NCBI RefSeq assembly: GCF_015291745.1
Contig: NZ_CP030060.1
Location: forward strand, 310,001 to 374,000
Direction: 5' to 3'
Source of the DNA: Bradyrhizobium sp. CCBAU 53351
GTDB lineage: Bacteria > Pseudomonadota > Alphaproteobacteria > Rhizobiales > Xanthobacteraceae
Length of the DNA stretch: 64,000 bases
Position 1 is the first letter of the stretch. Every line of letters begins with the position of its first letter. The notes below the pieces were generated by a model, which saw only the letters and a program-made list of their open reading frames with translations, did no database searches and was not told the DNA's origin. Positions 1 through 64,000 of this stretch are shown here, one piece after another. The translations under genes and the position numbers were made by a program.

Positions 1-102
1 GCCCGCTCGGGAACAAAATCCAGCGTGTTTCGACCTACCTGCTTGATGAATTTAGCAGCTAACCTGCTGATTTTGCTTGGCAAGCATGCTAAGTATTGCA
101 GG

Positions 103-132
103 CTGTCAGAAATCACTATCTATTTCTGACAG
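103..132. promoter_or_regulatory. Palindromic operator or hairpin upstream of AbiEi gene
   Basis: A perfect inverted repeat has 11-base arms, CTGTCAGAAAT at 103-113 and ATTTCTGACAG at 122-132, separated by 8 bases. It lies just upstream of a strong purine-rich ribosome binding site (about 134-145) and the ATG at 147. AbiEi-type antitoxins are known to autoregulate by binding inverted repeats at their own promoter, so an operator is the simplest reading. An RNA hairpin in the leader is the alternative. Confidence 0.6.
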
Positions 133-146
133 ATAGGAGGAGGGGC

Positions 147-746
147 ATGCAGACCGTAGCTGAGCGCATTCTGGAATATGCCCGAACATTGCCCGAAGGC
201 GCCTTGATTGGTGCTAAGGATGCTTTGCATTTGGGGAGCCGTGCAGCGGTCGATCAAGCTCTGAAAAGGCTTTCTGAGCGCAACGAGCTGATGCGCCTTG
301 CTCATGGGTTCTACGTCCTGCCGGTCAAAACCCGGTTCGGTGTACGCGCACCGCAAGCGGAGAAAGTCGTCCAAGCGCTCGCTGCCACGCGTGCCGAAAC
401 AATCGTCCCGCACGGGGCAGCAGCTGCAAACGCACTTGGTCTTACGACCCAGGTGCCAACGAAACTCGTCTATCTGACGTCTGGTCCTGACCGGGAGCTT
501 AAGCTCGGCGCACAAACCGTTGAGGTGAAGCATGCGCCAGAATGGATGCTGTTTCCGGCAAAGCCGGCTGCCGGGCAAGCCATTCGCGCCTTGGAATGGC
601 TCGGCAAACGGCAAGCGAACGATGCGCTGCGGGTCCTTAAGCAGAAATTGTCGGCGGAAACGTTGCAAGACCTCATCGCCGTGCGCCCCGCTCTGCCTGC
701 GTGGATGTCAAAATCGATCAGCCAATCGCTGCTAAGCTATGGCTGA
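147..746 (+). CDS. AbiEi-type antitoxin (DUF6088 family)
   Basis: Predicted 199-residue antitoxin of a type IV AbiE toxin-antitoxin pair. The N-terminal ~60 residues form a winged-helix region (LGSRAAVDQALKRL, then a wing-like GFYVLP), followed by the AbiEi C-terminal domain. In this family the antitoxin represses its own promoter and counteracts a nucleotidyltransferase toxin. The ATG at 147 is chosen because a very strong Shine-Dalgarno run precedes it; a TTG at 96 would place the inverted repeat inside the gene. Its last 8 bases overlap the ATG of the downstream toxin at 739, the usual arrangement of AbiE operons. The gene is intact although its partner is not. A second member of this family is at 35058-35726. 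Confidence 0.8.
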   Translation: MQTVAERILEYARTLPEGALIGAKDALHLGSRAAVDQALKRLSERNELMRLAHGFYVLPVKTRFGVRAPQAEKVVQALAATRAETIVPHGAAAANALGLTTQVPTKLVYLTSGPDRELKLGAQTVEVKHAPEWMLFPAKPAAGQAIRALEWLGKRQANDALRVLKQKLSAETLQDLIAVRPALPAWMSKSISQSLLSYG

Positions 747-1745
747 ATCCTTTCTGACGTTTTCTGCCGAAGATCGGCTTGAGGCACTTGGCGTTGCTGC
801 CACCGCCTCAGCCGACCCATTCATTTGCTTGAAAAAGATAGTTGGGTCGTATGGGCCTTGCAGGGCCTGTTTGAAACGAAGCTCGGCGAACATCTCGTTT
901 TCAAGGGCGGCACCTCGCTCTCAAAAGGTTATGGCATCATCCAGCGCTTCTCCGAAGATATCGATCTCACCTACGACGTTCGTCAGATCATTCCCGAACT
1001 CGCCAAAGGCGATCACCCGATACCCGAGACACGCGCCCAAGCCGACAAATGGACGAAGGCTGCGCGCGAAAAGTTAGTCGTGTGGGTCAAAGATGAAGCC
1101 CTGCCGGTTCTACAGCAACATGCCGCGGCGACGGGTGTGAATGTAAAATTCCGCGTCGATGCGGATGTGATCTATATCGACTATCACCAAGTCTCCGAAG
1201 GTTCCGAATATGTAGCGCCGTCCGTCAAACTCGAATTCGGTGCTCGATCAACCGGCGAGCCGGCCGAGATACGCCAGGTCACATGCGACGCAGCATCTTA
1301 TCTGCCGGAATTATCGTTTTCGGCAGCGGCGCCCAAGATCATGCTGCCTCAGCGCACCTTCTGGGAGAAAGCCACCGCCGTCCACGTCCTTTGCGCCCAA
1401 GGCATCAAAGGCGATCGCATCTCCCGCCATTGGCATGACCTTGTGAAGCTTGATGATGCTGGCTATGCCAAGGCTGCATTCGACGATCAGGATCTCGCAA
1501 ACGAAGTCGCCGACTGGAAAAGCAAATTCTTTCGCACAAAAGATCGGGACGGCAACGTGATTGACTATCATGCCGCCGTTTCCGGCAAACTCCAGCTCGT
1601 CCCTGACGGTGAAATGCGCAAAGAACTTGAGGCCGACTATCAGAAGATGGTCGATGCCGGTTTGCTTCTCGGCGACGCCATGCCTTTTGCCGGTCTGATG
1701 ATGCGCTGCGCAGATTTGCAGAAGCGTGCCAACGAGCGACATTGA
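739..1745 (+). pseudogene. AbiEii-type nucleotidyltransferase toxin, frameshifted near its N-terminus
   Basis: The ATG at 739 starts MAESFLTFSAEDRLEAL in one frame. From about 822 the family sequence continues in another frame: HLLEKDSWVVWALQGLF, then FKGGTSLSK and RFSEDIDLTYD, the nucleotidyltransferase G-T-S and D-x-D motifs. The switch falls around 815-822 (net -1/+2), so one ribosome pass would not make the full ~335-residue toxin. An internal TTG at 825 could give a shortened protein lacking about 28 residues. The catalytic core downstream is intact to the stop at 1745. This may be a genuine inactivated toxin left with a functional antitoxin, or a base-call error. The intact relative at 35736-36767 shows what the N-terminus should look like. 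Confidence 0.75.
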
Positions 1746-1796
1746 TGCGCCGCCGCCCTGTCCATCGTCGGCTATGTTCATTCAATCGCCTTTCGC

Positions 1797-2543
1797 ATGA
1801 TCACATCGAGAACCCCCTCAAGCTGGCAAGATCTTCAGGAACAGTCCGCACGCATCTTGGCGGAATGCGGGTTTGCCGTCGAAATCGAAAAAAAGGTGAA
1901 GCTTGTTCGTGGCCAAGCGGAAATCGACGTCTATGCCGAGGAAACTCTGAAAGGACGAAAATACATCATCCTTTGTGGGTGCAAGCATTGGAGGGCCGCC
2001 GTTCCCCAAACCGTGGTTCATTCCTTTCGCAGCGTGATGACGGATGTCGGCGCCCACAAGGGCTACATCATCTCGAGTTCGGGCTTTCAGTCGGGAGCCC
2101 GCGATGCCGCGCAGATGACAAATGTCGAGTTGGTCACCTGGGATCAGTTTCAGAACGCGTTCGAGCCGAGTTGGCTCGAAAATTGTTTCACTCCGGTGAT
2201 CACAGCGAAGCTCGATCCGCTGATGGGCTTTTCCGAGCCGTTCCTGCCGCCCTCGTTTCCCCATTGGCCTGAGGCCGATCAAAACGAATATCTTCAATTG
2301 AAGGATGAGCTCGATCCCCTCGGCTGGTTCGCGATGTCGATGGCTACTTATTCGAGGATTCTCCGCCATAGCAGTTATCCACCGCTGCCGCTCAAGAATA
2401 TTCCCGATCCCACCGAGAAGTATAAGGGGCTTCCCACGGATATCATGAGCGCCGTGGGTTATCGCGATCTTCTCGACGCCACACTTCACCATGGAGAAGC
2501 GGCGATTGCGAAATTCCGCGCGGTCAGAGATCGCAACAAGTAA
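1797..2543 (+). CDS. Mrr-like restriction endonuclease domain protein
   Basis: 248-residue protein with an N-terminal Mrr/PD-(D/E)XK-type nuclease fold. A helix around SWQDLQEQSARILAECGF leads into strands carrying EIDVY (E42, D44) and IILCGCKHW (K63). Families of this type usually read E-C-K at the last motif. Here the acidic residue is replaced by glycine (G61-C62-K63), so catalytic activity is uncertain. The C-terminal half (about 125-248) is not recognised. It lies 51 bases after the broken AbiEii gene on the same strand and could be co-transcribed. Likely role: cleavage of modified or foreign DNA as a stand-alone defence gene. The fold assignment is by motif and layout only. Confidence 0.6.
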   Translation: MITSRTPSSWQDLQEQSARILAECGFAVEIEKKVKLVRGQAEIDVYAEETLKGRKYIILCGCKHWRAAVPQTVVHSFRSVMTDVGAHKGYIISSSGFQSGARDAAQMTNVELVTWDQFQNAFEPSWLENCFTPVITAKLDPLMGFSEPFLPPSFPHWPEADQNEYLQLKDELDPLGWFAMSMATYSRILRHSSYPPLPLKNIPDPTEKYKGLPTDIMSAVGYRDLLDATLHHGEAAIAKFRAVRDRNK

Positions 2544-2672
2544 GCCAGCATTGAACCATCTGTCGAACAGTTGAAGCAGTGTCGGTCTCCGACTGATCAG
2601 ACCGACTTCAGCTTAGCGACACGCATGTAGCGGGTATAGCTGCGGGTACCCGCTGGTTGCGAGTTCGAGTTT

Positions 2673-4657
2673 GTGACAAGCGAAGGAACGACGGTAAAGG
2701 CGGGTGCGGGCAATAGCTTGAGCAATCGCCTTGCAGTCTTCAATGAAGATTTCATCGACCTGAATCTGCAATGGTCGGCTGGTCGGGCCAAACCCGTCTT
2801 CTACATCGGCCGAGAACAGGCCGAGTTAGCCGCCGAGCTTGCAAAGAAGGAGGCAGCGCTACCGGTTGCCAACGAACGCAAGATCGCGGCAGAAGCGCTC
2901 TTTCGCGCAAAGGAGCAACAGCTAGCAAACTTCAAGCGTGCGCATGCTCGTACAGTCTCAACAGAGCTGCGGCAGGGAAGCCGATCGCGGTTCTTGCAGA
3001 ACACGGTCGCGTCCCACACCGAATCGTCCGCAGACAAGCCGACGAACCAGCGAAACAGCAGGTTGTAGTCAAGCTGCTCCATCATGCCGTTCCGACCGCA
3101 CCGTGTAGAACGCCTGCAGCAACAGCGCTCGCAACAGCCGCTCCGGAGGGATCGATGGCCGTCCTTCGCGGGCATACAGCCGATCAAACGACCGCGACAA
3201 ATCCTTCAGCGCCGCATCAACGAGTTCCCGGATCGCTCGCAGCGGATGGTCCGCCGGGATCCGGGTCTCCAGCCGCACGTAGCTAAAAAGGCGTTCCGCA
3301 TGCTCATCTTCGCCGCGCATCCCGTTCCTCAATCGAAAGGAATCAACCGCATGCACAGAATCACACTCCAGCCGCCTCACGAAACGACTTTTTCAGCAGC
3401 CTGCTAGAAGCGGTCGAGACAGTTCTCAGTCCGGCGGTTGCCGCCATCGACGCAAAGTTAGCCCGACCGACAATTGCGCTACGGGAGGAACTGGCGTGGA
3501 ACGACGACGAGACGATCGCCGTGACGTTGGGCTTGGTAAACGCCTGGGTGGGCACGCTCAACGCTGCCATCAAGCAGCACAACGAGACCTTCGCGCAATT
3601 CACCCAACGGCAGGATGAAGCCCGTCTTGCTCTGAGGCGCCACCATTTGGCTGACAAATCCCAGGAGTTTCAGAACGCGTGCGACGCGGTGAGCGAAGCC
3701 AAAACGGACGTTGATGCTAGGACGCTCAGTTACAATCAACTTCAAGAGCAAGCCACGGACTTGCGATCTCGGATCAAAGAGCACGGTCAGGCTGCGGAGA
3801 AAATCAATCGCTTGATCGAGGCCTACCTTGGCCACAAGGAACTTTCTATTGCAAGCGTAGAAAAAGGCTATGAAATCCACCGTCGCGGTAGGCCGATAGA
3901 CAGCAGTCCTAGCGAAGGGGAGAAGACGGCGATCGCACTCTGCTATTTCCTTTCAAGGCTTGAGGCTGAAGGGCGTTCGATCAAGGACCGTATCCTCGTC
4001 GTGGATGATCCGATTTCTAGCCTGGACAGCAGAGCGTTGAACTAAGCGTGTTCCCTTCTTTTAAGTCGGCTTGGGAATGCAGCTCAGGTGTTCGTTTTGA
4101 CACACAACCAAAACTGCATGAACGAGTTCAAGAAAGCCTGGAAGGGTTTCCACAAACCTCGCAACGAAGCGACCCCGCCTACGGCAAGCCTCCTGTTTTT
4201 AGATGTCAAAATTCCAAAAGGGCTGGACGGACGCTCAACAGCTATTGTTGAGATGTCAAAGCTGCTCCGTGAGGATGAGTCTGAATACCACTACTTGGTG
4301 GATCACGTCCTGAAGTTCAACGCCAGCGCAGATCCAGACTACGAATACGCCTACATGATGCCGAATGTACTTCGGCGAGTGCTCGACGTTTTCTTAGCGT
4401 TCCGGTGCCCGGGAAGTGCAGGTTTCGCTTCGAAGATGGGCCAGTTGCGAAAAGATCATGCTACGCTCGACGGCGAGCGCCTGGCCGCGCTGGAACGTCT
4501 CGTGCAACTGGAATCGCACTCCGATAACATCGATGACCTAATCGGGTTTTCCTCTATGACGCTGGAGGAGAGTAAGGCTGCCACGGCGGCCTTGATCGCG
4601 ATGATGGAGGCCGTAGACCCTACCCATCTGGCTGGGCTGCAACGACTATGCCGATGA
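2673..4657 (+). pseudogene. AAA_13-type ATPase (RloC/PrrC-like), interrupted and truncated
   Basis: Three same-strand pieces belong to one gene. 2673 to about 2975 encodes VFNEDFIDLNLQW and KPVFYIG followed by a charged coiled coil. An IS remnant occupies about 2976-3408. From about 3405 the frame resumes with more coiled coil, the ABC-type signature SEGEKTAIALCYF and the Walker B ILVVDDPISSLDS. A TAA at 4043-4045 then stops it where the family has N-Y-A. The same frame continues to 4657 through FVLTHNQN and MMPNVLRRVLD. The P-loop N-terminus is missing upstream of 2673. The architecture (coiled coil inside a split ATPase) is that of RloC-like anticodon-nuclease or related AAA_13 defence proteins. 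It is dead by three independent lesions: 5' truncation, IS insertion and a nonsense codon. Confidence 0.7.
2976..3408 (-). mobile_element. IS1182/IS5-type transposase remnant
   Basis: On the minus strand an ATG at 3320 starts MRGEDEHAERLFSYV and continues through HPLRAIRELVDAAL and GRPSIPPERLLRALLLQ, the conserved N-terminus of IS1182-type (DUF772) transposases. After a frameshift near 3075-3085 it continues as EQLDYNLLFRWFVGLS and is cut off near 2980. The sequence around 3387-3408 (GACTTTTTCAGCAGCCTGCT) looks like the terminal inverted repeat of this family. Only about a quarter of the transposase is present, so it cannot move itself. It sits inside the AAA ATPase gene. Confidence 0.7.
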
Positions 4658-4795
4658 ACCCTTGTCGCAGTTCCAACCCGGCGCAAAGAACACAGCTATG
4701 CTAAAGTGGTCCAGTTCGGAGGCAAGGACCTTGTTGCCTGGCCGACTAGACCACGACGGCTGGTGAGCAGATCGTGCTGACGGCGAACGAAGTAA

Positions 4796-4960
4796 GGGCA
4801 CGCGCAGAATCCACTGCACGACTGCGTGCTGTTTGTCCTTCACGGTATCACCTTGGGCCGACGCAAGAAATCAGGGGGAAAGATCGACTTGCAGCGTCCG
4901 TGGAAGCCAGAGAACGACCGTTTGAAGCCGGTCACCTTTATCTATCGTCGCAACAGCTGA
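4796..4960 (+). pseudogene. Possible C-terminal gene remnant, unrecognised
   Basis: A stop-free stretch after a TAA at 4793 encodes about 54 residues including PLHDCVLFVLHGITLGRR and KIDLQRPWKPENDRLKP before a TGA at 4958. The residue composition looks protein-like and no start codon is evident, so it is probably the tail of a lost gene. The rest of 4658-5073 shows nothing recognisable. Confidence 0.25.
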
Positions 4961-5073
4961 TCGTTTTCCGCTTTAGTATTCGCCATCAATGGCGATCGAG
5001 CCCAATCGCTGGATGCAGCGCAAAGAGGGTAGGGGACGGATCACCCAGTTTTCCGTTCGGCCTCGACAGCGTT

Positions 5074-6349
5074 CTACAACAGCGGAGCATCTAGGCTGGG
5101 AATCTCCGGCATGGCCTTGCCGGCAATTGCCTGCAGGTCGCCGACCATGCCCACGGTCGAATCGATGACGGCCAGGATTTGGGTTTCCCGCTTGGCCCAT
5201 TGGCCGGCCCATAAACTTGCGCTCCTTGTCGAGATCCTCGCGCATATCGTTGAATTTCTCAACGACAGCTTCGACCCGCTGTCGAAACTTCGTGCCTGTC
5301 AGGTAGTGATAGACCTGCTCCATCTTGGTCTGCTGGCCCTGCTGAACGAGGCGTGAGCTGCTCACGTCGATCAGACCCTGGCGGAGCGCCACGGCGACCG
5401 GCAATGCGCAACGCGGATGAGCCACCCATACGCCGTCGACGAGGTCAAATTGCTCGATTTGTTTCGGCAGCGCGTGGGAGATGATCAGAGCGACGTCGGC
5501 GCCGGAACGGCGCTGGTCGTCACGTAATTTGGCGAGCCACACGTCACTCCATGCCTTGGTGCGTTTAGTTTCCCAAAGGATGATGCCGGCAGATTGGCCG
5601 ATAGCACCATTTACTTGCTGAATTACGTCCGCCCCGAGCTCACCTTTTCCCACCGGCTCAATCGAATCTGTCGGAAAGCGTCCGCGCAGAAGATCTTCGA
5701 GCTCGAGTTCGAGCACTTCCCCTTGGGATTGCTGTGATCCCTGCTCGGCCTTTCGCTTAAGTTCCTCGATCGTGCGCGTCATCGACTCGATGGTCTGGTC
5801 TTTCTCGGCAACGCGCAAGCGCGCAGCCTCGTCGGCTTCGTGCCTGGCCTTGATCTGGATTTCGCTGATTGAGGCCTGCACGCGCTTCTCTATTGTCAGG
5901 TCGAGTTCGCGCTTTTCCTCTTCGAGTGCGCGCTGCTGTCGCATCAGTTCGGCTTGCTGTTTTTGGGCCTCGGCAAGCTTTGCGTTGTTGGTAAGCAGGT
6001 TGGCTCGCAGCTCCGCAGCTTCCGCTTCCTTCGCCTGCAGCTCGGCGGCGGCCGCCTCTCGCGCCTTCTTGCTTTCGGCCGCGACCAACTGGGCACGTTC
6101 GGCGGTCAATCGCTTCGCAACGTGATCCTCGATTTGCTCGCGGTCCTTAGCGACCTGCTCGCGTTCCAGCCGCAGTGCCTCTGTCTTACGCTCCATCTCT
6201 GCATCTTTGCTGGCCAGCTGCTGTTGAAAGCGCTGACGGGTTTCAGCGAGGAGGGGAGCGGCCAATGACTCCGTCAGACGGATCTCGTGATTGCAGTTGG
6301 GGCAATGTAGGGTCGCCTCGTGCGAAGCGCCGGTTGCTTTGAAACTCAT
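5074..6349 (-). pseudogene. DUF2130 domain protein, copy 1, frameshifted by one base
   Basis: The protein opens with MSFKATGASHEATLHCPNCN (a CxxC pair), then about 200 residues of Glu/Lys/Ala-rich coiled coil. The DUF2130 domain follows, with LRGRFPTDSIEPVGKGELG, an IILWETKRTK strand (E-x-K) and LRDDQRR. Against the intact copy at 33158-34471 it has one extra G at 5202-5203. After KFMGR the reading frame therefore leaves the family sequence; the true C-terminus (ILAVIDSTVGMVGDLQAIAG) lies one frame over and ends at 5074. Without the shift the protein would be about 425 residues. DUF2130 proteins have no settled function; the E-x-K strand suggests a nuclease-like fold. The change is homopolymer length, so sequencing error is possible. 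Confidence 0.8.
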
Positions 6350-6587
6350 GAATTCCCCATCATCGTTGCAACCGGATTCAACATGATCTGTGCGTGATTG
6401 CGATGTCGCTCGACTTCATGTCCACATACGCGTCGTCGATTTCGACCTTGGCCGGCGGGTTTTCCACCGACACGTCGATCTACCCGAACGCGTGCACGAG
6501 CAGCCTCGCACGAATGTAGTCCAGAATAGAACAAAATAGGAACGCGCGTCAACTTTGGATCCCGAGGTGAGTTTGTATGACGACGAT

Positions 6588-6668
6588 TTTACTTAGTCTG
6601 GCCATGGGAAATGGATAGAACTTAAACCTTGGATATAGTTTGAATATGCGCTAGTTTACTTAGTATGG
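6588..6668 (+). promoter_or_regulatory. Direct repeat TTTACTTAGT at the AbiEi start
   Basis: TTTACTTAGTCTGG at 6588-6601 and TTTACTTAGTATGG at 6655-6668 are near-identical direct repeats 67 bases apart; the second contains the ATG of the AbiEi gene. The same element precedes the truncated AbiEi copy on the minus strand near 34804-34816. No Shine-Dalgarno sequence is visible, so translation may be near-leaderless. An antitoxin operator is a reasonable guess. Confidence 0.35.
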
Positions 6669-7462
6669 CTGAGCAAAAGGACAGAAAGCTAAACAGGCTC
6701 GAAAGGACCCTTCCGCAGGGACTTCTGGTCGATGCCGCCTGGATGGAACGACATGGATATTCCACCAGCTTGCGCAGCCAATACGTATCGGCCGGCTGGC
6801 TCGTTCAGCCGGCGCGGGGAACCTTCAAGCGCCCGCTCGGTGAACTCTCCTGGCAGGGCGCCGTCGTGTCACTCCAGCGATTGCTCGGCTCCGACTTCGT
6901 CGTTGGCGGACGCACCGCCATCGAAGTGCAAGGCTTCGGCCACTACCTGAGCCAGACGGGTCCTTCGACCATACATCTATACGGAACGCGGTCTGCTCCC
7001 GGCTGGCTCGGCAAACTTCCGCTCAAACAGAAATTCCGCGTTCACCGCACGCAAAGCCTGTTCAAAACGCACGGGAGCCTGCCCACATCAGAGTCGGGGA
7101 CAACGCGGGAAATACCGGGACCATTCGACTGGCCTCTCACGGTATCGACGCCCGAACGCGCGTTTCTCGAACTGCTCGACGAATTGCCCCGCCACGAAAG
7201 CTTCCATCACGTCGATGCACTGGCGGAAGGCTTGAGGAGCCTGAGCCCCCGGCGGCTGCAAATGCTTCTGAACGACTGCAAAAGCGTCAAGGTCAAACGA
7301 TTGTTTTTCTGGTTCGCGGAGCGACATCAGCACGCTTGGCTCAAACAGATCGACAAGTCGAAAGTCAATCTCGGCACGGGAAAGCGCATGCTCGTCAAGG
7401 GCGGCAAACTCGACACCAAATACCTCATAACCATCCCAGACGACCTCAATGCCCCTGTCTGA
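6665..7462 (+). CDS. AbiEi-type antitoxin/regulator (AbiEi_3-like)
   Basis: 265-residue protein beginning MAEQKDRKLNRLERTLPQG. The N-terminal ~90 residues look like an AbiEi_3-type winged helix (LLVDAAWMERHGYS, then GWLVQPARGTFKRP), followed by the AbiEi effector domain with VVGGRTAIEVQGFGHYL. Role by family: antitoxin and transcriptional repressor of the adjacent toxin. It overlaps the toxin gene at 7449 by 14 bases, so the two are translationally coupled. A 5' fragment of a close copy lies on the opposite strand at 34640-34804. It is intact. Confidence 0.8.
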   Translation: MAEQKDRKLNRLERTLPQGLLVDAAWMERHGYSTSLRSQYVSAGWLVQPARGTFKRPLGELSWQGAVVSLQRLLGSDFVVGGRTAIEVQGFGHYLSQTGPSTIHLYGTRSAPGWLGKLPLKQKFRVHRTQSLFKTHGSLPTSESGTTREIPGPFDWPLTVSTPERAFLELLDELPRHESFHHVDALAEGLRSLSPRRLQMLLNDCKSVKVKRLFFWFAERHQHAWLKQIDKSKVNLGTGKRMLVKGGKLDTKYLITIPDDLNAPV

Positions 7463-8369
7463 AAAATATCGGCATCAAGTGGCCTTGTTGATCGAGACGA
7501 TCCCGTTCGTCGCGGCGGAGCCCGATTTTGCGCTCAAGGGTGGCACCGCCATCAATCTCTTCCACCGAGATATGCCGCGCCTATCGGTCGATATCGACCT
7601 GACATATCTGCCGGTGGCTCCGCGTCCCGAATCTCTTGCGGCGATAGATGCGGCGATGAAGCGCATGACAGAGGCCATAAGGAAAGGATTGCCGGGCGCG
7701 CGGCTGACGGAAGTCGTCAATCCCCGTGAAAAGATCGTCACCAAGCTGACCGTCCAGAAAGGCGACGCGCAGATCAAGATCGAGATCACGCCGGTGATCA
7801 GGGGCTGCGTCTTCGAGCCGGAGCTGCGCGACGTGTCGCCGAGCGTCGAAGAGACGTTCGGCTTCGCGCAGATGAAAGTCGTTTCGTTCGCCGATCTATA
7901 CGCCGGCAAGCTTGTCGCGGCGCTCGACCGGCAGCATCCGCGCGACCTCTTCGATGTCCGCGATCTGCTCGCCAACGAAGGCATCACGGACGATCTCCGC
8001 AAAGCGTTCATTGTCTACCTCATCAGCCATGACCGGCCGATCTCCGAGGTCGTGGTTCCTCGTCGCAAGGACATCCAGCACGAATTCACGCACGGCTTTG
8101 AGGGCATGACCGCCGATGAAGTGACCCTGGACGAGTTGCTCAAAACCCGGGAAACGCTGATCGCCGAAATCGCGGGAAAAATGCGGCAAGCTCGCAAGGA
8201 CTTCCTCATGGGATTCAAGCGCGGCGAGCCGGATTGGAACCTGCTAGGCGTCCCTGACGCAGCGGACCTGCCGGCGGTGCGCTGGAAGCAGATCAATCTG
8301 GACAAGCTTCCTGCCGAGCACAGGGCGACGCTCGTCGCGCAGCTCGAGAAGGTCTTGCGCAATGCCTGA
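7449..8369 (+). CDS. AbiEii/AbiGii-type nucleotidyltransferase toxin
   Basis: 306-residue toxin with the minimal nucleotidyltransferase signature: GGTAINLF (residues 31-38) and RLSVDIDLTY, whose D48 and D50 should bind metal. The middle part (KIEITPVIRGC, FADLYAGKLVAALDRQHPRDLFD) matches the AbiEii family. In characterised members the enzyme modifies a cellular target, for example tRNA 3' ends, and halts growth after phage infection. It starts inside the antitoxin gene, as usual for the pair. Its last ~50 codons plus 120 downstream bases are duplicated at about 16385-16670. It appears complete and is the best candidate for a working AbiE pair at the left end. Confidence 0.85.
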   Translation: MPLSEKYRHQVALLIETIPFVAAEPDFALKGGTAINLFHRDMPRLSVDIDLTYLPVAPRPESLAAIDAAMKRMTEAIRKGLPGARLTEVVNPREKIVTKLTVQKGDAQIKIEITPVIRGCVFEPELRDVSPSVEETFGFAQMKVVSFADLYAGKLVAALDRQHPRDLFDVRDLLANEGITDDLRKAFIVYLISHDRPISEVVVPRRKDIQHEFTHGFEGMTADEVTLDELLKTRETLIAEIAGKMRQARKDFLMGFKRGEPDWNLLGVPDAADLPAVRWKQINLDKLPAEHRATLVAQLEKVLRNA

Positions 8370-8490
8370 GGTCGGAGGAGGGGATCTCAGTCGAGCACGC
8401 TCGTAGCAACTTGTTGAGAGAATTTTTGGGGTACGCCCGCCACCCAGCGAGCCCAGAGCTTGCGGGCTTCAGCTCAGCCGCCTATCGAAC
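8214..8490 (+). repeat. Direct repeat A: AbiEii 3' end and flank
   Basis: The last 156 bases of the AbiEii gene and about 120 bases beyond its stop are repeated, imperfectly, at about 16385-16670 in the same orientation. Shared blocks include GAGCCGGATTGG, CAGATCAATCTGGACAA and CGCCACCCAGCGAG-type sequence. This indicates an ancestral second AbiE locus or a segmental duplication about 8 kb away. Confidence 0.65.
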
Positions 8491-8501
8491 AGTGGACGCG
8501 C

Positions 8502-8672
8502 CTACCTATGCGTGCCGTACACGTTTCCGGTGCTTGGATTTCGGTAGGAGCCGCCTTTATGAGAAGAGCCCGAGCCGCCGATGTAAGTCCCGCCGTGGCT
8601 AGAGGTATGATGGTCTCCACCATACGACACGCGGCCGCCAAAATGGCTACCACCTATTCCAACAGCAGACGC
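8502..8672 (-). pseudogene. Small glycine/histidine-rich secreted protein, decayed
   Basis: The minus strand encodes a 56-residue stretch rich in G, S, H and Y (HFGGRVSYGGDHHTSSHGG and then YRNPSTGNVYGTHR) ending at a TAG at 8502. Such Gly/Ser/Tyr-rich tails belong to small exported proteins common in Bradyrhizobium. The expected signal peptide is absent in frame: a TGA at 8673-8675 sits just before an ASAVG-like cleavage region. Probably a broken gene. Confidence 0.4.
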
Positions 8673-8977
8673 TCAGAAATGCTCGCTGTTGTGTTTGTCG
8701 GATTTGCGCATTGAGGGCATGAACCGCAATATCGTTCTCGTCTTTATCACCGCCTCTGGCGGCAAGAAGATGCGCGAGGCAGGCTTGGCGAGATTTGCCC
8801 ACATCGTCTTTGCCGATCGTAGCTTGCTCGAGAAAAGGCGCGCGATGCGCCTATCCGCTGAACGCGCGTCGATGTTGCAAGCCGGATTCGCCACCTCGGG
8901 TGAGAAGCCTGATCATGGCGACCCGGGTCGGCGCCGAGTATGCCGAAATAGATTATTCAAGGTAGACGGAGGGGAGG

Positions 8978-9289
8978 GTGAAAGCCTGACTCGGTATTGG
9001 TGCGCTCCTTCTAGCGCTCATCATTGGCGCGCAGTTCATCACCATCTTTGTTGTCCAGCCTATTGGCGCGTTACCCGAGGGGCGGACCGTCGTCATAGCT
9101 CGCCTTACAAAGCTGAACTTTATCGACAGCGCGGACGCCTTTTGCGACCGAACAATGGGTGGTGTCAGCCTCCTGTGCCAGGCTGCCGTCCTCGGCAAGG
9201 TCACGAAGGAAGGTCCCATTCTCCTGCGTCTTCCTTATTCGGCGACCCTTTATCAAATCAGCACCGGCGGCAAACACTACGACCGATAG
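8978..9289 (+). pseudogene. Small membrane protein with a stop at codon 4
   Basis: A strong Shine-Dalgarno run (about 8966-8976) precedes GTG AAA GCC TGA at 8978. The TGA at 8987 interrupts an otherwise continuous frame of 104 codons to the TAG at 9287. After the stop it reads LGIGALLLALIIGAQFITIF, a single N-terminal membrane helix, then VVQPIGALPEGRTVVIARL and a Cys-containing periplasmic-looking domain. A CGA-to-TGA change would explain the stop. No alternative start with a ribosome site is obvious. The function is unknown to me. Confidence 0.5.
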
Positions 9290-9354
9290 AAAGCGGCGAG
9301 CCGCCTATGAGGTTCGCGTTCGCCAGGAACGATGTTGCCCTTCGTTAGCATTGA

Positions 9355-9516
9355 AGTGCGAGAGTCTATCGCGCCATCGACCTAAAACTCCCTCGTCGAC
9401 AGCTGGCGCGCCAGGGCGACAGCAGCCCTTGGTCTGAGTTGCATGTCGGGCTTGATGGCAAAATGAAACTTCTTCCTCTTGATGAAGGAGAATGGTCCAA
9501 CCTCCTCGGGACCTAG
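9355..9516 (+). pseudogene. Unrecognised 53-residue coding remnant
   Basis: A stop-bounded frame encodes VYRAIDLKLPRRQLARQ, then SELHVGLDGKMKLLPLDEGE, with balanced composition and no start codon. It looks like the 3' end of a lost gene. No family is recognised. Confidence 0.2.
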
Positions 9517-9668
9517 GCCGAGCGTCGAGGGATTTTGCGCCTATTGACTTTGCGCCGCCGGTTTCGATGGTCCAGAGACCGTCCCGGCGGGCAGGGGGTA
9601 TGGATACGACCTCTGGCGTGAGCTCGGCGCTTTCGCGGTCGTCTTCGGGGGGGGGCGTGGTGGATCGT

Positions 9669-10159
9669 TCACGCGCCGAACCGGGTCAGTCGTCGCCGAA
9701 CTTCCGTCGTTGGAAGCCGGCAGCGAGGATGCCTGGAAATGGCAGTTAAACCCGCGTGCAGTCGGCTCAGTTCGCAGTGGTTGCCGTCGGCGAGCTGGTC
9801 GAAAATCCATAGCACGCCGTGCATTTGCAGCCCGACCGAGGTCGCCAACTCGCGCAGCCCTCCGTCGCCGGTCAGAAGCGTCCATTGGCGGGCCTCCGCG
9901 ATGGCAAACGCGAACGTGTCCGGCGTGGAGAGATGAGCGCGTTGCCGCGGACTGTCGTCGCGCGGGTCAATTCTGCCGGGGACAGCTCTTCGACCCGTAG
10001 GCCGAGCGCAGTAAGGCGATCGCCCAGGTCCCCGGCCAGCTCTCGAACAAAGAGCAGGTCGGGGACCGCAAACTCAAAAGGGAGACGAAACAGGTCCTCG
10101 AGCAAGGCGCCTCGCTCCAGATCGATCAAAACCGAGGTATCGGAAACGAGGACCGCCAA
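9669..10159 (-). pseudogene. PIN-domain (VapC-like) toxin, frameshifted
   Basis: From the ATG at 10159 the protein reads MAVLVSDTSVLIDLERG, the first PIN motif with its metal-binding Asp. It continues through DLLFVRELAGDLGDRL to about 9945. A one-base shift around 9931-9945 moves the family sequence into another frame: STPDTFAFAIAEARQW, LLTGDGGLRELA and GLQMHGVLWIFDQL, carrying the later PIN acidic residues, to a TGA at 9669. The intact product would be about 163 residues, normal for a PIN ribonuclease. It lies 5 bases after the XRE-ImmA/IrrE gene on the same strand, so the two form an operon. Regulator plus PIN is a known toxin-antitoxin arrangement. Confidence 0.7.
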
Positions 10160-10164
10160 GGTGC

Positions 10165-11229
10165 TTACGCCGCAACTTGATCCAGACGAGCGTCCAGTTC
10201 GCGAACCGTTATTCCCAGCAGTTCAGCGGCCCGGGCTTCGCCGATGACTCGTTCGGCCAGCGCACGATAGCAAAGCCTCTCGAAGCGCTTCGGCTCCTCG
10301 AGTTCAGGCTTCATCCGGCCTGGCTCTTCATAGGGCGCCGTCCGCCATCCCCGTTCCGCGAAGATCTTGAACAGCCGGCCAAAAGCGGACTGGCTGATGA
10401 TGCCGAGATCCTTGCAGCGATAGGCGATGGCCTGGATGCTGACGCCAAAACGCTTCTTGAGCGCGACCAGCTCGCCAAGACTGATCGACGATCGGCTGAC
10501 CCCAACTTCGGCCCGAAGGACGTCGGCCGGCATCAGGAAGGCGCCGGCAAACCGATGCGCCGCCTTTTCCTCATCGACGCCGGGGGATGGGGCCAGCACC
10601 ATATGACCGAGCTCATGGGCGAGATTGAAGCGCTTCCGCTCCGACCACGTGCTTTGCTTGATGACGATTACTCGCGCAGCGTTGCGGTCCTTGCGTCGCA
10701 CCTTGGCGGCAAGCCCGTCGATATCGTCGAGATCGAGCGACAGGATCTTGATCCCGCGCTCCTCCAGAAGCTCGGCGAGCTGCGGGATGGGATCGTTTCC
10801 CAAACCCCAGTCTTCGCGGACAGAGCGAGCCGCATCTTCGGCGTCCCGGACATCGGCCACCGGATGTGGTGCGCTGCGTGGCTGCTCCCAATCGATGCTG
10901 CGCATCTGGAGCAGGTCCTCGATCGCGAGATAGCGCTCCAGCATGTGAATCGCGCGGGCTTCGAGGGCGGCTTCTTCCCGGAACGACGTGCCCGCCTTCT
11001 TGCGGAACTCGACGCCCTCAAGGGCAAGTTCGTCCTCGCTGAGCAGGTAATCCTCCGTCACGTGGAGCGTCGCCGCCAAGGCGATCAGCACCCGCGAGCT
11101 CGGCATATCCTCGTTTCTCTCATATTTGCCAATGGCTTGGGCCGATACGATGCCATCCATGGCGTCAGCGAGGCCACGCAACGACAGGCCCGAGGCCGAC
11201 CGTGCGACCTTAAGCTTGTGTCCGATCAT
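10165..11229 (-). CDS. XRE HTH - ImmA/IrrE metallopeptidase fusion regulator
   Basis: 354-residue protein. Residues 1-65 are a Cro/CI-type helix-turn-helix (SGLSLRGLADAMDGIVSAQA). Residues about 130-260 are an ImmA/IrrE (DUF955) domain with the zinc motif FNLAHELGHM (H205, E206, H209) and a downstream EEKAAHRFAGAFLMP. These proteins typically repress and, on a signal, cleave or release a repressor. Two readings fit the context. It may control the PIN toxin gene 5 bases downstream. It may also control the CBASS operon that starts 212 bases away on the other strand, because characterised CBASS regulators CapH (XRE) and CapP (ImmA/IrrE-like) have these two domains on separate chains. It is intact. 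Confidence 0.85.
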   Translation of the reverse strand: MIGHKLKVARSASGLSLRGLADAMDGIVSAQAIGKYERNEDMPSSRVLIALAATLHVTEDYLLSEDELALEGVEFRKKAGTSFREEAALEARAIHMLERYLAIEDLLQMRSIDWEQPRSAPHPVADVRDAEDAARSVREDWGLGNDPIPQLAELLEERGIKILSLDLDDIDGLAAKVRRKDRNAARVIVIKQSTWSERKRFNLAHELGHMVLAPSPGVDEEKAAHRFAGAFLMPADVLRAEVGVSRSSISLGELVALKKRFGVSIQAIAYRCKDLGIISQSAFGRLFKIFAERGWRTAPYEEPGRMKPELEEPKRFERLCYRALAERVIGEARAAELLGITVRELDARLDQVAA

Positions 11230-11250
11230 CTGGGCCTCCTTTGCGTCTCA

Positions 11251-11360
11251 GTTTACAGAAGTACGATATGGGCACAAATTTGTAAACCAAAAACCCTTGA
11301 TGCGCGGAAAATTGAGCCTATATGGCCCGCATACCGCTCCATTGTCCCGGATTTGTAAAC
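11251..11360. promoter_or_regulatory. TGTAAAC operator half-sites between regulator and CBASS operon
   Basis: GTTTACA at 11251-11257, TGTAAAC at 11281-11287 and TGTAAAC at 11354-11360 lie in the divergent promoter region between the XRE-ImmA gene (start 11229) and the CD-NTase (start 11442). The first two form an inverted pair with 30-base centre-to-centre spacing. They are plausible binding sites for the XRE domain. Confidence 0.45.
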
Positions 11361-11441
11361 CGGTCTGGGTCGGACAAGTTCCACTGTGGCGTACTTTTGC
11401 GCCAGCCGCCGGCGAAACCGACCAGCAGGAATCGAGCAGCG

Positions 11442-12381
11442 ATGTTGAACAATACTCAACTGCGGTACTACGACAGCAACGTGCTGCGCCTGCCTGCCGA
11501 CAAGCGCAAGGAATACCACGAGCAGGTCGATCGCTTGATCGATGAACTCCGCAAGACCGTTCGCGACAAGACCGAGATCAAGATCACTAAGGTCGTGAAG
11601 GCCGGCCTTCGCCAAATACACGATTCTGCGGAAGACCGCTGTCGATCCGGTCGATGTCGATGTCGTTTTTTACATTTCTGGCCGAGACGTCAGCAAGGAG
11701 ACGCTGGATAGCCTGAACGACACGATCTACGCGCTGCTGATCAAGCAGTATCCGAACAAGTCGGTCGAGGATTTTGAGATCCAGCGCAAGGCGGCGACCG
11801 TCACCTTCGTGGGCACGGGCCTCAGCGTTGATATCGTGCCGGTCATCGAAGACGAGAACCGCGCCGGCTACGGTTGGCAGTTCGACATTCACGACGGCAC
11901 GAAGACGCAGACCTGCGCGCCTTGCCAGATCAAGTTCGTCCGCGATCGCAAGGACCAGGACGCGGATTTCCGCACCTTGGTGCGCATGGCCAAGAAGTGG
12001 CGCAACCAGGCGGAACTGAAGCCGCTGAAGTCCTTCGCCATCGAGCTGATCATGGCGCATGTCCTCGCCAAGCAGGGCAACGGTGCAAGCATCGAACAGC
12101 GCTTTCGCAATTTCCTCCTCTACGTCGCGCAGTCGCAGTTGAAGGAAGAGATCAAGTTTCCCGAGAATGTCGCGCCATTCACGACGTTCTGCGATCCGGT
12201 GGTCATTCTCGATCCGGTCTACAGCCTCAACAACGTGACCAGCCGGATTTCCGAGGACGAGCGGAAACAGATCGTCGCCGCCGCCCAGGAGGCCTGGGAG
12301 ACGTCCAATTTTGCATCGGCCGAGAACGACAATGAGGTCTGGAAGGAGATCTTCGGCCCTCGATTCAAGACGGAGGACTGA
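11442..12381 (+). pseudogene. CBASS CD-NTase (cyclic oligonucleotide synthase), frameshifted at the GS motif
   Basis: The ATG at 11442 opens LNNTQLRYYDSNVLRLP and runs to KVVKAG. The expected family continuation G-S-F-A-K-Y-T then appears one frame over: TTC GCC AAA TAC starts at 11608, leaving a single C (11607) where a Ser codon should be. Downstream, the metal-binding DPVDVDVVFYI and LSVDIVPVIED follow, and the frame runs to 12381. A net two-base loss destroys the Ser of the nucleotide-binding GS motif and the reading frame. Repaired, the protein would be about 313 residues. Neighbouring HORMA and TRIP13 genes identify a type III CBASS. As read, the cyclase cannot be made. Confidence 0.85.
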
Positions 12382-12383
12382 AG

Positions 12384-12884
12384 ATGAGCATGACCCAGGT
12401 CAGAAGCGCGAGCGCGACCTACACCTACGTCGACATCGAGAACGTCGTTCGGCGCGTCAACGCCGATCTCGTGATGATCGCGGACAGCACCGGCTGCTGG
12501 ACTCCGGAGGAGGCTCGCAACTACGCCCATGACATCGAGGTCCTGGCCAAGGACGGCTACCTCAAATGGGTCGACGTCACGCTGATCAGCAGTGGGGTCG
12601 AGATCAAGGCCGTCAGGTTCGAAGTCGATACCGACGCCGGCTCGCTGTCTACGAGCCGGCCCGGCGGCGTTCTTTGGCCGAAGGTCGCAGGGGCCAAGCT
12701 TCGTGTCGTGCTGAGCTACACCGACGACTACACCAGTGCCGCACGCGAAGCCACGAAAGGTAAGCTTAAGATCGGTTGGGTGACCTGCTACGACGATACC
12801 AGCCATGCCGCTCTCTCGTCGGCTGGCGGCCGCAACTATGTCAGCAATGCCTATGGCATGCAGCGCAAGGATTGGGCCTCGTGA
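12384..12884 (+). CDS. cap7: CBASS HORMA-domain protein (Cap7)
   Basis: 166-residue protein starting MTQVRSASATYTYVDIENVV after a GGAGG site, two bases after the cyclase stop. The Tyr-Thr-Tyr opening, DIENVVRRVNADLVMIAD and the late VSNAYGMQRKDW 'safety-belt' region match bacterial HORMA proteins of CBASS operons. In this family the HORMA protein binds a short peptide, changes to the closed state and activates the CD-NTase by direct contact. The TRIP13 ATPase next door reopens it. The gene is intact and overlaps cap6 by four bases (GTGA). Confidence 0.85.
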   Translation: MSMTQVRSASATYTYVDIENVVRRVNADLVMIADSTGCWTPEEARNYAHDIEVLAKDGYLKWVDVTLISSGVEIKAVRFEVDTDAGSLSTSRPGGVLWPKVAGAKLRVVLSYTDDYTSAAREATKGKLKIGWVTCYDDTSHAALSSAGGRNYVSNAYGMQRKDWAS

Positions 12885-13777
12885 GTCAACCCAGCATCTT
12901 CGACAGCGAGACGCCGCTGCCCAGCGATACGCTGGCCAAACGCGAGAAGACCCTTCTGGGGTTCGATACCCGATATGCGCGGGTCCACGATCAGCTTCGT
13001 CTGCTGCTGAATGTCCGCGAGCTGGCGGGCTGGAGCCACAAGAATCACGGCAAGAGCCTTCCGATCTGCGATCTCGTCGCCGAGCAGTATCCGCTGGTGA
13101 TCTTTCACGGCGATGTCGGCACCGGCAAGACCGCAACAGCGGAGTGCATCGCCAACAAGTTGGTAATCGAGGCCAGAAGCGAAGATTCGATCCTGTTCAA
13201 GCTGAGTAACCGCGTCCGCGGCAGCGGCATGGTCGGCGAGATGGGAACATTGATCGCGGAAGCCTTCAAGAAGGTCATTCAATCGGCCGGCAAGCACCGC
13301 CGCGCGGTCCTGATCATCGACGAAGGCGACAGCCTCGCCGCCTCGCGCGCCCAGGAGCACAGCCACCACGAAGACAAGGTAGCGGTGAACACGCTCATTC
13401 AGGGCGTCGATGACCTGCGCCAGTACGGCGGCCGGATCGTGGTGATCCTGTGCACCAACCGGCTGTCGGTCCTGGATCCTGCCTTGTGCCGCCGCGCCGC
13501 CATCATCGAGGAGTTCCGCCGTCCAACGGACGACGAGCGCCGCCAATTGCTCACGATGGATCTGGCCGGGTTGTCTCTGACGCCCATTCAGCTATCGCAG
13601 CTCGTCGAAGCCACCGGAGCGCGGGCAGGCAAGCCGTCCTGGACCTATTCGGATATCAGGACGAGGCTCTATCCGGCCGCGCTGGCAAAGGCCTTCCCGA
13701 GCGGGCCACTGCGCTTCGATCAACTCAAGCTCGCCGCCGCGGCGATCACCGCGTCGCCGGTGATGGAGGATCGCTGA
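12881..13777 (+). CDS. cap6: CBASS TRIP13/Pch2-like AAA+ ATPase (Cap6)
   Basis: 298 residues from a GTG at 12881 that overlaps the HORMA stop. Walker A is GDVGTGKT (77-84) and Walker B is AVLIIDEGD (about 142-150), followed by sensor-type ILCTNRLSVLDPALCRRA with its arginine finger. This is the remodeller that disassembles the HORMA-cyclase complex and keeps CBASS off in uninfected cells. The start is fixed by the 4-base overlap; an upstream frame extension runs inside cap7 and is not needed. Its stop overlaps the next ATG at 13777. It appears complete. Confidence 0.88.
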   Translation: MSQPSIFDSETPLPSDTLAKREKTLLGFDTRYARVHDQLRLLLNVRELAGWSHKNHGKSLPICDLVAEQYPLVIFHGDVGTGKTATAECIANKLVIEARSEDSILFKLSNRVRGSGMVGEMGTLIAEAFKKVIQSAGKHRRAVLIIDEGDSLAASRAQEHSHHEDKVAVNTLIQGVDDLRQYGGRIVVILCTNRLSVLDPALCRRAAIIEEFRRPTDDERRQLLTMDLAGLSLTPIQLSQLVEATGARAGKPSWTYSDIRTRLYPAALAKAFPSGPLRFDQLKLAAAAITASPVMEDR

Positions 13778-14943
13778 TGGCGCGCTCCCCTCTGTTCGGC
13801 CGGCGCATCCACATTGCCGGCAGCATCGTCGAAGACCTTGCCATCGCCTCGACCGCCGACGTCAATCAGGCCCGCGAGCTCGTTGCTGCGCTGGTCAAGG
13901 AATTGGCCCGTCGCGGTGCGAATTTCGTCGTGCCTGTCGACGCTGAACCTCTGCGCAAATCCGACGGGCTTCCGATCTGCTTCGACTGGCTGATCTGGAA
14001 GACGCTCAGGGAGAGCCTCGCGTCACGCCCGGCGAATGTTCCGGGCCCGCTCGCGGTCGCCGTGCAGCACCACAAGAGCGAAGATCAGGTCCCGGCTGAG
14101 TATGCCGACCTATGGGACGAGCTGCGCAGCTCGCCAATGGTCAAGATCGAGAACGCCGCGCACTGGAACATGGCCAGCAAGCGCATGGAAGCCCAGGCCC
14201 GCTTCGGCGATATTCTTGTCGCGCTCGGGGGGACGGAAGGGGTCCTCTACCTCGCAAATCTCTACCACGATGCCGGAAAGCCGATCATTCCCCTCAATCT
14301 TCCCGTGTCGCCGGAAACGGCGGGCGCTCGCCGGCTCTACAGCTTCGGATTGACTAGCAGCCAAACCCGCCGCCTGTTCCAGGTTGCGGATGACGGCGAC
14401 GCCCATGACTGGCTCAACAAGATCCGGTTTCCGCCGCGCCAGTCCATCCCCGATCGCGTCGCGGTCCTCGTCGACCTGCTCGAGTCCCTGGAAAGACCAA
14501 AGGCCTTCGCGGTGCGGCTGCTGAATCCGGCGCTGCCGGACTATGCCGACGTGCAGGACTTTTTCGACACCGTCGTGCAGCCGGTGATCGAGAACGAGCT
14601 TGGCTACCGGCTCGTCGTCATCGACGGCCGGCAAGCCCACGACCATGCCCGTATCGATCAGGAAATCTTCGCCAAGTTGCACCGCAGCGCCGTCGTGATC
14701 GCCGACATTACCGGCGGACGATCGAATTGTTTCCTCGAGCTGGGATATGCTCTGGGTCGCGGGCTGCCTACTATGGTGACGGCGCGTGAGGGCTCGGACC
14801 TGCCGTTTGACATCACCACGCTCTCTGGCCTGCATTGGAAGAACAGCGGCGCGGCCGAGGATCGCCGGCGCGCCTTCCGCGAACATTGGCAGGCGATCCG
14901 CACGCGACCCTCGCTCGTGCCGGCGGAGCCATTGATCTCATGA
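13777..14943 (+). CDS. CBASS effector candidate: SLOG domain + TIR-like domain
   Basis: 388-residue protein in the effector position of the operon. The N-terminal half (FGRRIHIAGSI, then VAALVKELARRGANFVVPVD and GDILVALGGTEGVLYLA) looks like a SLOG/lysine-decarboxylase-like Rossmann domain that binds or cleaves nucleotide-sugar ligands. The C-terminal ~130 residues (YRLVVIDGRQAHDHARIDQE, VVIADITGGRSN, FLELGYALGRGLPTMV) resemble deoxyribosyltransferase/TIR-like NAD- or nucleotide-processing domains. SLOG domains are known sensors and effectors in CBASS. It starts inside the cap6 stop and overlaps the exonuclease ATG by four bases. Which domain senses and which kills is not visible from sequence. 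Confidence 0.6.
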   Translation: MARSPLFGRRIHIAGSIVEDLAIASTADVNQARELVAALVKELARRGANFVVPVDAEPLRKSDGLPICFDWLIWKTLRESLASRPANVPGPLAVAVQHHKSEDQVPAEYADLWDELRSSPMVKIENAAHWNMASKRMEAQARFGDILVALGGTEGVLYLANLYHDAGKPIIPLNLPVSPETAGARRLYSFGLTSSQTRRLFQVADDGDAHDWLNKIRFPPRQSIPDRVAVLVDLLESLERPKAFAVRLLNPALPDYADVQDFFDTVVQPVIENELGYRLVVIDGRQAHDHARIDQEIFAKLHRSAVVIADITGGRSNCFLELGYALGRGLPTMVTAREGSDLPFDITTLSGLHWKNSGAAEDRRRAFREHWQAIRTRPSLVPAEPLIS

Positions 14944-15494
14944 GGCGTAAAACCGAAGTGTTCGTCTCAGTCGACGTTGAAACCGCCGGGCCGATCCCCG
15001 GTGAGTACAGCCTTCTGTCGATCGGCGCCTGCGTTGTCAACGATCCGGCAAAGACCTTCTCCTGCGAATTGAAGCCGATCAATCGCAATGCCGATCCGAA
15101 AGCCCTGCAGGTTTCCGGCCTGTCGCTGGATGAGCTTGCCAAGAACGGGCTCGAACCGGCGGAGGCGATGCGGGCCTTCGCGCAGTGGCTCGACGCGCTT
15201 GTTGAAAAAGACGGCTCGGTCGTCTTCGTCGGGCTCAACGCGCCGTTCGATTGGTCATTCGTAAATTATTATTTCCATCGGTTCACGGGCGATAATCCAT
15301 TCGGGTTCACGGCTTTGGACATCAAGGCGCTTTTCATGGGTGCGACGGGGTGCGATTGGGCCGATACGCGATCGAGCAAAATGACGGAGCGCCTGTCGCC
15401 TCGGTTGAAGGGCGATCATCAGGCCCTGCATGATGCGCAGTATCAGGCCGAGTTATTCAGTCTCATTCGAACCAAGCTCTTGGGAAATCGGTAG
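14940..15494 (+). CDS. DnaQ-like 3'-5' exonuclease associated with CBASS
   Basis: 184-residue DEDD exonuclease. Motif I is VFVSVDVETAGPIPGEYSL (D, E), motif II is VVFVGLNAPFDWSFV (N-A-x-F-D) and motif III is KGDHQALHDAQYQAEL (H-x4-D). It starts at ATGA overlapping the effector stop, so all five CBASS genes are translationally chained. Exonucleases of this type accompany some HORMA/TRIP13 CBASS operons as an accessory gene. Possible roles are degrading phage or host nucleic acid or trimming the cyclic nucleotide signal; neither is shown here. It is intact. Confidence 0.75.
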   Translation: MRRKTEVFVSVDVETAGPIPGEYSLLSIGACVVNDPAKTFSCELKPINRNADPKALQVSGLSLDELAKNGLEPAEAMRAFAQWLDALVEKDGSVVFVGLNAPFDWSFVNYYFHRFTGDNPFGFTALDIKALFMGATGCDWADTRSSKMTERLSPRLKGDHQALHDAQYQAELFSLIRTKLLGNR

Positions 15495-15617
15495 AGCATG
15501 GCGGGAGACATGAAGCGACGCTCGCTCATTGTCGAAGGACCACTCGCATTCGCGATGCAACTTTTTGCAAAGCAACTACGTTTGATCGGTCGCTTTTCTA
15601 TTAAAGGGGAACAATAG

Positions 15618-16292
15618 GTGGCATCAGTCGCGCGATATGTCGTTGAGCGGTCGCCGGACCAGGTCCGGCTCGCTTTCAAGAGCGTCCTCGAAATTTGCAA
15701 GGAAAGGAATATCTCCAGCGTGACGTTGGTGGTGCCGCAGAAGGGCGGCTTCGATCGGACCATCGTGGCCGAATTCCTCGGACCGAACGTCGTAAAGGCG
15801 CTCGTCAAGGGGCAACCCGTTCTGGTGGCGCAGGGCGTTCAGATGAAGTTGGAAAGTGCGCAGACCTCCCGGGGGAGTTGGTCAGATGGGCTGCTGATCG
15901 GCGGCCACATCTCGGACAAAGACATGAACAAGCTGGACGATGCGATCGGCGCGCAAGCGATCGTCTACCTTCCTTGGAACGATACCGACGGCAAAAACTG
16001 GCGAGCGACATGGGGAGCTCAGATCGTAGGAGCCACTACTGCACCGGCACCGACCGTTAGTTTGCCCGAGCCCGTGGAGGAGGCGCTGCAGAGCCTGACC
16101 CAAGCCGTCAATTTGGGTACGGGTCTCAATCATCCCTCAGACAAGAAACACGCAGAGCGCACAATCGCGCAGCTGCGTCAGGAAGGGCATTCGTTTGATC
16201 CAGTTGAGGTCCGCCGATGGGCTCAGCGGAACGGCTGGTCGTCAAGTGCGGCCGCAGACCTTGAAAAGGTAGCTCGCAAAGCATTCCGATAA
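15618..16292 (+). CDS. Hypothetical protein downstream of CBASS
   Basis: 224 residues from a GTG at 15618; I do not recognise the family. The first ~130 residues look alpha/beta (ARYVVERSPDQVRLAFKSVL, then ISSVTLVVPQKGGFDRTIVA and LIGGHISDKDMNKLDDAIGA). A Pro/Thr linker follows near 140. The C-terminal ~60 residues form a small helical domain (AERTIAQLRQEGHSFDPVEV, WAQRNGWSSSAAADLEK) like those that cap DNA-binding or adaptor proteins. A 120-base gap from the exonuclease stop makes membership of the CBASS operon uncertain. Confidence 0.55.
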   Translation: MASVARYVVERSPDQVRLAFKSVLEICKERNISSVTLVVPQKGGFDRTIVAEFLGPNVVKALVKGQPVLVAQGVQMKLESAQTSRGSWSDGLLIGGHISDKDMNKLDDAIGAQAIVYLPWNDTDGKNWRATWGAQIVGATTAPAPTVSLPEPVEEALQSLTQAVNLGTGLNHPSDKKHAERTIAQLRQEGHSFDPVEVRRWAQRNGWSSSAAADLEKVARKAFR

Positions 16293-16384
16293 GGTCAGTG
16301 TTGGATTCTAGTTTGGGATCCAGAGAAGGCAGCCGTTGAGAAGAATATATCGATGTCTCCTGCGCATTCGCCGTGATGGCGGAC

Positions 16385-16670
16385 CTCAAGCGCGGCGAGC
16401 CGGATTGGAGCCTGCTGGGCGTCCCTGGCGCGGCGGACCTGCCGGCTATACGCTGGAAGCAGATCAATCTGGACAAACTGCCTGCCGAGCACAGGGCGAA
16501 GCTCGTCGCGCAAGTCGAGAAAGTCTTGCGCAACGCATGGGGTCGGAGGAGGAAACCCTCCATTTACCTGGCGGCCATGCGATGGCAACTTGTTCAGACG
16601 GCTTCTCCAGGGGAGACGCTGCCACCCAGCGAGGCCGGAGCGCGCCTCAGCTCAGTCGCCCATCGCGAGC
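16385..16670 (+). repeat. Direct repeat B: AbiEii C-terminal fragment
   Basis: The sequence encodes KRGEPDWSLLGVPGAADLPA, then RWKQINLDKLPAEHRAKLVA, the C-terminus of the AbiEii toxin at 7449-8369. The stop codon is lost (TGG instead of TGA after RNA). The match extends past the gene end to about 16670. No toxin catalytic region is present, so this is a duplicated, dead 3' fragment. Confidence 0.7.
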
Positions 16671-16699
16671 CTCGCCGCGACCTGTCTCGTTGTCAGCAT

Positions 16700-17165
16700 G
16701 AAATTTTTGAATCGTTGGCGCTGATCGATTCATTTATTTAATTGGACGGTCGATTCGGCGGCTGCGATTCTGGCGCATGTCCGAACTCACCGTGCAATAT
16801 CTCGTGCTCGAGCGTCGCGATCCGGCCCGTAACATGGCGCGGTTCTATGTGCTCACGATTGAGCCGACGCTCTTTGGCGATACGGCATTGGTGCGCGAAT
16901 GGGGCCGTCTCGGTGGGCGCGGTCGACGGCGACTCGATCTGTTCAAGCCGTCGAGGCTCTTGAGTCCTGGCTCAGGCGCAACGCCCGTCGCGGTTACGTC
17001 CAGCGGCACTTTCCGGGCTCGGAGCCGGCGTGCGACACGCCACAAGTCGGCTGATCTGGACAAAATGTCAGTGGAAGTATATCAAAGTAATCCGAGATCA
17101 TACTCGACCATATTCCAAGAATTGCGAAAGTATTCCATAATTAATTATGCGAATTTAAATAGTGT
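16700..17165 (+). repeat. WGR-locus direct repeat, copy 1
   Basis: About 460 bases are repeated at about 51755-52220 in the same orientation: the leader TTCATTTATTTAATTGGACG, the WGR gene, and a trailing palindromic CATAAT...ATTATG segment. The two copies lie 35 kb apart and bracket most of the window. Confidence 0.65.
16777..17054 (+). pseudogene. WGR-domain protein, copy 1, 13-base deletion
   Basis: Starts MSELTVQYLVLERRDPARNM and continues through DTALVREWGRLGGRGRRRLD, the WGR motif of a small nucleic-acid-binding domain. Relative to the copy at 51832-52101, 13 bases are missing after the LDLF codons (around 16940). The true C-terminus (QAVEALESWLRRNARRGYVQ) is therefore pushed into another frame ending at 17054. 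As read, translation runs on with unrelated residues to 17202. WGR domains occur next to PARP and DNA-repair domains and also as stand-alone proteins in rhizobial islands. Confidence 0.7.
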
Positions 17166-17438
17166 CATGGTTTCAGTAGGAGAGATCAACCGAACTCCAT
17201 AATAGAAATGCTCCATCAGTTGCTATTCAAGCGAGGCGTGGATCCGTGCGGCGCCAGATCGCCGGGAATGAGTGAAACAGATCGAGTCGACCGCGCTGTT
17301 GCCCACAAGCAGAGCATGTGTCATTCGACATGGTCACCGGCTCCCGCCATCCGGAACTGACCCCCCGCATTGCCTCACTAAAAATGTTACCGGACAACTT
17401 CTCTGCCGTGTCTGGGGCGGAGCTGCCGAATCAGTTCG

Positions 17439-18431
17439 GTGGCAGGTATGGCAGGGAAGATCAGCATGCGCGCAAAGCGCGAGATCAGATCAGCGGGTGG
17501 ACCGAATGCTTTCCGCTTGTTGTGCGTGAAGCAGCTCTTGTGGTCGAAGCTCTCGAGCGCGCAGAACCTATTTCCCTGGCCCGTTCGGGGGCTCGATTTT
17601 GACAACGACAGCGCCTTCATGAACGACACGGTCGTGTCGTGGTGCCGTTCTCACGATGTCGAAGTCACTCGTTCCAGGGCCTACAAGAAGAACGATCAGG
17701 CATTCGTTGAACAAAAGAACGGAGCTATCGTTCGCCGCCTGGTGGGCTACGGGCGGTTTGAAGGCATTGATGCCGCCCGTTCATTGGTTCGCCTGTTTGC
17801 GGCGGCCCGGCTATACATCAATTTCTTCCAGCCCTCGTTTAAGCTGAAGGAGAAGCACCGCGAAGGTGCCAAGATGATCAAGTGCTATCTTCCTCCCGCT
17901 ACGCCGTACGAAAAAGCATTGGTCCACCCGAGGCTCAATGAGGCATTCAAAGGTCGGCTGCGGGAGATTTACCGGACGCTTGATCCTGTGGCATTGCTGG
18001 CACAGATGCGGGACGCTCAGAATGAGTTGGGTAAGCGTGTCGATCAACGGGCTGGAAAGTCAGCGATGACTGTCGCGCAGGGGCACAGTGATTTGGCGGC
18101 CTTTGCCCGAGAGCTCGGCGATGGTTGGAAACAGGGTGAGCAGCGAGGCATTCATCGGCGTCGCTATGTGCGGCGCAAGCCTGTGCCACGTCGGCCATCG
18201 ATGCTCGACCCATACATTCCCATCATCGAGGAATGGCTCGCCGCAGCTCCGCACTTGTCTGCGGTCGATCTTCTCTCCCTGCTGGAAGCGCATGCGCCCG
18301 GTCGGTTCAGCGGCCATCAGCGGCGCACGGTGCAGCGATTGGTGAAGAATTGGCGATCAAAGGCCGCTCGACAGCTCATCAGCAACACAGAGATCACACT
18401 ATCGGTCCAAGCTTCGCGCCTTCGTATTTAA
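17439..18431 (+). mobile_element. Partial transposase with integrase (rve) core
   Basis: The frame carries LDFDNDSAFMNDTVVSWCRS and AYKKNDQAFVEQKNGAIVRR, the second Asp and the Glu of a DDE integrase core. A long C-terminal DNA-binding tail follows to 18431. The first third, including the first catalytic Asp, is missing. The homology begins near 17525, and the sequence before it (17170-17520) is unrecognised. Type: ISNCY/IS481-like by layout. It is not self-mobile. Confidence 0.65.
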
Positions 18432-18460
18432 TCCTGACAGGTTCTTTCGCTGAAGCACCG

Positions 18461-18513
18461 CAAGCCGCTCGCTCGCTACGGCGCTCTGGGGGGCGAGCTT
18501 CGCGAGCGGCTTG
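18461..18513. repeat. Perfect 12-base inverted repeat
   Basis: CAAGCCGCTCGC at 18461-18472 and GCGAGCGGCTTG at 18502-18513 form a perfect stem with a 29-base loop just after the transposase remnant. There is no T-run, so it is not a classical terminator. It may be an IS end or a transcript-end structure. Confidence 0.4.
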
Positions 18514-18559
18514 CTCCGACTCGCGGCAGTCGATCCAGAAGACACCAGGGTGACTTCGG

Positions 18560-18852
18560 TAACATTGTCATCTGAGGCAATATGGGGGGCAGTTTTCCAT
18601 GGCGCGCGACACATAAGGAATGCGGTATTTGCCGCTTTGCGAGCAAGACCGTTCCTGTGCCGGGATCGCTGGTCGATTTCTTGGCTCCGCGGTCCACCAA
18701 GGCTTCGAGGTTTTCGAGCCCACCGAGCTTGCGATAAGTCGGCCCCGTACCGTATGTGCGATGCTTTTCCAAAGTTCGGCGGACAGGCCGAGAAAGCGTG
18801 CCGCTTCGGGGCTCCGCAAGTATCGCGGCGGCAGCCGGCGGTGGTCTGGCAT
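18560..18852 (-). pseudogene. AlpA/RdfS-like HTH excisionase, frameshifted
   Basis: From the ATG at 18852 the minus strand reads MPDHRRLPPRYLRSPEAARF and FLGLS. After a shift near 18785 it continues in another frame as RTLEKHRTYGTGPTYRKLGG and ALVDRGAKKSTSDPG. This is the compact MerR/AlpA-like DNA-binding protein found beside integrase and relaxase genes of rhizobial integrative elements, where relatives act as recombination directionality factors. A few residues after KLGG (the wing) are also missing. It is broken and supports an ancient ICE in this region. Confidence 0.6.
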
Positions 18853-19055
18853 TTGAGATGCTCCCTGCTCTTCTGGAGGGCTCGCGCGGCTGATCGCGTG
18901 CCGACGAGCATGATGGTGTGGAGTAGAAGAGCGCTTAAGGGGATGCCGAAGATGCGGGAATGATTTCGGCACCCCTGCTCTGTTCCTTGCGAGATGACAG
19001 GCAGAGCACGGCCGTGTCTCTTTGGATGCAGAGGCCGTTGGCCGGTTAAGCCATC

Positions 19056-19105
19056 AATCCACGGTATGGATGTGCTCCATCAAAACTATTGAGTTTTGCC
19101 GATCC
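19056..19105 (+). promoter_or_regulatory. nod box (NodD-binding promoter element)
   Basis: The segment matches the rhizobial nod box consensus almost end to end: ATCCA at 19057-19061, GGATG at 19068-19072, ATC-A-AAAC at 19079-19086, then a GA(G)TTTTGCC block and ATCC at 19102-19105. It differs by a few substitutions and one extra base after GA. NodD activates transcription from such boxes in response to plant flavonoids. The next good gene on this strand is the sulfotransferase at 19751, about 650 bases away. Confidence 0.7.
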
Positions 19106-19750
19106 TACGAATGGCGGATATTGGGTTCAGATGGCGCACTTAGACATCGAGATGAGCTACCGTCTTCTTTGGCTGGCGAGGGAATGGCATCGTGGCGGCT
19201 CGAAGCGACGGGCTTCCGCGGTCGCTTTGCCGCTTATTTCCGATAAACCACGGTATAGCTTTTCTGATGGTCTCAATATGGCTTAGCTCCGCGCGGCGGG
19301 GCGATGCTTGGAGGCTCCGGCCCCGAAAGGAGCTGGGCGCAGCCGATCTCAGGTGCGGTGCTGTGGCTGGCTAAATGGATTGAATTCATGGCACCCAGAT
19401 CATGCGAAACAGGGATAGGGTCGTCTTCCATTTCCGCTACGAATGGGATCGATGAGAGTTACGGTCTATCTGCAACAAACCTGAACAACGGGCAATCTAC
19501 GTACGCATTGCCAATCGGAGATGGCGCGCGTCCATCCGAAGCGCGCAGTAGGCGCTCATGCAGCGAACAAGCCAAAGCTGCCACAAGGGCCATCGAATGT
19601 TGTCGCGGCATGATGTCATCCTCGCGGATGTCACGTCATCTGAGGATAGGGATGGTTGACCCTATCTGGATTGCCATTGCTGGTGTTGTCTCTTTCTACC
19701 GGACGAAGGTTTTAAGACGGACGCTCGGTCTGTCCAAGATAGGCTGTTGA
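19106..19750 (+). other. Long leader between nod box and sulfotransferase; no intact gene
   Basis: About 640 bases with only short, unconvincing frames in every phase. It could be an untranslated leader or the remains of a gene that once followed the nod box. No repeat, terminator or recognisable domain was seen. Confidence 0.4.
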
Positions 19751-20956
19751 ATGATGAACCGCGATGTAAGCCATGCGCCTGCGGTGTGCTTTTTGCTCGG
19801 TCTTCCCCGCTCGGGGACGACGCTGCTAGCGCATTTGCTGCAGCGGCACCCGGATATTTTGGCTCCGCCTGAACCGTGGCTCATGTTGGCACTTGAGGCC
19901 TTCGGTAAAGTCGACCACCGCCACCCAGCCGGCGCATCATTGGTTCAAAGCGCAACCTCGCAGTTCTTGGGGCGAATAGATCGGATGATCGTTACCCGCG
20001 CTTTTTCCGATGCAGCTTATTGCCAGTATTTAGCTGCTGCAGGCAAACGCACTCTCATAGACAAGACGCCGCGCTATTGGACGGTGCTCGACTTTTTGGA
20101 TTCCCTTTATCCGGAAGCACCGCGTCTCGTTCTCATGCGTAACCCCTACGCCATCGCCGCATCACTGAAGACGACATGGGGCGTCCCTCTGCTGGCCGCA
20201 AGTTCCCCGCCCGCCATCGCATCGTGTCTCGCCGATATCGCGTTGGGCCAGCCCACGCCCGCGATCGCATCTTCTCTCGCAGATCTTGTCCTGGGCCTGC
20301 CTGCGCTAGCAGCATACCGCAGTCGACCTCAGACGCAGGTGGTCCACTATGAGACCCTTGTGGCGCACCCCGATGACGAAATTCGGCGCGTGCTTGCCGG
20401 CCTCGGTTACACTCCGACCGAGACGGGATCGGCGCCGGGGGGGCAGACGGACTATCTCCGCTCCAGCACTTTCGGAGATCGCAAGATCCTGGAGCGAAAG
20501 GCCGTCGATGACCGCTCAGTGGAGGCTTGGCAAACTGACTTGAGCATCGAAGAGATGCAAGTCGTGACCGACCTGGTTGGGGCGAAGCTCTTGACAGAGC
20601 TCGGTTATGAGCGGGATTTTCAGTACGCAAAGCAAGCCGGCGTCGTCGATAGGGGGCCGGAAGCAACCCAAGGCTATCGCCACTTATTTCGGACCTGCTG
20701 GGATTTTCTGGACGGCAAGACGGGAGGATCGTTCGAGCTCCCCGCCGAACTCAATAATAGTGGTGGGCAAGCGGAGGAACACGCCGCGGTTGCTTTCGCA
20801 GCCTCAGTGTTTCAGCAAGCGCAACGTCTGGCCGCCACTAAGAAGGAAGAGAATCTGCGGGTGGCAAATTCAATCGCGGCGCAGTTGAACGAGGAGCTCA
20901 CGGCGGTCGTGTCCTCGGAGGTGAGGCGACAGCTTGCGCCGGCGGGCCGACGATAG
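19751..20956 (+). CDS. Sulfotransferase, possible NoeE-like Nod-factor sulfotransferase
   Basis: 401 residues. The PAPS-binding P-loop is FLLGLPRSGTTLLAHLLQRH (P-loop core at 17-26), with TLIDKTPRYW and the 3'-phosphate region RLVLMRNPYAIAASLKTTWG. The C-terminal ~90 residues look helical and accessory. Length fits NoeE (fucose-specific Nod-factor sulfotransferase, about 400 residues) better than NodH (about 250). The upstream nod box supports a symbiotic role, but I cannot confirm the acceptor. Residues about 154-185 contain a near-perfect in-frame tandem copy (PAIASCLADIALGQP / PAIASSLADLVLGLP), about 48 bases each at roughly 20210-20305. The gene appears intact. Confidence 0.65.
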   Translation: MMNRDVSHAPAVCFLLGLPRSGTTLLAHLLQRHPDILAPPEPWLMLALEAFGKVDHRHPAGASLVQSATSQFLGRIDRMIVTRAFSDAAYCQYLAAAGKRTLIDKTPRYWTVLDFLDSLYPEAPRLVLMRNPYAIAASLKTTWGVPLLAASSPPAIASCLADIALGQPTPAIASSLADLVLGLPALAAYRSRPQTQVVHYETLVAHPDDEIRRVLAGLGYTPTETGSAPGGQTDYLRSSTFGDRKILERKAVDDRSVEAWQTDLSIEEMQVVTDLVGAKLLTELGYERDFQYAKQAGVVDRGPEATQGYRHLFRTCWDFLDGKTGGSFELPAELNNSGGQAEEHAAVAFAASVFQQAQRLAATKKEENLRVANSIAAQLNEELTAVVSSEVRRQLAPAGRR

Positions 20957-21069
20957 GACAAACGCGTGACCACCGCGCGCCCGATCGCCCCACCGGCCCA
21001 CAGGTCCCTCCCGCGCGCGCTGCTGCGTCGCTTGACGTGCAGTGGGAGCGAATAAGTCGAGGTAGTCGG

Positions 21070-21775
21070 TCATGATGTATCGCAGCGAGGTGCGCGTCGC
21101 GGCGGCGCACGCGGCGCAGGCCCAATCTCGACCATGCGGCCTCCGCAGATGGGGCACACGTCGAGGCGGTGACCAAGGAGGATGGCGCAGCGCTCACGAT
21201 AGTCGACAGCTTCGGCAGGCGGAGGTGGCTGCGGGGCTTCAAGTGCCGCTCGGATGCGCGCGAGTTTGGCGGCGCGGCAGGCGTTCGCCAGGAAACCAAA
21301 ATGACGGATGCGGCGGAACCCCTTCGGCAATATGTGAAGCAGAAAGTGACGAAGGAACTCCTCAGTGTCGAGCGTCATTACTTTGGATTTGTTCCCGGCG
21401 CGATAATCTTTCCACCGGAAGCGGACGTGGCCCTGCTCACAGGTAAGAAGCCGGCCGTTGGCGATCGCAACGCGATGAGTGTAGCGCCCGAGATAAGTCA
21501 GAACCTGTTCTGGTCCGCCGAAGGGACGCTTGGCGTAGACGACCCACTCGACCTTGCGGAGGGCGTTTAGATGGCGGGCGAATGCCGCTGGCTCGACGAG
21601 GTGCGCGAGATGGCCGAACAACTGGAGCTTGGTGCCATCGAACGCCGCCTGCAGGCGCTCCAGGAATAGCCGACGATGCAATCGTGATAGCACGCGAACG
21701 GGAAGGAAGAAGCCGGGGCGACAATGAACCCAGCTTCCATCAGGAGCGATCCCGCCGCCTGGTATGCCGGAATTT
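21070..21775 (-). mobile_element. IS91-family transposase C-terminal fragment
   Basis: The minus strand encodes PGGGIAPDGSWVHCRPGFFL, PVRVLSRLHRRLFLERL, then VVYAKRPFGGPEQVLTYLGR and YTHRVAIANGRL, the core of a Y2 rolling-circle (IS91) transposase. It ends with a CPICGGRM zinc-finger tail. The N-terminal zinc region and the first third are missing beyond about 21775. The frame is open without a stop to 21070. It is an inactive remnant. Confidence 0.7.
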
Positions 21776-22261
21776 CTCCGGTCGAAGCTTGCGGGCTCGT
21801 CAATCCGTGCAGTGTATGAACTCTACCAGGCTTGGCGTGAGCAGCCCAACGCCGTCGAGACCATATGTGCAGCACAGGAGAGCTTCACCGACGCCCACGC
21901 CCGCCAGCTGGCTCGCAAAATTCGTAGCGGAGTTGGGGGCTCCCATGCTGATAGCGAAGGTGCCGCTGGAGCTCAATCGGCGCGAGGCCCGATCGCACCG
22001 CAAGTAGCATTGCGACCCATAGAGAGAGACCGTGTAACGGCGGCCGCGGAGAAGAGCTCCAGGTCTTCCGTCCATCGAAATGAGCGAATGAGTTCGTCAG
22101 TGACGATCAGAGTGCGCCACCAAGATCGCGCGGGCTGTCTTCTCGTCGATCGGCTCGCGTCTCAAGGCTCACGCCATGCCGTGCTGTTGGTCGATGGCGC
22201 AGAAGAAGTGGAAGAGGTGCCGGCATCGACCATCACCATCGAAGAGATCATTTTCGCATGA
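21764..22261 (+). CDS. Hypothetical protein, possible ParB-like remnant
   Basis: 165 residues from an ATG that overlaps the edge of the IS91 fragment. SSIRAVYELYQAWREQPNAV, then SFTDAHARQLARKIRSG, resemble a helical segment of ParB/RepB-type partition proteins. The middle has poor composition (possible frame slip). The end (VTIRVRHQDRAGCLLVDRLA, then VEEVPASTITIEEI) looks like a small beta domain. It may be a fusion of two gene fragments. Confidence 0.35.
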   Translation: MPEFLRSKLAGSSIRAVYELYQAWREQPNAVETICAAQESFTDAHARQLARKIRSGVGGSHADSEGAAGAQSARGPIAPQVALRPIERDRVTAAAEKSSRSSVHRNERMSSSVTIRVRHQDRAGCLLVDRLASQGSRHAVLLVDGAEEVEEVPASTITIEEIIFA

Positions 22262-22685
22262 AGCTGGCCTTCGACTGTCTCCTCAGAAAGACCGCTGCGC
22301 TTGGCATGCCGGCGGAGCGGATTTCCCATCCGAAGGATGGCGCGTTAGCGCAGCAGCCGGAGGCCGAACGCGCCCCCCACAGCGCCGTAGAGAGGCCGGA
22401 GGCTGCTGGTAAGCCGCGGTCCACATACCCGGTGCCAATGTTGCCGGTCTCCACGCGCGGCGTTCGTGGAATAAGAGCACCGGGGCTGACGGCGGCGCCA
22501 TTCCCGGAGGAATTCTGCGCATCGATCGTCGGCTGGGTTGGATCTCACCTGCAGCAAATCCCGAGCTTTGAATGCCGAGCCTGTTGGTTCGAACCAACAC
22601 GGAGGGAGTGGAAGGATTCGCTTTTTCTAGTGCAGGATAGGCTTCGCGCCAGCGATGTATTAGATCGCGATTGGGATTGGAGTGC
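22262..22685. other. Unassigned 420-base gap upstream of mobC
   Basis: Both strands are largely open but with biased, unconvincing composition. No recognised domain. An oriT for the adjacent MobC/relaxase pair would be expected here or near here, but I could not identify a nic site. Confidence 0.3.
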
Positions 22686-23204
22686 ATGGCTCTGATCTCG
22701 CTTCGCGTCTCTGACGAAGTCGCTGCGGAGTTCTCAGCTTTGGCAGCGACCCAGGGCGGCAAATCCGCGCTCTTGCGGCGTCTCATTGCTGAGGCACTTG
22801 CTGAACCAGTGCCGCGCATCTCCGTGCTGCCTGTCGGGCGACCGGAGAAGGTGACGGTGCGATTTCGCGAGAGCGAGATGCGGCAGCTCGCGGAAGTGTC
22901 ACATCAGCGCGGCATGACCCGAACCGGCTGGATCGTTGCATTGGTGCGCTCGCGGTTGGGATCACCGGTGCAGCATTCTCCAGGCGAGCACGAGGCGCTC
23001 CGCGCGATTGTTCGCGAGCTCAACCAGATCGGCGGCAACATCAATCAGATCGCGCGCGCAGCGAACGCCAGTGTGCTGCAGGGCAGGGCGGTCGAGCCCG
23101 ATCTGTCCGCAATTCAAGAGGCCCAGTTGGTCATCGAAAAAGAGCTCGCGCAACTACGCAATGCGCTGCACGGCAACGCGGATTATTGGGATGGGCGGCG
23201 ATGA
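22686..23204 (+). CDS. MobC-like relaxosome accessory protein
   Basis: 172 residues from the ATG at 22686 (a TTG at 22671 is in frame but less likely). A ribbon-helix-helix start (LISLRVSDEVAAEFSALAAT) is followed by VTVRFRESEMRQLAEVSHQR and the MobC signature ELNQIGGNINQIARAAN (residues about 110-126). MobC proteins bind oriT and help the relaxase nick it. The stop overlaps the relaxase ATG (ATGA at 23201). It is intact. Confidence 0.8.
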   Translation: MALISLRVSDEVAAEFSALAATQGGKSALLRRLIAEALAEPVPRISVLPVGRPEKVTVRFRESEMRQLAEVSHQRGMTRTGWIVALVRSRLGSPVQHSPGEHEALRAIVRELNQIGGNINQIARAANASVLQGRAVEPDLSAIQEAQLVIEKELAQLRNALHGNADYWDGRR

Positions 23205-24277
23205 GTCGGCGCCATAAGCCGCGGCCGGCAGACCTGGCCTCCGAGCTTCCGCCGATCTCATATGTTTGGGAAACGCCCAATCGGCGCCCGCGGCGGGCCG
23301 AGTGGGATATCCCCGATCCGGCGGTTCCTAGTCGCCTGACGCCGGCTATGCGCGCGAAGCTCGAACGGATCGTGCGCCGAGCGCCAGAGGTGATGGTCAA
23401 GATCACCGGCCGCACCAAGGACGTGGCGCATCTCAAGTCGCACCTTGCGTATATCACGCGAAACGGCGAGCTCGATGCGGAAACAGAGCAGGGCGCGAGT
23501 CTGGCCGGTCGTTCCGGATTGAAAGACCTACAGCAACGCTGGGAGGATGATGCCGGCCTTGACGACAAGCGCCGCCGTGATGGGTCGCTTTCGATCAACA
23601 TCATTCTGTCGATGCCGGCTGGCACCGATGCCGTCGCCGTCAAGGATTCAGCCCGGGCATTTGCCATCGAAACGTTCGGGGACAATCATGACTATGTCTT
23701 CGTCCAGCACCTCGACGACAAACATCCCCACGTGCACTTGACCGTCCGGTCCCTGGGCCACGACGGCAAGCGTCTCAACCCTCGGAAGGCAGATCTGCAG
23801 GCTTGGCGGGAGCGATTTGCTGGCGAACTCCGGCTTCGCGGGATAGCGGCCGAGGCAACGCCGCGGCGAACCCGCGGGCGAGTTCAAAAGGCCGATCGCG
23901 GGGCGGTGCTCGCTATGCGCAAGCGAAAAATCGTACCTGATGTCGACCGGCTCGCCCGGAAAGAGGTGCTTTCGGAGGTGAGGGGCGGCACGACTGCAAA
24001 ACGTCCTTGGGACGAGCAGATCAAGTCACGTCAGGATGCGATCCGGCGGCGATATCTCGATTACGCAGCCGAGCTGCAGCATTCTGGAGCGGCGGCAGAT
24101 CACGCGCTCGCGCGCCAGGTTAGGCAATTCGTGAACGACATGCCCGCCGTTGAAACCCGGCGGCATGCACTAAAGAATGAGCTTTCGGAGCTCACCAATA
24201 GCCGTCGCCGCAAGGCAGAGCAGGGAATCGATGCCGAGTTGCGCGGTCACAAGCGAGACGATGAGCGGACGAGGTAA
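23201..24277 (+). CDS. MobA/VirD2-like relaxase
   Basis: 358-residue mobilisation relaxase. VMVKITGRTKDVAHLKSHLA (motif I region), DYVFVQHLDDKHPHVHLTVR (the three-histidine metal motif) and a basic C-terminal tail identify it. Relatives in Mesorhizobium ICEs nick oriT and pilot the DNA strand. An ATG within its last codons (about 24261) starts MSGRGKAPARSAN, reminiscent of a VirD4/TraG coupling-protein start, but that frame closes at 24431. The transfer operon is therefore truncated. No mating-pair genes are in the window, so the element could at best be mobilised in trans. Confidence 0.82.
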   Translation: MSRRHKPRPADLASELPPISYVWETPNRRPRRAEWDIPDPAVPSRLTPAMRAKLERIVRRAPEVMVKITGRTKDVAHLKSHLAYITRNGELDAETEQGASLAGRSGLKDLQQRWEDDAGLDDKRRRDGSLSINIILSMPAGTDAVAVKDSARAFAIETFGDNHDYVFVQHLDDKHPHVHLTVRSLGHDGKRLNPRKADLQAWRERFAGELRLRGIAAEATPRRTRGRVQKADRGAVLAMRKRKIVPDVDRLARKEVLSEVRGGTTAKRPWDEQIKSRQDAIRRRYLDYAAELQHSGAAADHALARQVRQFVNDMPAVETRRHALKNELSELTNSRRRKAEQGIDAELRGHKRDDERTR

Positions 24278-24553
24278 GGCGCCCGCGCGCTCCGCCAACC
24301 GTTTCATCGGTTGGCACGTAGATGTGCACTGGCGGCTTGTCATGTTCCTCGAGCGCGCGAACAGCATTGGAGCCGTCAACGGGAAGTTACACCCCTATGG
24401 AGCGGCTGCCCTGAGGCGCCTAGGTCCTTGAAAGCTGGCTGATAGATCGTGCATTCTTCGAATCGGCCGTCTCGCCGGACCTGCCACAGGGTCAAAGTGG
24501 GCACTATTTCAAATCCTTGGATCGACCGTCATATCCAGGTCGGTGCGTAATCT

Positions 24554-25375
24554 GTGGACATCGGCCGCCGATATGAACAGGTGGATCCTTTGACCGCTAT
24601 CCCTTTGACTGAATCTGCGCTCACGTCCGTGAAGCGTGCGGTTAGGCAGGGCTATCCGAACTACAAATCATCCCATCTGACCGAGGCGATCGCAGCCGCA
24701 TGCGGCTTTGCAAGTCATGCAGCGCTGCGAGCCCGCATGTTGGAGCGTGCACCGGTGCATCCGGACTTTGCATTGCTCGAGGAATTGCCGTTCCTGAGCC
24801 GGCTCGCGGCGATGACGGGTGTTCCGACATCGGACGAAGACCTCCGCGGATTCTCCTTCGATCGCCTCAACTACGAGGGTGCGGACGTGATTCCGACCGC
24901 GTCCAAGGGGGTAACCAAGGTGAAATACGACGGGTCCCGCAGGCGGCGGGCCTGGCGCAATGTGATGGTCGCCGGGATCAATGCTGGCATCGACCAGGGA
25001 TTGTTTACGCCGCGTGCAGGAGAAAACAGCTGGCCGCTGCTGGATCCGAGGTACGGGGACGATGGTCGAACGTACCGATTCATGATCGAGGATATTGCGG
25101 CGATTGCCAGCGTTCACGACGCGGATTGGGACGAGCTATCAATCCACGTTGCTCTGTGGCCTGCGATCGACGGCGAACGCTGGGTCCGAACGGCAAATGG
25201 CGGTTTCCTGGCGGGCGAGGTGTTTGCATCCGGATGGCTTGAGCGCCGTGACGGAGCGTGGCTCCAGGTGGGAGATCACCCCGAGTTTGGTTGTCGGAAG
25301 CAGCGCCTGGACCTGATCGCCGCGCTGGATATTCGGCCCAAAGGTTATGCGGATCGCGGCAGCTTTAGGCTTTGA
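24554..25375 (+). CDS. Hypothetical protein beside relaxase
   Basis: 273 residues from a GTG at 24554 (a TTG at 24590 is an alternative). It contains an N-terminal helical unit with HLTEAIAAACGFASHAALRA, a pattern seen in several plasmid- and island-encoded proteins. A longer mixed domain follows (FSFDRLNYEGADVIPTASKG, ELSIHVALWPAIDGERWVR). I do not recognise the full family. It is intact and in the mobilisation region. Confidence 0.55.
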   Translation: MDIGRRYEQVDPLTAIPLTESALTSVKRAVRQGYPNYKSSHLTEAIAAACGFASHAALRARMLERAPVHPDFALLEELPFLSRLAAMTGVPTSDEDLRGFSFDRLNYEGADVIPTASKGVTKVKYDGSRRRRAWRNVMVAGINAGIDQGLFTPRAGENSWPLLDPRYGDDGRTYRFMIEDIAAIASVHDADWDELSIHVALWPAIDGERWVRTANGGFLAGEVFASGWLERRDGAWLQVGDHPEFGCRKQRLDLIAALDIRPKGYADRGSFRL

Positions 25376-25772
25376 TTACGAACGAGGTGCGGGCTGCACG
25401 ACAGTGCCAAGAAGGAGACGCTTCGCTCTCTCTACGCCTTTGCGTGCTGCGCGCCCCGACTGCGGGATGCCTGTGAAGGCGGCTGTCGGGATCAGACTGA
25501 TGATGCCGGCGAAAAGTGAGTTTCCTCGGTGGCGATGATGTGCCAGTACGGAGAGCGACATAGTAGGCGCCGGGCAGGAGATGTGTGCTACCGGTGTCGA
25601 GGACCAAACGGCTGCCTGGATGGATGATCTGCAGGCGATCGGCAGGCAAGTCTCGCCACCGTGGCGACACGATCAGCACGACGGCGGTCGCCGGCTGACA
25701 GCCTAGCGTCTCAACAAGATAGACTTCGGGAAGCCGCGTCTCGTGGGCTCGATAGGGGCCAGATGCCACCAA
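25365..25772 (-). pseudogene. Hypothetical protein, probably frameshifted
   Basis: The minus strand from 25772 reads VYLVETLGCQPATAVVLIVS and LLPGAYYVAL, then turns compositionally odd. The adjacent frame (25376-25561) reads LSVLAHHRHRGNSLFAGIIS, LIPTAAFTGIPQ, continuing smoothly. A one-base shift near 25550 would join them into a ~130-residue protein with a C-terminal hydrophobic segment. The family is unknown. Confidence 0.35.
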
Positions 25773-26037
25773 AGCGGGCAGCGGCCTCTCAACTGGACTC
25801 GAAGCCGGCCGCTTTTCGGGCGGCGTGAAGTCGTTAGCCCGATCCGTGTCCCGCTTGTTAAGGCTCCTTCATCCCCGATCTTTTCCGACGACCTACCCCT
25901 TCGGGTTGGCCCTGCCCGTCGATTTCAAGGAGTCGTTTGCCCAGCTCCTTCTTTAGAGCGTTGCGATCGCCACCGGACAGGGGTGTTGGATGGTGGTTAA
26001 GCGCCATTGAGTAACAAACCGATCGCGAGCGGATCCT

Positions 26038-26262
26038 TTAGGAGCTCTTGAAAGATAGCCAGCAGCCATCCTCCTCGTAGCGCGCGCTACGATTCTGACA
26101 TGTCCGATCGGCCGACTTCTGCCCGACGTCCTTCCAGACTGCATGCTGATCGAAAGACCCGACCGCATCTGCCTTTTCGGATCTCAACGATTCGACTGCA
26201 GCGCTGGCAGGTCACCCGCAAAACGTGACGAGGGATCTCCGATAGCCGTCGCTGCTGAATTG
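26038..26262 (-). pseudogene. Small CxxC hypothetical protein, frameshifted
   Basis: Minus strand: LSEIPRHVLRVTCQRCSRIVEIRK, then after a one-base shift near 26170 ADAVGSFDQHAVWKDVG and RTCQNRSARYEEDGCW to the TAA at 26038. This resembles a common ~70-residue rhizobial island protein with a CxxC pair and a C-terminal YEEDGCW motif. Upstream to 26488 the same frame is open but not convincing. Confidence 0.45.
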
Positions 26263-26474
26263 GCACGCCTGGACTCGTTCCGACGCTCGCGTCAGCCAGG
26301 ATTGAATCCCAATACTCTTGCGGTAAATCTGCGTCTGAACCGACGGAATGCGATGACGACGACCGAGTAGCGGCGGTCCATTTTTCAATCTGTTTTGGTG
26401 ACGGCATTCGCCAACTCGCGCGTCGGGACGACACTCCCGCGGAAGGGGAGGGGGACAAAGCAGGTTCTTTTTTC

Positions 26475-26487
26475 TGACATATTGTCA
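26475..26487. promoter_or_regulatory. Palindromic operator TGACATATTGTCA
   Basis: A perfect 13-base palindrome lies 39 bases upstream of the HTH gene start (26526), in an AT-rich promoter-like stretch. Further TGTC- and TATCAAAA-like repeats follow it. It is a likely autoregulatory site for the HTH protein. Confidence 0.45.
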
Positions 26488-26525
26488 AAATACGAAGGAC
26501 AAATTATCAAAACGGATTTTACATA

Positions 26526-27296
26526 ATGACAAGTATTGAGCTGACTGAAATTTTGACATTTCTGGGCCTCGACCTGGCCGAGGCTGCGCAACTGTTGGGA
26601 GTTTCGACGCGAACGCTTCGAAGATGGATGGAAGGCGAGGAAATTCCCGGTCCGGCCCAAGCCGCTCTGCGTGCCTGGCACCAACTCCACGCGCGGCACT
26701 TGGCTTGGAAGCCGGACGCCATTTCCATATTCGAGAACGACCAAGCTCAGCTCGAGCGTGCGCGACTTCATGCGCGAGAGGTGAGCGGGCTGATCAAAGC
26801 GGTCGAAGCTCGCGGCGGGCCGCAAAATCCATGGTCGGTCAATATCGCTAAAGGCGTTGCGACGTTCGGTCCTTTTGAGATCGGGTTTTACAACCTGCAA
26901 AACGGAAGCTTCTCTCTCAGCGGGTACCGCCGCAAAGACAGCTCGCCGGACCTCGTGCGGGACAGGCCGTACCTTGAAGATGCCGCGTACAGCATCAGCA
27001 TGGCTTTTTCAAAGGCCGGCGAAAGCGAAATTGCGCTGGACAACGTCGCGGAGTACGTCCGAAAACATTCGGCCGCGTTTGTTGTCGATGGCCCGCAGCG
27101 GCTGTCGCCTGCGGACTCCAAACGCCGCCAGCGGGACATCGAATTACTCGCCGGCAAAATCGATGAACTGGCGAAGCTTGCCGCCAAGGGCAGCGCCAAT
27201 CACCTTCAATTTGAGGAATTACTGCATCAACTCCACGAACTCGGGTTCTTCCCGACTATCGATCTGGTTTCAGCAGTAGCTAAGGCTATGGTCTAA
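26526..27296 (+). CDS. HTH-domain protein of a two-gene cassette
   Basis: 256 residues. Residues about 10-50 hold a helix-turn-helix (LDLAEAAQLLGVSTRTLRRW, followed by GEEIPGPAQAALRAW). The middle (VNIAKGVATFGPFEIGFYNL, LSGYRRKD) is a beta-rich domain I do not recognise, and the C-terminus is helical. It stops 3 bases before the next gene, so the pair is an operon. A palindrome in the promoter suggests autoregulation. The likely role is regulator or antitoxin-like control of the downstream nuclease-like protein. Codon use and lower GC in the promoter differ from the flanks. Confidence 0.6.
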   Translation: MTSIELTEILTFLGLDLAEAAQLLGVSTRTLRRWMEGEEIPGPAQAALRAWHQLHARHLAWKPDAISIFENDQAQLERARLHAREVSGLIKAVEARGGPQNPWSVNIAKGVATFGPFEIGFYNLQNGSFSLSGYRRKDSSPDLVRDRPYLEDAAYSISMAFSKAGESEIALDNVAEYVRKHSAAFVVDGPQRLSPADSKRRQRDIELLAGKIDELAKLAAKGSANHLQFEELLHQLHELGFFPTIDLVSAVAKAMV

Positions 27297-27299
27297 AAT

Positions 27300-28868
27300 A
27301 TGAAGAATTCAGTGAGCGTTCCAGATCTTGGCGCGCGAGGTGAGAATGTGTTCATCGGTTGGTGTGAACCGGAAGGGTTTCGTGCCCAGAAATCACAGGC
27401 AGACCGTCTCGGCTGGGACTACCTCCTTGAAGGCGAGCCTTTGCGGATGAAAGAGCGTCCGCTTGATTCCCAGAACGATCTTCCGAAATTCTTGATCCAA
27501 GTGAAAGCGACAGAAGGATCTCAGCCGCCGAGGATCAAGCTGTCGGCGCTCAAGCATCTCGTTGATGCTGACCTGCCGGCGGCGATCGTCGTCATGTTTT
27601 TCGTCAAAGACGGGCGGACGCCGATTCGCACTCTCCTCGTCCCGGTCGATCAAAAAATGATCTACGACACCCTCAAGCGGGTTCGCAGCGAGGAAGCCAA
27701 AGGAAAGCGGAACATTCACAGAATCACGATTCTTGTGCCACTCGATCGTGCGGTAGAATTGTCTCCAGCAGGAGAAGGGCTGGCAAAGGCTTTAAACGGA
27801 ATGCTCGGAGGGGCACCTGCCGATTATATTGCAGGGAAGGTCGACTACCGCAAGACTTGCGGTTTTGATAACAGATCCATTGTCGGTCGATTTTTCGTTC
27901 CAGGAGAAAATGCGGGCGAAAAGATCGGTCAGCTCTTTTTGGGTGGCCCTCGCACGCTTAAGGTGACGGACCTGACGATTGAGCGACGCCGGTTCGGAAT
28001 TCCGCTCGACAATGATCGCGATGAGTTTCGGGAAGCGGTGCTGGAGCTAAACGTATCGTCATCGATGTCAACCACGGTTGAACTTTCTTCGGAAGCAGGC
28101 GAGTGGACCTCGGTAGAGCTCGAGATGTTCGTCACTCCGATATTCGATGGAAAGCTCGGGCCGGTGCGACTTGCAAACAACTTCCTTGAATTTTTGATCG
28201 ACTTTCCGAAGGCGGAGGCGAACCTAACGCTCAACTATGACGGTGAACGAATTGTCGACCTGGAGGAGGCGGTCGCCATCATCGAGATTGGCGTCATACT
28301 GGCCAGGCCGCAGAAATCGATAACGCTCCGTTTCAAGGGAAAAGAGCTCAAGTTGGAAATGGCACCAGGCGAAGGGCCATTTGCGCATTGGATTCCGGCC
28401 GCGCCAGTTCTTCGTAGGATTGTATCGGCGATGGTTCGGGCAGGTCGGCAGACAGCGCGCCGCTTTAAATTTGCCGACTTCGTCGATTGGGTTGATACTC
28501 ACATCGAATTTCTTGCCGTAGCATCAACGCCAGGCGTCAATATCATCTTCAACCATTGGCCTGACGAAATTCAACTGACTTCTGACGATGCTTTGTTGAC
28601 GCCTTTTTCGCTCGAATGTTTTGGGTCGTGCTATACGGCGCTTATCGAACTTCCGATTGTATCATCGAGCCGCTCGGAGCCGGAGGTCACGCTCATCGGT
28701 GGTCGGCCCCATATTGTATCAGAGGTGGTGCGGGCATTGAATGCCGATACGTCTGACTTTGTCGAGAGCGCAGTTGAACGATCGAATAAGGATCGGGGGT
28801 CGAAAAGACCGGCCTTTTTCGCGGAGGGATTCTCTAACTGGGATAAGGTCATGCTCTCCATCTCGTAG
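27300..28868 (+). CDS. PD-(D/E)XK-like protein with N-terminal DUF4365-type domain
   Basis: 522 residues. The N-terminal ~150 residues have the layout of a DUF4365-type restriction-like domain: GARGENVFIGWCEPEGF, GWDYLLEGE (D40) and FLIQVKATEG (Q67-V-K69), i.e. E/D...D...QxK. The remaining ~370 residues are beta-rich and unrecognised, perhaps target recognition. It follows the HTH gene by 3 bases. Together they look like a compact two-gene defence cassette between mobile remnants and SIR2-HerA. Activity is inferred from motif spacing only. Confidence 0.55.
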   Translation: MKNSVSVPDLGARGENVFIGWCEPEGFRAQKSQADRLGWDYLLEGEPLRMKERPLDSQNDLPKFLIQVKATEGSQPPRIKLSALKHLVDADLPAAIVVMFFVKDGRTPIRTLLVPVDQKMIYDTLKRVRSEEAKGKRNIHRITILVPLDRAVELSPAGEGLAKALNGMLGGAPADYIAGKVDYRKTCGFDNRSIVGRFFVPGENAGEKIGQLFLGGPRTLKVTDLTIERRRFGIPLDNDRDEFREAVLELNVSSSMSTTVELSSEAGEWTSVELEMFVTPIFDGKLGPVRLANNFLEFLIDFPKAEANLTLNYDGERIVDLEEAVAIIEIGVILARPQKSITLRFKGKELKLEMAPGEGPFAHWIPAAPVLRRIVSAMVRAGRQTARRFKFADFVDWVDTHIEFLAVASTPGVNIIFNHWPDEIQLTSDDALLTPFSLECFGSCYTALIELPIVSSSRSEPEVTLIGGRPHIVSEVVRALNADTSDFVESAVERSNKDRGSKRPAFFAEGFSNWDKVMLSIS

Positions 28869-28879
28869 AGAAGTGCTTA

Positions 28880-29350
28880 TCAGTCACAACGGTGGAAGTA
28901 CGACCGTAAAAAGCAAGGCCAGCGCAGCCGGCAAAGTCGGCTGAGCTCTCTAAGGCTGGAGACGAGCTTGCGGGGAAAGCAGTCTGCTATTGGGAAGGCA
29001 GGTGCTATTCTTTCGATTTCGTCGACACCCTCATCCTCAAAAACTTGGCGCCAGTTGATTGCAATGGTGTCGATCCGATCGATCTCGGCCCTAGCCTCGT
29101 CTGTGCTCAGCACGAAGTCCCCGCAACACGAAACGCAGTTAGCAATGCTCGGGCACTTGCTGCCGGATCAGTGTTTCCGTCGAAGCGATCTCATCGCCTG
29201 CTGACGCCGGCCGACTTACGCCACTCAACTTAGCGGGCAAGCTGTCATTCGGCATGCAAAATTGGATGCTGAAGGGATCAATTGTGACGCCGAATGACAA
29301 TAGCGGATTCGACGAACTCGACCTCGCTCTCCGTCTCGTCCTGCAAGCCA
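28880..29350 (-). pseudogene. Possible decayed gene downstream of HerA
   Basis: On the minus strand, 28880-29160 encodes SIANCVSCCGDFVLSTDEAR, then RIDTIAINWRQVFEDEGVDE. An upstream piece (GDEIASTETLIRQQ) sits in another frame at 29139-29230. A shift near 29155 would join them. The Cys cluster and balanced composition suggest a former third gene of the SIR2-HerA operon. Another short frame (29278-29523) overlaps the end of HerA. The rest of 28869-29447 shows nothing. Confidence 0.3.
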
Positions 29351-29447
29351 TTGAGCAATGAGATCACCAGCTCACCTTGTTTTCTCCCGTCGGACTCATA
29401 AGGCGTGCGGCAGTCATGGAAACGTCTGATCGAGGAGCGCAGTCTGT

Positions 29448-31541
29448 TCAATTCTGCGCACTGCCGGTCCAATCGCCGACGAGGGTGGGCCAATCGATCG
29501 GACGTGGGTTCTTGCCGATCCAAACGTCCCAGAAATCTGGGTCTGACGATTGCGGCCGATGTGCCTCGGCAAGTTCATCCATCTCCACGAGCAAAGGAAT
29601 CGGCGTGGCCCATCCCAGCAAAATTGCCTGACGGGATGGTAGGCTAGGTAGCTCCTTTAGCAAGCCCGCCACATTGTCGGGAACGAGACGTCCAACTAGC
29701 GCCTGATCGAGGTCGTTTACGATCCGGTGCAGTAGGAAAGTATTGCACTGTGCAAGGATCGTGGGCGAGAGCTCCGATGGGCGTTGTGACGATAGCATCA
29801 ATCCAAGACCAAACTTGCGACCTTCGCGCGCGATCTTTTCGAACGTCTCGCGACAGAGCTGGGTCGGGTTTTCTGCCGGCCCATCTTCGTTGGCGCCTCG
29901 CCGAACAAAGTTGTGTGCTTCCTCTAGAACCAAGGTCGTGGGCAGAGGTTTGCCATCAGGATGAAGCCGTCGGTAGCGCTGCAATGCCTCAAACGTCAGC
30001 CGTCCCAGAACCGCAACGACTACGTGGATTATTTCTGAAGGCACCAACGAAAGGTCAACGATTGCGACCTGTCCGTTGGCCGAGGCGTTGCTGCCCACGA
30101 ACGCGTCAAGCCAGGCATCGAAGGTGATCGCCGGGTCACTTCCAATCACTTGACCGAGTCTCGGGTCCGACATCATGCCGCGGATGCGCATGCCGAGCGT
30201 GCTGATGAATCCGGCCAACGCACCTCCCTCCGTCGCTGCTATCCTCTCAAGGTGCTCTGGCAGCATGTGTACGTCGAATGGTATCGGTGCATCTTCCGTA
30301 AGATGCGCGATGGCGAAAGCATCCTCTACCAGATCTACGAAGCTCTGCAGTGACCTCCGCACCGCTTCCATGTCCTGTACTGAGAAGGAGTTGAACCAGT
30401 CTCCTGACCGACGGGAATTAGCGATAGTTTCGATAATGCTGCTTATCTCTTCCAGAGCTGTCTTGTGCTCACCATCAACGGATTCCGTCATATTGCTGCA
30501 GTCTGATGCAATGTTGTCTAGCAGTTCGCCGCAGCGCCGCCGATTGCTTGCGCTGCCAGCGTAGGTCGCGGCACCTTCGGCCAACATAGCGGCGATCATG
30601 ATGCGATAGGAATACAAATGCCGCCTGACGATAGTTTGGCGAGGCGTCCCCGCCAGCTGCCCGTTCTTTAGTTCACGAAGCGCTTGGAGCAGCAGGGGCC
30701 GCTGCGCTCCGGGTCGTGCGAACGATACCGCGGTCCACTCGTGACCGTTCCAGAGCCAGGCCGGCAGACGGAGCGCGCGTTCACCCCTGTTGAGGTCGAT
30801 GGGCGGGACACGAAACAGGCGGATATTTCCGCCCCTATCTGCAAATGCTTTGGCGTACTCCCCATTAGGATCAAGAATAATAAACCGCGCATTCGGCTGT
30901 TCTGTGCCATTCTCAAGAGCGGCCTGCGCCGCATCGAGTGACCAGCGGATCAGCCCAGCGACGGAGCAGGATTTTCCACTACCGGTGTTGCCGAGTACGG
31001 CGACGTGCCGCCCGAAGATCTTATCGGGATCGACCATAATTGAGGTATCTGCAGCCAGCGGTGACGAGCCGATGCGAACGCGGCGGTCCTTGTCCTTTGC
31101 TCCGACGATAGCTGTGATTTGTTCCGGCGTTGGGATTGGTATCTGATCGCCTACCGAAGGGAACGCAACGATTCCTCGACTCAATTCGAACATACTGCTT
31201 CCCTCGCGTCGGTTTCGAGCGACAGACAGGGTGCCGATCGGAGTGAGCGACATCTTCCGCAGAGGGAATGGCAGATCGATCAGGCCGAAATCCTTAAGCC
31301 CCGACCGTTTGGGGTACGGCGATCGTTCAATCCCGATCCACGTGACGTAGGCGACGGTAGCACCAGCCTCATTCGGTATCAGCACGTAACTATTGAGCCT
31401 TGGGAAGCTCATCGGTGTGCCGGTGTTGAGCGCAGTAGCCTGTGGCGCATCGAGATCGAGCAGCACACGGATCTCATCCGAGGAGATCGACTCGACCGTG
31501 CCGATGACCAGTTCAGCGAGCCGTTCGATCGGGGAGCTCAC
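29448..31541 (-). CDS. HerA-like ATPase of a SIR2-HerA defence system
   Basis: 697 residues. Walker A is GNTGSGKS (184-191) after the HAS-barrel-type N-terminal domain, followed by FIILDPNGEY. Walker B is TTLVLEEAH, then the motif-rich EKIAREGRKFGLGLMLSSQR and arginine-finger region. HerA hexamers drive DNA end processing. Paired with SIR2 in defence operons they form large complexes that deplete NAD and/or degrade DNA on phage infection. Its ATG overlaps the SIR2 stop by four bases. It is complete. Confidence 0.85.
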   Translation of the reverse strand: MSSPIERLAELVIGTVESISSDEIRVLLDLDAPQATALNTGTPMSFPRLNSYVLIPNEAGATVAYVTWIGIERSPYPKRSGLKDFGLIDLPFPLRKMSLTPIGTLSVARNRREGSSMFELSRGIVAFPSVGDQIPIPTPEQITAIVGAKDKDRRVRIGSSPLAADTSIMVDPDKIFGRHVAVLGNTGSGKSCSVAGLIRWSLDAAQAALENGTEQPNARFIILDPNGEYAKAFADRGGNIRLFRVPPIDLNRGERALRLPAWLWNGHEWTAVSFARPGAQRPLLLQALRELKNGQLAGTPRQTIVRRHLYSYRIMIAAMLAEGAATYAGSASNRRRCGELLDNIASDCSNMTESVDGEHKTALEEISSIIETIANSRRSGDWFNSFSVQDMEAVRRSLQSFVDLVEDAFAIAHLTEDAPIPFDVHMLPEHLERIAATEGGALAGFISTLGMRIRGMMSDPRLGQVIGSDPAITFDAWLDAFVGSNASANGQVAIVDLSLVPSEIIHVVVAVLGRLTFEALQRYRRLHPDGKPLPTTLVLEEAHNFVRRGANEDGPAENPTQLCRETFEKIAREGRKFGLGLMLSSQRPSELSPTILAQCNTFLLHRIVNDLDQALVGRLVPDNVAGLLKELPSLPSRQAILLGWATPIPLLVEMDELAEAHRPQSSDPDFWDVWIGKNPRPIDWPTLVGDWTGSAQN

Positions 31542-32841
31542 GTTCCTCCTCCAGAGCCCGCTGGCGGCTGACTCGGTTCGGCTGGCGCCAGGCCCGCAGC
31601 GGCATCTGCGAAAGCGCGGTTCTTCAGCAAGTCAGACATACGCCCGGTGATGTAATCGAGCGCGGGCTTTGGCAGATAATCGTCGACGAGGTGCTGGAGG
31701 CTTCCGAAATGGTTGCCGGCGAGGAGGCTGACTTGTGCAGGACGAGTTTGATTGAGAAATCCCTTGATGCGATCGTCTAGTTCAAAGGCGATGATCACGA
31801 GGTGTGCGGACGGAACCGACAGCATATCGAGCAGAACACGGTTGATGTGGTCATCACCGAACCCGTAGCCGTAGGTCACCACCACCGAGTTGGGTCTGCA
31901 AGTTGCCGAGGCGAAATCACGGAATAGCTCCGCATAAGGATATTGGGTGGTCTCCACGTCCTTAGCCGGATTAGGATAGATCATCACGGTATCAACTGGA
32001 GAATCTGGTAAGCTCGGATGATCGTCGTCGGCACCAAATGGTGTCTCTGACCGATAGATCCGATGCGCGATGGGGTCGAAGCGCCAATCAAGGCTGCCGT
32101 GGAGCTTGGTCAGACGGACGACGCCTTCCATAAAGCGCGGCTCACCGCGGATCCCGGGTGGGTTGTAATGATAATCGAGCTCGATCCGAGTGTTGCGGAA
32201 CAGTGGACGCAAGCTCCCCACAAAGCGATCAATGATCCGTAGCCCCGCTTGATCGCAGCCATGTTCGATCAACCGGTCGTAGTTGGTCGTGAAGATATGT
32301 AAACGCTCGCGTGAAGCGGCGCGGCTGACGAAGCTGAGCAGAAATGACTGCACCGTCGCCAGTGCTGATGCACTGTTTGCTTCGAAAATACCTCGCTCGG
32401 TAGCAAGCAGTGAGGTTAGGAATGTCGCGATTGCGGAGTTAATGTCGTCGCGAACACCTTGCGCCGACCCCTTATCGATGATGTCAAGACCATCGAGCAC
32501 AGCAATGGCGCTACGCAACTGATCTTCGATGTTAGCTTGACCGCGACCCATCTTTTTGGCGCTTGCGGTCGCGTGACGAGGATTGCCTTGGCATGTTTCG
32601 ACTTCCCCGTCGCAATCGCCATACCCGTCGCCTTGACGCCGGCAGCGAAGCCCACAGCAATGGTAAAGCCGCTGCCAAGCAGGAGGTTCAGATGCTCAGC
32701 TTGGAATACCGCCGAGAGCCACGGCTCGATCTTTCGGCGGTGTAGCGCGATGAACCGATCAAGTTCGTCTGCGCTTTCTGGGATGCTATCGAAGGTCTCG
32801 CTCGATGCACCAACCCGGTAACCGTGCGCCTTCCACTCCAT
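31538..32841 (-). pseudogene. SIR2-domain NADase of SIR2-HerA system, one-base frameshift
   Basis: From the ATG at 32841 the protein reads HRRKIEPWLSAVFQAEHLN, LLLGSGFTIAVGFAAG (glycine-rich NAD-binding motif). Near 32583-32590 a base appears to be missing (GGCAATCC where GGCAAATCC would keep the frame). The family sequence then continues one frame over: HATASAKKMGRGQANIEDQL, LHIFTTNYDRLIEHG and VRLTKLHGSLDWRF (catalytic His region). It runs to 31538. Repaired length is about 434 residues, normal for these SIR2 effectors. The lesion is in an A-run, so sequencing error is plausible. If real, HerA is left without its NADase. Confidence 0.75.
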
Positions 32842-33157
32842 GGACCCTCGCGACGAGTTGCAGGACCGACCTGAGTCCCCGCTAGTAAGTCTTAAAGCAA
32901 CATAATCAGAGGTTGCAAGGCGGGCAGGTAGTCAAAGTGAAAAAGGTAAGCAGCGAAGCGGCGAGGGGATGAAGGGCATCGAGATTAGCTTCCTCGACTA
33001 ATCGCTTGAACCGGTGAGGAGACGAGATCTGACGAGGAGTGCCGCTATCCTGGCTCCCTCACGCCTCCAGCTTCAGTCGATCCCGTCCGCCGGCTCGGGT
33101 GGAGGCGGCGGGAGCGAGGTATGCTCTCCGACTCGAGCTCGCCATCAGCTTCCGCCA
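32842..33157. other. 316-base gap, nothing recognised
   Basis: Spacer between the SIR2 gene start and the 3' end of the second DUF2130 gene. It should hold the SIR2-HerA promoter near 32842-32900 (AT-rich TAAAGCAACATAATCAG). No gene was seen. Confidence 0.3.
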
Positions 33158-34471
33158 TCATCCCACCTTTCGTTCAGGAGCGGCGTGGCTCTCAAGCAGT
33201 GGCATATCCAGGCTCGGAATCTCTGGCATGGCTTTGCCGGCGATCGCCTGCAAATCGCCCACCATGCCAACGGTCGACTCCACCACGGCGAGGATCTGAG
33301 TTTCGCGCTTGGCCCATTGCCGGCCCATGAACTTGCGTTCCTTGTCCAGGTCGTCGCGCATATCGTTGAATTTCTCAACCACAGCTTCTACCCGCTGCCG
33401 AAACTTCGTGCCGGTCAGGTAGTGATAAACCTGCTCCATCTTGGTCTGCTGACCCTGCTGAACGAGGCGCGATCCGCTTACGTCGATCAGCCCCTGGCGC
33501 AGCGCCACGGCGACCGGCAATGCGCAACGCGGATGGGCCACCCATACGCCGTCGACTAGGTCAAATTGCTCGACGTGCTTCGGCAGCGCATGAGAGATGA
33601 TCAGAGCGACGTCGGCGGCGGAACGACGCTGGTCGTCACGCAGTTTGGCAAGCCATCCGTCACTCCATGCCTTGGTTCGCTTGGTTTCCCAAAGGATGAT
33701 GCCGGCAGGTTTGCCAATGGCGCCATTTATCTGTTGAATAACGTCCGCCCCAAGCTCACCTTTTCCAACCGGCTCAATCGAATCGGTCGGAAAACGTCCG
33801 CGCAGAAGCTCTTCGAGCTCGAGCTCGAGTACTTCCCCTTGGGATTGCTGTGATCCCTGCTCGGCCTTGCGCTTGAGCTCCTCGATCGTTCGAGACATCG
33901 ACTCGATAGTCTGGTCCTTCTCTGCAACGCGTAAGCGCGCAGCCTCGTCGGCTTCCTGCCTGGCCTTGATCTGGATTTCGCTGATTGAGGCCTGCACGCG
34001 CTTCTCTATTGTCAGGTCGAGCTCGCGCTTTTCCCCCTCGAGTGCGCGCTGCTGTCGCATCAGTTCGGCTTGCTGCTTTTGGGCCTCGGCAAGCTTTGCG
34101 TTGTTGGTAAGCAGGTTGGCTCGCAGCTCCGCGGCTTCCGCTTCCTTCGCCTGCAGCTCGGCCGCGGCCGCCTCTCGCGCCTTCTTGCTTTCGGCCGCGA
34201 CCAGCTGGGCACGTTCGGCGATCAATCGTTTCGCAACGTGGTCCTCGATTTGCTCGCGGTCCTTAGCGACCTGCTCGCGTTCCAGCCGCAGTGCCTCGGT
34301 CTTACGCTCCATCTCTGCATCTTTGCTGGCCAGCTGCTGTTGAAAGCGCTGACGAATTTCAGCGAGGAGGGGAGCGGCCAATGATTCCGTCAACCGGATC
34401 TCGTGATTGCAGTTGGGACAATGCAGGGTAGGTTCGTGTGAAGCGCCGGCTGCGGTTACTTTGAAACTCAT
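33158..34471 (-). CDS. DUF2130 domain protein, copy 2, intact
   Basis: 437 residues from the ATG at 34471 (MSFKVTAAGASHEPTLHCPN), chosen to match copy 1; a longer upstream frame reaches 34621. CPNCN opens the protein, followed by about 200 residues of coiled coil (Ala/Glu/Lys/Gln-rich). The DUF2130 domain follows with LRGRFPTDSIEPVGKGELGA, IILWETKRTKAW and SDGWLAKLRDDQRRSAADVA. It is nearly identical to 5074-6349 but keeps the frame through KFMGRQWAKRETQILAVVES. The E-x-K strand and conserved Asp suggest a restriction-like core, but function is unknown. It lies beside a truncated AbiEi copy, as copy 1 does, so the two loci share ancestry. Confidence 0.8.
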   Translation of the reverse strand: MSFKVTAAGASHEPTLHCPNCNHEIRLTESLAAPLLAEIRQRFQQQLASKDAEMERKTEALRLEREQVAKDREQIEDHVAKRLIAERAQLVAAESKKAREAAAAELQAKEAEAAELRANLLTNNAKLAEAQKQQAELMRQQRALEGEKRELDLTIEKRVQASISEIQIKARQEADEAARLRVAEKDQTIESMSRTIEELKRKAEQGSQQSQGEVLELELEELLRGRFPTDSIEPVGKGELGADVIQQINGAIGKPAGIILWETKRTKAWSDGWLAKLRDDQRRSAADVALIISHALPKHVEQFDLVDGVWVAHPRCALPVAVALRQGLIDVSGSRLVQQGQQTKMEQVYHYLTGTKFRQRVEAVVEKFNDMRDDLDKERKFMGRQWAKRETQILAVVESTVGMVGDLQAIAGKAMPEIPSLDMPLLESHAAPERKVG

Positions 34472-34639
34472 GAATTCCCCCGTCATCGTAGAGCAGGATT
34501 GAACACCATCCGCGCGCGATTGCGATGTCGCCGCTCTCGATGTCCACATCCGCGTCGCCGATATCGACCTGGCCGGGGGATTTTCCACGGAAGGCATCAC
34601 GACATGTCGACGTAAGGCCACGCCTCAGGGCGAGCCGTT

Positions 34640-34804
34640 CTATTGGGAATATATTCTAGATGAGAACAAAACAGGATCAAGCGCCAATTGGCTGCGCAGG
34701 CTGGTGGAATAACCCTGTCGTTCCATCCAGGCAGCATCGACCAGAAGCCCCTGAGGGAGAGTCCTTTCGAGCTTGTTTAGCTTTCTGTCCTTTTGCTCAG
34801 CCAT
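34640..34804 (-). pseudogene. AbiEi 5' fragment
   Basis: From the ATG at 34804 the minus strand reads MAEQKDRKLNKLERTLPQGL, LVDAAWMERQGYSTSLRSQ, nearly identical to the first 40 residues of the AbiEi protein at 6665. The match ends abruptly and the frame closes at 34640. The TTTACTTAGT leader is also copied. Relative to the left-hand locus its orientation toward the DUF2130 gene is reversed, so an inversion accompanied the duplication. Confidence 0.75.
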
Positions 34805-34974
34805 ACTAAGTAAATTAGCACTTTTCCAAACCAACCCGAGGGAATCCTCTATTTTACGTAATCTGACTGGGCAAAGACGCCGAAACAGCCGGAAATCTCG
34901 CGATGGCTCCTGGAAGAGGCCCATCGCGTGGTGCTTCGCTGCTCCGATATGTTCCGGCGCCGAAATTAGACGGC

Positions 34975-35044
34975 CGTAAGGAATATGAGTCATATTTCTT
35001 ACGCGGTCTTGACTTTGTAAGATTTAAGGCGCAAATTTCTTACA
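34975..35044. promoter_or_regulatory. Two palindromic operators upstream of AbiEi
   Basis: A 29-base palindrome at 34975-35003 (CGTAAGGAATATGA, G, TCATATTTCTTACG; one mismatch) is followed by a looser one at 35016-35044 (TGTAAGA...TCTTACA). Their centres are 41 bases apart, about four helical turns. Both precede the AbiEi ATG at 35058. They are probable antitoxin operators; shared half-site is GTAAG/CTTAC. Confidence 0.6.
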
Positions 35045-35057
35045 AGGGAACCGTAAA

Positions 35058-35726
35058 ATGGCTAGCACAGCGAACCAGATATACGATCGGATGAGCCATG
35101 ACCCTCAGCCGAGCAAGGTATGGACCGCACGCGATTTTGCGGACACCGGCACTCGATCGGCTGTCGACGTCGCCCTCCACCGCCTCCGGAGTGACAACCG
35201 CATCAGGCGCATCGACCAAGGTCTCTACGATCTTGCTCGCACCAACCAACTGACGAAGAAGATTTCGCCACCGGACTACAAGTCGGTGATTCAGGCGGTC
35301 GCGAGACGGGACGGCGCCAAAGTACTGGTCGACGGAATAACCGCCGCCAACAACTTGGGACTTACCAACGCCGTCCCGGCGAAGGTGGTCGTGTGGACGG
35401 ACGCCCGCGTGAAGCCGATCCAACTCGACCAAATGGTCATCGACTTCAAGAAAGTCGCGCCAAGTCGACTTCTGTGGGCTGACCGCCCGGCCGCGCAGTT
35501 GGTGCAAGCTCTGATTTGGCTGCGCGACGTTCTTCCTTCGGATGGCGACAAGATCGCAAAGCGCCTCAAGTCCATCCTGAACGACGGCGACGACGGGCAC
35601 CGCATGCGAAAGGATTTGCAGGACCACTTGGGTGATCTCCCCGACTGGCTCGTTCCTATCGTAAAAGATATCCTCAAGTCCGACGCAACGGCGCCAGATC
35701 CGCTCCCGCCGATCCGCGGCCAATGA
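35058..35726 (+). CDS. AbiEi-type antitoxin (DUF6088 family)
   Basis: 222 residues. The N-terminal winged helix (TARDFADTGTRSAVDVALHR, LRSDNRIRRIDQGLYD) is followed by the AbiEi domain (AKVLVDGITAANNLGLTNAV). It is the same family as the gene at 147. The start is fixed by the ATG just after two palindromic operators. It ends 9 bases before the toxin gene. In this family the antitoxin represses the promoter and neutralises the toxin. It is intact with an intact partner. Confidence 0.8.
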   Translation: MASTANQIYDRMSHDPQPSKVWTARDFADTGTRSAVDVALHRLRSDNRIRRIDQGLYDLARTNQLTKKISPPDYKSVIQAVARRDGAKVLVDGITAANNLGLTNAVPAKVVVWTDARVKPIQLDQMVIDFKKVAPSRLLWADRPAAQLVQALIWLRDVLPSDGDKIAKRLKSILNDGDDGHRMRKDLQDHLGDLPDWLVPIVKDILKSDATAPDPLPPIRGQ

Positions 35727-35735
35727 GATGCGATC

Positions 35736-36767
35736 ATGACCGACCTGCCGCAGATCATTCGAGCAAGCGCTGAAGACCGGCGGGGACTGTTCCAACAAAC
35801 CGGACAGCGTCTCTCGTGCCCCCCGGAGAACATCGAAAAGGACTTTTGGGTCTGTTGGATCCTCGACGCGCTCTACAACAAGGCGGGCATCGAGCAGCGT
35901 CTGCTTTTCAAGGGCGGCACGTCACTCTCGAAGGCCTTCGATCTGATCCAGCGGTTCTCGGAAGACATCGACATCACCGTATTCCGCGACGACCTGCCCG
36001 GCGAAAACTTCCCGTCAGATGACGATCTCCGCGCGATGGGATCGAACGAACGCAAGCGAAAGCTTGACGAAATAAAGGAGCGGTGCAGCAGTTTCATTAA
36101 CGGCGAATTCCAGAACGCGCTGACGAACTTCGCCGCTGGTGAGCTCGAAGGACTGACGTTCAAGATCGAGCCCGATCCGGACGACCCCGACGCTCAATCC
36201 CTGCTCTTCCACTATCCAAGCGCATTCGCGGATTCCGACGAGCGGTACGTCCGACGCGTCGTGAAGATCGAATCCGGCGCTAAGTCGGCGCTCGATCCGC
36301 ATGAGACGAAAACGATCAGTCCATATTCTGCCACCGACACCGACGGCCTGGACCTCACCGTGCCAAACGTGCTGACGATCAAGCCCGAGAGGACGTTCTG
36401 GGACAAGATCATCATCCTACACGGACAGCGACACTGGTTCCAGAACAGAGGGGAGCTCTACAAGGACGGGCAGCGATTGTCGCGCCATTACTACGACATA
36501 TTCCGGCTTCTGACCTCCGAACACGGCGAAGCCGCACTTAAAGATCTGGAGCTCGCGGAAAGCTGCGTTCGCCATGCCCGCCTCTACTTCAACCGGAAGC
36601 CTCTCGATCTCGACCAGGCGACTCCCGGAACGTTCGGTATCGTACCGGTCGACGGCATGCTCGAACCTTTGAAGGCGGACTACCAGAAGATGGCCGGCAT
36701 GATCTTCGGAGGATCCCTTCTTTCGAGGATATCCTCGGCAAGATTAAAGCAGCCGAAGCGACCTTGA
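35736..36767 (+). CDS. AbiEii-type nucleotidyltransferase toxin
   Basis: 343 residues. ENIEKDFWVCWILDALY matches the family N-terminus. KGGTSLSK (59-66) and RFSEDIDIT (D77, D79) form the nucleotidyltransferase site. The C-terminal RTFWDKIIILHGQRHW and the LSRHYYDIFRLL helix are also typical. It is predicted to block growth by nucleotidyl transfer to an RNA or protein target when the antitoxin fails. It is the best intact toxin of this subfamily in the window and the reference for the frameshifted copy at 739. Confidence 0.85.
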   Translation: MTDLPQIIRASAEDRRGLFQQTGQRLSCPPENIEKDFWVCWILDALYNKAGIEQRLLFKGGTSLSKAFDLIQRFSEDIDITVFRDDLPGENFPSDDDLRAMGSNERKRKLDEIKERCSSFINGEFQNALTNFAAGELEGLTFKIEPDPDDPDAQSLLFHYPSAFADSDERYVRRVVKIESGAKSALDPHETKTISPYSATDTDGLDLTVPNVLTIKPERTFWDKIIILHGQRHWFQNRGELYKDGQRLSRHYYDIFRLLTSEHGEAALKDLELAESCVRHARLYFNRKPLDLDQATPGTFGIVPVDGMLEPLKADYQKMAGMIFGGSLLSRISSARLKQPKRP

Positions 36768-37061
36768 ACGCCACCTGACCAAAGTCTCAATCGGTCCTCC
36801 ACCGGCTACAACCCTGCCGATGGACTTGCCGACGTGCCTGCCGTCGGCGGCCGTCGCGAAGTCGGGTACCCACATCATCGGCGAAACCCGGTGGAGCGAT
36901 TGAAAACGAGTTCGCTGGACGCTTAGCCTCGATACGGCTTCGATGCCAGGCGCACGCCGCCGTCAGGGATTCCTAAGTTCGGACGGGCAAAAGGCTGCAC
37001 TTGACGATTGCGAAGAATGTGCGACCATAGGTTGTTCACGGAAACGGGGCGGGAGGAAGCC

Positions 37062-37268
37062 ATGGCGCGAAAGCCGACCAAGAAGCCGAAGGTGAGCTTG
37101 ATCGTCTCCGACGACAAGGACGTAAAGTTGAAGGTCCGACCCGGCAAGCTGCACGTCGTTCAGGTCGAAACTATCACTCCGGATCTGAAGAAGGCCGGTC
37201 GCGTCGGTGCTCGGCTTTGCGGGTACGGCACGAATATCTGCCTCGCCATCGTCGATATCGACAAGTGA
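37062..37268 (+). CDS. Candidate RiPP precursor peptide
   Basis: 68 residues after a strong GGGAGGAA ribosome site. It has a Lys-rich start (MARKPTKKPKVSLIVSDDKD), a beta-like leader and a short core-like tail, CGYGTNICLAIVDIDK, with Cys53, Tyr55 and Cys60. The stop overlaps the GTG start of a radical SAM/SPASM enzyme by four bases, the hallmark of a precursor-maturase pair. I do not recognise the peptide family. Likely modifications would be at the GYGTNIC segment (thioether or carbon-carbon links), but this is inference. Confidence 0.6.
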   Translation: MARKPTKKPKVSLIVSDDKDVKLKVRPGKLHVVQVETITPDLKKAGRVGARLCGYGTNICLAIVDIDK

Positions 37269-38695
37269 CTGCAGCGCGGCATCGTCTGCGATCATCGCGC
37301 TACAACTTCTGCGTCCCGCTAGGCGACGACAACGTCCTGTACAACGCGGGTACGGGCGCTTCGGTTCGGCTGTCGGGCCAGGACGCGCGCGAGCTTGCGC
37401 AGCTGCTTTGCGGTCCTCCGCGGAGGGTCGCCGCCAAGACGATCCCGCGTACGCTCCTCGCCACACTACGGCGAGGGGGCTTTCTCGTCGACCACGAATT
37501 CGACGAGCTAGACATGATCCGCGAGCGCTATTGGCATGCGCGTGGACGGACGCCTATGGTCATCACCCTCACGACGACGCAGGACTGCAACCTGGGTTGC
37601 TACTACTGCTACGAAGAGAGATCCCGCGATGCTCTCGCAGAAGGCGATGTTCCGGCGATAGTCGATTGGACCCGACAGCGCCTTGTCGCGTCGGGTAAGG
37701 ACAGCCTTCACGTCGACTGGTACGGCGGAGAGCCGCTCCTCAACGTCGATTTCATCGATGCAGCGTCCGCTGCGCTTCAATCGTTATGCAAGGAGATCGG
37801 GGTAAGTTACTCCGCTTCCGTAATTTCGAACGGGACATGCTGGCCGGACGACATCGCCGGCTTCGTGAGGCGACACCGCCTCCGGCAGGTGCAGATTTCC
37901 TTTGACGGCCTCAAACCGAACCACGACAAGAGACGCCGATATAGAAGGGGCAGGGCGCCCGATCCGTCTGTCTCCTCGTTCGATCAGGCGACCGCGGTGG
38001 TCGACGGATTGCTCGAGGTGGTACGCGTCGACGTAAGGTTCAATGCCGATCACGGAAACCAATGCGATTTGGACGGCTTCATCGCCTTCTGCAAGGACCG
38101 CGGCTGGTTCGACAGAGCGTTTCCGTGCGTTTTTCAACTCGCACGGATATCCGACTTTTCCGAGCGCGCCGGATTTCTTAGCCGCACGAAGCTTTCTGAG
38201 GAAGAGTTTGAGAGACTTCGCGAACGGTCCCGGCAGATGGTCCCCGACGAAGCAACTCTCGACGAAACCACAACCCGCTCGCTCTATCCTTTGCCAAGGA
38301 CCTCCGTTTGTGCAGCGCTGGCCAACGATTCGATCGTGATCGGAGCGGACGGCAATCACTATCGGTGCGGGCTTCAAGTGGGCGAGAAGGACCGCCCCGT
38401 CGCCATCCGCCGTGCCGGAGGCGACATGGTGCCCGGCCGCGATGCGGCCTGGTGGACCGGCTTCGACCCAACGCGGCAGCCCAATTGCAGCCGCTGCTCG
38501 TTCCTTCCGGTCTGTTGGGGCGGCTGTCCGAAGAAGCACTTGGAAGGCGACTCGCATTCCTTGCACGAGCAGAGCTTGTACTGGCGCAAAGCTTTGCCGC
38601 AGAAGATCGCCTGGCAATTCGGAGTGGCCCTCCAGGAAAGCGAATTCACATTCGCCGAGTCCGACCAGTTTAGGCCGGCTTCTCTCGACCCTTGA
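37265..38695 (+). CDS. Radical SAM/SPASM peptide maturase
   Basis: 476 residues from a GTG overlapping the peptide stop. An N-terminal ~90-residue region resembles a RiPP recognition element-like segment. The radical SAM cluster motif is TTTQDCNLGCYYCYEE (C108, C112, C115) and is followed by WYGGEPLLN. The C-terminal SPASM domain has TSVCAALANDSIVIGADGNH, YRCG and a CSRCSFLPVCWGGCPKKH cluster, ligands for two auxiliary 4Fe-4S clusters. Such enzymes install thioether or C-C crosslinks on ribosomal peptides. Its last 26 bases overlap the convergent M48 protease gene. Confidence 0.82.
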   Translation: MTAARHRLRSSRYNFCVPLGDDNVLYNAGTGASVRLSGQDARELAQLLCGPPRRVAAKTIPRTLLATLRRGGFLVDHEFDELDMIRERYWHARGRTPMVITLTTTQDCNLGCYYCYEERSRDALAEGDVPAIVDWTRQRLVASGKDSLHVDWYGGEPLLNVDFIDAASAALQSLCKEIGVSYSASVISNGTCWPDDIAGFVRRHRLRQVQISFDGLKPNHDKRRRYRRGRAPDPSVSSFDQATAVVDGLLEVVRVDVRFNADHGNQCDLDGFIAFCKDRGWFDRAFPCVFQLARISDFSERAGFLSRTKLSEEEFERLRERSRQMVPDEATLDETTTRSLYPLPRTSVCAALANDSIVIGADGNHYRCGLQVGEKDRPVAIRRAGGDMVPGRDAAWWTGFDPTRQPNCSRCSFLPVCWGGCPKKHLEGDSHSLHEQSLYWRKALPQKIAWQFGVALQESEFTFAESDQFRPASLDP

Positions 38696-40388
38696 TGTCC
38701 ACCTGGTTCGGTACCGACAGCTGGACCTCGAATGGATGTCGAGTCCAAAGCTTTGGCAGAGACAAATGGTCCCTCCCGCAACTGCATCGCGTCGACAGCC
38801 GCAGAGCAGAAGTGCGCCTGCGACCGCAGTCCAGACATCGACAAACTAATGCAAACAATATTGCATAAGCGAAGATCAGAGGCGCGCAGAATGCCAGCAC
38901 GCCGATAGCGAACTGAAGGCTCGATAGGCTTGCGATGGTGAACGCTCCGACCACCAGAATGGCGGCAACCGCGTCACCTATAGCGCTCCATTTGCCCGGC
39001 CTTGTTTCGCCGGTTGCGGCGATGCGGACGCCGTTCAGGAAGGCGAGCAGGCCGAGGATGGCGGCCGTCATGAGCGCGATGCGAGCACCCCCGATCAGCG
39101 TTCCGCTCCAAATCCGATCGGCGATCTGGTCGAGCGAAAATTCATGACGCCAGCCGTATAGGACTTCCAGCACGATGCGCGGGATCTGTGTGGCTAGACC
39201 CGCGACCAGAGCGTAGATCGGAACGAACAGGGCGTACCGACGTGGGTCCAAAAGCAGACCCAAACCCAACCTTGCAAGATCAGCGCGCAGAACGGCATAC
39301 AGGAAGAGGCCGGAGGCGACAGTCAGGCCGAAATTCCAAGCCTCTCTCGCCACGCCGAAAAAGTCGCGCCAGCCCGCCGTCAGCAACAATGTCAACGGCT
39401 GCAAGCCCGACATGACCAACGGATACAGGATCACCGAAATCAGGATCAGGTCACGATTTCTGATCACGCGGGTTCGTGCGGCCGGATCAGGATGCAGATT
39501 GAAGAAATCTTTGAAGGCGTCGAACGGCCGGAACGCCGGCGGCTGCTGGGCGGCGAAGACGTCGGCCAAGGCGTCCGTTCCGGCAAGTTGGGAGCCGCGG
39601 AAATCGTGGATGTGCTCGCGGCGAACGACGAAGAAGTATGAATAGACGAAAACGATCGCGCTCGAGAGGATCAGAACCGCGAACTGGGAGGACAGGCCGG
39701 CAAAGATAGCGCCATCGAAGACCGGAATGAAGCCTCCGAAAGGGGGATGGCTGCCGATGCCTCTGCGATCGATGAAACCGAGCACCAGGCAGAATATCGC
39801 GACCGCCCAGCCGAGCGTTCGAAAATGCAGGAGGATGCCGCGTCTTGCCCAAATTTCAAGCCAGGTTTCGCCAAGTTCGAGGTGCGATACTTCATGCCCA
39901 ATCATGGCTTCGAAGGCACGTGGTTGATCGCGTTGTCTAGCACGCTGATTGAGACCGACGACGACCGCATCGCCGGACGGCGTCACGCGTTCTCTGGCTT
40001 CCAACGCGTCACCGTTCTTCGGAGTGTACAGGAGGCGAGGCTGCGAACGCAGGGTCGAACGTGCCGCGATCTGCTCCAGCGTTGATCGGATGGGATCGAA
40101 GGACGGGTTCACGGCAAGTCGTTCTAGTTTCGACGCGGCATTCGTTCCGTTTCGCCATCGGTACAGCGATGCAGCTGCGATGACGATCGCGCCAAGCACG
40201 GTCAGGCCGATCATCGAAAGCACGACGTTCTGATGGATGACGTCGCCCATGTACCGTATCGGGTAGCCCTCCCATAATTTTGCGAGAAAAAGATACTGCA
40301 GACAAACCGAGATGATGATCGCCGCCGCGGCGGGGCCGTCGGAAATGCCGAGGCGGCGCAGCAAACTCCTGGGATGGGTCCCCTTCAT
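38670..40388 (-). CDS. Membrane M48-like metalloprotease
   Basis: 572 residues with about eight to ten hydrophobic segments. Two segments come before the protease motif IGHEVSHLELGE (H165, E166, H169) and several after it. The C-terminus has a CLDC...CSCGRD zinc-ribbon-like tail. M48 peptidases of this layout cleave membrane or exported proteins. It is transcribed toward the radical SAM gene and overlaps it by 26 bases. Its start overlaps the upstream gene by four bases, making an operon 41865 to 38670. It could process or guard against the peptide product, but that link is by position only. Confidence 0.7.
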   Translation of the reverse strand: MKGTHPRSLLRRLGISDGPAAAAIIISVCLQYLFLAKLWEGYPIRYMGDVIHQNVVLSMIGLTVLGAIVIAAASLYRWRNGTNAASKLERLAVNPSFDPIRSTLEQIAARSTLRSQPRLLYTPKNGDALEARERVTPSGDAVVVGLNQRARQRDQPRAFEAMIGHEVSHLELGETWLEIWARRGILLHFRTLGWAVAIFCLVLGFIDRRGIGSHPPFGGFIPVFDGAIFAGLSSQFAVLILSSAIVFVYSYFFVVRREHIHDFRGSQLAGTDALADVFAAQQPPAFRPFDAFKDFFNLHPDPAARTRVIRNRDLILISVILYPLVMSGLQPLTLLLTAGWRDFFGVAREAWNFGLTVASGLFLYAVLRADLARLGLGLLLDPRRYALFVPIYALVAGLATQIPRIVLEVLYGWRHEFSLDQIADRIWSGTLIGGARIALMTAAILGLLAFLNGVRIAATGETRPGKWSAIGDAVAAILVVGAFTIASLSSLQFAIGVLAFCAPLIFAYAILFALVCRCLDCGRRRTSALRLSTRCSCGRDHLSLPKLWTRHPFEVQLSVPNQVDIKGREKPA

Positions 40389-40816
40389 TTCTTCGGGCCA
40401 ACCTTGGCAAACAGCTTGGCGAAACCGGCCTCGAGTTTAGCCTTCTCGGCCGCGGAGAAGCGGCTCTTATTGATCGCCGACGACACTTCCTTGCGAAGCT
40501 TCTCCACGTCGTCCTTCCTGGCACGACGATCCAGCACCCGATCGAGCAGGGACCCTATGGCCGTCTTTACTCTGTCCTTCACGACGTCCTTGGCGACGTC
40601 CCCGAAGAACGCCAGAAGAAACGGAGCGACCATGGCGGCGAAAGTCGCGACTTCGGCCCCGCCGATGAAGCGGCCCTCATCCTGTGCGTCCGCGCGATGC
40701 CATTCTTCCACCAGCGCATCGAAGCCGTCTTCCACGACGAACGTGTCGTCAGGCTCGACCTCGGCGACGATAGCAAGGGCCCATTTCTTGAGGTTTTCAC
40801 TATTCACTTCCGTCAT
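40385..40816 (-). CDS. Hypothetical protein upstream of M48 protease
   Basis: 143 residues from an ATG at 40816 with GGAGAGA before it. It has an acidic N-terminus (NLKKWALAIVAEVEPDDTFV), one hydrophobic stretch (VATFAAMVAPFLLAFFGDVA) and a Lys/Asp-rich helical C-terminus. No family is recognised. A much longer frame upstream to 41245 is a shadow of the neighbouring gene. It overlaps the M48 ATG by four bases, so co-expression is likely. Confidence 0.5.
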   Translation of the reverse strand: MTEVNSENLKKWALAIVAEVEPDDTFVVEDGFDALVEEWHRADAQDEGRFIGGAEVATFAAMVAPFLLAFFGDVAKDVVKDRVKTAIGSLLDRVLDRRARKDDVEKLRKEVSSAINKSRFSAAEKAKLEAGFAKLFAKVGPKK

Positions 40817-40866
40817 GATCTCTCTCCAAGGAAAGGCAGTGCAGGTGCCGCCATCGACATGGTCCG

Positions 40867-41865
40867 TCAGCAATTGTTGCCGGAATGCTGCGGCGCGGCA
40901 ATGCACAGCCGAGCAATAGGTCTGTCGGCCAGAGGATCGTTGAGAACAAGGCCGGGTGGGCGGCCCCATTCGACCTGCTGAAGGAAGGGCAGGTTCACCT
41001 CCGCCTTGGAGTTGCAGGCTTTGAGGGGAGCCACTAAGGCCGAGTTCGAGTGGCTCCAGCCGGCGAAGTCGACCGAAAAGCAATATTCTCGTGGCATCTG
41101 CTCCGTACTGTCGTCGATTGTAGCCAAAAGAGTATTTATCGACCGGCTTCCCTGCGGAGTGATCAGCTTCCCACCGACCATCAGCCTGTATTTGATTCCA
41201 ACGAGGATATCCGCGATGTCCGAATGTACGGTTTGTCCACTCCATTCGATGACCGTGCGTACCCGGTTCTTACCGCGATAATTCCGGTTGCTCGCGACGT
41301 CGTGGAGATCGTCGGCACTGAAAGTCACGCTCCGGACGTCCGCCAATACCGCCTTCTTGCTCGTTCTCGCATTCGTGTCGACGTTCTCTAGGAAAACGCT
41401 GACGCTTTCGGTCAGCCCCTTCGCATCCCATTCGACCTTCACCAGATCGAGAACGGTCAGCGCGAGGTCGGCGTTCGCACGTGCGGCAACGGGCGGTCTG
41501 GCCACGATTGACAGGGGCTCAGGCCTTGCGATGAGCCAAATGCCGAGGCCGACGAGTGCGGCGCAGACTAGAAGCACTATCAAGGTCAAGACGTTATGGA
41601 GAATGACGATGAGGCGGATCAGTTTCACGTCCTGATCGTTCACCACACTGCGGACGGCCGTGTCCCGTTCGATCAATTGACCGATGCGCGTCGGCGTGAG
41701 CGATGCGTAATCCTTGATGTCGACATTTGGAGCGGCGCGCAGCTTATCGACGACGCCCTTCATGAGGTCACCGCCGATGCGGTACTGGCCGGCCCAGAGA
41801 TAGACGAAGAAGCCCACGATGCCGAGAACGGCTGGCAATCCCTTCAGAAAAACGAATGCATCCAC
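40867..41865 (-). CDS. Two-helix membrane protein with C-terminal domain
   Basis: 332 residues. One N-terminal membrane helix (LPAVLGIVGFFVYLWAGQY) and a second near residue 90-112 (LHNVLTLIVLLVCAALVGLG) precede a soluble ~220-residue domain (LTVLDLVKVEWDAKGLTESV, YRLMVGGKLITPQGSRSINT). No family is recognised. It is first in the minus-strand operon with the small helical protein and the M48 protease. Divergent from the gene at 42023, sharing a 157-base promoter region. Confidence 0.5.
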   Translation of the reverse strand: MDAFVFLKGLPAVLGIVGFFVYLWAGQYRIGGDLMKGVVDKLRAAPNVDIKDYASLTPTRIGQLIERDTAVRSVVNDQDVKLIRLIVILHNVLTLIVLLVCAALVGLGIWLIARPEPLSIVARPPVAARANADLALTVLDLVKVEWDAKGLTESVSVFLENVDTNARTSKKAVLADVRSVTFSADDLHDVASNRNYRGKNRVRTVIEWSGQTVHSDIADILVGIKYRLMVGGKLITPQGSRSINTLLATIDDSTEQMPREYCFSVDFAGWSHSNSALVAPLKACNSKAEVNLPFLQQVEWGRPPGLVLNDPLADRPIARLCIAAPQHSGNNC

Positions 41866-42022
41866 GTCGATTGTCTCCGCACGGTAGAATTTTGCTCAAT
41901 TTTCGCTTGCAGGACAAGTCCGGCGCAATCTAAGTGAATCCATGGTCGCGCGGGAGGAAAGGCTGCGACATTCGTGCATGGTATTAGATTTTAACGGAGA
42001 TTTGTGAGGGGCGTGGGGACAG

Positions 42023-43145
42023 ATGAGCGTTCACAAGATTCGCTATGTAGTCCGGCCGCCCAGCGCCTGCCCAAAGGAGTTGCTTTCCGGCATAAGTCCC
42101 GGCGGCCAATGCGAGGTGGATACCGATTTCGTGGCCGCATGTGCCATCGGAGAGCTCCTTCAGACCGGTGGCGGATCGAGCAGGCCATTGGCCCTGCTGT
42201 TCGAAGAGCTCCTCGTCCCCGGCGGAGACGGACTCATTTGGAAGGGCAAGGGGCCTGGCCGCGGCAAGGAGATGCGGCGCGCGTTTTCGGGGTTGTTCGG
42301 GCGATTTTTCGCCCGGGCTTACCTCGCCCGATACCACGGTTTCGATTGGTTCACACCGATCGACGGAGATCCAACGAACGTCTCGAAGCGTCTGCGTGTC
42401 ACCAGACTAGCCGGAAAGGGGACCGAGCTTCCGGATTGGATCTGCGGCTCCGGATCGGGTCGAGTTGCGGTCGCCGAGGCAAAGGGTACCAGTCAGGCAT
42501 CGAACGGCACCGGCACCGGGTTGCCTGGTCCTATAAAAACTGCCGACGGCCAACTCAAGGGAGTCGTGGTCGAGAGATTGCGGAACGTGGCCGGGAAGGA
42601 ATAGCTGGACCGCGGTTCGCGCAAAGGGCTGGGCGGTCATGTCGCGTTGGGGGGTCGAAATCCCACCACGAGGTGCTTTCCTCTACGTGCTGGATCCGGA
42701 CACGCACGGCGAACCCCCGTCGGCCCACGAACGGGACGATATAGTTCAGGACATTGCCCGGGCTCATGTCGGCTACCTTCTGGCCGGCATGGGGTTCAGC
42801 GAGATGGCATCGCAGCTCTTGGCGGAGCACGTTGCCGGCGGCAACAGGCCTCTGGAGGGAGCGTTCCTCGGGTCTGACGGTGAGGACTCCGCCACCTATC
42901 TAGGCGTACCCGTTGGGCCGCTTGGCGTGCTGCCGTTTCCCCTCGGTCAAGCTCAGACCCTCGCCCAAGCGATGCCGAACTCGATCCGGTTCGTAGGGGT
43001 CGATGCGGATGTCATCCGGAGAGCTCTCGCAGGCCAACGCCTCGACGCGAGGGCGCGCCGCAGCGACGGACCGGTTCAGATCGGCGGAGACGGTCTGCTC
43101 TATGCTCCGATAGATCGCGTTGCGCCGCGTTCCTTGGCGATCTGA
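42023..43145 (+). pseudogene. PD-(D/E)XK-like hypothetical protein, one-base frameshift
   Basis: The ATG at 42023 starts MSVHKIRYVVRPPSACPKEL. A restriction-like motif lies at ELPDWICGSGSGRVAVAEAK (D...E-x-K). At 42597-42599 one extra G (AAGGAATA) ends the frame at 42604. The natural continuation, SWTAVRAKGWAVMSRWGVEI, lies one frame over and runs to 43145. Repaired length is about 373 residues. I do not know the family. It stands upstream of the ART-like gene at 43222 on the same strand, so the pair may be one system. Homopolymer error is possible. Confidence 0.55.
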
Positions 43146-43221
43146 CGGAAGGACGATCCCTCTCGTTCGATAGATAGGGCAGGTTCCGACACTTGGAGCT
43201 CGAAGACAACCGAGGACTGAA

Positions 43222-44118
43222 ATGCCCCAGCCAGAATGGGAGCGATACAAGATTGCCGACAAGTACGCCGAACTCACTACCGTGCGGCATATCGTGCACC
43301 TGCCTGTCGCCCGCCGGATCATCGAGGACGGACGGATAAAGTCCGGGCTTGTCTTCGACAAGAGCCGGCTCAACAAATCACGCATCAGCGTCACCTGGCT
43401 GTCGGCCAATAATTGGTCGCTGGGGTCACTCTATGGGACCGTCGAATTTCAGTTCGATTGGGAGAAACTCGTCAAACACAAGAAGATCTACTGGGTCGAG
43501 GCGATGCCGAACTACCACCCGCCGGCCTTCCGTTTTCTCATGGCGTTCGAGGATATCGCTTCGCCGTTGGTGACGAAGTACGATCCGGAGAAGGATGACG
43601 GCCCATTGAGGCGTGTCGACGGGAAGTGGCGGTGGCATCCGGATTTCTGTTCAGAGTTTATGGTTGCGGATGATTTTCCGTTGTCGGACATCTCGGGATT
43701 GGACTTCGTCCGGCATCACCAGAATTACTGTCGAACCAAGCCGGATTGCTTCGAGAAAATCGCAGACCCCTCGCCTCAGACGACGTCAGGCAAGCTTTTG
43801 TCCTACGTTCTGGCGCATGGAGTCCACGCCTTGGACAAACACATGCAACCGGATGGCAGCGGAAGGAATCGGCTCCTCGACATGGCCAGCGCCTGGTTGT
43901 CGATCGGTTTCAATCAGGTGGAATATGCTGGATCGGTCGCCTCGAACGAGGATTGCGATTCCGTCATGAAGGGCGCATTGGCGCTCTTCGCAGTCGATAA
44001 AATGGATGACGGCAAGAGGCTTTTGAAGCTGATCGCAGGAAGCGCGCAATCTGTTTCCGCACTCACTAGGCTGATCCGAATTCATTTCGGCTCGCCTACC
44101 TGGGACTTCGGCTTGTGA
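43222..44118 (+). CDS. Hypothetical protein with ADP-ribosyltransferase-like (DarT-like) pattern
   Basis: 298 residues. VRHIVHLPVARRIIEDGRIK followed by SGLVFDKSRL, then ISVTWLSANNWSLGSLYG with TVEFQFDW, and CSEFMVADDFPLSDI recall the order of motifs in DarT-type ADP-ribosyltransferases (N-terminal H...G-x-I-x-S, and a late E before a P-L-x-x-I strand). The C-terminal ~110 residues are helical. DarT enzymes modify DNA thymidine. Assignment is weak and based on pattern only. It is intact, and no macrodomain antitoxin is adjacent. Confidence 0.4.
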   Translation: MPQPEWERYKIADKYAELTTVRHIVHLPVARRIIEDGRIKSGLVFDKSRLNKSRISVTWLSANNWSLGSLYGTVEFQFDWEKLVKHKKIYWVEAMPNYHPPAFRFLMAFEDIASPLVTKYDPEKDDGPLRRVDGKWRWHPDFCSEFMVADDFPLSDISGLDFVRHHQNYCRTKPDCFEKIADPSPQTTSGKLLSYVLAHGVHALDKHMQPDGSGRNRLLDMASAWLSIGFNQVEYAGSVASNEDCDSVMKGALALFAVDKMDDGKRLLKLIAGSAQSVSALTRLIRIHFGSPTWDFGL

Positions 44119-44146
44119 TTTGCGGGAGATCAGCGCTTGCGCCGGC

Positions 44147-44599
44147 TCAACCGATCTTGCCCATGGCGACGAGGTGCCCGTCGGAGCCGATCTCACAGTA
44201 CGTCGCGGCTGTACCGACTATGATGAATACCAAAGGGTCGGACTTGTGCCTTCGCAACTGCTTGCGCCACGACCGCCGGTCGACCCAGGACGGCGTTGGA
44301 TGCCGCTCGGGATGGGTGTGCCACTCGCCCACGAAGTTCACGGCCCCTCCACTTTCGAACCACTCTCTGCTCGCGATTTCCTGATGGCCCTTGTCCTGCC
44401 GCACGAATCCGAAGCGGGTGCGGCGGTCTTCCGGCATCGGAGTCGTGCACTTCAATACTTCGACGTGCGGGCCTCGGTAGCGTCCCAAAAGTATGCCGCC
44501 GGCCTCGCGATCCGACTCCGGCGGAGCCGCGAAGCGCGCGAGCTCTTGCGCGACGGCGTCGGCGAGGGTCACCAGACGGCCCTTCGCGAGAAAGATCAT
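44147..44599 (-). CDS. cap3: CBASS JAB-type isopeptidase (Cap3)
   Basis: 150-residue JAB/MPN+ protease. REAGGILLGRY supplies the catalytic Glu32, and GEWHTHPERHPTPSWVDRRS gives H94-x-H96...S104-x-x-D107. In type II CBASS this enzyme removes conjugates that the Cap2 E1/E2 enzyme forms on the C-terminus of the cyclase. The ATG at 44599 overlaps the Cap2 stop by four bases; a longer frame upstream lies inside cap2. It is intact. Confidence 0.87.
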   Translation of the reverse strand: MIFLAKGRLVTLADAVAQELARFAAPPESDREAGGILLGRYRGPHVEVLKCTTPMPEDRRTRFGFVRQDKGHQEIASREWFESGGAVNFVGEWHTHPERHPTPSWVDRRSWRKQLRRHKSDPLVFIIVGTAATYCEIGSDGHLVAMGKIG

Positions 44600-46284
44600 G
44601 CGCTTCCGCCGCAGGCGGGACACTTGACGACCCGCTTGGGATTGCCGTCCTTCACCTCGTTGGCGGTCCGATGATCCATCGTGAGAGACCGCCAGCGATG
44701 ACGCTCGCCGTTGTTCGCCCAATCGAGAACCATGTCGCACGCGAGGCCGGCCGCGCTAGCCGCCCGCGACACGGGGAAGGGGATGTAGTGGGCGTCTCCG
44801 CACGCGAGATTCCGGGCGGTCTCGATTTCCACTCCCTCGCGTAGCAGCCGGAATCTCTTCTCGCCTGCGAGCTCAACCTTCAGACACTTGAAGCAGGCGA
44901 GATCGGGATCGTGCGACATGAAGCCGACGGCGGCGGCACCGTTTCCTTCGAGCCAAGTATAGAGGATCGGCGGGAAGTCAGGACGCTTTCTTACGGCGTA
45001 GTCGTTCAGCGCGATCGACAGCGCTTCTTCGCCTGTGGCATCGATGCACAGGTCGTACCGCTGCAGGATTGCCAGCTGCTTCATGATCGAATCGCAGCTG
45101 AACCCGATGTCCAGGTGCGGCAGCTGCTGGCCCAGAAAATCGGCGCAGGCTTCGGCCTTGTTCCACGTGAGATACGGCGCGCCGAGGAGGTGCCGGCCGA
45201 GATTCGCGCCCTGGAGTTCGTCGTCGTCGACGAGCATCAATCTTCCGCCGCCGGCGCCGGCACCGCTTTGAGCCAGGTGCTGCGCAAGAAATCCGCCGAC
45301 CGTTCCGCATCCGATCAGCAGGATGCGCTTTCCTGCGAGGTTCTTCATGTGACCGAGATTCCTCGAAAAGACATAGCCTTCATCGGCGGGGACTCCCACA
45401 TAGCCCGAAATTTCGACAGCGGCCGGTATCCGATCGAGCGTTCGCGCGATGCTGGCTCGCCTGTTCTTCAGGAATTCCGGCGTCCGATAGGGTTTGGCGA
45501 TCTCCGCCGATACGAAGAACCTTCCGTTCGGCGCGGACAGGCAGATCCATTGGATGTGGAGATCTTTCGTCCTGGCGAACGCCGCTTCGATCGATCCGAG
45601 CGCATTGGGGGCCATTTTCTTCAGCCAGCCGTTGAGCTGCGCCAGATCCTTGGGCGGCCACGGCAGCTTCGGATCGAACGAAAGCGGCGGCACCAGAATT
45701 ATCGGGCAAAGGATACCTGGACCAGGATCCTTCACGGTGTTCCTCCGGTGCAGCTTCGCGAAACTTGTTTTGTCGTGGGAGACGACGATGGTTTTGTGCT
45801 CCGGATCGCGGTCCAGCCTGAGGATGTGGACCTTCGCGTCGCCTTCGAAAGAAGGGGGCAGATCGACCAAGACCTCGCCGTCCGACCAGTAGCCGCCGAA
45901 CTCCTCGGCGAGGTCGTCGACCAGGCGGCCCCTTACGGCGTCACGCAGCACCTGGTCCGCACGCTCGAGGCACTGGATGATGGTCTCGGCGGGCTTGTAG
46001 CGGTCGAGCACGACGCTCTTGCGGTCGAGATAGCAGAACGTGCCGTCCGAGCGGAGCACATGCGGGACCTGCCCCTTCGATCCCGCTTCCGGGTCGGTCA
46101 GGCAAATGACCGGAGGCCTGATGAAGTCGAGGTCGTCGACGGATACGACCGCCGGGACCTTGAGTCCGGTCTCGTCGAGAAGGCCGATGTAGTGAAGGCC
46201 ACGACGCGAAAAGTCGCGCCGGAAGTTGCGCTGACTGAAGGCGTCGTGAATGCGCCGGACAGAATCGTCGTCCCGCTCAGGCAC
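44596..46284 (-). CDS. cap2: CBASS E2-E1 fusion enzyme (Cap2)
   Basis: 562 residues from a GTG at 46284 that overlaps the cyclase end by 8 bases; an upstream ATG at 46398 would sit well inside the cyclase. The N-terminal ~130 residues are E2-like (VPHVLRSDGTFCYLDR carries the likely E2 Cys). A linker domain follows, then a ThiF-type adenylation domain (GKRILLIGCGTVGGFLAQHL, LMLVDDDELQGANLGRHLLG). A C-terminal CPACGG pair ends it. Cap2 ligates the cyclase C-terminus to targets and primes it for higher activity. It is intact. Confidence 0.87.
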   Translation of the reverse strand: MPERDDDSVRRIHDAFSQRNFRRDFSRRGLHYIGLLDETGLKVPAVVSVDDLDFIRPPVICLTDPEAGSKGQVPHVLRSDGTFCYLDRKSVVLDRYKPAETIIQCLERADQVLRDAVRGRLVDDLAEEFGGYWSDGEVLVDLPPSFEGDAKVHILRLDRDPEHKTIVVSHDKTSFAKLHRRNTVKDPGPGILCPIILVPPLSFDPKLPWPPKDLAQLNGWLKKMAPNALGSIEAAFARTKDLHIQWICLSAPNGRFFVSAEIAKPYRTPEFLKNRRASIARTLDRIPAAVEISGYVGVPADEGYVFSRNLGHMKNLAGKRILLIGCGTVGGFLAQHLAQSGAGAGGGRLMLVDDDELQGANLGRHLLGAPYLTWNKAEACADFLGQQLPHLDIGFSCDSIMKQLAILQRYDLCIDATGEEALSIALNDYAVRKRPDFPPILYTWLEGNGAAAVGFMSHDPDLACFKCLKVELAGEKRFRLLREGVEIETARNLACGDAHYIPFPVSRAASAAGLACDMVLDWANNGERHRWRSLTMDHRTANEVKDGNPKRVVKCPACGGSA

Positions 46285-47425
46285 TGGTCGATTTGCCGAC
46301 CGTGGGGGCGGCGGCGATCCTCGGAGCATGCGAGCGTATCTCGGCATGCGCGGCCTTGGTGACGTCGACGAGATCGATCTGATCCGGAATGCGGTCACCG
46401 AACAATGCGGTCAGCCTTTCAATGGCTTCTTCGGGATCGAAGCACTTCTCGACGATCTCTGTGAGCTCCGCATCGAACTTCTTGGCCATGTCGATCGCGA
46501 TACGGCGGCTGGCCGCACTCAGTCTGCCGTCGACGCGCTCGTCGCGGTCGGTGGGATTGTAGACCGGGCCTTCCAGCAGGCGCGGAAGACGTTCGGCGAT
46601 CCGCAGCAGCGCCAGGTCGTCACGGCCGGGAACGTTCGGACGGCCGAGGTCCTCGCACGCTTCGAAGGCGCACACCATCAGAAGGATCGACGATACGTCG
46701 TCGAGATGGGGGCGGTGGTGGTCGCGCCAGGCCTTCAGGTACCGGCAGACGCGGCGAAGCACCGGACCATAGATCTTGATGGCCTCGACGAACCAGTCCC
46801 GGATCTTGCGCGGATCCGACGAGATCCAGTCGTGCTCGCGATGGGCGAGCAGGACGCAGTCCGACGGCAGCGCGTCCCAACGATCATCGCTGTCGACGCG
46901 CGCATCGCGGGCCATAGCGTCGAACGACTTCATCTGCTTCTCGAGCTTCTCGAATTCCGCATCTGGAATCGCGTACAGCGGCACGTCGATGTGCGAGTTC
47001 GACGAGATCACCAGCCGCGAGCAGGTCGGCTTCTTCCCGAACTGCCAGCCTTCTTCCTTCGCGAGCTTCTCGAGCGCGGCGTCAACCACCTTGAAGAAGG
47101 CGGTAGCGGCGACGGAAGGCCGCTGTACGCCCTGGATAAACGTCATCGGGAGGTAGGCGCCGTCGTCGAGGTCCATCTGCTGCGGCGGGGTCCAGCACGG
47201 ATCGTTGATGGTCCGATATGCGAAGCTGCCCTGCGTGAAAAACCGGGGATGGACTGTCACGCCGAGCTCCTGCTTGGTCAAAGCCGCGAACGTCTTGCGC
47301 AGGCAATCTCGAACCTTCTCGCGCGCTTCCATGAGGCACGCGCGGTCGGTATCGGCGATGTTCAGGTTCTTCAGGAAACACGCCGCGTCGCCAGACGCGT
47401 GCAGCACTTTCGAGACGTTGGCCAT
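46277..47425 (-). CDS. CBASS CD-NTase, CdnA/DncV-like
   Basis: 382 residues from the ATG at 47425 (MANVSKVLHASGDAACFLKN). The active site is FFTQGSFAYRTI (G66-S67), PPQQMDLDDGAYLPM (D85, D87) and SSNSHIDVPLYAI (D147), as in DncV-type cyclases that make 3'3'-cGAMP. The C-terminus ends TVGKSTSA, the free tail Cap2 would conjugate. It is the first gene of the minus-strand cap2-cap3 operon and diverges from the phospholipase gene at 47618 with a ~190-base shared promoter region. The whole set is a canonical type II CBASS and is intact. Confidence 0.9.
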   Translation of the reverse strand: MANVSKVLHASGDAACFLKNLNIADTDRACLMEAREKVRDCLRKTFAALTKQELGVTVHPRFFTQGSFAYRTINDPCWTPPQQMDLDDGAYLPMTFIQGVQRPSVAATAFFKVVDAALEKLAKEEGWQFGKKPTCSRLVISSNSHIDVPLYAIPDAEFEKLEKQMKSFDAMARDARVDSDDRWDALPSDCVLLAHREHDWISSDPRKIRDWFVEAIKIYGPVLRRVCRYLKAWRDHHRPHLDDVSSILLMVCAFEACEDLGRPNVPGRDDLALLRIAERLPRLLEGPVYNPTDRDERVDGRLSAASRRIAIDMAKKFDAELTEIVEKCFDPEEAIERLTALFGDRIPDQIDLVDVTKAAHAEIRSHAPRIAAAPTVGKSTSA

Positions 47426-47617
47426 GGCCGATCTCCATCTGGAAAAGCGAGGGAGATCTAGACGGTGGACAATGCCCTCCAGTCGCACAACCGCGCGAAT
47501 CAGACTCTATCTTGAGAGTCCACTAGATTGTAGAACAGAAAATGAACATTTCATACGGGATTCCCGAGCCTCGGTGGATCTCCGATGCCACAGCGTGCTC
47601 CGAAACTAGAGATTGCA

Positions 47618-48601
47618 ATGACTTTTCAGATACTTGCTCTCAGCGGCGGTGGCTTTCGAGGCCTGTTCACAAGTTCGGTCCTGGCGCGCCTGGAGGAGCA
47701 GGCAAAGCGCCCCCTTCACGAATGCTTTGACCTGATCTCGGGGACATCGGCAGGCGGCATTATCGCCCTCGGTCTGGCGATGGGAAAGAAGGCCGAGACG
47801 ATTCAGGAGATGTTTCTCAAGCACGGGGAAGAGATATTCCCCCGCGGGGAGACGCCGAAAAGCCGGCTGGCGCAAATGCAGGCCCGGTGGTTCGAGTGGC
47901 GACATCCCAAGTACGACGGTACGGTGCTCCGGAGCAAGATCGAGGGCGTGCTCGGCGCCGACGCCAAGCTCGGCGACGCGAAGACGCGCGTGCTTGTTCC
48001 GACGGTCAACATGACCAAGGGAAGCGTCCAGATGTTCAAGACCGCGCATAATCCGAGGTTCATGACCGATTACAAGGTGAAGGCCGCGGACATCGCCATG
48101 GCGACGGCGGCCGCGCCGCTGTACTTCCCGATGGCCGAGATCGGGAACAGCTATTTCATTGACGGCGGCGTGGTCGCGAACGCACCTGACCTTTGTGCGC
48201 TGCACGAAGCTGTCCAGTTCCTGGATCAAAAGATCGAGGACGTATCGGTGATGAGCATTGGCACGACCACCAGCAAATTCTCGCTGCCGACGTCGGCGGG
48301 ACGCAATTTCGGCCAAAGGGACTGGCTCGAGAACAACCGGCTTCCATCGACCATCATTTCCTCGCAGCAACAGCTGGTCGATTTCATGCTCAAGCATCAG
48401 CTCGGCGATCGCTACATCAGGTTCGACGAGCAGCCCTCCGCCGAGCAGATTTCCGATCTCGGGATGGACCTCGCGACCGAGAGCCGGCGGAAGACCCTGC
48501 TAGGGATGGCGGACGGTTGCTATCAAGCGCTGTGCAACGATAGGCGCGTCATCGATATGTTGGCACATCGGCCTACCAAGCCGACGTTCTATCACGTGTG
48601 A
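47618..48601 (+). CDS. capV: CBASS patatin-like phospholipase effector (CapV)
   Basis: 327 residues from the ATG at 47618; an in-frame ATG at 47585 would add 11. The oxyanion motif is LSGGGFRG (10-15 core), the nucleophile GTSAGG (Ser44), and the catalytic Asp is in YFIDGGVVANAP (Asp182). CapV is activated by 3'3'-cGAMP and destroys the inner membrane. It is divergent from the cyclase gene. The short start is preferred because family members begin close to the first strand. Confidence 0.88.
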   Translation: MTFQILALSGGGFRGLFTSSVLARLEEQAKRPLHECFDLISGTSAGGIIALGLAMGKKAETIQEMFLKHGEEIFPRGETPKSRLAQMQARWFEWRHPKYDGTVLRSKIEGVLGADAKLGDAKTRVLVPTVNMTKGSVQMFKTAHNPRFMTDYKVKAADIAMATAAAPLYFPMAEIGNSYFIDGGVVANAPDLCALHEAVQFLDQKIEDVSVMSIGTTTSKFSLPTSAGRNFGQRDWLENNRLPSTIISSQQQLVDFMLKHQLGDRYIRFDEQPSAEQISDLGMDLATESRRKTLLGMADGCYQALCNDRRVIDMLAHRPTKPTFYHV

Positions 48602-48729
48602 ACTACGCAAGAGGGATCCAACGCGTAACATCGGCAGATTGCCTGAAGGCCGCGAGCAGGTTGAGATGCGAGCTACTCGTGGGGCCGGAAAGCTAGTGCG
48701 GGATCATCGAGGTTAAAGTTTCGGTCAAT

Positions 48730-49409
48730 GTGTCGCAATCGAGATTTGCCAAATGGAACGTTGAAGTGAAACAACACGACTATTCGTTGCACGGTGGACT
48801 GAACCGAGCCAAGGTCGGACGCTACCTAACGTTGATCGCCGCGTCGGTATCGGCTGCGATCGTTTTCACGCTGCTTTCCGTGGTCGACGTGGCGAACCGC
48901 TTCGGGCTCAATGTCAACCTGCCACCATCGGTCCTTTCCCTCGTCGGTGCGGGCATGGTCTTTGCGGCGCTCTATTGGACGCTCGATCGGTACGCGTGGC
49001 GATGGCCCTTTCTGAATGCGGCGCTGAAGGTCCCGGATCTCGCTGGGAGCTGGTCCTGCGAAGGACGAAGCCTCAAGCCCGACGGGAGCCTCGGCTACGC
49101 ATGGAGGGCGACCCTCACGATCTTTCAGACCTGGGACAAGATCCGAGTGAGGCTGAAGACGGATCAATCGGGCTCCGACAGCATTGGGCAGCCCTGATCT
49201 GCGACGACGCAGAGGGATATAGGCTTCTGTACAACTATCGGAACGACCCGGCTATCGGAGAGGTGGACTTAAGAAGCCATCTCGGTTCCTGCATGCTTAT
49301 TTTCTCGAAAGATCTGGAATCAGCAGAGGGCGAGTATTTCAACGGTCACGGCCGCTTCACATTTGGCACGATTAGTTTGAAGAGGGACCATGGTAAGGGA
49401 CATCAATAG
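48730..49409 (+). pseudogene. Cap15-like membrane effector, one-base frameshift
   Basis: From a GTG at 48730: a basic N-terminus, two membrane helices (LTLIAASVSAAIVFTLLSVV and VLSLVGAGMVFAALYWTL) and then VPDLAGSWSCEGRSL, the start of a small beta-barrel. At 49186-49188 GGG appears where GGGG would keep the frame. The barrel continues one frame over (ALICDDAEGYRLLYNYRN, SAEGEYFNGHGRFTFG) to 49409. Cap15 proteins oligomerise in the membrane when their barrel binds a cyclic dinucleotide. Its end overlaps the CD-NTase start by 20 bases. The lesion is a G-run length change, so check the reads. Confidence 0.65.
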
Positions 49410-50508
49410 TCGACTGAACAAACTGCGCCTGCGTCGCAGGGGCGTCGACCGTCTTGGAAAACTCAACGAGGCTTCCCGCAAGGAAGTGTTGTCGAAGAGC
49501 TTGGCTGCGGAAAGCTGGCAGAATAGGGCTCCGTCGCATGCTTACACGCGATATGCGCTTGGCGCGATGCAGGAGGTGGGACCTGAGTACACCAGAATCA
49601 GTGTCGAAACGGCCGAGCGCGTGGGCAACCAAATCCAGAAATCCATCGATTCGGTCGAATTTCGGCTTCAGGGGTCGGTGCCCCTCAACGTCCATATCCG
49701 GGGAGTCAGCGACGTCGATCTGCTCGTGCTGGAGACCGGTTTCCTCATATTCCACTCGTCGGGGCCCGCGGCAGGCACCTATGTTCCCACGGCGCGCAAC
49801 TCGCTTGGAGTGCTAGGCGAACTACGTTCCTCGATCGAGAAGATCCTGCCATTGAACTTTCCAGCCGCCGACGTCGATACGTCCGGTGGGAAGGCGGTCG
49901 CCGTTTCTGGAGGGTCTCTGGCGCGACCGGTGGATGTTGTTCCGTCCCACTGGTACGATACCGTCGTCTACCAGCAGTCTAGACAGATTCACGACCGAGG
50001 AGTTGTTATTCTCGATCGCAAAGTGCCGAAGACAATCGAGAACTTCCCATTCAAACACATAAAGCTGATCGAAGATCGTTGCAGTTCGTGTCTCGGCGGC
50101 CTGAGGAAGGCCATACGGCTCTGCAAGAACGTCAAGGCTGATGCGGTCGAGGAGGGTACCAAGATCAATTTCCCCAGCTTCGACATAGCCGCTACCATGT
50201 ATCACGCGGATCAGACGGCCTTGAAAATCGGATATCTCTACGAGTTACGGGTCCTCGCGGAGGTGCAGCGACATTTGGATTACCTGTATCACAACCCTGA
50301 AGAAGCAAAGAAGTTGCGCGTCCCGGACAGCTCCCGGTTCATTTTCGACACACAGGAGAAGTACGAAGGCATGAAGGCGCTCTCACATGAAATCGATGAT
50401 CTCGTGAAGAACGTCGCCAAGGAGCAGAAGCCGCAACTGACGTTCGATCTGGGCATACCCTGGGGGGTGGCGCGAGGCGCCATCGAGTCGATCGAGATAC
50501 CGAGTTAA
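49390..50508 (+). CDS. CBASS CD-NTase of a short Cap15-type system
   Basis: 372 residues. The cyclase site is FRLQGSVPLNVHIRGVSDVD (G95-S96, D108, D110) with LARPVDVVPSHW giving the third Asp (D182). The arrangement Cap15-like effector followed by cyclase, without ancillary Cap2/3 or HORMA genes, is a type I (two-gene) CBASS. I cannot assign the clade or product. It is intact although the effector upstream is frameshifted. The intact Cap15-like gene at 50972 could in principle substitute. Confidence 0.78.
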   Translation: MVRDINSRLNKLRLRRRGVDRLGKLNEASRKEVLSKSLAAESWQNRAPSHAYTRYALGAMQEVGPEYTRISVETAERVGNQIQKSIDSVEFRLQGSVPLNVHIRGVSDVDLLVLETGFLIFHSSGPAAGTYVPTARNSLGVLGELRSSIEKILPLNFPAADVDTSGGKAVAVSGGSLARPVDVVPSHWYDTVVYQQSRQIHDRGVVILDRKVPKTIENFPFKHIKLIEDRCSSCLGGLRKAIRLCKNVKADAVEEGTKINFPSFDIAATMYHADQTALKIGYLYELRVLAEVQRHLDYLYHNPEEAKKLRVPDSSRFIFDTQEKYEGMKALSHEIDDLVKNVAKEQKPQLTFDLGIPWGVARGAIESIEIPS

Positions 50509-50520
50509 GTCGTCGGGCCG

Positions 50521-50973
50521 CTAAAGCCTATTGACGCTGCCGCGTTCGAATCTCCACGTCGTGCCCTTGGAGACCAGGTAGAGAGCCAGGATCCCGGGAA
50601 CGAGGGACATCGCCACGCAACTGTTGAACGCCGATCCTTTGTTGACAGGTGGGGGTATCTCTGAGGGGGGAGGGAAGAGGCGGTAGGACCACCCCGTGAT
50701 GGTACAGCGCGAATGATGATCTACGGCAGCCATGATCGCTCCATCGTGAATCGCCTCGTTAAAAGCGATTGCTGCTCGCACGGTCTCCGCAAAATTCTGG
50801 TCGAGGAATTGGCCCACCTCGGGGGAAGGATCGCGCGGCATTGGCTCGGCGAAACGTGGTAGGTTATTCTGATGGTAGAGACAGCAAATCAGCGGATCGA
50901 AAGCTGCTGGACGTCCAGCCAGAATCCTGAAGATTTCGTCTATTCCAGTCATCGCGGCTTCGGTCTTCGACAT
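50521..50973 (-). CDS. DisA-N-like (diadenylate cyclase fold) sensor protein
   Basis: 150 residues. RAAIAFNEAIHDGAIMAAVD contains the D77-G78-A79 motif of the DAC fold. The region where active cyclases have G-T-R-H-R is NKGSAFNSCVAMSLVP, followed by ILALYLVSKGTTWRFERG, the usual final strands. Loss of the R-H-R element suggests a nucleotide sensor rather than a synthase, like the DACN-type sensor domains proposed in bacterial conflict systems. Its start codon overlaps that of the divergent Cap15-like gene (50971-50973), so an internal start (MTGIDEIF, about 50952) is possible. Confidence 0.5.
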   Translation of the reverse strand: MSKTEAAMTGIDEIFRILAGRPAAFDPLICCLYHQNNLPRFAEPMPRDPSPEVGQFLDQNFAETVRAAIAFNEAIHDGAIMAAVDHHSRCTITGWSYRLFPPPSEIPPPVNKGSAFNSCVAMSLVPGILALYLVSKGTTWRFERGSVNRL

Positions 50974-51565
50974 GATCAACTTTCTTCAGACCCGGCTTCT
51001 ATTTACGATAGTCGTCTGTCTGGCGATAGCGATATTCGCAGGGTTGAAGTTTGCCGATGTATTCACCGGCAACACCTACGAAGACGTCTGGATATTCTCC
51101 AGGTATGTCTTTGGCATACCTGCTGCTCTTGCTGTCGTCATCTACGGGGCATGGCGTGCTATCCCGATACTTCAGCGTATGACATTCCCCTATTTGGGTG
51201 GCCGGTGGACCGGTGTGCTGCGCTATGGTCCACCCGACAGGCAGGAGCTCAGGGATGCCACGCTGACGATCCGACATCACTTGAGCGGGATGTCTCTTGT
51301 CCTCGAAACCAGGGAATCGACCTCGACTACGCTGGCGGTTGTAGCCACACGCGATCCTACCGGCACGCAATACCATGTGTACTACGTCTTCGAGAATCGA
51401 CGGAAGGCTGAGTACACTAAGCCTGGGCTTCCTACGATTTATCGAGGCGTGGCTATAATGAGTGTTGGGATGTCGGGGACGAAGACTTTAAGCGGTGAAT
51501 ATTTTACGGACCAGCCGACAAATGGCATCGCCGAGTTCAAACTGGAGAGGCACGCCTGGTTTTAG
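50972..51565 (+). CDS. Cap15-like membrane beta-barrel effector
   Basis: 197 residues. Two membrane helices (LLFTIVVCLAIAIFAGLKFA and VFGIPAALAVVIYGAWRAIP) are followed by FPYLGGRWTGVLRYGPPD and a ~110-residue beta-rich domain (ATLTIRHHLSGMSLVLETRE, HVYYVFENRRKAEYT). This is the Cap15 architecture, in which nucleotide binding to the barrel drives membrane disruption. It is distant from the copy at 48730 by eye. It is head-to-head with the DisA-N-like gene, and its start codon overlaps that gene's start. It is intact. Confidence 0.6.
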   Translation: MINFLQTRLLFTIVVCLAIAIFAGLKFADVFTGNTYEDVWIFSRYVFGIPAALAVVIYGAWRAIPILQRMTFPYLGGRWTGVLRYGPPDRQELRDATLTIRHHLSGMSLVLETRESTSTTLAVVATRDPTGTQYHVYYVFENRRKAEYTKPGLPTIYRGVAIMSVGMSGTKTLSGEYFTDQPTNGIAEFKLERHAWF

Positions 51566-51754
51566 GCGACGATGCCGCGCCCGATCTTGCGATCGGCGGG
51601 TGTGGGCGCATCCATGACCGGGCTGTACCGCTAAAGGCCTCGCAATCGATTGGGCGCAGTTGTCGACGCAACGGCATAAGCTCTATCGGGCGGCGCTTGA
51701 CGGGGTCATCGGCGGAAAGCGGATACGCTTGGCCTCGGCGTTTGTTGCCACAAT

Positions 51755-52220
51755 GAAATTTCTGAATCTTAGGCCCTGATCGGTTCATTTATTTAATTGG
51801 ACGGTCGATTCGGTAATTGCGATTCTGGCGCATGTCCGAACTCACCGTGCAATATCTCGTGCTCGAGCGTCGCGATCCGGCCCGTAACATGGCGCGGTTC
51901 TATGTGCTCACGATCGAGCCGACGCTGTTTGGCGATACGGCATTGGTGCGTGAATGGGGGCGCCTCGGTGGGCGCGGTCGACGGCGGCTCGATTTGTTCG
52001 ATGGTCACGCGCAGGCCGTCGAGGCCCTTGAGTGTTGGCTCAGGCGAAAAACCAGTCGTGGTTACGTCCAGCGGCACTCGTCAAGCTGTGACCCGGCGTG
52101 AGATGCTGGGCTGGACGAAAAGCCGAAATAAGTATATCAAAGTAATCTAAGGTCGTTTCAGTCCTATTCGCAAGAATTGCAAAAGTATTCCATAATCTTC
52201 ATTATGCGAATCCAAGTAAT
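51755..52220 (+). repeat. WGR-locus direct repeat, copy 2
   Basis: Same element as 16700-17165: leader TTCATTTATTTAATTGGACG, the WGR gene, then the GTATATCAAAGTAATC block and a palindromic CATAAT-CTTC-ATTATG segment at about 52190-52205. Just before it, 51640-51780 encodes a short tail (LYRAALDGVIGGKRIRLASA) that may be the end of a lost gene. Confidence 0.65.
51832..52101 (+). CDS. WGR-domain protein, copy 2, intact
   Basis: 89 residues: MSELTVQYLVLERRDPARNM, DTALVREWGRLGGRGRRRLD and a helical end (QAVEALECWLRRKTSRGYVQ). The W-G-R motif and flanking strands cover the whole protein, so it is a stand-alone WGR domain, predicted to bind nucleic acid. It is nearly identical to copy 1 but lacks the 13-base deletion. 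No neighbour suggests a specific role. Confidence 0.7.
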   Translation: MSELTVQYLVLERRDPARNMARFYVLTIEPTLFGDTALVREWGRLGGRGRRRLDLFDGHAQAVEALECWLRRKTSRGYVQRHSSSCDPA

Positions 52221-52398
52221 CCTAGCCGATCACAACCTCTTTTAGTATCGAGCATTTGCAGAACGAGCTATTTGCCAGCGCAGCAATTCAACCCAACTTG
52301 CCCTGCCCCAACGCGCTCTCGTGCTGATCAATCAAGTGACGAGTACGCGAGCTGACTATTTTATCTTCGATATTCGCAGCCGTTTGAAGCAAACGTTC

Positions 52399-52959
52399 TC
52401 AAGCCGTGAAGTCGACCTTGTCCGTCCTTCCCAAGGCCGAACGTAAACGGAAGTGGCTTCTCAGCTTGCCAGTTCCCTCCTCGGCCACCCGCTTGCGAGC
52501 GAGGGTCCGACAGGCCTCCAGAACGTCCCAAGGGATCTCTCCGAGGTCATCGGCGACCTCGACAAATGACCGCCAAGCGGCGGACGACAATCGTTTCGAC
52601 ACTGGCTCGAGCAAATCGTCCAATGCAATACCAGCGTCTGTTTCCGCATCATTGTCTGATCCGAACAGATAAATACGTCCGCGCCAGATGATGTAGTGAC
52701 TTTGACAGCCGGTATCGCGCCAAACAGAAGGAAACACACTCATTTTTCCTCCTTCCGCATTGTAGATACGCCAGGCGGGCCCACTTCTTGGATCGAGGTT
52801 GACTGGAAATCGTTCGCCGCAACCGCAAGGACAGGACAACACAAGCCAACGTGGACCACCGCGGTTGACCAGGACAGCATCGCCGGGTTTCGACAGGTGC
52901 TGGTCCGCCTCGCCTCGTGAAGAAACCTTCGCCCGAAAGTTGAGAATGACGATGCCCAT
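52399..52959 (-). CDS. DUF6527-type zinc-binding protein of the Ubl operon
   Basis: 186 residues. RWLVLSCPCGCGERFPVNLD is a CxCxC-type metal site. It is followed by GPAWRIYNAEGGKMSVFPSV and WRDTGCQSHYIIWRGRIYLF, the DUF6527 pattern. The C-terminal ~90 residues are helical and may be extra. This family recurs at the end of prokaryotic ubiquitin-like operons, where a RING-like or substrate-adaptor role has been guessed. It is last in the operon, 9 bases after the kinase-like gene. It is intact. Confidence 0.65.
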   Translation of the reverse strand: MGIVILNFRAKVSSRGEADQHLSKPGDAVLVNRGGPRWLVLSCPCGCGERFPVNLDPRSGPAWRIYNAEGGKMSVFPSVWRDTGCQSHYIIWRGRIYLFGSDNDAETDAGIALDDLLEPVSKRLSSAAWRSFVEVADDLGEIPWDVLEACRTLARKRVAEEGTGKLRSHFRLRSALGRTDKVDFTA

Positions 52960-52968
52960 GAATTCGCC

Positions 52969-54540
52969 TCACTGCGGTGCGAAGTTGTTGTTGAGAATGC
53001 GCTCTGCTAACACGTACGCAGCGGCGCGACGCTCATCCTCAGGACCTTTCAGGTTTGGATCTTTGGCCGCCTTGTTCAGAAGGGCCAGTGCAAGAGCCGC
53101 TCCGTATTGATCTGCTGACGCGACACGCGCGGCATAGTGCCGGATCTGTCGCACGGCTTCGTGAAACCAGCGATGCGGATCGCGCGGATCACCGTGCCCG
53201 AGCAGCATGTCGAGCGGCTTACCACCATACGGTTGCTCAATCGACCTCCACCACTCATCGAAGGACCAGAGCTCATGATTATCGAAGGCATCGACCAATA
53301 GGCTGGCCTCCAAGGTCGCTATGTCCCACACCAGCGGTCCATCCTGATTGGCATAGAAGTCGATGACGAGCGCCTCGTGCCCCCTCACCTGAACATTGTC
53401 GACGTGGAGATCGCCATGAATCTTTGCGAATAACACCGGAGAACTTGCGCAGTATTCGAACAATGTAAACAGTCGATCGCGGTCGCATCTCGAGCCGATC
53501 GATCGCGCCCTTTGCATCCGGCGCCGGTCAAATTGCTTTGGAAAGCGCGGACCCAGGGTCTGCGAAAGTGGCGTATCTCGGCGTTCGATATTTCGATACC
53601 ACGCTTGCAGCGTTCGATCGAACAGGCACGATATTGCCGGCCCGGCCCGGCCGCTCCGTGCGGCAAGCCTTAGACTCTCGCAGGATTCGATGAGATCGCC
53701 GACCAGCACACCGCGTGTCGATCCGAGACAGCATAAATCGTAGTTCAATCGCGGCCCGAGATTGAAAGGCACGTATTTCTCGACATTCAATTGGTAATTC
53801 TGAAATTCTTGAAAGATCTTGCTGCGATCACCGAGTTTGACAAAACGCGGCATAGTATGAAAGGCGCCGAAGACCGGGTAGGCACGGTATACGGCAGCCC
53901 CGGACCGGCCTTCGGTCATTGGACTGAAATGCACGGCCGTGTAACCTCTGAATGCGCGCTTCAGAAGGACTTGGCCAACACCAGCGTCGTTCTCTCCAAA
54001 CTCGCATTCGGGAGCGAAGCTGAAACTGACAGACTCTTGTACGGCCTCGCCGGGGAGATGCCGAACCAAGAAGTTGGCCGCTTCCGACCAATTGGCAATG
54101 GGCGACAAGATGGTGACGTGCGGCAGCGGGGGGAGAGGCATCGGATCGCCCAATGATCTCTGCCACGTGAACTGATTGCGCAGGACGTCGCTCGGAAGGT
54201 TGCTGGCAAACACACGCGCCTCTTCCAGACATCTATACACTTGCGGAAGACCAGCAACGCCGAACGGCACGACAAAGACGCGGCATTCGTAATCAAGCAG
54301 GTGCTTAAGGCAGCTTCGAACGATTCGCTGGAATCTTGATGGGTAATCTTGTTGCTGGACGATTACGACGGCGGCAAGGCTCGCCAACAGAGCAGGCTCC
54401 ATCGGCTGAAAAGCGGTAATCTGCTGTTGTCTGATCGTGAGGCCGCGGTCTTGAAACGGCGCCTTAGCCTCAGCCGGGGGATCGGCGCCGATCCAGCCAA
54501 CCTCCGACCGACCAAAAGCTGTAACGTCAACGATTGACAT
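52969..54540 (-). CDS. APH-like kinase in the Ubl operon
   Basis: 523 residues from an ATG at 54540 that overlaps the JAB-E1 stop by 14 bases. The N-terminal ~230 residues are unrecognised. The C-terminal half has the aminoglycoside-phosphotransferase catalytic loop FAKIHGDLHVDNVQVRG (H-G-D...N) and the metal Asp in LVIDFYANQDGPLVWDIATL. Such kinases phosphorylate small molecules or protein Ser/Thr. Finding one between E1 and DUF6527 in a ubiquitin-like operon is unusual in my knowledge. The 14-base coupled starts argue it is a true component. Confidence 0.62.
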   Translation of the reverse strand: MSIVDVTAFGRSEVGWIGADPPAEAKAPFQDRGLTIRQQQITAFQPMEPALLASLAAVVIVQQQDYPSRFQRIVRSCLKHLLDYECRVFVVPFGVAGLPQVYRCLEEARVFASNLPSDVLRNQFTWQRSLGDPMPLPPLPHVTILSPIANWSEAANFLVRHLPGEAVQESVSFSFAPECEFGENDAGVGQVLLKRAFRGYTAVHFSPMTEGRSGAAVYRAYPVFGAFHTMPRFVKLGDRSKIFQEFQNYQLNVEKYVPFNLGPRLNYDLCCLGSTRGVLVGDLIESCESLRLAARSGRAGPAISCLFDRTLQAWYRNIERRDTPLSQTLGPRFPKQFDRRRMQRARSIGSRCDRDRLFTLFEYCASSPVLFAKIHGDLHVDNVQVRGHEALVIDFYANQDGPLVWDIATLEASLLVDAFDNHELWSFDEWWRSIEQPYGGKPLDMLLGHGDPRDPHRWFHEAVRQIRHYAARVASADQYGAALALALLNKAAKDPNLKGPEDERRAAAYVLAERILNNNFAPQ

Positions 54541-55873
54541 TTTGAGCGAGACGGCCTTGGAGAGCCAATCCATCGCCCCTTGCCAAAACGCCTGCCCGCG
54601 AGCAGACGATGCAGTCCTGGACGGGCTCACCCTTGACCGACCGGAGGCGACTTCTCAGACCATCATACAGAAGATGCCGCGCCGGCGATGGCACGCCGAC
54701 AACAGCGGACAAGAACATGGTGATGGCGAGCGAGGTAATAGTGCTGTTGATCGAGATCACCGCGGGCGCAGGTTCACGAGCGCCGACGAGATAAGGATCC
54801 TGCTTGCGCTCGGCCTCCGACATCATGTCGCGGCGGACCTCGTTACCGTCCAAGAGGCCACCGCAGGTGAGGCAAGCCAATCCAGGCGACAGCATCTGGG
54901 CGCGGCCGGTAATGTGAGTGATCTTGCCCCCCTTAACGGCGATAACCGTCCCGATATCGATGCAAGGAATGAGATATTGATAAGCTAATTGCTGAAGGAC
55001 GGCTCGACTACCGTGTGAATCGGTGCAGCAAAACAGCACATCAACGTCTCGCAATTTCTTTGCGGTTTCGACGAAGACGACGTTCTCTTGAAAAGAGGTG
55101 ACTACGGCACGAGGTTGAACTGCGCGAATATATCGCTCGGCCACCGCGACTTTGGCCTGCCCCGTATCGGCAGATGCGGACCCTGCCAAGCGGTTCAAAT
55201 TAGTCAGCTCGACGTCATCTGGATCAACTAGAACGAACTCCTTGACGCCGAGGTGAGCCAATTGCTGCACGGCCAGCGATCCCGTGCCACCAAGTCCCAC
55301 GATCCCCACCCTGAGGCTTTGGAGGATGCTCTGCCCGGCACGACCGAAGGCCCGAACCTGCCGATCGTAAAGATCGGAAGGGTCGTGTGATCGACTGGGA
55401 TCAAACAGGACTCGTCGATCATCCCCTACCGCAATCAGACGAAGATGTCGGTCGCTTCCAAGGTAGCGACATGCATACCCTCCGTCGCTCACAACAAGGG
55501 CCAGATGCTGCAAGTCAGGGGTTCGATGCCGAAAGAAGTGTGCGAGAACCTCCTCGCCCGCATCGTCAATGCGCGAAAACTCGGGCGCGGCCCTCCCGGG
55601 ATGGCTATGCACAAACACCAGGCTACTTTTGGTCCGCGCAGCAATCTTTGCCCACCTGGCGATGAACGCAGGCCGCAGCTCTGCTTCGAGTTGGCTGCGC
55701 CGAGTGTAGTCGTCTTCAGCGGGCACTACGACCTCTCGCACCAACACCCTTGCACGACCGTCGGCCCGAGACGTTCTGCCGCACATCAAGACCAAGCATA
55801 ACTCGGTTCGACCGCCCAGCACGGAGCGCCGGACGAAGTCGAGATCGGCAAAGGTGATGAGAAGATCGTCCAC
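54527..55873 (-). CDS. JAB-E1 (ThiF) fusion of the Ubl operon
   Basis: 448 residues from a GTG at 55873 that shares one base with the E2 stop (TAGTG). N-terminal JAB protease: SLVFVHSHPGRAAPEFSRID (H89-x-H91...S100-x-x-D103). C-terminal E1 adenylation domain: RVGIVGLGGTGSLAVQQLAH, FVLVDPDDVELTNLNRL, with DVLFCCTDSHGSRAVLQQLA and a CLTCGG pair. It would mature the Ubl by trimming its tail and then activate it for transfer to E2. The fused order JAB-E1 is known in prokaryotic ubiquitin-like systems. It is intact. Confidence 0.82.
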   Translation of the reverse strand: MDDLLITFADLDFVRRSVLGGRTELCLVLMCGRTSRADGRARVLVREVVVPAEDDYTRRSQLEAELRPAFIARWAKIAARTKSSLVFVHSHPGRAAPEFSRIDDAGEEVLAHFFRHRTPDLQHLALVVSDGGYACRYLGSDRHLRLIAVGDDRRVLFDPSRSHDPSDLYDRQVRAFGRAGQSILQSLRVGIVGLGGTGSLAVQQLAHLGVKEFVLVDPDDVELTNLNRLAGSASADTGQAKVAVAERYIRAVQPRAVVTSFQENVVFVETAKKLRDVDVLFCCTDSHGSRAVLQQLAYQYLIPCIDIGTVIAVKGGKITHITGRAQMLSPGLACLTCGGLLDGNEVRRDMMSEAERKQDPYLVGAREPAPAVISINSTITSLAITMFLSAVVGVPSPARHLLYDGLRSRLRSVKGEPVQDCIVCSRAGVLARGDGLALQGRLAQNVNR

Positions 55874-56256
55874 TATCGTGCGGGGTTTAGACGTTGCGCG
55901 ATGACGTTGACATAGGTCAGCATGTTGTCGCGATTTGGATTCCAAGATTGCAAGTGCCACGAAAACCAAGTGCCTCGCGGCTCACCCCCTGGGACCGGAT
56001 TGGCATCGTTCGAGGCGGTTGGAGCGCCGCCGTCCACCAAGCGAACAGGCCCCGGTTCCAACCAGAAGCAATCCGGTTGTGCCGAAGGATATCCCGGTGG
56101 CAGCAGAAAAATGACGGTCCCTTTAGCGATGCTCCAACCTTCTGGAAGATCGAATTCCGGAATCTCAACCAATACAGCTCCGTTGGACATCGGGGTTCGA
56201 CGCGCCAAGGGAAAATGCTGTTGGAGCGCCGCAAACTGCTTATCAATGATTTCCAT
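55873..56256 (-). CDS. E2-like Ubl-conjugating protein
   Basis: 127 residues from the ATG at 56256 that overlaps the Ubl stop by 14 bases. EIPEFDLPEGWSIAKGTVIF, LLPPGYPSAQPDCFWLEP matches the UBC-fold pattern (P-x-G-Y-P...PDCFW). The RGTWFSWHLQSWNPNRDNML segment is typical of prokaryotic E2-type proteins. C93 position by family is represented here by the DCFW cysteine, the candidate thioester residue. It is between Ubl and E1, in the order expected for charge transfer. Confidence 0.75.
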   Translation of the reverse strand: MEIIDKQFAALQQHFPLARRTPMSNGAVLVEIPEFDLPEGWSIAKGTVIFLLPPGYPSAQPDCFWLEPGPVRLVDGGAPTASNDANPVPGGEPRGTWFSWHLQSWNPNRDNMLTYVNVIAQRLNPAR

Positions 56257-56494
56257 GTCCAAATGTCGCCGGCGGCACTGCAAAAAAATGCTTGATCCGA
56301 TCGTTCAGGGGCACTGTATCTGGGTCAGCGATCGGACGATCCGGCGTGTCTCCCTGCTCTTCCAAAAAAAGCTGATAATTCGCTTCGATCTTGGCGATCC
56401 GCTTAATGTCGGCCCCGGAGAGATAAGAATGCTCGGTCTCGTATTTCACCCCATCAACGAAAAAGTGGAATTCCTTTTCTTTTTTGTCGTTCAT
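56243..56494 (-). CDS. Ubiquitin-like modifier (multiubiquitin-type Ubl)
   Basis: 83 residues with a single Ubl domain: FHFFVDGVKYETEHSYLSGA, DIKRIAKIEANYQLF, and FFAVPPATFG at the end. The family usually ends P-P-A-x-(F/M)-G. Here the glycine is followed by four residues (HGNH), so the JAB domain of the next enzyme could trim the tail to expose it. It is the first gene of a five-gene operon (Ubl, E2, JAB-E1, kinase-like, DUF6527), all coupled by overlaps or short gaps. Such systems conjugate Ubl to phage or cell proteins for defence. Confidence 0.75.
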   Translation of the reverse strand: MNDKKEKEFHFFVDGVKYETEHSYLSGADIKRIAKIEANYQLFLEEQGDTPDRPIADPDTVPLNDRIKHFFAVPPATFGHGNH

Positions 56495-56949
56495 GATCTC
56501 CTACCTGCTCCGGTGCGGCCTCCCGACGAAGACCGATGCGCATGCTATCAGCTAGAACAAATAAAGAACAGTGTCAAGGTCTTCTCCCCTTGGATCTTGC
56601 AGCTAGGTGCCTGTCAGTTGCGCCGAGTTCGTGCGGCTCAACGTGACTGGCGGCTACCAGCGAGTGGCGAAACGCCGCCGCTTCGCGCGGGCCTAGCTGC
56701 GTCCTGGATCGCGGAAGCAATCTAAGCGGCTGCTTGCGGCGCCGCGCGCGGGTGAATTCTTCAAGCTTGCACGTCAACTATCCTCAATCCCGACGCGGGC
56801 ATGACCGTTCCGAGCTGGAGTGCTACGCCATCACCACGCCCGCACCTCCAAGACAAACCAACGAATGAATGGCGTGAGTCGACAGGAGGTCTCGAGTGCC
56901 TCTAAGATGTAGGGAAGTAAGTTCGCGGAAGCCGCGTACGGGTGGGGCA
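56495..56949. other. Gap holding the Ubl operon promoter
   Basis: About 455 bases between the Ubl start and the next plus-strand gene. The stretch next to the Ubl (56495-56580) is AT-rich and should hold its promoter. The remainder shows only short, unconvincing frames. Confidence 0.3.
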
Positions 56950-57366
56950 GTGAACTTCCAGGTGACGGTTCTCAAGGTGCTGGTCAGCTATCCGGACGGG
57001 TTCGCCGTCCTGGAGGACATCAAGCGCGATATGGCGATTCTGGCCACCAGCGGACGGGACTGGGCCGAACGCACGAAGCGATTGGCGGCCCGCGTGCCTG
57101 ACCTGGATATCTTCTCCCAACGTCTCATCGAGCGAAGGAACGGCGGCTGGCGCATCACTGATAAGGGACGCGAGGTTCTCGCGGTCATGGAGGCGCGGCC
57201 CGCACCAGCTCAGCCAATGGAGCTGCCTGATGCCCGCGCGGTCGAGGAGCCGGCGCCAGCCACGACACTGTCGCCGATGCCGTCGATCACGCCGGTTCGA
57301 CGCCTGCGCAAACAAACCCGACGCCAAGCGTTGCGGCAGTTGCAACGTGCGAGAGCTCGCTCGTGA
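56950..57366 (+). CDS. Hypothetical winged-helix-like rhizobial protein
   Basis: 138 residues from a GTG at 56950; an ATG at 56896 extends it with poor composition. VTVLKVLVSYPDGFAVLEDI, then RVPDLDIFSQRLIERRNGGW with RITDKGREVLAVME, has the shape of a Mrr-N-type winged helix. A Pro/Ala linker and a basic tail (RRLRKQTRRQALRQLQRARA) follow. It recurs in rhizobial islands but I know no function. The basic tail suggests nucleic-acid contact. Confidence 0.5.
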   Translation: MNFQVTVLKVLVSYPDGFAVLEDIKRDMAILATSGRDWAERTKRLAARVPDLDIFSQRLIERRNGGWRITDKGREVLAVMEARPAPAQPMELPDARAVEEPAPATTLSPMPSITPVRRLRKQTRRQALRQLQRARARS

Positions 57367-57411
57367 GCAAAGGACGGGCCTTGGCTCCAGCATCGAAGAT
57401 GATTGATTCGT

Positions 57412-57468
57412 ATAACCTTCATTATGTAATATCCGAAGTTGAGTTTGCATCAAATTGTGTAGTCTGAA
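57412..57468 (+). repeat. Direct repeat C, left copy
   Basis: About 57 bases (ATAACCTTCATTATGTAATA, then TCCGAAG...CAAATTGTGTAGTCTGAAG) are repeated, about 80% by eye, at 62247-62304. The pair brackets a 4.8-kb block of IS fragments, the type III effector and its tts box. The core ACCTTCATTATG also resembles the palindrome at the ends of the WGR repeats. It may be an element end or recombination core. Confidence 0.5.
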
Positions 57469-57740
57469 GTTGGTCCCTAAGTACCTGCTGTCGTCGGTTG
57501 CGTAGTCGCGTGATCCCCGCTAGAAAAGTCATCTTCAGCAAGGGTGCTCACAATGGACGACTATTCGGACGACATAAGACGACCGTTGTGGCCGCGTATC
57601 GAAGTGTATGCTGGCGCAGGTCGCAAGCGTCGGCCGGATGTTGGTGCTGGACGCTGTAGCGGAACCGTTGGAACGTTCAAAGAAGTGTGGGCCTCAGAGG
57701 CAGGCCTCGCGCAAGAACCGGCTTTGCGCAAGCCCGCCAT

Positions 57741-58227
57741 TTAACCGATGGCAGCATCATTAGCCGTGAACACGGCGTCTACGCCGGGAAGCTGCGCATG
57801 CGCCAGCGTCGTGCAGGCCGTGTTGCGGTCCAGGATCAGCCGACGTGGGTCAGTAAGGCCGCTCGCAACGGCGTTGTCGCGAAATCCGAGCCGGCGGCGG
57901 GTCGTGCGCGGGTCGGTGCCGTCGATGAACGCTAAGTTCTTGCGTCCTTGCGCGACGAAGTGCCGGGCGACGGTATCGCCCGCCTGGTAGTTATCGAAAC
58001 CGACGACTGCATCGATTGGAGACGATGGCAGCTCCCGTGTTTCACCTACGGGACTGCGTGCATGCCGCAGCAGGCGAGCGCCCTCCTCCGTTGCGGGTGA
58101 TCCGACCATGATGATCGCCTCCGGCCGCCGCGACAGCAGTGCAGTCAGCAGGCGATCCTGCGAGGGGAGAGTCGTAGCGCGACTGCGCGAGAATGACTGA
58201 GAATCCGAGCGGTTCGAGCACTGACAA
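57741..58227 (-). pseudogene. LacI-family regulator fragment (ligand-binding domain)
   Basis: The minus strand encodes [18 protein letters not shown], then after a one-base shift near 58168 [40 protein letters not shown] and [14 protein letters not shown] to 57741. This is part of a periplasmic-binding-type domain of a LacI/GalR repressor. The DNA-binding HTH is missing; an IS110 fragment is fused upstream in the same long reading frame. It is a chimeric remnant. Confidence 0.65.
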
Positions 58228-58481
58228 AGGCGCCTGCGCATGCCGAGCGTCGATACAGACCACTGGAAGATCAGCCCTACGAAGCTCGTGCCACAGCCAA
58301 CTCGCCATCGTCCCGGTCTCAAAACAAATGCGCTCGGCGTGTGGAGCTCGCTTGCGGAGCAGTGCCGTGAGCGCCCGGGGTCGGACTTGGCCTTTCCCTC
58401 TAACAAGACCTGACCGACCTCGTCGAGCACACACACTGACGTTTCATTCTGCGAGACATCCAGCCCAACATATTGCTTCAT
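58215..58481 (-). mobile_element. IS110-family transposase N-terminal fragment
   Basis: From the ATG at 58481: [36 protein letters not shown], then one frame over [40 protein letters not shown] with DARHA, the DEDD-type N-terminus of IS110 transposases. It breaks off near 58215 where LacI-type sequence begins. It is inactive. Confidence 0.65.
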
Positions 58482-58671
58482 AGCCCCTCCGATTCGTAAG
58501 ATGGTGGAGGGCTTGAAGATAGTGGACCTTTCGTGCCGCGGGCGCGACCGCAATTACGTCATCGTCTGCAATATTGCCCCCCTAAGCCGGGATCGCGCCC
58601 AACATTGACCCAGTTGGGCTGTTGCGCTGCCTGCTTTGGAATGAAGCAGGTGGTCGGCGATGCTGGTCATG

Positions 58672-58944
58672 GAGACGATTGCGCGAATACGGCGTGAGCA
58701 CTTCATCAGAGGCAAGACGATCAAGGAGATCGCCTGTGACCCGAAGGTGTCGCGGAACACGGTCCGAAAGGTACTGAGGTCTGGGGAGACCTCCTTCGAG
58801 TTTGACCGCCAAGTGCAGCCGCGGCCAAAGCTGGGAGGATGGCCAGTAGAGCTTGACGGACTGCTCGCGGCGAACGATGCTAAACCGGCTCGTGAACAGC
58901 TGACGTTGATCCGGATCTTCGAAGACCTGCGCCGGCCGTGGTAA
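58672..58944 (+). mobile_element. IS21-family IstA N-terminal fragment
   Basis: METIARIRREHFIRGKTIKE, IACDPKVSRNTVRKVLRSG, the helix-turn-helix start of an IstA transposase, then QPRPKLGGWPVELDGLLAAN. The frame closes at 58944 before the catalytic domain. It is a remnant. Confidence 0.65.
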
Positions 58945-58993
58945 CGCGGTTATAGTTCTGGAATTCAAGTAGAGGCATTCAACCGCTGCTCGC

Positions 58994-59215
58994 CTAAGCG
59001 ACTGGCGCAATAGCCACCGTTAGCCTTCTTAGGAGAGCCAGTTCGGCCTCACCAGCGGCCGTGCGCCTAAGTACCAGCTTGGCAAGCTCTGTTCGATTGA
59101 CGGGAGTTCGCATACTTGCAGGCAGCGCCGCCACCGCTTCATCATAGATCTTTCCCAACACCGAAAGAATTTCCGCATCGAAGACCTCACCTCGTACCTG
59201 CAACACTTGTACCAA
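58994..59215 (-). CDS. Small hypothetical protein
   Basis: 73 residues: MVQVLQVRGEVFDAEILSVL, GKIYDEAVAALPASMRTPVN, AELALLRRLTVAIAPVA. It is a mostly helical protein of a type I associate with rhizobial symbiosis islands; its function is unknown. It lies alone between IS scraps and the type III effector. It may be intact. Confidence 0.45.
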   Translation of the reverse strand: MVQVLQVRGEVFDAEILSVLGKIYDEAVAALPASMRTPVNRTELAKLVLRRTAAGEAELALLRRLTVAIAPVA

Positions 59216-59478
59216 ATCTCCTGTCGAAACATCGCGCTGGCGACTCGCTGCAACAAAGCCTGCCTGACCTACTTACGCGGGCTGATCGTCCGCGTCGGCG
59301 AAAGGGTGCGCCCGACGCTCAGTTTGTCTCCTTCCAATCGCTGCGGCCAGACCGGACAGTCGCGCGCAAGCTGTCGCCGGCCAGCTTGTAGGCCCACGAC
59401 CCCGATTACGGCCCACTGGCTTCGGATTTCCTGGTCTGACCAATGATGTCGCCACTCGGTACTCTACCGTTAAAGCCC

Positions 59479-61752
59479 CTAGATCCCAAGTCGAGCGGCC
59501 TGCGTTGACAGTTGCTCCGCCTCGGCAAGCCGATAGGGTGGGATGTCACTACGCACTGTGGCCAACAAGGACTTACAGAACGCAGGCGTGAGCTTGCCGC
59601 GGTGAATCACGACGTTTTCGCAGCCCGTCGCCGCCCGGGCGTTCTGCCACTGCTGATTATAGCCGCGTTGTTCGTTGGACTTGACGTGGCAAGCGGCGAA
59701 GTCGGCGTCATCCAGCGTCGCCAACTGGCCCGTATGTACCGGTCGCTTCGTATGGATGTGAACCCACATGGGGCTCGGCATTGCACCATTGCGCAGCGCC
59801 TTGGGTTGCAGCTTAACCTGAAACAGCACCCCTGGCTCGCCCTTTAACGCGCGCGGTAGATCGGCAGGCGCCAACTCCCCGGCCGCGCGCAACTGTTCAA
59901 GGTACTTCTGCGACGGAAAGCCGTAGGTCTTCATGCATTCAATCCTAGTCAATGCCCTTCGCTCGTCCAAAGTCTTGGCGAGCCCCTGCGCCTCGGCCCG
60001 CATCATCTTGAGTCGGACTAGCTTGCCATGCACCTCGGGCACTTGCGTTGGCGTGAGTAGGATACGTCGACCAGGCTCCGCGAGCGAACCCTCACAAGCC
60101 TGCATTTCGGCGGCCTGGGTCTGCAGGCGCTCGATCACGGCATCCACAACGTGGTCGGCGTCCTCGGGCTTCATTTGGCGGGCTTGCGAGACGGCCCGTT
60201 GCTGACCAGCCAGATCAAACTGCAAAAGTGCGTCCAACCGCTCGAGTAGGCGCGCCAGCGTCTCCATTGATGGCGGGGCCTGCCAGATCGCCAAGTGTGC
60301 CGTCGCCGAGGATGTCGCCCTCGCATGCGCCTCTTCCGCGCTCACGAGCTTCTTCGTACCCAGATCCGAGAGCACCACAACTTTGGCTGCTGGCGCCGTG
60401 GCTTTGTCGGTTGTAGCGATCTGCAGCTGCGTCCCGTCGCGTGCCGAACTCCCGGCGAGAGTGCTCGGTGTACGTTTGGCTTTACCCTTCCTGCGCGCAG
60501 AAGTGCCTTCGGCCGCTACAGCCTCTCGCGTAGCGTTGGCCGGCTTCGCAGCCCCTGCTTCGACCGCCGGTGAATTGATGGCCGACGTTTTGGGCTGTAG
60601 ATCCAGCAGCCGCATAACGTCGTGTGCAGTGACCCACGCGCTTTCCACGATCTGATGCAACAGTTTCAATGGCAGGTCGTCACCGGTCCCCTGACCCCTT
60701 AGCTTTGAAACGAGGTTGTGCACTCCCAACGCAAATTCAGAAAGCCGCTCCATAACTCCTTCCAGGACCGCGCAGTGCGCCGCGTCGAGTGCGCGTCCTT
60801 GGCTCTGTAGAACTGCGTCCTTTGTCGATATGAATGCCGGAAAAACGTCATCGATGAAAGTGCCGAGCAGGCGAGCCCGTCCGTTCTCGGCCATGAGGAT
60901 TTCCCTCGTGGCTGGGTCGAACGTGCTTTCGAGAGGCTCAATCATGATTTGTGCGAGAGCGACCTGCGATTGCAGATGCATGCACTTGGTGTGCAGTGCC
61001 CAACCGCTGTGCAGCCGCAGTGCGGCCTCGTCGGCCTGCCGCTTTTGGGCCGTTACATTGGGTAAATTAGCAGTAGCGGCGCAGACGCATTGCATCCGTT
61101 CCGAACGCAACGCCTTCTTTCCCCACCACTCCATGCAGTCCGCATAGCGGTTTGCTACGCCGGAAACCGCTCGGTTCAGTAGGTCAGAGGGAGTGTTGGA
61201 TAGCATCCGTTGGAGCACGACGGTTGCACTTTTCCTGCTCTGCTCCAAGGCGTAGATGGTCGGGGTGGCCAGAGCGTTACATTGCTCCGCCGCATGGAGC
61301 ACCTCGTCCCGGAGACCGCGAGCCTGATCGTCAGACAGAATCCTGCGCGCCTCGTGCTGGGGCAGGCTGGCGTAGTACTCCAGAACTTTTGAGCCGACCT
61401 GGATGAGCTTGTCGATCAGCTCTTGTGCCTCTGACGAGCTCCGCGCTTGCATGGCCGCCTTACTGCGAGCGCCAACTTCCGAGAGCAGGCTTTCCATTTG
61501 TCGCTTTGTTGCCTTGATCTCGTCACCCGTCGATGAAATGGGGACTGCCATATCCGAAGTTCGCGGCTGGCTGCCGACCAACGCCGCTCTATCCTGAGGC
61601 CAAGAGCGCATTCGCTCCACGATGGAATAGAAGGATTGGCCGCCCTCCCCAGCGGCGAGACTCGATTCTGAACGCAAACTGCTCGAGTCCCAAGTGCTGT
61701 CGGCTCCGGGAGCCCCAACGAGCGATTTGCCAGGCCGGCCAATACCCGTCAT
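59479..61752 (-). CDS. XopP-like type III secreted effector
   Basis: 757 residues. The Ser/Gly-rich N-terminus (MTGIGRPGKSLVGAPGADST) is typical of a type III secretion signal. A long helical body is broken by an Ala/Thr/Lys-rich linker near residues 395-440. The conserved C-terminus, MWVHIHTKRPVHTGQLATLD, SNEQRGYNQQWQNARAATG and VVIHRGKLTPAFCKSLLA, matches XopP/HLK-type effectors of Xanthomonas and Ralstonia and their rhizobial relatives. A tts box lies 43 bases upstream of the ATG. In plants XopP-type proteins suppress immunity. It is intact and has no secretion apparatus genes in the window. Confidence 0.72.
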   Translation of the reverse strand: MTGIGRPGKSLVGAPGADSTWDSSSLRSESSLAAGEGGQSFYSIVERMRSWPQDRAALVGSQPRTSDMAVPISSTGDEIKATKRQMESLLSEVGARSKAAMQARSSSEAQELIDKLIQVGSKVLEYYASLPQHEARRILSDDQARGLRDEVLHAAEQCNALATPTIYALEQSRKSATVVLQRMLSNTPSDLLNRAVSGVANRYADCMEWWGKKALRSERMQCVCAATANLPNVTAQKRQADEAALRLHSGWALHTKCMHLQSQVALAQIMIEPLESTFDPATREILMAENGRARLLGTFIDDVFPAFISTKDAVLQSQGRALDAAHCAVLEGVMERLSEFALGVHNLVSKLRGQGTGDDLPLKLLHQIVESAWVTAHDVMRLLDLQPKTSAINSPAVEAGAAKPANATREAVAAEGTSARRKGKAKRTPSTLAGSSARDGTQLQIATTDKATAPAAKVVVLSDLGTKKLVSAEEAHARATSSATAHLAIWQAPPSMETLARLLERLDALLQFDLAGQQRAVSQARQMKPEDADHVVDAVIERLQTQAAEMQACEGSLAEPGRRILLTPTQVPEVHGKLVRLKMMRAEAQGLAKTLDERRALTRIECMKTYGFPSQKYLEQLRAAGELAPADLPRALKGEPGVLFQVKLQPKALRNGAMPSPMWVHIHTKRPVHTGQLATLDDADFAACHVKSNEQRGYNQQWQNARAATGCENVVIHRGKLTPAFCKSLLATVRSDIPPYRLAEAEQLSTQAARLGI

Positions 61753-61794
61753 ATTCTAACTCCGATCCAGGCGAGAACGTGAAGCCTAATTAGA

Positions 61795-61822
61795 TAGACG
61801 GCTTGGCTGACGATCAGCTGAC
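61795..61822 (-). promoter_or_regulatory. tts box (TtsI-binding promoter element)
   Basis: Read on the minus strand from 61822: GTCAG-CT at 61822-61816, TCG at 61813-61811, AGC at 61808-61806 and a terminal CTA near 61795. This follows the spacing of the rhizobial tts box consensus with mismatches in the A-run and the last C-block. TtsI activates type III secretion genes and effectors from such boxes in the presence of flavonoids and NodD. It lies 43 bases upstream of the XopP-like gene. Confidence 0.65.
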
Positions 61823-62377
61823 GAACGGCATTCTCCCGGACTCACCACGAAAATCAGAATCACCGTGCTTCCAATTCCATAGAAGATGCCTTGGTTTGAG
61901 GTTTCCGGTCTGCAGACACGCGTCCTGCTTTGCAACCAGGCCGTGGAGACGGAGCGCAACACTCCCCGCCCTAAAGCAGAGGCTGGTGGGCCCTCAGCAG
62001 GCGAGGTATCGGACGCGCACGCTGCAGAGCCGATGGTGCGATCACAGTCGGGCTGAATACGCAGAGCATTCGATTGACCTTCGCGGGCAGTTGGAAGCGA
62101 TGATCTATCGGTGGTCCAGTCGCGGGAATACTGCCTTTGATAGCGCTAGTTCGGCGCAGAGACCGAGAGTGGCGCGAGTGCAGGAGACAGCCAGCGGGTC
62201 GTTTTACACGCAGGCGATTGATCTCAGTCAGCTTTCGTTGATTTGCACAACCTTCATTTTGGAATATCCGAAATCAGAGCTGCATCAAAATTGTGCTGCC
62301 TGAGGCCAGTCTATTTTTGAGGGCACTCGCAAGGGAGCACGCATCGACGAATGCGGTGAAACGATTCGCAAACAAGC
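61823..62377. other. Gap upstream of the effector, with repeat C right copy
   Basis: About 555 bases. Apart from the repeat at 62247-62304 I see no gene; a plus-strand frame at 61803-62303 has unnatural composition. Confidence 0.3.
62247..62304 (+). repeat. Direct repeat C, right copy
   Basis: ACAACCTTCATTTTGGAATA, then TCCGAAA...CATCAAAATTGTGCTGCCTGAG matches 57412-57468. It sits just downstream of the excisionase-type antitoxin gene (stop 62378), at the position where a PIN partner gene would be expected. Confidence 0.5.
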
Positions 62378-62830
62378 TTACAGATGCTCCGCGTCCAGCT
62401 CGGCGAGATTCGCAAGCGCGTTGCCTCGCTTCTCATCACGCGTGCGCTTATAGGCGAATAGATCCTCTGCCCTAATCCTGCGATGACGCCCCACTGTCAC
62501 GTGCTGAATTTCGTTCTTCTCTAGCAGAGAAACCAGAAACGGACGTGAGACATTTAGGATGTCGGCAGCTTGCTGTGTGGTCAACATCTCATGCACAGGC
62601 ACAAGGGTCACCGCATCGCCGCGGCCGATGTGCCGAAGCAATTCCATTAAGAGGCTCGACAGGGCCGGCGACAAGGTTATCTCAGCAGCCTTTTGAGCAT
62701 CGTCGAGCACGCGTAGCTTGGCATCCCCAGTCGCATGCGACGCGAGTATTTGACGAAGCTGGTTGGCTGCCGCCTTCTCGCTCGCGGAAGGCAGGCGAGT
62801 ACCTCCCAGCTCTTCGGCGTAGGCTGGCAT
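62378..62830 (-). CDS. Excisionase-type DNA-binding antitoxin, orphan
   Basis: 150 residues. The C-terminal half has [40 protein letters not shown], a MerR/excisionase-type helix-turn-helix. The N-terminal ~85 residues are helical. Proteins like this are usually the antitoxin directly upstream of a PIN-domain ribonuclease. Here no PIN gene follows; repeat C starts 74 bases beyond the stop. It is intact but without its toxin, suggesting a deletion at the repeat. Confidence 0.65.
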
Positions 62831-63491
62831 CGTAATCGTTGTTCTCCTCGGTACGGCATTGTATGTAGGCTATATTCGAAATAAACGCAACAAGTGAAAT
62901 AAACGAAAATACTGAAGTTCCGGTTGGCTGGGGTCCCCTCCCCGGGGTCAAGTAGCTCAATGCAAGGTGAGACTTTCGGGGCCGCCCCGGATAAGCATGG
63001 AATGCTGCGGAACTGGCCCAGGACCGGGCAACCGCCCGGTGAAGTCCAGAAGTAATTCTGGGCAGAGCCTACGCATAGGGGGAAGGCTGTTTTATCAAGA
63101 CTGATCTTTTTCCGTTCAGCCCCCCGGCCCTGCTCTCACATCCTAACAGGACCGACGGCTTCATCCGCAATGTGGCTCGGCTCTGACCCTCGATACGCAT
63201 CCGAGGGTCGTGCAGTCGGAGCTTGCGCTCGTGCGCTTCTCGTTCCACGCCGATTAAACGGACCTAGCGAGGCATGGCTGGGGAGATCTTCATATTCTTT
63301 CAGCACCTGAGCCCAATCCGCCCCATTGGCGATGACATGGGTAGACAACGGCCAGCCGCGTCGCGGTCGGCTGCGTGGAGTATAACCTATAGCTGTTAGA
63401 ACGGTCTATCTGGACCCTCAACTGATGCTCGCTTGGGCTGCTTGCGCTCTGGCTAATCGAATGACAGGAATAATGAAAGTAAGATCAACCG
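62831..63491. other. Gap with a possible structured RNA segment
   Basis: 660 bases without a convincing gene. 62960-63085 contains several short complementary blocks, including CCGGGC-AACC-GCCCGG near 63024-63040 and CCAGAA...TTCTGG near 63047-63062, which could fold. It resembles domain-I-type sequence of group II introns to my eye but no intron-encoded protein is present. Confidence 0.25.
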
Positions 63492-64000
63492 ATGAAACGC
63501 CACGACGAACAAATGTCCAACAACGCGAGGACAACCGAACGGGCCTTCAGCGGCCCTCGTTCGGCGCTTCGGGTGATGGATATCCTGCAGGCGTTAGCGG
63601 CCGAACCGGAAGGTCTTACGCTGGCAAAGCTCAGTGACCGCCTAAAACTGCCGAAAACGAGCGTCTTCAGCCTCATGCGCGCGCTCGAAGGCGGGGGATA
63701 TGCTCGCAGCGACAACGGCCACTACATTCTCGGCGATCAAGCGATCAAGCTTGGCGCGAGCCTGGCTCAGGCTCGATCGTTCCCGAAATGTGCGCGTCCC
63801 GTCCTGGAGCGGCTCGCACGAGAGACCGAGGAGACGATCCTGCTCGGTGTCCTCTCCGAGGAGGGCCACGAGATATCTTACGTCGATGTCATCGAATCGG
63901 AAAAGCCGCTGCGCTTTGCGGTCCGCATCGGCAACCGGCGGCCGCTGTATTGTACGGCCGCAGGAAAGGCGATGCTGGCATTCCTACCAGAGAATGTTCA
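63492..64000 (+). CDS. IclR-family transcriptional regulator, partial
   Basis: At least 169 residues from the ATG at 63492, running off the right edge. The winged helix is SALRVMDILQALAAEPEGLT, LAKLSDRLKLPKTSVFSLMR. The effector domain begins with VLERLARETEETILLGVLSE and VRIGNRRPLYCTAAGKAMLA. IclR proteins control catabolic or efflux genes in response to small molecules. Ribosome site and start look normal. The target genes lie outside the window. Confidence 0.8.
   Translation, partial: MKRHDEQMSNNARTTERAFSGPRSALRVMDILQALAAEPEGLTLAKLSDRLKLPKTSVFSLMRALEGGGYARSDNGHYILGDQAIKLGASLAQARSFPKCARPVLERLARETEETILLGVLSEEGHEISYVDVIESEKPLRFAVRIGNRRPLYCTAAGKAMLAFLPENV

Follow-up and report, generated by a model that had tools for sequence, protein, structure and literature searches.

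Organization of the Operon

The minus strand of the window (i.e., the whole 64,000-nucleotide stretch of DNA analyzed here) carries, from nucleotide 56494 to 52399, five intact single-frame genes encoding a ubiquitin-like protein (Ubl), an E2, a JAB-E1 fusion, a kinase, and a DUF6527 protein (Table 1). Successive genes overlap by 14, 1, and 14 bases, followed by a 9-base gap before the DUF6527 gene, which confirms the coupling by 1- to 14-base overlaps or a 9-base gap described in the first-pass annotation. A 553-a.a. frame for the kinase opens at a GTG inside the E1 gene, and we have instead assigned the conserved start, the ATG at 54540. The operon is carried by a plasmid of peanut-nodule bacteria and is identical to that of plasmid NZ_CP022220.1.

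Outside the operon, the annotation of NZ_CP022220.1 places a CBASS phospholipase gene, beyond which lie more CBASS genes (DncV-like nucleotidyltransferase, ThiF, and Mov34). Regarding type II CBASS membership, Pfam found no CD-NTase among the five genes, and the CBASS nearby is a separate one. A scan of three frames upstream of the operon gave no WYL, HTH, or M78 match.

Table 1. Coordinates of the five operon genes and a neighboring CBASS gene in the window.
Feature	Position (nt.)	Strand	Description
Ubl gene	56243..56494	-	ATG start, 83 a.a., one Multi_ubiq beta-grasp domain
E2/BubB-like gene	55873..56256	-	ATG start, 127 a.a., DCFW and WFSWH motifs
JAB-E1 fusion, BubCD-like	54527..55873	-	GTG start, 448 a.a., one base shared with the E2 stop
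Kinase gene	52969..54540	-	ATG start, 523 a.a., 14-base overlap with E1
DUF6527 zinc-site protein	52399..52959	-	ATG start, 186 a.a., C-terminal extension
CBASS phospholipase gene (outside the operon)	47585..48601	+	from the annotation of plasmid NZ_CP022220.1

Conjugation Components

The Ubl belongs to the multi-ubiquitin family (Multi_ubiq, PF14452, 29.1 bits; cut-off 24.5), and its best solved relatives are the multi-ubiquitin proteins 9d59 and 9cd2. Residues F78 and G79, which are followed by four more residues, are invariant among 16 hand-chosen Ubls; a second Ubl from locus L025, outside these 16, has HG instead. The E2 matches Prok-E2_E (PF14462, 51.1 bits; cut-off 25) and its profile finds the Citrobacter BubB (76.9 bits), making it a standalone RWD/BubB-like E2. 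Both the DCFW and WFSWH motifs occur in all 35 kinase-operon E2s (31 distinct).

The E1 matches ThiF at 132 bits (cut-off 28.1), with the Citrobacter BubCD (9ea4, 128.7 bits, residues 18–387 of a 446-residue query) as its best solved relative. Its N-terminal JAB domain, as in BubCD, scored below the Prok-JAB cut-off (22.7 versus 25 bits), with the JAMM motif (HxHP...S..D) evident on reading the sequence. By PADLOC, the E1 drew generic E1-E2 matches and a weak BilD match (19.4 bits), and the Ubl a single weak match (12.5 bits). The last protein matches DUF6527 (PF20137, 64.8 bits; cut-off 23.6) and bears a C-x3-C ... C-x2-H zinc motif, of which C43 and H88 are invariant and C47 and C85 conserved in at least 90% of 18 sequences. 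A search of solved structures with this protein gave no usable relative, the only matches being designed coiled coils and a weak one to a tRNA-ribosyltransferase.

The Kinase

The kinase comprises an N-terminal domain of ~190 residues without a match, followed by a TCAD9/APH-like kinase (TCAD9, 62.9 bits, cut-off 40; APH, 23.6 bits, cut-off 23.2). All 30 members of the kinase alignment A2 match both families (E up to 10). The earlier figure of 230 residues for the unmatched region falls to ~190 when counted from the ATG at 54540. The key residues are G211, S213, K235, E245, H375-x-D377, N382, and D394. Across a 66-row alignment, K235 is found in 65 rows (Asn in L031) and E245 in all 66, while H375, D377, N382, and D394 each occur in 65, the gap being the broken copy L147. 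The catalytic residues are nearly invariant, the proposal of a kinase with an HGD...N loop was borne out, and the enzyme is apparently catalytically competent as judged by these residues. Its nearest solved relatives by profile, both weak, are methylthioribose kinase (E 0.008) and maltokinase (E 0.034).

The N-terminal domain gave no Pfam match, Response_reg included, in the 30 members scanned. Since its first 130 residues show an alternating pattern and distant TCAD9 kinases carry receivers, we considered a degenerate receiver; however, hhalign against the receivers of these relatives was not significant (P 0.14 and 0.06). The local score (14.9) fell just short of the best of 30 shuffles (15.0), and the global score (9.6) slightly exceeded the best shuffle (9.1), with the alignment out of register. 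We treat the pseudo-receiver as a lead only.

In distant relatives, TCAD9 often follows a receiver (as in the receiver-TCAD9 proteins, which share the PF19974 kinase domain of the window protein) or a Clp_N domain, whereas in the window the domain before it is the unmatched one and its gene is part of a Ubl operon. Among seven TCAD9 proteins scanned, a receiver scored above cut-off in four (L037, L038, L039, and L040) and below it in L109; L036 has a Clp_N domain and L105 has neither. Three of these kinases (L037, L038, and L040) are encoded just after HATPase_c proteins. Precomputed annotation places a receiver in 11 of 14 database relatives, and a figure legend ties TCAD9 to vWA-MoxR-VMAP systems (PMC10910872). 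Given that TCAD9 follows an input domain in these relatives, the family resembles an output module.

Relationship to Known Systems

Since the closest solved structures are the Citrobacter BubCD and BubB and multi-ubiquitin proteins, we assign the locus to the Bub (Iyer class 6e) operons, and on sequence grounds it is a kinase-bearing subtype of that pathway. Most of the E1 aligns to the BubCD fusion, the E2 matches BubB, and the Ubl is of the multi-ubiquitin kind; unlike Bub, the window operon has a kinase and a longer DUF6527 C-terminus. The Cys of the E2 DCFW motif, present at 35/35 kinase loci, is Met in all eight kinase-less E2s found and in the Citrobacter BubB. The components given for class 6e in passages of PMC1779556 (polyUbl, RWD-like E2, JAB-E1, and metal-binding protein Y) are the same four found here, with a standalone E2 between the Ubl and JAB-E1 in both; those passages mention no kinase and describe the E2-like domain as lacking a conserved Cys. 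From its position and motif, DUF6527 is probably protein Y, although the second half of the protein Y motif is written there as H-x(2)-C (PMC1779556) versus C-x2-H in DUF6527. The Bil system (BilABCD) likewise groups a Ubl, E1, E2, and JAB peptidase within a single operon; however, its JAB and E1 are separate rather than fused, and the passages describing it mention no kinase (PMC11354881).

A kinase is also encoded with some Bub operons in the form of CapK/CapS, and it has been described, in part of PMC13373217, that the DNA-damage kinase CapK controls 59 of 544 Bub operons. By this precedent, in which CapK acts through CapS, the window kinase could control expression or hold the system back, or it could be an antitoxin. 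However, CapK is a regulatory HTH-STAS-GHKL protein whose gene lies upstream of the operon (PMC13373217), while the window kinase is APH-like, of a different fold, with no GHKL, HTH, or STAS match in Pfam, and its kind sits inside the operon after the E1 or at the operon end (35 loci), making such a role very unlikely.

Within the open-licence literature, which leaves out the two main Bub papers and is hence not proof of novelty, we found no description of a kinase within a Bub or 6e operon; TCAD9 appeared in one relevant figure legend and DUF6527 was not found among the papers listed. Protection against phage is given as not demonstrated for Bub operons in PMC13373217, with a review (PMC12687455) more positive, as far as their relevant passages go.

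Distribution, Co-Inheritance, and Selection

All four partners accompany the kinase at 26 of the 33 genome loci retrieved with it, and the gene set recurs in Proteobacteria, Acidobacteriota, and, in full, on one Deinococcus plasmid. The five genes also lie together in a Bradyrhizobium plasmid with 75% DNA identity to the window, and comparison of the two gave dN/dS values of 0.02–0.13 across the five genes (0.08 for the kinase), indicative of purifying selection, with the ratios being rough given dS of 1.1–2.0. Low dN/dS at this distance, and the same five genes in distant bacteria, argue that the set is not a product of chance. Every one of the 14 kinase matches with E<1e-12 in 197 genomes has a DUF6527 gene no more than 4 kb away, and among the matches listed, 11 plasmids carry a close E1 (identity of 44% or more), 10 of which match the kinase as well. 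Distance matrices for 28 loci are tightly correlated (Mantel r of 0.93 for kinase-E1, 0.89 for kinase-E2, and 0.90 for E1-E2; 0/999 permutations as high), and in the E1 tree one branch (91/90) separates the E1s accompanied by the kinase from the others, a split recovered in 94% of 200 bootstrap trees.

The first-pass annotation had called for a search of Ubl-E2-E1-kinase neighborhoods and named absence of the kinase from all other operon copies as the result that would count against it; the 26 whole operons, the 14 kinase matches near DUF6527, and the 10 plasmids matching both E1 and kinase contradict such an absence. Given the recurrence of the gene set in distant bacteria, the kinase appears to be a functional component of a single rare branch of Ubl systems, which agrees with the earlier view that it belongs to the system. 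Around Bradyrhizobium, only 14 of 61 DUF6527 rows have the kinase and the other 47 lack one within 4 kb, a point missed in the first-pass annotation; the subtype was found in none of 299 further genomes of a second order. This rarity would suit a passenger gene carried along with the operon; however, a set conserved across phyla, with the kinase correlated with E1 (r 0.93) and under low dN/dS (0.08), already contradicts that idea, to which we give almost no credence.

The same data bear on a further possibility, that the kinase phosphorylates a small molecule (a nucleotide, sugar, or signal) independently of conjugation, as an effector sharing only the promoter. The APH match and the weak profile relatives point this way, but the 14 strong kinase matches in the 197 genomes all adjoin DUF6527, and co-variation with the E1 is as tight as that of the E2, beyond what a shared promoter needs. 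We therefore consider it improbable.

Regarding phage or viral carriage, tblastn found no match among 50,697 phage records, and a viral-contig scan gave 12 pattern matches, none of them relatives.

A Candidate Phosphorylation Site in the Ubl

Ubiquitin itself is a kinase substrate in eukaryotes, where PINK1 phosphorylates it, and the window kinase may likewise regulate its own pathway, with the Ubl, E1, E2, or a conjugated target as the substrate, as the first-pass annotation proposed for the modifier or target. Of 31 Ubls from kinase operons, 29 have Ser/Thr at column T20 (window numbering). Kinase-less Ubls, compared by their last aligned domain, have Val, Ile, Leu, or Trp there in 11/11 aligned (15 sequences from 14 loci were tried), and by eye the equivalent in the matching domain of four solved Ubls is Trp. 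Column S26 is Ser/Thr in 100% of kinase-operon Ubls and in kinase-less Ubls too, such that the view that kinase operons have no Ser/Thr site of their own in the Ubl holds for S26 and fails for T20. From this alignment, T20 is a candidate acceptor, and one pointer to phosphorylation of the modifier.

Tight co-inheritance of the kinase with E1 and E2, the overlap of its gene with the E1 gene, and the order Ubl-E2-E1-DUF6527-Ubl2-KIN at 7 of 35 kinase loci, where a second Ubl gene directly precedes the kinase, also fit phosphorylation within the cascade. Several observations speak against it, however. Two kinase-keeping loci lack Ser/Thr at T20, with Leu in L007 and Val in L025 (row assignment by eye), whereas Ser occupies this column in the first domain of three polyUbls from kinase-less operons. 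The second Ubls beside the kinase have Val, Ala, or Ile (by eye), and S26 does not discriminate. Kinases of the APH fold, moreover, mostly act on small molecules. On balance, cascade phosphorylation is a plausible but tentative reading, ranking close behind the one we prefer.

Proposed Role of the Kinase

That preferred reading, held tentatively, is that the kinase is the dedicated output enzyme of this subtype, gated by the Ubl machinery. In its favor are the recurrent five-gene set, co-inheritance of the kinase with E1 and E2, the conserved catalytic residues and low dN/dS, the input domains preceding TCAD9 in distant relatives, and the second Ubl gene before the kinase at 7 of 35 loci. By analogy with solved Bub relatives, the operon would process and conjugate its Ubl: the JAB domain would trim it to the conserved FG end, the E1 would adenylate the trimmed form, and the E2 would hand it on to targets, with DUF6527 perhaps a zinc adaptor or E3-like factor. 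The N-terminal domain may hold the TCAD9 kinase in check, with the Ubl machinery as the switch and the kinase either carrying or binding Ubl, in the setting of an induced stress or anti-phage response.

An immune or stress role is suggested by neighboring genes. Upstream of the Ubl in relatives lie WYL proteins (L013, L033, and L034), capH/capP matches (L005), and HTH-M78 proteins (L007 and, with a weak HTH, L021), and part of PMC13373217 describes CapW and CapH+CapP as regulating CBASS and Bub operons upon DNA damage.

Counted against gated output are the 47/61 DUF6527 rows without a kinase within 4 kb, the N-terminal domain with no Pfam match and no significant profile similarity to receivers, the three scanned upstream frames with no WYL, HTH, or M78 match, and the position of PMC13373217 on phage protection. 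The T20 site favors cascade phosphorylation over gated output.

A more specific proposal, which we think rather unlikely, is that Ubl attachment or binding switches the TCAD9 kinase, Ubl signaling having replaced a His-Asp relay as the input of a kinase effector. If true, Ubl signaling would feed a kinase that relatives join to two-component receivers. Bacterial Ubl pathways are newly characterized and mostly known as conjugation machines, while ubiquitin signaling in eukaryotes couples tagging with phosphorylation. The subtype offers testable marks, namely an E2 Cys where the solved Bub protein has Met, and a Ubl position that, among the sequence sets compared, carries Ser/Thr only when the kinase is present. 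As a stable subtype with its own kinase, it provides a concrete test case for the wiring of tagging to phosphorylation in bacteria.

Operon Organization and Plasmid Setting

The first-pass annotation had described the Ubl, E2, JAB-E1, kinase and DUF6527 genes as one coupled operon, and this is correct: successive frames overlap by 14, 1 and 14 bases, followed by a 9-base gap, and all five are intact (see the table). The window DNA resembles large Bradyrhizobium plasmids, with the operon found at at least 99% identity in five plasmids whose source is peanut roots or nodules and at 75% identity in a sixth, from strain 62B. The five genes are under selection, with dN/dS between the window and 62B of 0.02–0.13 (0.08 for the kinase), ratios that are rough because dS is high (1.1–2.0). 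A 757-aa frame with no assigned function lies upstream of the operon; a 91% identical protein in strain 62B (locus L003) lies downstream of the operon, on the opposite strand.

Coordinates of the operon genes and of other features noted in the window and in fetched loci (L numbers)
Feature	Location	Coordinates	Strand	Match or content
Ubl	Window	56494–56243	minus	Pfam Multi_ubiq
E2	Window	56256–55873	minus	Pfam Prok-E2_E
JAB-E1	Window	55873–54527	minus	Pfam ThiF; JAB match below cut-off
Kinase	Window	54540–52969	minus	Pfam TCAD9 and APH
DUF6527	Window	52959–52399	minus	Pfam DUF6527
757-aa frame	Window	59479–61752		
Relative of 757-aa frame	L003	10596–12869		
CBASS genes	Window	47585–48601 and beyond		Phospholipase, DncV-like nucleotidyltransferase, ThiF, Mov34 (plasmid annotation)
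Second Ubl–E1 pair	L034	15790–17590		Multi-Ubl gene, E1 frame
Broken operon copy	L147 (G079)	4947–9163		
Kinase–DUF6527 remnant	L153	6782–8266		
Signalling pair	L037	4794–8912		HATPase_c protein, then receiver-APH (TCAD9) kinase
Signalling pair	L038	2801–5109		As L037
Signalling pair	L040	4524–8789		As L037

Assignment to the Bub Class

The window system belongs to class 6e of Iyer et al. 2006 (Bub), comprising a polyUbl, an RWD-like E2, a JAB-E1 and zinc protein Y; unlike the window operon, the available portion of that description mentions no kinase (PMC1779556). The nearest solved structure to the E1 is Citrobacter BubCD (128.7 bits, residues 18–387 of 446 submitted), that to the E2 profile is Citrobacter BubB (76.9 bits), and those to the Ubl profile are multi-ubiquitin proteins (47.4 bits), with BilA next (30.9). 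At every kinase locus, the top-scoring Ubl terminates at FG or no more than four residues past it, consistent with trimming by the JAB domain, and second Ubls extend up to eight residues beyond FG. By analogy with solved relatives, the Ubl would be matured, activated and transferred. Our literature search, whose coverage did not extend to Ye et al. 2026 and Gong et al. 2025, found no paper on a kinase within such operons.

Recurrence and Rarity of the Kinase-Bearing Operon

The kinase had been proposed as an embedded member of a Ubl conjugation operon, and the neighbourhood search bears this out. A kinase scan of 84,980 species genomes gave at least 33 loci, with the full Ubl-E2-E1-kinase-DUF6527 set at 26 of the 33 listed (L009–L034), two of which are not independent of the window (the L009 operon is letter-for-letter identical and L010 nearly so); L035–L041 hold a kinase relative alone, without operon partners. 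The window kinase also matches 10 plasmid records, a second kinase query adding one remnant, and all six regions opened of the ten (L003–L008, including a Deinococcus plasmid) carry the five genes, with E1 and kinase each split across two frames in L006. The E1 query matched 262 plasmid records, the best 60 of which include 11 at at least 44% identity, the next being at 34%. These 11 comprise the ten records matched by the kinase plus one from Roseomonas (L152), where an E1-DUF6527 remnant is flanked by IS21 elements and a kinase was not detected.

Three loci show partial or additional copies. A Bradyrhizobium sp. 187 plasmid (L153) holds a kinase and DUF6527 remnant near transposases, where Ubl, E2 and E1 were not detected. 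L147 carries E1 and kinase split over several frames, reflecting either a decaying operon or assembly errors, and L034 holds, besides its kinase-bearing operon, another multi-Ubl gene and an E1 frame, this E1 running past the end of the fetched sequence.

A set of 197 genomes around G001, its member closest to the window (at most seven kinase candidates per genome), contained 61 DUF6527 rows, 14 with the kinase within 4 kb. These same 14 were the only kinase matches with E < 1e-12; a fifteenth (G107, E 2.8e-11) was a solitary fragment with stops, and none of 22 weaker rows lay near DUF6527. Among 30 DUF6527 loci with 1.5-kb flanks, 23 had an E1 frame and seven a kinase adjoining DUF6527. In a second set of 300 genomes from the order of G483, a kinase carrier and the source of L014 (at most four candidates per genome), no genome besides G483 had the kinase at E ≤ 1e-8; DUF6527 occurred in 14 others of that order, 13 over its cut-off. 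With the kinase near only 14 of 61 DUF6527 rows and in no other genome among the 300, kinase-bearing operons are therefore a rare subtype.

Gene Order and Co-Inheritance

Across the 35 kinase loci, whose kinase frames comprise 33 distinct ones, the frames follow the exact order Ubl-E2-E1-kinase-DUF6527 in 21, and Ubl-E2-E1-DUF6527-Ubl2-kinase, with the second Ubl gene immediately preceding the kinase, in seven; in the remaining seven, frames overlap, are duplicated or are broken, or additional copies lie downstream. The kinase is co-inherited with its partners: over 28 of the 35 loci (dropping L006, L008, L009, L010, L032, L143 and L147), distance-matrix correlations were 0.93 for kinase-E1, 0.89 for kinase-E2, 0.90 for E1-E2, 0.85 for kinase-DUF6527 and 0.82 for kinase-Ubl (0/999 permutations as high in each case), values to which uncorrected kinship contributes.

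For comparison, 20 regions with longer flanks were hand-picked from the 61 DUF6527 rows (17 kinase-less, three with kinase). The E1 tree drew on 52 E1 loci, omitting the short or duplicate L006, L008, L009, L010 and L147, and L143, which is identical to and on the same contig as L026. Within its 46 rows, a branch with support of 91/90, recovered in 94% of 200 bootstrap trees, separates the 29 kinase-bearing rows from the rest, the kinase-less rows being solely from G001 relatives and, per a program warning, long-branched among themselves and at their junction with the others. The E2s of all 35 kinase loci (31 distinct sequences) have Cys in a DCFW motif, whereas all eight E2s recovered from the 17 kinase-less loci, and Citrobacter BubB, have Met as read by eye; we assign this Cys no catalytic role because, by eye, it is not obviously at the canonical E2 active-site position. 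The DUF6527 tail past the last zinc ligand, cut by text pattern, spans 83–111 residues in 34 of 35 kinase loci (45 in L007) and 10–71 in the 17 kinase-less ones. Judged from these sequences, the kinase-bearing operons probably form a distinct clade.

The Kinase and Its Possible Role

The operon kinase is an APH-like member of the TCAD9 family (PF19974). Aligning 31 database proteins with the sequences from 35 loci gave 66 rows, some of which duplicate others. The G-loop Gly and Glu245 are present in all, the G-loop Ser is aligned in 60, Lys235 occurs in 65 (Asn in L031), and His375, Asp377, Asn382 and Asp394 each occur in 65, the gap being the broken copy L147. As these catalytic residues are near-invariant, the kinase is predicted to be active. 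Residues 1 to ~190 matched no Pfam family in 30 members scanned.

Outside the operon, a Pfam scan of seven distant TCAD9 proteins placed a receiver domain over cut-off ahead of the kinase in four (L037–L040), with a receiver under cut-off in L109, a Clp_N domain in L036 and neither in L105; 11 of 14 database relatives also have a receiver. On this basis, we take TCAD9 to be an output kinase preceded by an input domain. Receiver ancestry of the operon kinase's own N-terminus was unsupported by profile comparison. In L037, L038 and L040 the kinase gene is immediately preceded by one for a HATPase_c protein, and in L037 and L040 an AAA/SMC-like ATPase gene comes before both (Pfam); these loci may encode an as yet undescribed system for signalling or conflict.

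Our preferred reading, put forward tentatively, is that the kinase serves as the output and that the Ubl machinery gates it via the N-terminal domain. The main rival, nearly as probable, is that the Ubl cascade itself is the kinase's substrate. Among 31 kinase-operon Ubls, Ser/Thr/Tyr makes up at least 80% of two columns (window numbering): S26 (31/31), which is also Ser/Thr in kinase-less Ubls, and T20, which is Ser/Thr in 29/31 versus hydrophobic in the last matched domain of the 11 of 15 kinase-less Ubls that aligned (eight with Val, one each with Ile, Leu and Trp). By eye, it is Trp in the matching domain of four solved Ubls. This pattern is a pointer to Ubl phosphorylation, with T20 as candidate site, and it brings the two readings closer in likelihood; however, it is no strict rule, since L007 and L025 retain the kinase with Leu and Val there, and Val, Ala or Ile occupies the site in second Ubls (by eye). 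The column is Ser in the first domains of three of the kinase-less polyUbls.

Genomic Neighbourhood

The available parts of one source describe how CapW, and CapH together with CapP, regulate CBASS and Bub operons in response to DNA damage, and count 544 Bub operons with phage protection not shown for them (PMC13373217); a review, as far as available, holds that such systems seem to act chiefly in phage defence (PMC12687455). Scanning upstream proteins of relatives (ten against Pfam, nine against PADLOC), we found WYL proteins in L013, L033 and L034 by Pfam, capH/capP matches in L005, HTH-M78 proteins in L007 and L021 (the HTH weak in L021) and, in place of such regulators, a KfrA_N protein in L025. 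In L006, L017, L020, L031 and L032, a gene of 1112–1147 aa ends no more than ~140 bases before the Ubl frame, encoding in L017 and L031 a fusion of M78 peptidase, UvrD helicase and PD-(D/E)XK nuclease (Pfam). Ahead of the window's own operon, the three frames that were scanned gave no match of this kind. Going by the neighbours of relatives, the operon may be induced by DNA damage or phage. A CBASS operon starts 3.8 kb past the opposite end of the window operon, and together the two look like a defence island.
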